From Hydrogenothermaceae bacterium (lineage in GTDB: Bacteria; Aquificota; Aquificia; Aquificales; Hydrogenothermaceae), in assembly GCA_012961365.1 (NCBI GenBank), contig DTZN01000245.1, positions 1-14,182 on the forward strand: 14,182 bases of DNA, read 5' to 3'. The notes under the pieces are model-generated. The model was not told the origin of the DNA. It saw only the letters and a program-made list of their open reading frames with translations, and made no database searches. Shown piece by piece: positions 1 through 14,182 of the stretch (positions are counted from its first letter, which is position 1; each line of letters opens with the position of its first letter). The position numbers and the translations under genes were made by a program.

Positions 1-35
1 ATAGCATAGTTAAAATGATAATATGAAGCAGGAAG

Positions 36-55
36 CTCTTCAATTTATTGGAGAG
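36..55. other. Short imperfect hairpin upstream of pgk
   Basis: Two 8-base arms (36-43 and 48-55) can pair around a 4-base loop with one G-U pair. No clear T tract follows on the + strand, so it is a weak terminator candidate for an unseen upstream gene. The rest of 1-167 shows no gene: all three + frames meet stop codons within the first 26 bases, and the open frame that runs from 48 into pgk looks like chance read-through of the leader. Confidence 0.2.
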
Positions 56-148
56 TAGTTCACGCTATAAAAATTATGGATTATCAGATATTAAAAGAAG
101 ATTATCAATTACTACCTTCAATTTAAATCCAAAATGCTTTATCATAGT

Positions 149-154
149 TATAAT
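149..154 (+). promoter_or_regulatory. Possible -10 element for pgk
   Basis: A perfect TATAAT lies 26 bases upstream of the pgk ATG. No convincing -35 hexamer sits 16-18 bases before it, and in such AT-rich DNA the match may be chance. The placement would give a short leader that still contains the ribosome binding site. Confidence 0.25.
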
Positions 155-167
155 TCTTAACTTTTAC

Positions 168-174
168 AGGAGGG
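168..174 (+). promoter_or_regulatory. pgk: Strong ribosome binding site that fixes the pgk start
   Basis: AGGAGGG lies 5 bases before the ATG at 180. It decides the start: the same frame is open back to a TTG at 48, but the 44 extra residues have no place in the phosphoglycerate kinase family, whereas a start at 180 gives the normal N terminus. Confidence 0.85.
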
Positions 175-179
175 CTTTA

Positions 180-1379
180 ATGTTTGATAATTTCTTAAGC
201 TTAGAAGAGGTTGATGTTTCAGGTAAAAGGGTTTTTGTTAGAGTTGATTATAATGTTCCAATAGATGAACACGGAGCTATTGTTGATGATATAAGAATTA
301 GAGAAACTATTCCAACAATAAACTATTTGATAGATAGAAATGCAAAAGTAATACTTGCCTCTCACCTTGGAAGACCTAAAGGAGAAAGAAAACCTGAATA
401 TTCACTTTATCCAGTAGCAAAGAGATTAGAAAGACTTCTTGATAAAGAAGTTAAATTTACCCCTGATTGTGTTGGAGAAGACGTTGAAAAAATGGTTAAT
501 TCTATGAAAGAAGGTGAGGTTTTACTTCTTGAAAATTTGAGATTTCATCAAGGAGAAGAACAAAATGACCCTGAATTTGCAAAAAAACTTGCAAGTTTAG
601 CAGATATTTATGTAATAGATGCATTTGGAACTTGCCATAGAAAACATGCTTCAATGTATGGAATAAAAGATTTTATACAACCTGTTGTTATGGGATTTTT
701 ACTTGAAAGAGAGCTAAAATTCTTTGAAAAAGCCCTTTTAAATCCTCAAAGACCAGTTATTGCATTTATTGGTGGTTCAAAAGTTTCATCAAAGCTTGGA
801 GTTTTGAAACATCTCGTTGAAAGAGTAGATAAAATGTTTATTGGTGGAGCTATGGCTTTTACATTTATTAAAGCCCTTGGATATCCTGTTGGAAGTTCAC
901 TGGTTGAAGATGATATGCAAGAAGAAGCCTTAAATATAATAGAGCAAGCAAAAAAGTTAAAAGTTAAACTTTATCTTCCTGTTGATTTTATATGCGGACA
1001 AGCAGTTTCAGAACAAACTCCAGTAATAGAGGTTCCTTGGCAAGAAATACCAGAAGGATGGATGGGATTAGATATAGGTCATGCATCTGTGGTTTTAATA
1101 AAAGAAATTCTCAAAGATGCTCAAACAATAGTTTGGAATGGTCCTATGGGAGTTTTTGAACTTGAAAAATTCAAAAGGGGAACATTTGAACTTGCTCATG
1201 CAATAGCAAATTCTCCTGCTTTATCAATTGCTGGAGGTGGAGATACAGATTATGCAATTCACAAAGCAGGAGTTGTAGATGAAATTAGCTACATTTCTAC
1301 TGGTGGAGGGGCTTTTCTTGAGTTATTAGAAGGTAAAATGCTACCTTGCTTAACTGCAATAACAAAAAAGGAAAACTAG
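180..1379 (+). CDS. pgk: Phosphoglycerate kinase
   Basis: Cytoplasmic enzyme of glycolysis and gluconeogenesis that transfers phosphate between 1,3-bisphosphoglycerate and ADP. With the start at 180 the protein has 399 residues, the normal bacterial length. Visible family motifs, in order: the substrate-binding RVDYNVP near residues 21-27, SHLGRPKG at 61-68, LENLRFH near 118-123, the hinge-side GGSKVSSKLGVL at 198-209, GGAMAFTF at 222-229, WNGPMGVFE at 319-327 and the phosphate-loop GGGDT at 352-356. Nothing is missing or truncated. The start rests on the AGGAGGG site at 168-174. The stop at 1377-1379 touches the ATG of the following sugar phosphatase gene, so the two are probably co-transcribed and translationally coupled. 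No glyceraldehyde-3-phosphate dehydrogenase gene is visible upstream within the window. Confidence 0.97.
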   Translation: MFDNFLSLEEVDVSGKRVFVRVDYNVPIDEHGAIVDDIRIRETIPTINYLIDRNAKVILASHLGRPKGERKPEYSLYPVAKRLERLLDKEVKFTPDCVGEDVEKMVNSMKEGEVLLLENLRFHQGEEQNDPEFAKKLASLADIYVIDAFGTCHRKHASMYGIKDFIQPVVMGFLLERELKFFEKALLNPQRPVIAFIGGSKVSSKLGVLKHLVERVDKMFIGGAMAFTFIKALGYPVGSSLVEDDMQEEALNIIEQAKKLKVKLYLPVDFICGQAVSEQTPVIEVPWQEIPEGWMGLDIGHASVVLIKEILKDAQTIVWNGPMGVFELEKFKRGTFELAHAIANSPALSIAGGGDTDYAIHKAGVVDEISYISTGGGAFLELLEGKMLPCLTAITKKEN

Positions 1380-2165
1380 ATGAAAGAATTTTTACAAACT
1401 GCTAAAGAAGCTGCTATTGTTGGCGGTCAAATATTAAAGGAAAACTTTAAACATATAAAATCTAAAGATATAGAAGAAAAAGGTAGAAAAGATTTTGTCA
1501 CATATGTTGATAAAACATCAGAAGAGAGAATTAGAGATTTTATTTTATCTAAATATCCAAACCATGCTTTTTTAGGTGAAGAAGATGGAATATTAGGTGA
1601 TAAAAACAGCTCTTTAATTTGGATAGTTGACCCTTTAGATGGGACAAAGAACTATATCAATGGATTTGAGATATTTGCTGTTTCTGTTGCTTTAATGGAT
1701 AGAGAAAAAGATGAGATTTTAGTAGGAGCTATATACATTCCCATGTTAGATAAATTGTATTGGGCTAGTAAAAGTAATGGTGCTTTTATGAATGGAAATA
1801 AGATTTTTGTTTCAAATAGAAGTAGGGAACTTGCTATAATAGCCACTGGTTTTCCTTTTAGACATATTGAAGAAATAGATATGTATTTAAAGGCATTTAG
1901 GGAAGCAATGATAAGATTTTCTGCTGTTAGAAGACCTGGAGCTGCTGCAGTGGATTTAGCCTACACGGCAGAAGGAGTTTTTGATGGTTTTTTTGAAATG
2001 AAACTGTCTATATGGGATATAGCTGCTGGAGCTTTGCTTGTAAAAGAAGCAGGAGGAATATATACAAATTTTGAAGGAAATTTTGTTTTAGATGGAAATG
2101 TAATAGCCGGTGGTGAAAAAATATACAAAGAGCTAAAAGATATAGTTGAAAAAAATCTACTTTAA
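1380..2165 (+). CDS. suhB: Inositol monophosphatase family protein (SuhB/IMPase-like sugar phosphatase)
   Basis: Mg2+-dependent, Li+-sensitive-type sugar phosphatase of the IMPase/FBPase superfamily, 261 residues, a normal family length. The metal-binding residues are all visible: GEED at 66-69, DPLDGTKN at 84-91 (Asp84 and Asp87) and IWDIAAG at 211-217 (Asp213). A conserved Gly/Ala-rich RRPGAAAVDLAY stretch lies at about 184-195. The ATG directly follows the pgk stop, with AAGG 8 bases upstream inside pgk, so expression is probably coupled to pgk. The family includes inositol-1-phosphatases, archaeal-type enzymes that also cleave fructose-1,6-bisphosphate, and SuhB proteins that act in rRNA transcription. 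The sequence alone does not separate these. Pairing with pgk makes a gluconeogenic fructose-bisphosphatase role possible, but that is inference. Confidence 0.9.
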   Translation: MKEFLQTAKEAAIVGGQILKENFKHIKSKDIEEKGRKDFVTYVDKTSEERIRDFILSKYPNHAFLGEEDGILGDKNSSLIWIVDPLDGTKNYINGFEIFAVSVALMDREKDEILVGAIYIPMLDKLYWASKSNGAFMNGNKIFVSNRSRELAIIATGFPFRHIEEIDMYLKAFREAMIRFSAVRRPGAAAVDLAYTAEGVFDGFFEMKLSIWDIAAGALLVKEAGGIYTNFEGNFVLDGNVIAGGEKIYKELKDIVEKNLL

Positions 2166-2179
2166 AATACCTTAGTTTT

Positions 2180-4636
2180 ATGGCGATTTTAGATATATCC
2201 CAAAAAATTGTATATGAAAAGGAAATTCCCCCGCAGAAAGCTATATATAAAGATTTTCCATTTAAAAATGAAAAAATTACTAAATTTCTAAAAGAGAAAA
2301 ATATAAGATTATACTCTCATCAAGCAGATGCTATAAGACAAATATTTCTAAAAAACAATGTGGTTATTACAACTCCAACAGCATCTGGTAAATCTTATAT
2401 TTATATACTTTCTGTTTTAGAAAGGTTTCAAGCTAATCCTTATACAAAAGCATTAGTTTTATTTCCTCTTAAAGCATTAGCACAAGACCAGTATGCAAAG
2501 ATAAAAGAACTTGTTTTAGAACTTGGTATAAATATAACTGTTGAGGTATATGATGGAGATACTCCAAAAGAAAAAAGAATAGAGATTAGAAACAATCCTC
2601 CCAATTTTCTAATTACTACCCCTGATATGTTGAATATTGGAATATTGCCTTTCCATTACAAATGGGCTTCTTTTTTTGAAGATTTAGAATTTATAGTCAT
2701 TGATGAAGTTCATACCTATAGAGGAGTAATCGGTTCTCATATAGCAAATATAATAAAAAGATTAAAAAGAATTGTTTCTTACTACAAATCAGAAAAACCT
2801 ACTTTTATTACAAATTCTGCAACAATACACAATCCATCTAAATTTGTTTCTAATTTAATTAGTGAACCAGTTATTGAAATATCAAAATCTGGTGCGTCTT
2901 CTCCAAAAAAAGTAGTTCAAATCCTGAAAAACCTAAAATCCTTAGAAATAGCCGGTTTAATAGCAAACAATGTTATTAACGATATTTCTACTATAGTTTT
3001 TGTAGATTCAAGAAAAGAAGCAGAAATTTTGTCTTTAAGGGTAAAAGATGTTTTAAAAAACAAAGGTAAAGAAGAGCTAATAGGCAAAGTAAGTCCTTAT
3101 AGGTCTGGATACACTTCAAAAGAAAGAAGGGATATTGAATTCAAAATTATAACGAGAAATATTTTAGCTGTAATATCTACAAGTGCATTAGAAATGGGGA
3201 TTGATATAGGAGATTTAGAAAGCTGTATATTAATAGGCTATCCCGGAACATTAGCCCAACTTTGGCAAAGATTTGGTAGAGCAGGAAGAAGAGATAAACC
3301 TGCTTATAATATACTAATTCCAAAAAGAAATGCATTAGACCAATACTTTGTAAAAAATCCTGAAGAAATCTTTAAAAGACAGATGGAAGAACCAGTAATA
3401 AATCCTAAAAATAAGTATATTCTAAAAAAACATATTCCTCTAATAGCTTATGAAATTCCAATAAAAATAAAAGAGTTGTCAGAAGAAGAAAAAGAAGTAG
3501 CAAGACAGTTATACAAGGAGAAAAAATTAAAATTTTCAAATAATAAGCTTTTTGCATCAAAACCTTCACCATTTAGTATCCGTTCTGCTGGAAATAGCTT
3601 TAAAATCGTTGATGCAAAAAAAGATAAAGTGATAGGCGATATTTCTGAGGATATTTTAATTTATGAAGCTCATCCAGGAGCAATTTATTTACATAACGGT
3701 GAAAAGTTTATCGTAGAAAAGATAGATTTTAATAAACAAACTGTTTATGTAGAAAAAACAGAAACTTCATTTATTACAGAGCCCTTAAAAGAAACTTTTA
3801 TAGATGTAATAGAAATTTCAGAAAGCAAAAAGATAAATAATATTATGATTTACAAAGGTATAGTAAGCGTTAGGTCTAGGGTTTTAGGTTATTTTGTTAG
3901 AGATTTAGATAGGGATTTAAAGCTTAATGAGCACTTTTTTCCAGAAAAAGAGATTTTAGAAAGGAACTTTGAAACAGTTGCTTTTTGGTTTTCTATGCCA
4001 CAATCTTGGGAAAGTGATATCTTAAGAAAAAACTGGCTGTTTAATATAAGAATACTTAAAAACTTTTTAAAAGAAAAATCTCTAGAAAATCCGGGATTTT
4101 TTGTTTATGAAGACATTGCTTTTGAAAATTTAAATTCATTTAAAGAAACAGGTAATCCAGATGATTTTGAAATGTTTTTAAAGGCAACAAATGCATTTAT
4201 ACAAAAATTGAGTGAAAAGGATAAACAAATTTTTAATGATATTATAAAAAGAATAAAAGAGAGAAAACAAGCATTTTTAGGAGCTTTACATGGAGTAGAG
4301 CATGCATTAATAGGTATATATCCATTATTTGCAATGAATGATAGATGGGATATTGGCGGTATGTCCACTCCTTATGATGTTTCTACGCAAAACCCAACGA
4401 TTTATATCTATGATGGATACGAAGGGGGAGTTGGATATTCTGAAATTGGATTTAACAAATTAGACAAAATGATGGAAAGTGTTTACATAAATATATCAAA
4501 ATGTAAATGCTCTGCAGGTTGCCCGTCATGCATATATTCCCCAAAATGTGGAAATTCCAATGATTACCTAGATAAAACAGCATCAATACTATTATCTCAT
4601 AAAATACTCAAAGAACTAAGAGGACATACACAATGA
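2180..4636 (+). CDS. DEAD/DEAH-box helicase with DUF1998-type cysteine-rich C terminus (MrfA/YprA-like)
   Basis: Superfamily 2 ATP-dependent nucleic acid helicase of 818 residues. Visible motifs: LYSHQADAI at 44-52, Walker A TPTASGKS at 65-72, motif II DEVH at 175-178, motif III SAT at 213-215, a motif V region TSALEMGIDIG at 334-344 and motif VI QRFGRAGR at 363-370. The C-terminal part contains HGVEHALIG and GGVGYSE blocks typical of DUF1998. It ends with five clustered cysteines (775, 777, 781, 784 and 790), four of which could form the metal site known in this family. Bacillus subtilis MrfA of this family works with the nuclease MrfB in mitomycin-damage repair; no MrfB-like gene is seen here. 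No clear ribosome binding site precedes the ATG, which lies 14 bases after the phosphatase stop. The last 4 bases overlap the glycosyltransferase gene (ATGA). Helicase family is sure; orthology to MrfA is likely but not proven. Confidence 0.92.
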   Translation: MAILDISQKIVYEKEIPPQKAIYKDFPFKNEKITKFLKEKNIRLYSHQADAIRQIFLKNNVVITTPTASGKSYIYILSVLERFQANPYTKALVLFPLKALAQDQYAKIKELVLELGINITVEVYDGDTPKEKRIEIRNNPPNFLITTPDMLNIGILPFHYKWASFFEDLEFIVIDEVHTYRGVIGSHIANIIKRLKRIVSYYKSEKPTFITNSATIHNPSKFVSNLISEPVIEISKSGASSPKKVVQILKNLKSLEIAGLIANNVINDISTIVFVDSRKEAEILSLRVKDVLKNKGKEELIGKVSPYRSGYTSKERRDIEFKIITRNILAVISTSALEMGIDIGDLESCILIGYPGTLAQLWQRFGRAGRRDKPAYNILIPKRNALDQYFVKNPEEIFKRQMEEPVINPKNKYILKKHIPLIAYEIPIKIKELSEEEKEVARQLYKEKKLKFSNNKLFASKPSPFSIRSAGNSFKIVDAKKDKVIGDISEDILIYEAHPGAIYLHNGEKFIVEKIDFNKQTVYVEKTETSFITEPLKETFIDVIEISESKKINNIMIYKGIVSVRSRVLGYFVRDLDRDLKLNEHFFPEKEILERNFETVAFWFSMPQSWESDILRKNWLFNIRILKNFLKEKSLENPGFFVYEDIAFENLNSFKETGNPDDFEMFLKATNAFIQKLSEKDKQIFNDIIKRIKERKQAFLGALHGVEHALIGIYPLFAMNDRWDIGGMSTPYDVSTQNPTIYIYDGYEGGVGYSEIGFNKLDKMMESVYINISKCKCSAGCPSCIYSPKCGNSNDYLDKTASILLSHKILKELRGHTQ

Positions 4637-6105
4637 AAAAGATTTTCACTATAGCTATATTACTGGCTATAATAAAAATAATTTACATCTTATTTGGGCA
4701 TATAGATTTATCCCCAGAAGAAGCCCAATACTGGGTGTGGTCTAAATTTTTAGATGTATATTATTACTCTAAACCACCAATGATTGCCTACTTTAATTAT
4801 ATATCTACTTCAATTTTTGGTGATACCGAGTTAGGAGTAAGAATAAATGCAGTTTTAATTGCTTCTTTTTTATTTATATTTATGTATTTTTTCACAAAAA
4901 AAATATTTAAAGATGAAAAAATTGCAGTTTTTTCTGCTTTTTCTTTAATTCCATTAGTTTCTTACAATTTAATGTCTATTTTATTTTTAACTGATACTGT
5001 TTTAATGCTTTTTTATGTGATTTCCCTCTATTTTTTTTACAAAGTGTTATTCTTAAATGAAAAAAAGCATCTAATTTTATGGGGAATATTTTCAGGTTTA
5101 GCCTTATTATCTAAACAAGTTTTTATAATAATATATCCCGTGTTTTTATTGCTTATTTATCTTTATAAAAAGGACTTATTAAAAAACACGGTTTTTTACT
5201 TTTCTTTTGGTATTTCTATTTTAATAGGATTAATTCCTTTAATTATATGGAATATTAATAACGAATTTGCTACCTTAAAACATCTATTTTATTTGTCAGG
5301 TGGAAATAATTATTTTGATATAAAAAAAAGTTTAAAACATTTAGGAGATTATGTATTATCCCAAATAGCAATAAATTCTATATTTTTATTTCCCTTTTTT
5401 GTGTTTGCAATAGTAAAAGGTTTTAAAGATATAAAAGACAAAAATATAGCATTTTTACTTTCATTTCCTGCTTTTGTATTTTTATTCTTTATACTCATTT
5501 CACTAAAACATAGGGTATATGAAAATTGGCCTGCTTTTGCTTATTTCACATTATATATACTAGTTGCTTTTTATGTATATAAATATAGAAAATTCAAACA
5601 GTATGTAATTTTGTCTTTTATATCTATTGTGAGTATAGTATTTTTGTTTTATACTCCCTTACTTGATAAAGTAGGTCTTGGAAAATTTTTACCTCCTGAA
5701 AAAGACCCTACCAAAAAATTAGTTGGTTGGAAAGGGTTAGCAAAAAAAGTTGAAGAAATTAGGAAAAATTATCCAGATGCTTTTTTATTTTCAGATGATT
5801 ATTTTATAAGCTCTGAGCTTATATTTTATTTAAAATCTCATCCATTTGTTTACTGTATAAACACAGGAAGGAGAAAAAATCAGTTTGACTATTGGGAAAA
5901 TATAAATAGTGAGAAAAATTTTGGAAAAACAGGCATTTATATAACAGGAGTTAATATACAAAAATTTGTTAGAGATGGATTTTCTAAAGTCGTTTTAAAG
6001 GCAGAATACAATGTAGAATATAGAGGTAAGAATATAAAACACTTTAATATATATGTTCTTTCTAATTTTTCTGGAATAAAAGAAGTTAAAACAAATAGAT
6101 ATTAA
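4633..6105 (+). CDS. ArnT/PMT-like membrane glycosyltransferase (GT39/GT83 clan)
   Basis: Predicted polytopic membrane enzyme of 490 residues that should move a sugar from a lipid-phosphate donor to a lipid or protein outside the cytoplasmic membrane. Evidence: the N-terminal hydrophobic segment is followed by DLSPEEAQYW at 25-34, the loop with acidic residues typical of the clan, then YYSKPPMIAYF at 44-54. LTDTVLML at 119-126 and HRVYENWPAFAY at 293-304 also match the clan pattern. About ten hydrophobic segments span residues 1-340, and a soluble C-terminal tail of about 150 residues follows. The ATG overlaps the helicase stop (ATGA), with AAGAGGA about 8 bases upstream, so translation is probably coupled. 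The acceptor and sugar cannot be told from the sequence. Lipid A or other cell-envelope glycosylation is the usual role. The stop lies one base from the stop of the opposing small gene. Confidence 0.85.
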   Translation: MKKIFTIAILLAIIKIIYILFGHIDLSPEEAQYWVWSKFLDVYYYSKPPMIAYFNYISTSIFGDTELGVRINAVLIASFLFIFMYFFTKKIFKDEKIAVFSAFSLIPLVSYNLMSILFLTDTVLMLFYVISLYFFYKVLFLNEKKHLILWGIFSGLALLSKQVFIIIYPVFLLLIYLYKKDLLKNTVFYFSFGISILIGLIPLIIWNINNEFATLKHLFYLSGGNNYFDIKKSLKHLGDYVLSQIAINSIFLFPFFVFAIVKGFKDIKDKNIAFLLSFPAFVFLFFILISLKHRVYENWPAFAYFTLYILVAFYVYKYRKFKQYVILSFISIVSIVFLFYTPLLDKVGLGKFLPPEKDPTKKLVGWKGLAKKVEEIRKNYPDAFLFSDDYFISSELIFYLKSHPFVYCINTGRRKNQFDYWENINSEKNFGKTGIYITGVNIQKFVRDGFSKVVLKAEYNVEYRGKNIKHFNIYVLSNFSGIKEVKTNRY

Positions 6106-6106
6106 C

Positions 6107-6430
6107 TTACTTTCCAAAACCAGACTGAATTGCTTCTATAGTAGCTTGTTTTTTTGATCTAGATTTTGATTTTATAGTAGGAGCCTTTATGTAATTTGAT
6201 GGTGGATTATACGATGGGTTAATATAGTTCGGAGCGTTTATAGGATTGGCTTTATAGTAATTAGGAACAACATCTGGATATTTAGCTTTTATGTAATTAG
6301 GAGAATTTTTGGGATTTGCTTTGTAATAAACAGCTTTTCTTGGAGTTATAAACAATTTATTTTTATTTAAAAAATAATATACAACCCCCACTAAGCTAAT
6401 AATTAAGGCTAAACTTATTATTAACTTCAT
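6107..6430 (-). CDS. Small membrane-anchored protein with Tyr/Asn/Pro repeats, function unknown
   Basis: A protein of 107 residues that I do not recognise. Residues 1-20 form one hydrophobic segment (signal anchor or uncleaved signal peptide), with a basic stretch following. Residues 35-85 carry imperfect repeats: YYKANP occurs at 35-40 and 58-63, exactly 23 residues apart, each followed four residues later by PNYI (44-47 and 67-70), with a third partial copy SNYI at 78-81. The C terminus is Lys/Ser-rich (86-95) and ends in GFGK. The most likely arrangement is a membrane anchor with an extended, low-complexity periplasmic tail. It lies 12 bases after the stop of the CNNM-family gene on the same strand, so it is probably the last gene of that operon. 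No clear ribosome binding site is seen. The repeats argue for a real coding region rather than chance. Confidence 0.65.
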   Translation of the reverse strand: MKLIISLALIISLVGVVYYFLNKNKLFITPRKAVYYKANPKNSPNYIKAKYPDVVPNYYKANPINAPNYINPSYNPPSNYIKAPTIKSKSRSKKQATIEAIQSGFGK

Positions 6431-6442
6431 AATAAGTTAAAT

Positions 6443-7702
6443 TTACTCTACTTTTCCAGAATTTTCCACCTTTTCTATTAAAACTTCCTGAATTCTTCTC
6501 TTATTTGTTTGTAGAATTGTAAATTTTAAGTTATTGTAATAGATTTCTTCACTTACCATGGGCATTCTACCAAGATAATAAACTATAAAACCTCCAAGGG
6601 TTTCATAAGGACCCTTTGGAAATTTCTCACCAACAAGTGTTTCTATTTCTTTTATCTCAATCCTTCCGTCAACTACTATTTTGTCTTTAAAAGTTCTTTT
6701 AATCATTTTCTTTTCTTTTTTTGTATATTCATCTCCAATTTCTCCAACTATTTCCTCTAATACATCTTCAAGGGTAATAATACCCATTGTTGCTCCTCTC
6801 TCATCAACAACAACTGCCATATGGTCTTTGAATTTTTTAAACCCTTTTAAAACATTTGGAAGGCTAGTAAACTCGTTTAAATATCTAATACTTTTGGCGA
6901 AATTTTTAACTGGTTCATCTGGTTTTACATCTGCTAAATCATAGGCTCTTATAACTCCAACTATTTCATCAATCCTTTTTGCATATACTGGTATTCTAGA
7001 AAAACCTGAAGTTTTAAATACAGATACTATATCTTTTATTTTCTCATTCTCATCAACTGCAACAACATCAGATAAAGGAACAACAATTTCTCCAAGCCTT
7101 CTTTCTTTAAAAATTAAAACATTTGCGATTATTTTCTTTTCTACTTCTTCTATACCTTCACTATCCATTAAAAGAGCATCAAGGAGTTCTTCTCGTGATA
7201 AGATTTTATCTTTCCTTGGTTGTAATTTAAATACAAAAAAAACTATTTTTGTTATTAAATTTGCAAGCAAAATTAATGGATATAACAGTTTCCTAAAAAA
7301 ATCTAAAGCTGGAACTATAAAATAAACTAATTTTTCTGCAAAATGTTGGAATATACTTTTTGGTAGAATTTCTCCAAATAAGAGAGTTAAAACGATAATA
7401 CTCTCTGCAAATATTTCTTCTTTTCCTTTTAAAGCTGGTAAATAAATTGCAAATTCCATAAGAAAATTTACATAAATGGCAGTTATAGCAACAATACTTA
7501 AAGTAGTTCCAATTAATGTAGTTGCTATATAGTAATCAAAATGTTTTTGAAGTTTTTCATAAAGTTTTTTTGCTCTTGCATCTTTATTTTTTGCTAGATA
7601 TTTTAATTTTGCTCTATTAACAGAAAAAAGGGCTATTTCTGAACCTGAAAAGAAAGCTTCTAAAATTAAAAAGAAGAAAATAGCTATTATATAAGAAATC
7701 AT
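6443..7702 (-). CDS. CNNM/CBS/CorC_HlyC membrane protein (hemolysin C / CorC-like), copy 2
   Basis: Membrane protein of 419 residues with the full three-part layout of the family. The N-terminal CNNM (DUF21) domain with about four membrane segments spans roughly 1-160 and contains FSGSEIALFS at 18-27 and FGEILPKS at 109-116. A CBS pair follows at roughly 205-325, with SRIPVY at 235-240 and HMAVVVDERGATMGIITLEDVLEEIVGEI ending near 322. A CorC_HlyC domain covers about 335-410. Family members are linked to Mg2+ or Co2+ efflux and homeostasis; adenine nucleotides often bind the CBS pair. The linker motif VMTPR seen in the upstream paralogue is replaced here by IVVPL at 206-210. The ATG overlaps the upstream paralogue's stop by 4 bases, with GAGGT at 7709-7713 as ribosome binding site. 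The old name hemolysin should not be taken as function. Confidence 0.92.
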   Translation of the reverse strand: MISYIIAIFFFLILEAFFSGSEIALFSVNRAKLKYLAKNKDARAKKLYEKLQKHFDYYIATTLIGTTLSIVAITAIYVNFLMEFAIYLPALKGKEEIFAESIIVLTLLFGEILPKSIFQHFAEKLVYFIVPALDFFRKLLYPLILLANLITKIVFFVFKLQPRKDKILSREELLDALLMDSEGIEEVEKKIIANVLIFKERRLGEIVVPLSDVVAVDENEKIKDIVSVFKTSGFSRIPVYAKRIDEIVGVIRAYDLADVKPDEPVKNFAKSIRYLNEFTSLPNVLKGFKKFKDHMAVVVDERGATMGIITLEDVLEEIVGEIGDEYTKKEKKMIKRTFKDKIVVDGRIEIKEIETLVGEKFPKGPYETLGGFIVYYLGRMPMVSEEIYYNNLKFTILQTNKRRIQEVLIEKVENSGKVE

Positions 7703-8967
7703 TTGCTTACCTCTGTTAGTTTTATGGCTAAAACACTAACAATTCTATTATTTTCTACCTTTTCAATAATAAATTTGAAATTTCCATATATAATTTCTTC
7801 ATTTTCTTTAGGAATTTTTTTCATTAACGATAAAATAAAGCCTCCCATTGTATCAAAATCATAATCTTCAGGGAGTTTAATATTTAACTTTTCTGCAACT
7901 TCTTCTATTTCTGCTTTTCCTGATATTCTCCATTTATTTTTTGAAAGCTGAATTATATTATTTTCTTTAGTATTCCTGTCTTCTGGTAAATCTCCAACTA
8001 AGAAATCTAAAATATCCTGAAATGTCACCAGTCCAACTACTGTTCCATGTTCATCTATAACTATAGCCATGTGGCTTTTGCTTTTTTCAAAATCTCTCAT
8101 AACATTTAAAAGAGGCGTAAATTCTGGAACGAAAAATGCTTTTTTTAGATATTTAGAAATAGGCTCATCTTTCCCTTCAAATTTTAGGAAAATTATATCT
8201 TTTAAATACAAAATACCAACTATATTATCTAAATTATCTTCATAGACAGGAACTCTACTAAATTCTTTTTCTTTTAATTTTCCCAAAGCCTGAGAAACTG
8301 TTATATTCTTCTCTAAAGCAACAATATCCCTTCTTGGAGTCATTACTTCACTTACTGAAACTTCATGAAGTTCTAATGCAGCTTCTATTATTTCTTTTTC
8401 TTCTTTGGTAAACATATTTTTTTCGGTTCCTATTGAAACTATTGTTTTAACATCTTCTTCTGAAATTTTATGACTTTCCACTGGAAGTTCTAAACCTAAT
8501 TTTTTCAAAATATATTCAGCAATTTTTATTAAGATAAATCTAAAAGGTGTTGCAATTATATAAAATGTATAAAAAGGTCGTGCTGCAAATAAAGCATATT
8601 TTTCTGGAAAATACCCTGCATATGTTTTAGGTGTTATTTCTCCAAAAGTAAGAATTAAAATTGTCATAATTATAACTGCTATAAATACATACTCTTCTCC
8701 AAAATATTTAATAATTGTTGCTGTCGTTATTGCTGAAGCTGTAATATTTACAAGCTCATTTCCTATTAAAAATGTTATAACAAGTTCCTTTGGACGGCTT
8801 CTAAGCAGGTTTGCTATTTTTGCTGATTTGTTTCCATTTTGGGCAAGCCTTTTTATTTTGAGCCAGTCCATAGAAAAAAATGAAGACTCAATTCCTGCAA
8901 AAAATGCAGAAACAAAAAGTAGTAAAAATACAATTGCAAAATTTATAAAAAATTCTGTATCAAACAA
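7699..8967 (-). CDS. CNNM/CBS/CorC_HlyC membrane protein (hemolysin C / CorC-like), copy 1
   Basis: Paralogue of the following gene, 422 residues, same domain order. The CNNM domain (about 1-160) has FFAGIESSFFS at 22-32 and FGEITPKT at 108-115. The CBS pair (about 205-325) begins with the classic EVMTPRRDIVAL at 207-217 and ends with HMAIVIDEHGTVVGLVTFQDI. The CorC_HlyC domain with FDTMGGFI at 371-378 ends the protein. The role is probably divalent metal ion transport or homeostasis at the cytoplasmic membrane. The start given is TTG at 8965-8967: no ATG or GTG is suitably placed in frame. The AGGAGG at 8980-8985 lies 12 bases from this TTG; an in-frame ATT at 8974-8976 lies only 3 bases from it. 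The first 8 bases overlap the end of the ABC ATPase gene, which places the ribosome binding site inside that gene and suggests coupling. Confidence 0.9.
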   Translation of the reverse strand: MFDTEFFINFAIVFLLLFVSAFFAGIESSFFSMDWLKIKRLAQNGNKSAKIANLLRSRPKELVITFLIGNELVNITASAITTATIIKYFGEEYVFIAVIIMTILILTFGEITPKTYAGYFPEKYALFAARPFYTFYIIATPFRFILIKIAEYILKKLGLELPVESHKISEEDVKTIVSIGTEKNMFTKEEKEIIEAALELHEVSVSEVMTPRRDIVALEKNITVSQALGKLKEKEFSRVPVYEDNLDNIVGILYLKDIIFLKFEGKDEPISKYLKKAFFVPEFTPLLNVMRDFEKSKSHMAIVIDEHGTVVGLVTFQDILDFLVGDLPEDRNTKENNIIQLSKNKWRISGKAEIEEVAEKLNIKLPEDYDFDTMGGFILSLMKKIPKENEEIIYGNFKFIIEKVENNRIVSVLAIKLTEVSK

Positions 8968-9919
8968 AGTGGCAATACACCTCCTGATTTTTTAAGATTT
9001 TAACGGTAGGCTTTTGCTTACAAATATCTTCTGCATAAGGGCATCTATGATAAAAAACGCAAGCTCCTTTTATATCTTCTCTAGAAACTTCTGGAATTTC
9101 CTTAAAATTTTTCCTTTGTTTTGGAGATTTTGGCGGAATGCTTGCAATAAGAAGCTTTGTATAAGGATGTTTAGGGCTTTTTAAAACTGATTTTTTATCT
9201 CCTTTTTCCACTATTTCTCCTCTGTATAAAACAACCACATAATCACATAAAATTCCAACTAAATTTATATCGTGGGAAATAAATAAAAATGCTATATTTT
9301 TTTCTTCTTTTAATTTTTTAATTAGGTTTACTATTTGAAGTTGAATACTAACATCTAAAGCAGAAGTAGGTTCATCTGCAACTATAAATTTAGGAGATAA
9401 AACTATAGCTCTGGCTATTGCAACTCTTTGTCTTTGTCCTCCTGAAAGTTCTGAAGGATATTTTTCTAAAAATGTTGTATCCAATCCTGCATCTATTATT
9501 GCTTTTTCTACAAGTTGTTTTCTTTCTTTTTTTGGAAAATTATGCACTACTAAAGGTTCTTCTACTATATCTTTTATTTTCCATCTTGGATTTAATGAAG
9601 TTCTCGGGTCTTGAAAAATTATTGAAGTTTCTCTTCTAAAGATTTTTTCTTCTTCTTTTGTAAAACTATAAATATCCTTCCCATCAAATAAAATTTGCCC
9701 TGCATCTTTTTGTATAAGCTTTAAAACTAACCTTCCTATTGTTGATTTTCCACTTCCAGACTCTCCAACAAGTCCAACAATTGAAGATTTTTGAAGATTA
9801 AAAGATACGTTATTTACTGCATAAAAATACTCTTTGTTAAACAAAGACTTTCTAATAAGATATTTTTTTGACAAACCTCTTATCTGGACAAGTGGCGGGG
9901 GTTTACTATCGTTTTCCAT
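8960..9919 (-). CDS. Oligopeptide/dipeptide ABC transporter ATP-binding protein (OppF/DppF-like)
   Basis: Cytoplasmic ATPase subunit of a peptide- or nickel-type ABC importer, 319 residues, normal for the family. Visible motifs: Walker A GESGSGKST at 52-60, Q-loop IFQDPRTSLNPRW at 101-113, signature LSGGQRQR at 158-165, Walker B FIVADEPTSALD at 178-189 and switch His216. The C terminus has the oligo_HPY block HPYTKLLIASIP at 251-262 and four cysteines (287, 293, 300, 317), a pattern found in this subfamily and linked, as I recall, to an iron-sulfur cluster in a mycobacterial DppD. No permease, binding protein or partner ATPase gene lies in the window; the downstream genes are CNNM-family proteins. 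No good ribosome binding site precedes the ATG (AAGGA is 18 bases away). A promoter candidate lies at 9981-10008. The substrate cannot be told. Confidence 0.93.
   Translation of the reverse strand: MENDSKPPPLVQIRGLSKKYLIRKSLFNKEYFYAVNNVSFNLQKSSIVGLVGESGSGKSTIGRLVLKLIQKDAGQILFDGKDIYSFTKEEEKIFRRETSIIFQDPRTSLNPRWKIKDIVEEPLVVHNFPKKERKQLVEKAIIDAGLDTTFLEKYPSELSGGQRQRVAIARAIVLSPKFIVADEPTSALDVSIQLQIVNLIKKLKEEKNIAFLFISHDINLVGILCDYVVVLYRGEIVEKGDKKSVLKSPKHPYTKLLIASIPPKSPKQRKNFKEIPEVSREDIKGACVFYHRCPYAEDICKQKPTVKILKNQEVYCHFV
8980..8985 (-). promoter_or_regulatory. Ribosome binding site of CNNM copy 1, inside the ATPase gene
   Basis: On the - strand this is AGGAGG, the strongest such match in the operon. 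It lies 12 bases from the TTG at 8967 and 3 bases from the in-frame ATT at 8976, neither an ideal spacing, so it limits the start to one of these two. Confidence 0.6.
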
Positions 9920-9980
9920 TGGTTGAATGAAAGTTATTCCTTAAACTTCCTCTTCTGGTTTTAGATTTTTCATAGGAAAT

Positions 9981-10008
9981 ATTTTATCATTTAAGTTGCT
10001 TTTTTCAA
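9981..10008 (-). promoter_or_regulatory. Sigma70-type promoter candidate for the ABC ATPase / CNNM operon
   Basis: On the - strand, TTGAAA (10003-10008) and TAAAAT (9981-9986) are separated by 16 bases. This would start transcription near 9974 and give a leader of about 55 bases before the ATG at 9919. The pair matches the -35 and -10 consensus at 4 of 6 and 5 of 6 positions. It lies in the 127-base gap between divergent genes. Confidence 0.45.
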
Positions 10009-10024
10009 TGTTAGAATATAGAAA
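9996..10024 (+). promoter_or_regulatory. Weak promoter candidate for the cysteine desulfurase gene
   Basis: TTGCTT (9996-10001) and TAGAAA (10019-10024) are 17 bases apart and would start transcription about 16 bases before the ATG at 10047. Both hexamers are poor matches. The site overlaps the opposing promoter candidate, so the two genes could compete for RNA polymerase. A ribosome binding site AAGGTGA follows at 10036-10042. Confidence 0.25.
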
Positions 10025-10046
10025 AATTTTCATTTAAGGTGATTAA

Positions 10047-11174
10047 ATGGATATTTATTTAGATAACGCTTCAACAACTCCTGTATTTGAAGAAGTTATA
10101 AAACAATTACCTGTCTGGACTAGAAATTTTTATGCTAATCCAAACTCTATACATAAATTAGGTCAAAAGGTTAAAAATGAAATAGAAAAGGTAAGACAAA
10201 ATATTGCAAATATAATAAATGAGTCTACGGAAAATATAATATTTACCTCTGGAGCAACAGAATCTAATAACACAATAATAAAAGGGTATATAGAAAAAAC
10301 AAAAAAAAGAGAAATTTTAATATCTTCTATAGAACATAAATCTGTCTTAAATGTAGCAAAATATTTAGCAAAAAAAGGGATTAAAATAAAATTTCTTAAA
10401 GTAGATGAAAATGGAAAAATAGATTTAGATTATCTAAAAAAAAGCTTATCTAAAGAAACAGCTTTAGCTTGTATTATACATACAAATAATGAGACTGGAG
10501 TAAAGCAAGATATAAAAGAAATTTCCAAAATTTTGAAGGAACATGAAATTCCTTTATTCTCTGATACAGTTCAATCGTTTATAAAAGAAGATATAGATTT
10601 TCAAGATATAGATTTTTATAGTGTTTCTGGACATAAAATAAATTCCATAAAAGGTATAGGGCTACTTGTAAAGAAAAAAGATTTATCTCCTCTTATTCAT
10701 GGTGGGGGTCAAGAAAATGGATTTAGAAGTGGAACTCAAAATGTAATAGGAATACTTGCTATAGGCAAGGCTATTGAAATTTGGGATAAAAATAAAGAAG
10801 AATACAAAAAAAATTTAAAACAATTAAAAGAAACTTTTGAAACAAGAATAAAAGAGGAAATACCTGATATAAAAATTGTAAGTGAAAAAGTAGAAAGAGC
10901 AAACAGCATAAGTTGTTTAATCTTTCCTAAAGTTGATGCCCAAAGTTTAGTTATTTCTTTAGGTAGACAAGGAGTATATTTATCATCTGGTTCTGCTTGT
11001 TCTTCAGGAACTCCAACTCCTTCCCATGTATTATTAGCCTATGGATACTCAGAAGAAGAAGCTTTAAAAGCTATCAGAGTTTCTTTTGGGGTTTTTAATT
11101 CTTTGGAAGAAGTTGAAGAATCAGTTTTGAAAATAAAGAAATCTTTTGAAAAAATTTATAAATTTTCTTTCTAA
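10047..11174 (+). CDS. Cysteine desulfurase (NifS/IscS family)
   Basis: Pyridoxal-phosphate enzyme of 375 residues that removes sulfur from L-cysteine to give alanine and an enzyme persulfide for Fe-S cluster or thiolation pathways. Evidence: N-terminal YLDNASTTP at 4-12, TSGATESNN at 67-75, His98 that stacks on the cofactor, SDTVQ at 172-176 (Asp173 and Gln176 hold the pyridine ring), SGHK at 194-197 with the cofactor lysine Lys197, the phosphate-binding GGGQENGFRSGT at 219-230, and the catalytic loop SSGSACSSGTPTPSHVL at 313-329 with active Cys318. This long loop is the class I form. The ATG has AAGGTGA 4 bases upstream. No IscU, IscR or thiolase partner lies beside it, so the acceptor is unknown. 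The stop overlaps the stop of an opposing small gene by 4 bases. Confidence 0.95.
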   Translation: MDIYLDNASTTPVFEEVIKQLPVWTRNFYANPNSIHKLGQKVKNEIEKVRQNIANIINESTENIIFTSGATESNNTIIKGYIEKTKKREILISSIEHKSVLNVAKYLAKKGIKIKFLKVDENGKIDLDYLKKSLSKETALACIIHTNNETGVKQDIKEISKILKEHEIPLFSDTVQSFIKEDIDFQDIDFYSVSGHKINSIKGIGLLVKKKDLSPLIHGGGQENGFRSGTQNVIGILAIGKAIEIWDKNKEEYKKNLKQLKETFETRIKEEIPDIKIVSEKVERANSISCLIFPKVDAQSLVISLGRQGVYLSSGSACSSGTPTPSHVLLAYGYSEEEALKAIRVSFGVFNSLEEVEESVLKIKKSFEKIYKFSF

Positions 11175-11383
11175 TCTTCATTTTCTAGCTTGAACTTTTG
11201 TAGCATTTTATCAACTAACTTTTCTATATCTATTTTATACTCCCCCTTTTCTACTAATATTTTCAAAATTTCAATTTTTTCATGTTTTTGCATTTCTTCC
11301 TCCATCATAAGATTTTCCAATTTTTCTAGTTCTCCCTCTTTTAAATATTTATAAACAAGTTGTTTAAATTTTTCCTTATCCAC
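11171..11383 (-). CDS. Small charged helical protein, function unknown
   Basis: A protein of 70 residues that I do not recognise. It is dominated by Lys, Glu, Leu and Ile with no proline, one short Gly-containing turn in each half and no membrane segment, so it is probably a soluble, mostly alpha-helical protein. The heptad-like spacing of Leu, Ile and Met fits a small helical bundle or coiled coil. The start is GTG, supported by GAGGG at 11390-11394, 6 bases upstream. It lies convergent to the cysteine desulfurase gene and overlaps it by 4 bases, and divergent to tsaB. The good ribosome binding site and open frame in a non-shadow position favour a real gene. Confidence 0.6.
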   Translation of the reverse strand: MDKEKFKQLVYKYLKEGELEKLENLMMEEEMQKHEKIEILKILVEKGEYKIDIEKLVDKMLQKFKLENED

Positions 11384-11416
11384 CGTGTTCCCTCATTTAC
11401 TTTAAATTATTTTCGG

Positions 11417-11422
11417 TATAAT
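11417..11422 (+). promoter_or_regulatory. Possible -10 element for tsaB in the divergent gap
   Basis: TATAAT lies 48 bases before the tsaB ATG; a poor -35 (TTTACT, 11396-11401) is 15 bases upstream. Read on the other strand, the overlapping TATTAT with TTATAA (11441-11446) at a 17-base spacing could serve the opposing 70-residue gene. Either or both may be chance in AT-rich DNA. Confidence 0.25.
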
Positions 11423-11469
11423 AAATTGTCTCTTTAAATTTTATAAACTTTTAAAATACAAATATTAAT

Positions 11470-12063
11470 ATGATTTTATCAATAGATACTTTTTCAGATA
11501 TTTTAGGAATATGTTTATTAGATAAAGATAAAAATATAAAATTTTGCGTTGAATATAGACAATATAAACCATTTTCAGAAACAATTATTTATGAACTAGA
11601 TTTATTACTAAAAAAGTTTGAAATATCTAAAAAAGAAATAACTTCAGTTGTTATAAATAAAGGTCCCGGTGGATATACAGGGCTTAGAGTTGGAATAACT
11701 ACAGCTAAAATTTTAGCTTATGCTTTAAATATTCCTTTATATGCTTATACTTCTCTTGATGCAATGTGTTATTCATATAAAAGTTGTAATGTTAAAATCT
11801 TAACTGCCATAAATGCTGGAAAAAATGAAGCTTATGTAAAAACTTTTGAGAAAAATAAAGCCTCAGAAATCTTTTTAATGAAACAAAAAAAATTAGAAGA
11901 ATATATTAAAAACTATGATATTTGTATAGTTAAAAATCTAAATTTTGAAAACTGTATACAAATAAAAGATTCTCTAGCTATAAATGGTGCTTTATTAGCA
12001 ATTCAAGAAAATTTAATAGGAAATCCTTTCCAGCTAGAACCTATATATATAAGAACTAATTAA
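11470..12063 (+). CDS. tsaB: tRNA threonylcarbamoyladenosine biosynthesis protein TsaB
   Basis: TsaB (YeaZ) is the inactive paralogue of TsaD that joins TsaD and TsaE in making the t6A modification at position 37 of ANN-decoding tRNAs in the cytoplasm. The 197-residue length is at the short end of the usual range. The N terminus ILSIDTFSD (2-10) is the ASKHA-fold start, and GPGGYTGLRVGI at 65-76 is the most characteristic TsaB signature (usually GPGSFTGLRVG). The stretch INAGKNEAYV near 104-113 corresponds to the family's DARR/N-x-EVY region. No clear ribosome binding site is seen before the ATG. TsaD and TsaE genes are not in the window. The last 8 bases overlap the end of the opposing symporter gene. 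Confidence 0.9.
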   Translation: MILSIDTFSDILGICLLDKDKNIKFCVEYRQYKPFSETIIYELDLLLKKFEISKKEITSVVINKGPGGYTGLRVGITTAKILAYALNIPLYAYTSLDAMCYSYKSCNVKILTAINAGKNEAYVKTFEKNKASEIFLMKQKKLEEYIKNYDICIVKNLNFENCIQIKDSLAINGALLAIQENLIGNPFQLEPIYIRTN

Positions 12064-13243
12064 TATATCTGCTTATTAATTTTGCCCCTATTAAATCTCC
12101 CCAAACATTAGTTGCTGTTCTAAACATATCTAAAAATCTATCAACTACAATTATAAGACTTATACCTTCTATAGGTATACCTACAGTAGAAAAAATAAGT
12201 GTCATTGTTATTAATCCTGCACTAGGTATTGCAGCTGCGCCTATAGAAGCAAGTGTAGCAGTTATAAAAATAAGTATTTCATCTGTAAATGTTAAATCTA
12301 TTCCATAAACATTAGCAATAAATATTGATGCAATAGCTGTGTAAAGAGCAGTTCCATCCATATTTATAGTTGCACCAAGAGGAAGAATAAAACCAGCAAC
12401 TTTTTTAGGAATACCCACTTCTTTTTCTGCTACTTCTATAGAAACTGGTAGTGTTGCAGAGCTAGAACAAGTGGAAAACGCAATAAGTAAAGCTTTTCTA
12501 ACTTGTTTAAAATATTTAACAGGATTAAATTTGCCTATAAAGTAAGCAAGAGATGGAAGGTTTACTGTAAAATGCCAAAATATACCTATTAAAACAACAA
12601 GAACATACTGCCATAAAGATAAAATTGTTCCAAACCCTTTTTCAGCAACAACATAACCTATCAAAGAATAAACACCAATAGGTGATAAAGCAACTATCCA
12701 TTTTGCCATTTTTAAAAATGCATCATTAAGTCCATCAAAAAAATCAACAATAAGTTTTCTTTTTAATGATGATTGTATATATAAAACACCTGTAGAAAAT
12801 AAAATAGCAAAAACAATAGCATGTAAAGCTTTACCCTCCGCTAAACTTTGAAAAATATTAGATGGGATTATATTTTGAATAAAAGTTTCTAGTGTTAGCT
12901 TTGATAAGTTGTTAACTTCTTGAGAAGGATTTATATGAGAAAGAGAAAAAGGAAAAATATTTACAACAATAATGCCTGTAATTACAGCTAAAGAAGTTGT
13001 TGTTAAATAATATAAAAATGCTTTTATCCCAATATTTTTTAGTTCTTCTACAGAAGAAAGCTTAGAAATAGCAATAAAAATAGACACAAAGATTAAAGGT
13101 ATGACTATCATTTTTAAAAGATTTAAAAATATATCTCCTAAAAATTTTATAGATGTAGCAAATTCAGGAAAATAAACCCCTGTAAGCACACCTAGAATTA
13201 TTCCTAAAAACGTTAAATTTTCTATGGACAAAAGTTTTTTCAT
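12056..13243 (-). CDS. Cation-coupled acidic amino acid / dicarboxylate symporter (GltP-like)
   Basis: Integral membrane carrier of the SDF family (DAACS, TC 2.A.23), 395 residues, importing glutamate, aspartate or C4-dicarboxylates with Na+ or H+. Evidence: many hydrophobic segments; the Ser-rich hairpin CSSSATLP at 259-266; the cation-site NMDGTA at 294-299; the second hairpin with GAAAIPSAG at 335-343; and DRFLDMFRTATNVWGD at 368-383. By comparison with archaeal GltPh, Asp368, Asp372, Arg375, Thr376, Asn379 and Asp383 line up with the residues that bind substrate and Na+. The DMxRT...GD form is closer to glutamate/aspartate carriers than to DctA, which usually has SxCRA...GN. AGGAG at 13247-13251 precedes the ATG by only 3 bases. 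It lies downstream of mtnD on the same strand, 98 bases apart. Confidence 0.93.
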   Translation of the reverse strand: MKKLLSIENLTFLGIILGVLTGVYFPEFATSIKFLGDIFLNLLKMIVIPLIFVSIFIAISKLSSVEELKNIGIKAFLYYLTTTSLAVITGIIVVNIFPFSLSHINPSQEVNNLSKLTLETFIQNIIPSNIFQSLAEGKALHAIVFAILFSTGVLYIQSSLKRKLIVDFFDGLNDAFLKMAKWIVALSPIGVYSLIGYVVAEKGFGTILSLWQYVLVVLIGIFWHFTVNLPSLAYFIGKFNPVKYFKQVRKALLIAFSTCSSSATLPVSIEVAEKEVGIPKKVAGFILPLGATINMDGTALYTAIASIFIANVYGIDLTFTDEILIFITATLASIGAAAIPSAGLITMTLIFSTVGIPIEGISLIIVVDRFLDMFRTATNVWGDLIGAKLISRYIN

Positions 13244-13341
13244 TTTCTCCTACCAAATCACCAACAATTTTTTTACAATTGAAAATCAGGTCCTATTTCC
13301 TTCTATCTTTCTTTATTTTTGTAAGGGACTGTTTTTAAGTT

Positions 13342-13881
13342 TTAATCTTCCATGGTTTCTTTACATTCCTCATCGTATATAGCTTCCCAGCCTGCTGGAG
13401 TTTTAAATACCCTTATACATTTAATTTTTCTGTTTTCGTCTAACTCAAACCAATGTCTAGTTCCTGCAGGTACAACTATTAAATCTCCAGCCTCAACCCA
13501 AACCTCTACAACTTCTCCATCTAACTTTAATGGAAAAACTCCACTACCATCTACAACAAAACGAACTTCATCGTCAACATGATGATGTTCCTTTTTAAAC
13601 TTTTCTAAAAGGGCCTCTAAGTTTGGAGTTTTATCTGACAAAACAACTATATCTTCTGTTATATATCCTTTTTCTTTCTTCAATTTCTCAAGTTCTTCTT
13701 GGTAAGCATCTATTATAGCTTGTTGTTCCTCTTCTGTGAGTTCATAGTTCTCAACTAGATGCTCAGGTAATCTATCAACTCCCCATCTATCATACAAAAC
13801 TCCATACTTAGCTAAGAAACTTTTTATTTCATCTGGATTTTCCATAACCTTTCCACTATTTTTAAAAACTAATTTAGGCAT
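13342..13881 (-). CDS. mtnD: Acireductone dioxygenase
   Basis: Cupin-fold metalloenzyme of the methionine salvage pathway. It oxidises 1,2-dihydroxy-5-methylthiopentene to 2-keto-4-methylthiobutyrate and formate with Fe2+; the Ni2+ or Co2+ form makes an off-pathway product. The protein has 179 residues, the normal length. The metal ligands His99, His101, Glu105 and His143 show exactly the H-x-H-x3-E-x37-H spacing of the Klebsiella enzyme, and PAGTRHWFEL at 138-147 is the second cupin motif. A helical region (45-72) lies before the cupin as in family members. CGGAGGT with 7-base spacing supports the ATG at 13881. No other salvage gene is in the window. The gene is the last one before the DnaA-box region and is transcribed away from it. 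Confidence 0.95.
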   Translation of the reverse strand: MPKLVFKNSGKVMENPDEIKSFLAKYGVLYDRWGVDRLPEHLVENYELTEEEQQAIIDAYQEELEKLKKEKGYITEDIVVLSDKTPNLEALLEKFKKEHHHVDDEVRFVVDGSGVFPLKLDGEVVEVWVEAGDLIVVPAGTRHWFELDENRKIKCIRVFKTPAGWEAIYDEECKETMED

Positions 13882-13901
13882 TTTAATACCTCCGATTTTT
13901 A

Positions 13902-13929
13902 TTTATAGTATATTTTAATTCACATTAAA
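13902..13929 (-). promoter_or_regulatory. Promoter candidate for mtnD
   Basis: On the - strand, TTTAAT (13924-13929) and TATAAA (13902-13907) are 16 bases apart. Transcription would start near 13895, only just before the ribosome binding site GGAGG (13889-13893). An overlapping TATACT (13907-13912) is an alternative -10. The site ends 17 bases from the first DnaA box, so DnaA binding could affect it. Confidence 0.3.
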
Positions 13930-13946
13930 AAAGTTTTTCTATGAGG

Positions 13947-13988
13947 TTATCCACAGGTTATCCACAAGTTATCCACAAGTTATCCACA
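13947..13988 (+). repeat. DnaA-box array 1: four tandem boxes with 11-base period
   Basis: Four exact TTATCCACA copies start at 13947, 13958, 13969 and 13980, separated by 2-base linkers GG, AG and AG. The 11-base step is about one DNA helix turn, so bound DnaA monomers would stack on one face. The array is followed by ACCT. Confidence 0.93.
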
Positions 13989-14046
13989 ACCTGAAAATCT
14001 GCTCTAAATATTGATAGATAAAGCTTTAATTGAATTTTTAATAAAG
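13989..14046. other. AT-rich spacer, candidate DNA unwinding element
   Basis: Between array 1 and the central boxes, 14005-14046 holds only 6 G or C in 42 bases. It contains no box and no gene. In oriC regions the helix opens in such an element next to a DnaA-box array. I see no clear run of DnaA-trio triplets in it, so the true unwinding element may instead lie past the right edge of the window. Confidence 0.4.
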
Positions 14047-14102
14047 TTATCCATATAGTTATCCACAATCCTTGTGGATAATTCCCAAAAATATGTGGAT
14101 AA
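14047..14102. repeat. Central DnaA boxes in opposed orientation
   Basis: Two forward boxes (variant TTATCCATA at 14047-14055 and exact at 14059-14067) face two reverse boxes (14073-14081 and 14094-14102). The inner pair forms a perfect inverted repeat at 14059-14081: 10-base arms around a 3-base centre. Confidence 0.85.
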
Positions 14103-14121
14103 GTAGCCAATAAATACAGAG

Positions 14122-14174
14122 TTATCCACAGGTTATCCACAAGTTATCTACAAGTTATCCACAAGTTATCCACA
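14122..14174 (+). repeat. DnaA-box array 2: five tandem boxes with 11-base period
   Basis: Boxes start at 14122, 14133, 14144 (variant TTATCTACA), 14155 and 14166, with linkers GG, AG, AG and AG. The linker order and the following ACCT match array 1, so the arrays look like copies of one unit that differ by one box. Confidence 0.93.
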
Positions 14175-14182
14175 ACCTAGAA

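Follow-up and report, generated by a model that had tools for sequence, protein, structure and literature searches.

At the end of the window, by which we mean the whole stretch of 14,182 bases analysed here, positions 13947-14174 very probably form the DnaA-binding part of a chromosomal replication origin (oriC) that is cut off by the contig end. These 228 bases contain eleven exact copies of the DnaA box TTATCCACA and two one-base variants and lie in none of the ORFs of 80 aa and above that were considered. Our recount agrees with the initial annotation, which had read the stretch as a non-coding box cluster and a probable oriC. This reading is supported by the boxes and their spacing, by conservation of the cluster at one place per genome, by trio repeats and a weak duplex beside it, and by strand asymmetry in two relatives. 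All of contig C245 is covered by the window; the draft genome to which it belongs (G000) has 1,648,734 bases in 315 contigs and is 93.68% complete with 6.8% contamination. As the closest mtnD relatives among named records belong mostly to Hydrogenothermaceae or to other Aquificota, we take this genome to be probably a member of the Hydrogenothermaceae.

Table 1. Features of the box cluster, its neighbours and the candidate second half (window positions unless a contig is named)
Feature	Position	Strand	Description
Sodium:dicarboxylate symporter gene	12056..13243	-	neighbour
mtnD (acireductone dioxygenase, ARD/ARD' family)	13342..13881	-	neighbour, outside the origin; gene start at 13881
Array A	13947..13988	+	four exact DnaA boxes (13947, 13958, 13969, 13980), head to tail, 11 bp start to start, 2-bp gaps
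Middle part	14047..14102	both	variant box TTATCCATA at 14047 (+), exact box at 14059 (+), exact boxes at 14073 and 14094 (-)
Array B	14122..14174	+	five boxes in 11-bp steps: exact at 14122, 14133, 14155 and 14166, variant TTATCTACA at 14144
Contig end	14175..14182	.	8 bases after the last box; cluster cut off here
Candidate missing unwinding half	C228:12874-12974 (L206)		from comparison with G067 (L010)

Nine of the eleven exact boxes lie on the plus strand and two on the minus strand, the latter spaced by 21 bp (Table 1). A search of all 14,182 bases found no exact copy outside the cluster. The earlier remark that none was noticed in the rest of the window thus holds for exact copies; four one-mismatch copies (at 1505, 4708, 5769 and 11376) had gone unmentioned. 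Allowing up to one mismatch, the window has 17 copies compared to a mean of 4.01 and a maximum of 13 in 200 shuffles. The count of thirteen boxes likewise stands within the window, while as a total it is a lower bound, with one more box on a second contig whose link to this one we infer from homology. The neighbours, previously named as mtnD and an acidic amino acid symporter, are matched by the ARD/ARD' and sodium:dicarboxylate symporter families. Elsewhere in the window, a 107-aa ORF at 6107-6430 (minus strand) shows repeated YYKANP/NAPNYI-like units without a Pfam match.

The pair TTATCCACA-NN-TTATCCACA, with at most one mismatch, occurs in the window's genome only at this cluster. Among the 112 genomes of the order, many of which are drafts, a fact that bears on the count of places per genome, the exact pair was found in 33, at a single place in each, and the reversed control gave no match in any of the 112. 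A pattern with a 6-base gap had been tried and gave no match because the true gap between boxes is 2 bases. A looser pair, with a gap of 1-30, is present in 29 of the 41 genomes of the family, covering all ten genera, and in 20 of its 23 good genomes (at least 90% complete, at most 5% contaminated). We counted against an origin the 79 of 112 genomes of the order in which the strict pair was not found, the 12 of 41 family genomes (three of them good) in which the looser pair was not found, and an extra single looser pair away from the cluster in G075, among the matches listed. In 23 loci of the family, window included, we counted 267 exact boxes (mean 11.6), with same-strand steps mostly of 11 bp (67), 21 bp (33), 12 bp (18), 54 bp (16) and 22 bp (12), and the opposed boxes of the middle part are seen again in relatives.

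Another family of the order (L020-L028) also has box clusters, of 5 to 14 boxes when one mismatch is allowed, and a strict TAA/TAG trio repeat was found in none of the nine. Two single-contig chromosomes of genus g9 (G099:C1 and G097:C1) are without a dense box cluster by the pair patterns, with one loose pair at 493,604 in G099 and none in G097. In G068 (L070, about 9756-10191) a block of four boxes and its intervening sequence is present twice, as if a module had been duplicated. Sites resembling parS, tried as an independent origin marker, were found in none of 41 genomes at up to one mismatch.

One flank of the relatives' clusters consists of T-rich and AT-rich DNA and then repeats such as TAATAATAATAATAG, followed by TGTGGATAA, from which they are separated by 1-3 bases or by a further degenerate box. 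The strict repeat pattern is seen in 9 of the 21 loci listed, with interrupted repeats in the remainder. An exact junction, TAATAATAG-N(1-3)-TGTGGATA, occurs in 15 of 41 genomes, in one copy each and always at the box cluster (15/15); the reversed pattern, run as a control over the same 41 genomes, gave none. In the accessible part of PMC8287927, the rule for calling a basal unwinding system (BUS) asks for three or more NAN trios no farther than 16 bp from a box. By this rule, which is loose in AT-rich DNA and less strict than the junction pattern, trios are present in all 23 loci considered (22 of relatives and a second contig, C228, of the window's own genome), with 2 to 7 TAA/TAG trios per locus and the fewest, two, in G078. 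At all 23 loci, the weakest 60-bp duplex near the junction is also the least stable of the whole locus or falls among its weakest 0.1%. Judged by its sequence, this AT-rich DNA with TAA/TAG repeats beside the first box is an unwinding element with predicted DnaA-trios. The window ends too early to include it.

The corresponding half of the window's own origin probably lies on C228. In G067 (L010) the cluster sits between a histidine kinase gene and mtnD, and the place that corresponds to the window's contig end is followed by a trio-proximal box, trio repeats and an AT-rich unwinding element. The homologue of this kinase in the window's genome, 85% identical to it, is found on C228, where the kinase stop is followed by T-rich DNA, TAATAATAAAAATAATAA, a 12-base spacer and one exact box, after which the contig terminates within 12 bases. 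This AT-rich end has six NAN trios before the 12-bp spacer and probably represents the trio-proximal box, trio repeats and unwinding element missing from the window. By comparison with L010, we estimate the gap between C228 and C245 at about 37 bases. The last 19 bases of C228 are identical to window positions 14035-14053 in reverse orientation, and this repeat likely explains why the assembly broke there. Joined in this way, the complete origin would hold 12 exact and 2 variant boxes. Counted against this, the link between the two contigs is by homology, in a bin with 6.8% contamination.

Plain GC skew was dropped as an origin marker since its sign flips with gene direction in the window and since, in the sampled chromosome of G079, it is a mosaic without a clear turn, which we counted against the origin. 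The mosaic is consistent with PMC4070872, which in its accessible part describes alternating purine-rich and pyrimidine-rich stretches in Aquificae and lists P. marina among them. A corrected skew was obtained from third-position and fourfold-site skews by comparing genes of both directions, using 40 stretches of 20 kb from the long chromosome contig of G079 and as many from that of G082. Trial origins were set every 10 kb with the terminus placed opposite, a grid that is autocorrelated, so that ranks are not probabilities. In G079 (721 genes) the cluster tops all 194 trial origins in three of four measures, and none of 300 gene shuffles equals it; for the fourfold GC skew it ranks 28 of 194, with the maximum 847 kb off and 32 of 300 shuffles equal, a result against the origin. 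In G082 (729 genes) it ranks 10, 2, 7 and 3 of 192, with maxima 18-68 kb off and its value attained by 1, 0, 0 and 0 of 300 gene shuffles. The maximum thus falls at most 70 kb from the cluster in seven of the eight tests and 847 kb from it in one, and dnaA as trial origin ranks 109-186 over the eight. A half-sized sample gave a similar picture.

The gene-direction-corrected skew of two long relative chromosomes therefore favours the cluster and not dnaA. The initial annotation had named a skew turn elsewhere, together with a better cluster there, as the finding that would speak against an origin at this place; in G079 and G082 the maximum lies within 70 kb of the cluster in those seven tests. 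The single 372-kb contig G065:C11, from the window's own genus, was counted against it, the cluster ranking 66, 25, 19 and 10 of 75 and plain cumulative G-C showing a maximum near the cluster instead of a minimum.

A search for dnaA to the right of 14182, as had been suggested, leads elsewhere: the gene of this genome, whose product has both the ATPase and the box-binding domains, sits on contig C32, and in relatives it is 618 kb (G080), 725 kb (G082) and 861 kb (G079) from the cluster, or 46 kb in G065. In the 1.93-Mb chromosome of G079 (C2), with the cluster at about 6.7 kb and dnaA at 868 kb, this places dnaA near the opposite pole. The earlier remark that gene context would miss this origin is thereby borne out, since origin finding by context fails where dnaA is not beside the origin. 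No exact box was found at 19 of 21 dnaA loci (20 genomes) and one at the other two. The genes flanking the cluster vary even among the four genomes of the window's genus: the window and G067 have mtnD, G065 has secA and a class-III aminotransferase, and G068 has a thioredoxin-fold gene with dxr and a chemoreceptor. Outside this genus, we found pyrG in 3 of 3 of genus g3, folK no more than five genes away in 7 of 8 of genus g7, and ubiD with wzz in G079. The gene dxr is near the cluster in three genera (G068, G076 and G101) and may be an old neighbour of the origin. A gene read as mtnB adjoins dnaA on C32 (L019, 1205-3266). The genes mtnB and mtnD are adjacent in L009, L016, G079 and G082, and because of this adjacency in relatives we suggest that the two genes were separated in the lineage of the window, leaving mtnD at the origin.

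In both the window and L010, 66 bp separate mtnD from the cluster upstream of it, a position that would suit a DnaA-controlled mtnD promoter without a role in replication. This reading is already largely refuted and deserves hardly any credence, given that mtnD adjoins the cluster at these two of 24 loci only and that G079 and G082 keep the cluster though their mtnD stands elsewhere, beside mtnB. The differing flanks between and within genera could also look as if the block had moved, as might be expected of an origin belonging to a plasmid, a prophage or some other element inside the chromosome. We regard this as very improbable because the cluster occurs on chromosome-sized contigs (1.93 and 1.91 Mb) among ordinary metabolic neighbours, is present in 10 of 10 genera of the family and has no recombinase that we could see among the 28 flanking genes scanned.

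A further reading, which the initial annotation had named as far as titration is concerned, takes the cluster for a DnaA-titration or resetting site, similar to datA or DARS, that sets the timing of initiation while the true origin lies elsewhere. Like datA, a titration locus, the cluster is a group of DnaA boxes in an intergenic gap distant from dnaA; its consensus boxes are very numerous, and the skew test of G065 lends no support to an origin at this place. However, a second, better origin cluster would then be expected, whereas the strict pair gives one place in all 33 positive genomes and the dnaA loci have at most one exact box each. Trio repeats and a locus-weakest duplex would be unneeded at such a site and, together with the skew turn in relatives, distinguish the cluster from datA. 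Titration fits less well because the cluster is the sole one of its kind in nearly every relative and because trio repeats and a weak duplex are present, and with a skew peak at the cluster also unexpected we consider it improbable.

As part of an oriC, the cluster can be assigned a working in which DnaA binding, opening and helicase loading are what we infer from the arrangement of its sequence. DnaA would bind the box arrays, in which steps of 11 and 21 bp nearly match one and two turns of the helix, and form a head-to-tail filament. Starting at the box closest to the AT-rich DNA, this filament would extend onto the TAA/TAG trios of one strand and melt the T-rich tract, upon which the helicase could load. 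A second filament would probably be anchored, or DnaA kept in reserve, by the far array and the oppositely oriented boxes of the middle part.

Features of the E. coli oriC that recur here are TTATCCACA boxes in both orientations, of which some are separated by 2 bp, and an unwinding element on one side. Perfect boxes are scarce and weak ones numerous in E. coli, while 11 of the 13 boxes in the window are perfect. With the Bacillus subtilis-type BUS, as described in the accessible part of PMC8287927, the family origin shares a box, a spacer of at most 16 bp, at least three NAN trios and AT-rich DNA beyond; the spacer lengths reported there peak at 10-13 bp, a range that includes the 12 bp to the nearest consensus box on C228. 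Unlike the BUS of that description, the family origin is not beside dnaA, its predicted trios are nearly pure TAA, ending in TAG, and it has more exact consensus boxes than the BUS requires. The oriC of Thermotoga maritima, as far as the accessible part of PMC10316083 covers it, is likewise that of a thermophile with an AT-rich unwinding element with TAG/TAA beside the boxes. It has 5 boxes of consensus ACCTACCAC in 149 bp, compared to at least 13 E. coli-type boxes over about 400 bp here, and its annotated trio is only supportive, three TAG repeats being essential.

These results provide a concrete candidate origin for a family of deep-branching thermophiles whose plain GC skew reveals none. 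The trio-box junction, which in the 15 of 41 genomes that have it lies at the cluster and nowhere else, can locate origins even in broken drafts. We found no publication on a Hydrogenothermaceae origin in the literature searched, which did not extend to DoriC entries; DoriC likely holds an automatic origin prediction for P. marina. From its sequence, the origin itself appears to be of a known type, and what was unexpected are the changing neighbours, which open the question of how an origin stays intact amid reshuffled surroundings, and a second motif at fixed spacing.

A further likeness to E. coli oriC is an IHF-consensus motif in most of the relatives' origins. We counted 33 copies of this consensus, WATCAANNNNTTR, in 22 origin regions that total 9,748 bases, compared to a mean of 2.02 and a largest value of 9 in 200 shuffles of these regions and to 0.04-0.11 per kb in sampled genome DNA; the window has no exact copy. 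Refinement with the boxes masked, used because the unmasked version slid into the DnaA box, gave the motif WTCAANNACTTA, with 66 sites in 20 of 23 origins, a density that is partly circular as the matrix was trained on the same origins. Fourteen of these sites are spread over about 900 bp in G104 (L207, 8380-9290), and the motif also precedes boxes in L106 (G082) and L076 (G080). Among 49 sites with a box within 40 bp, the next same-strand TGTGGATAA follows at 4 bp in 26 and at 14 bp in 13. Motif and box at one of these two distances form a composite unit with 33 copies in 16 of 23 genomes and none in 1,912,577 background bases of three relatives; the fixed gap and the background zero are less circular, with the gap lengths still picked from the earlier WATCAANNNNTTR scan. 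In the other family of the order, 4 of 9 clusters have WTCAANNACTTA alone and none has the composite unit. By eye, the motif could be taken for a degenerate DnaA box (TTATTGATA), a less likely reading that was set aside since the distance from its start to the next box would be 17 or 27 bp in place of 11 or 21 bp, and since one of its T positions is variable.

The motif WTCAANNACTTA was not found in the window, and the composite unit is absent from the window, C228, G067 and G065, with one copy in G068 of the same genus. We tentatively propose, as a possibility that we would not yet call probable, that origins of this family are built from composite units in which the IHF-like WTCAANNACTTA precedes a box by exactly 4 or 14 bp, two distances that differ by one helical turn. 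Such units might be bound by a bender of the HU/IHF type, the phylum being reported to be without true IHF, or by DnaA in another mode, and would fold the orisome. The unit would have been lost in the window's sublineage and replaced by tandem arrays of perfect boxes, and the origin would be a compact block whose internal layout persists as the genes around it, dnaA among them, vary. The fixed spacing opens the question of how origins are bent or organised in bacteria said to lack IHF. The window's genome encodes one 91-aa HU/IHF-type protein (G000:C275), which falls short of the cut-off of every HU and IHF model. A diverged second HU/IHF-type protein is found in L230 (G000:C72, 1219-2803), partly overlapping an adjoining ORF that, in our own reading, resembles an IS110-type transposase.
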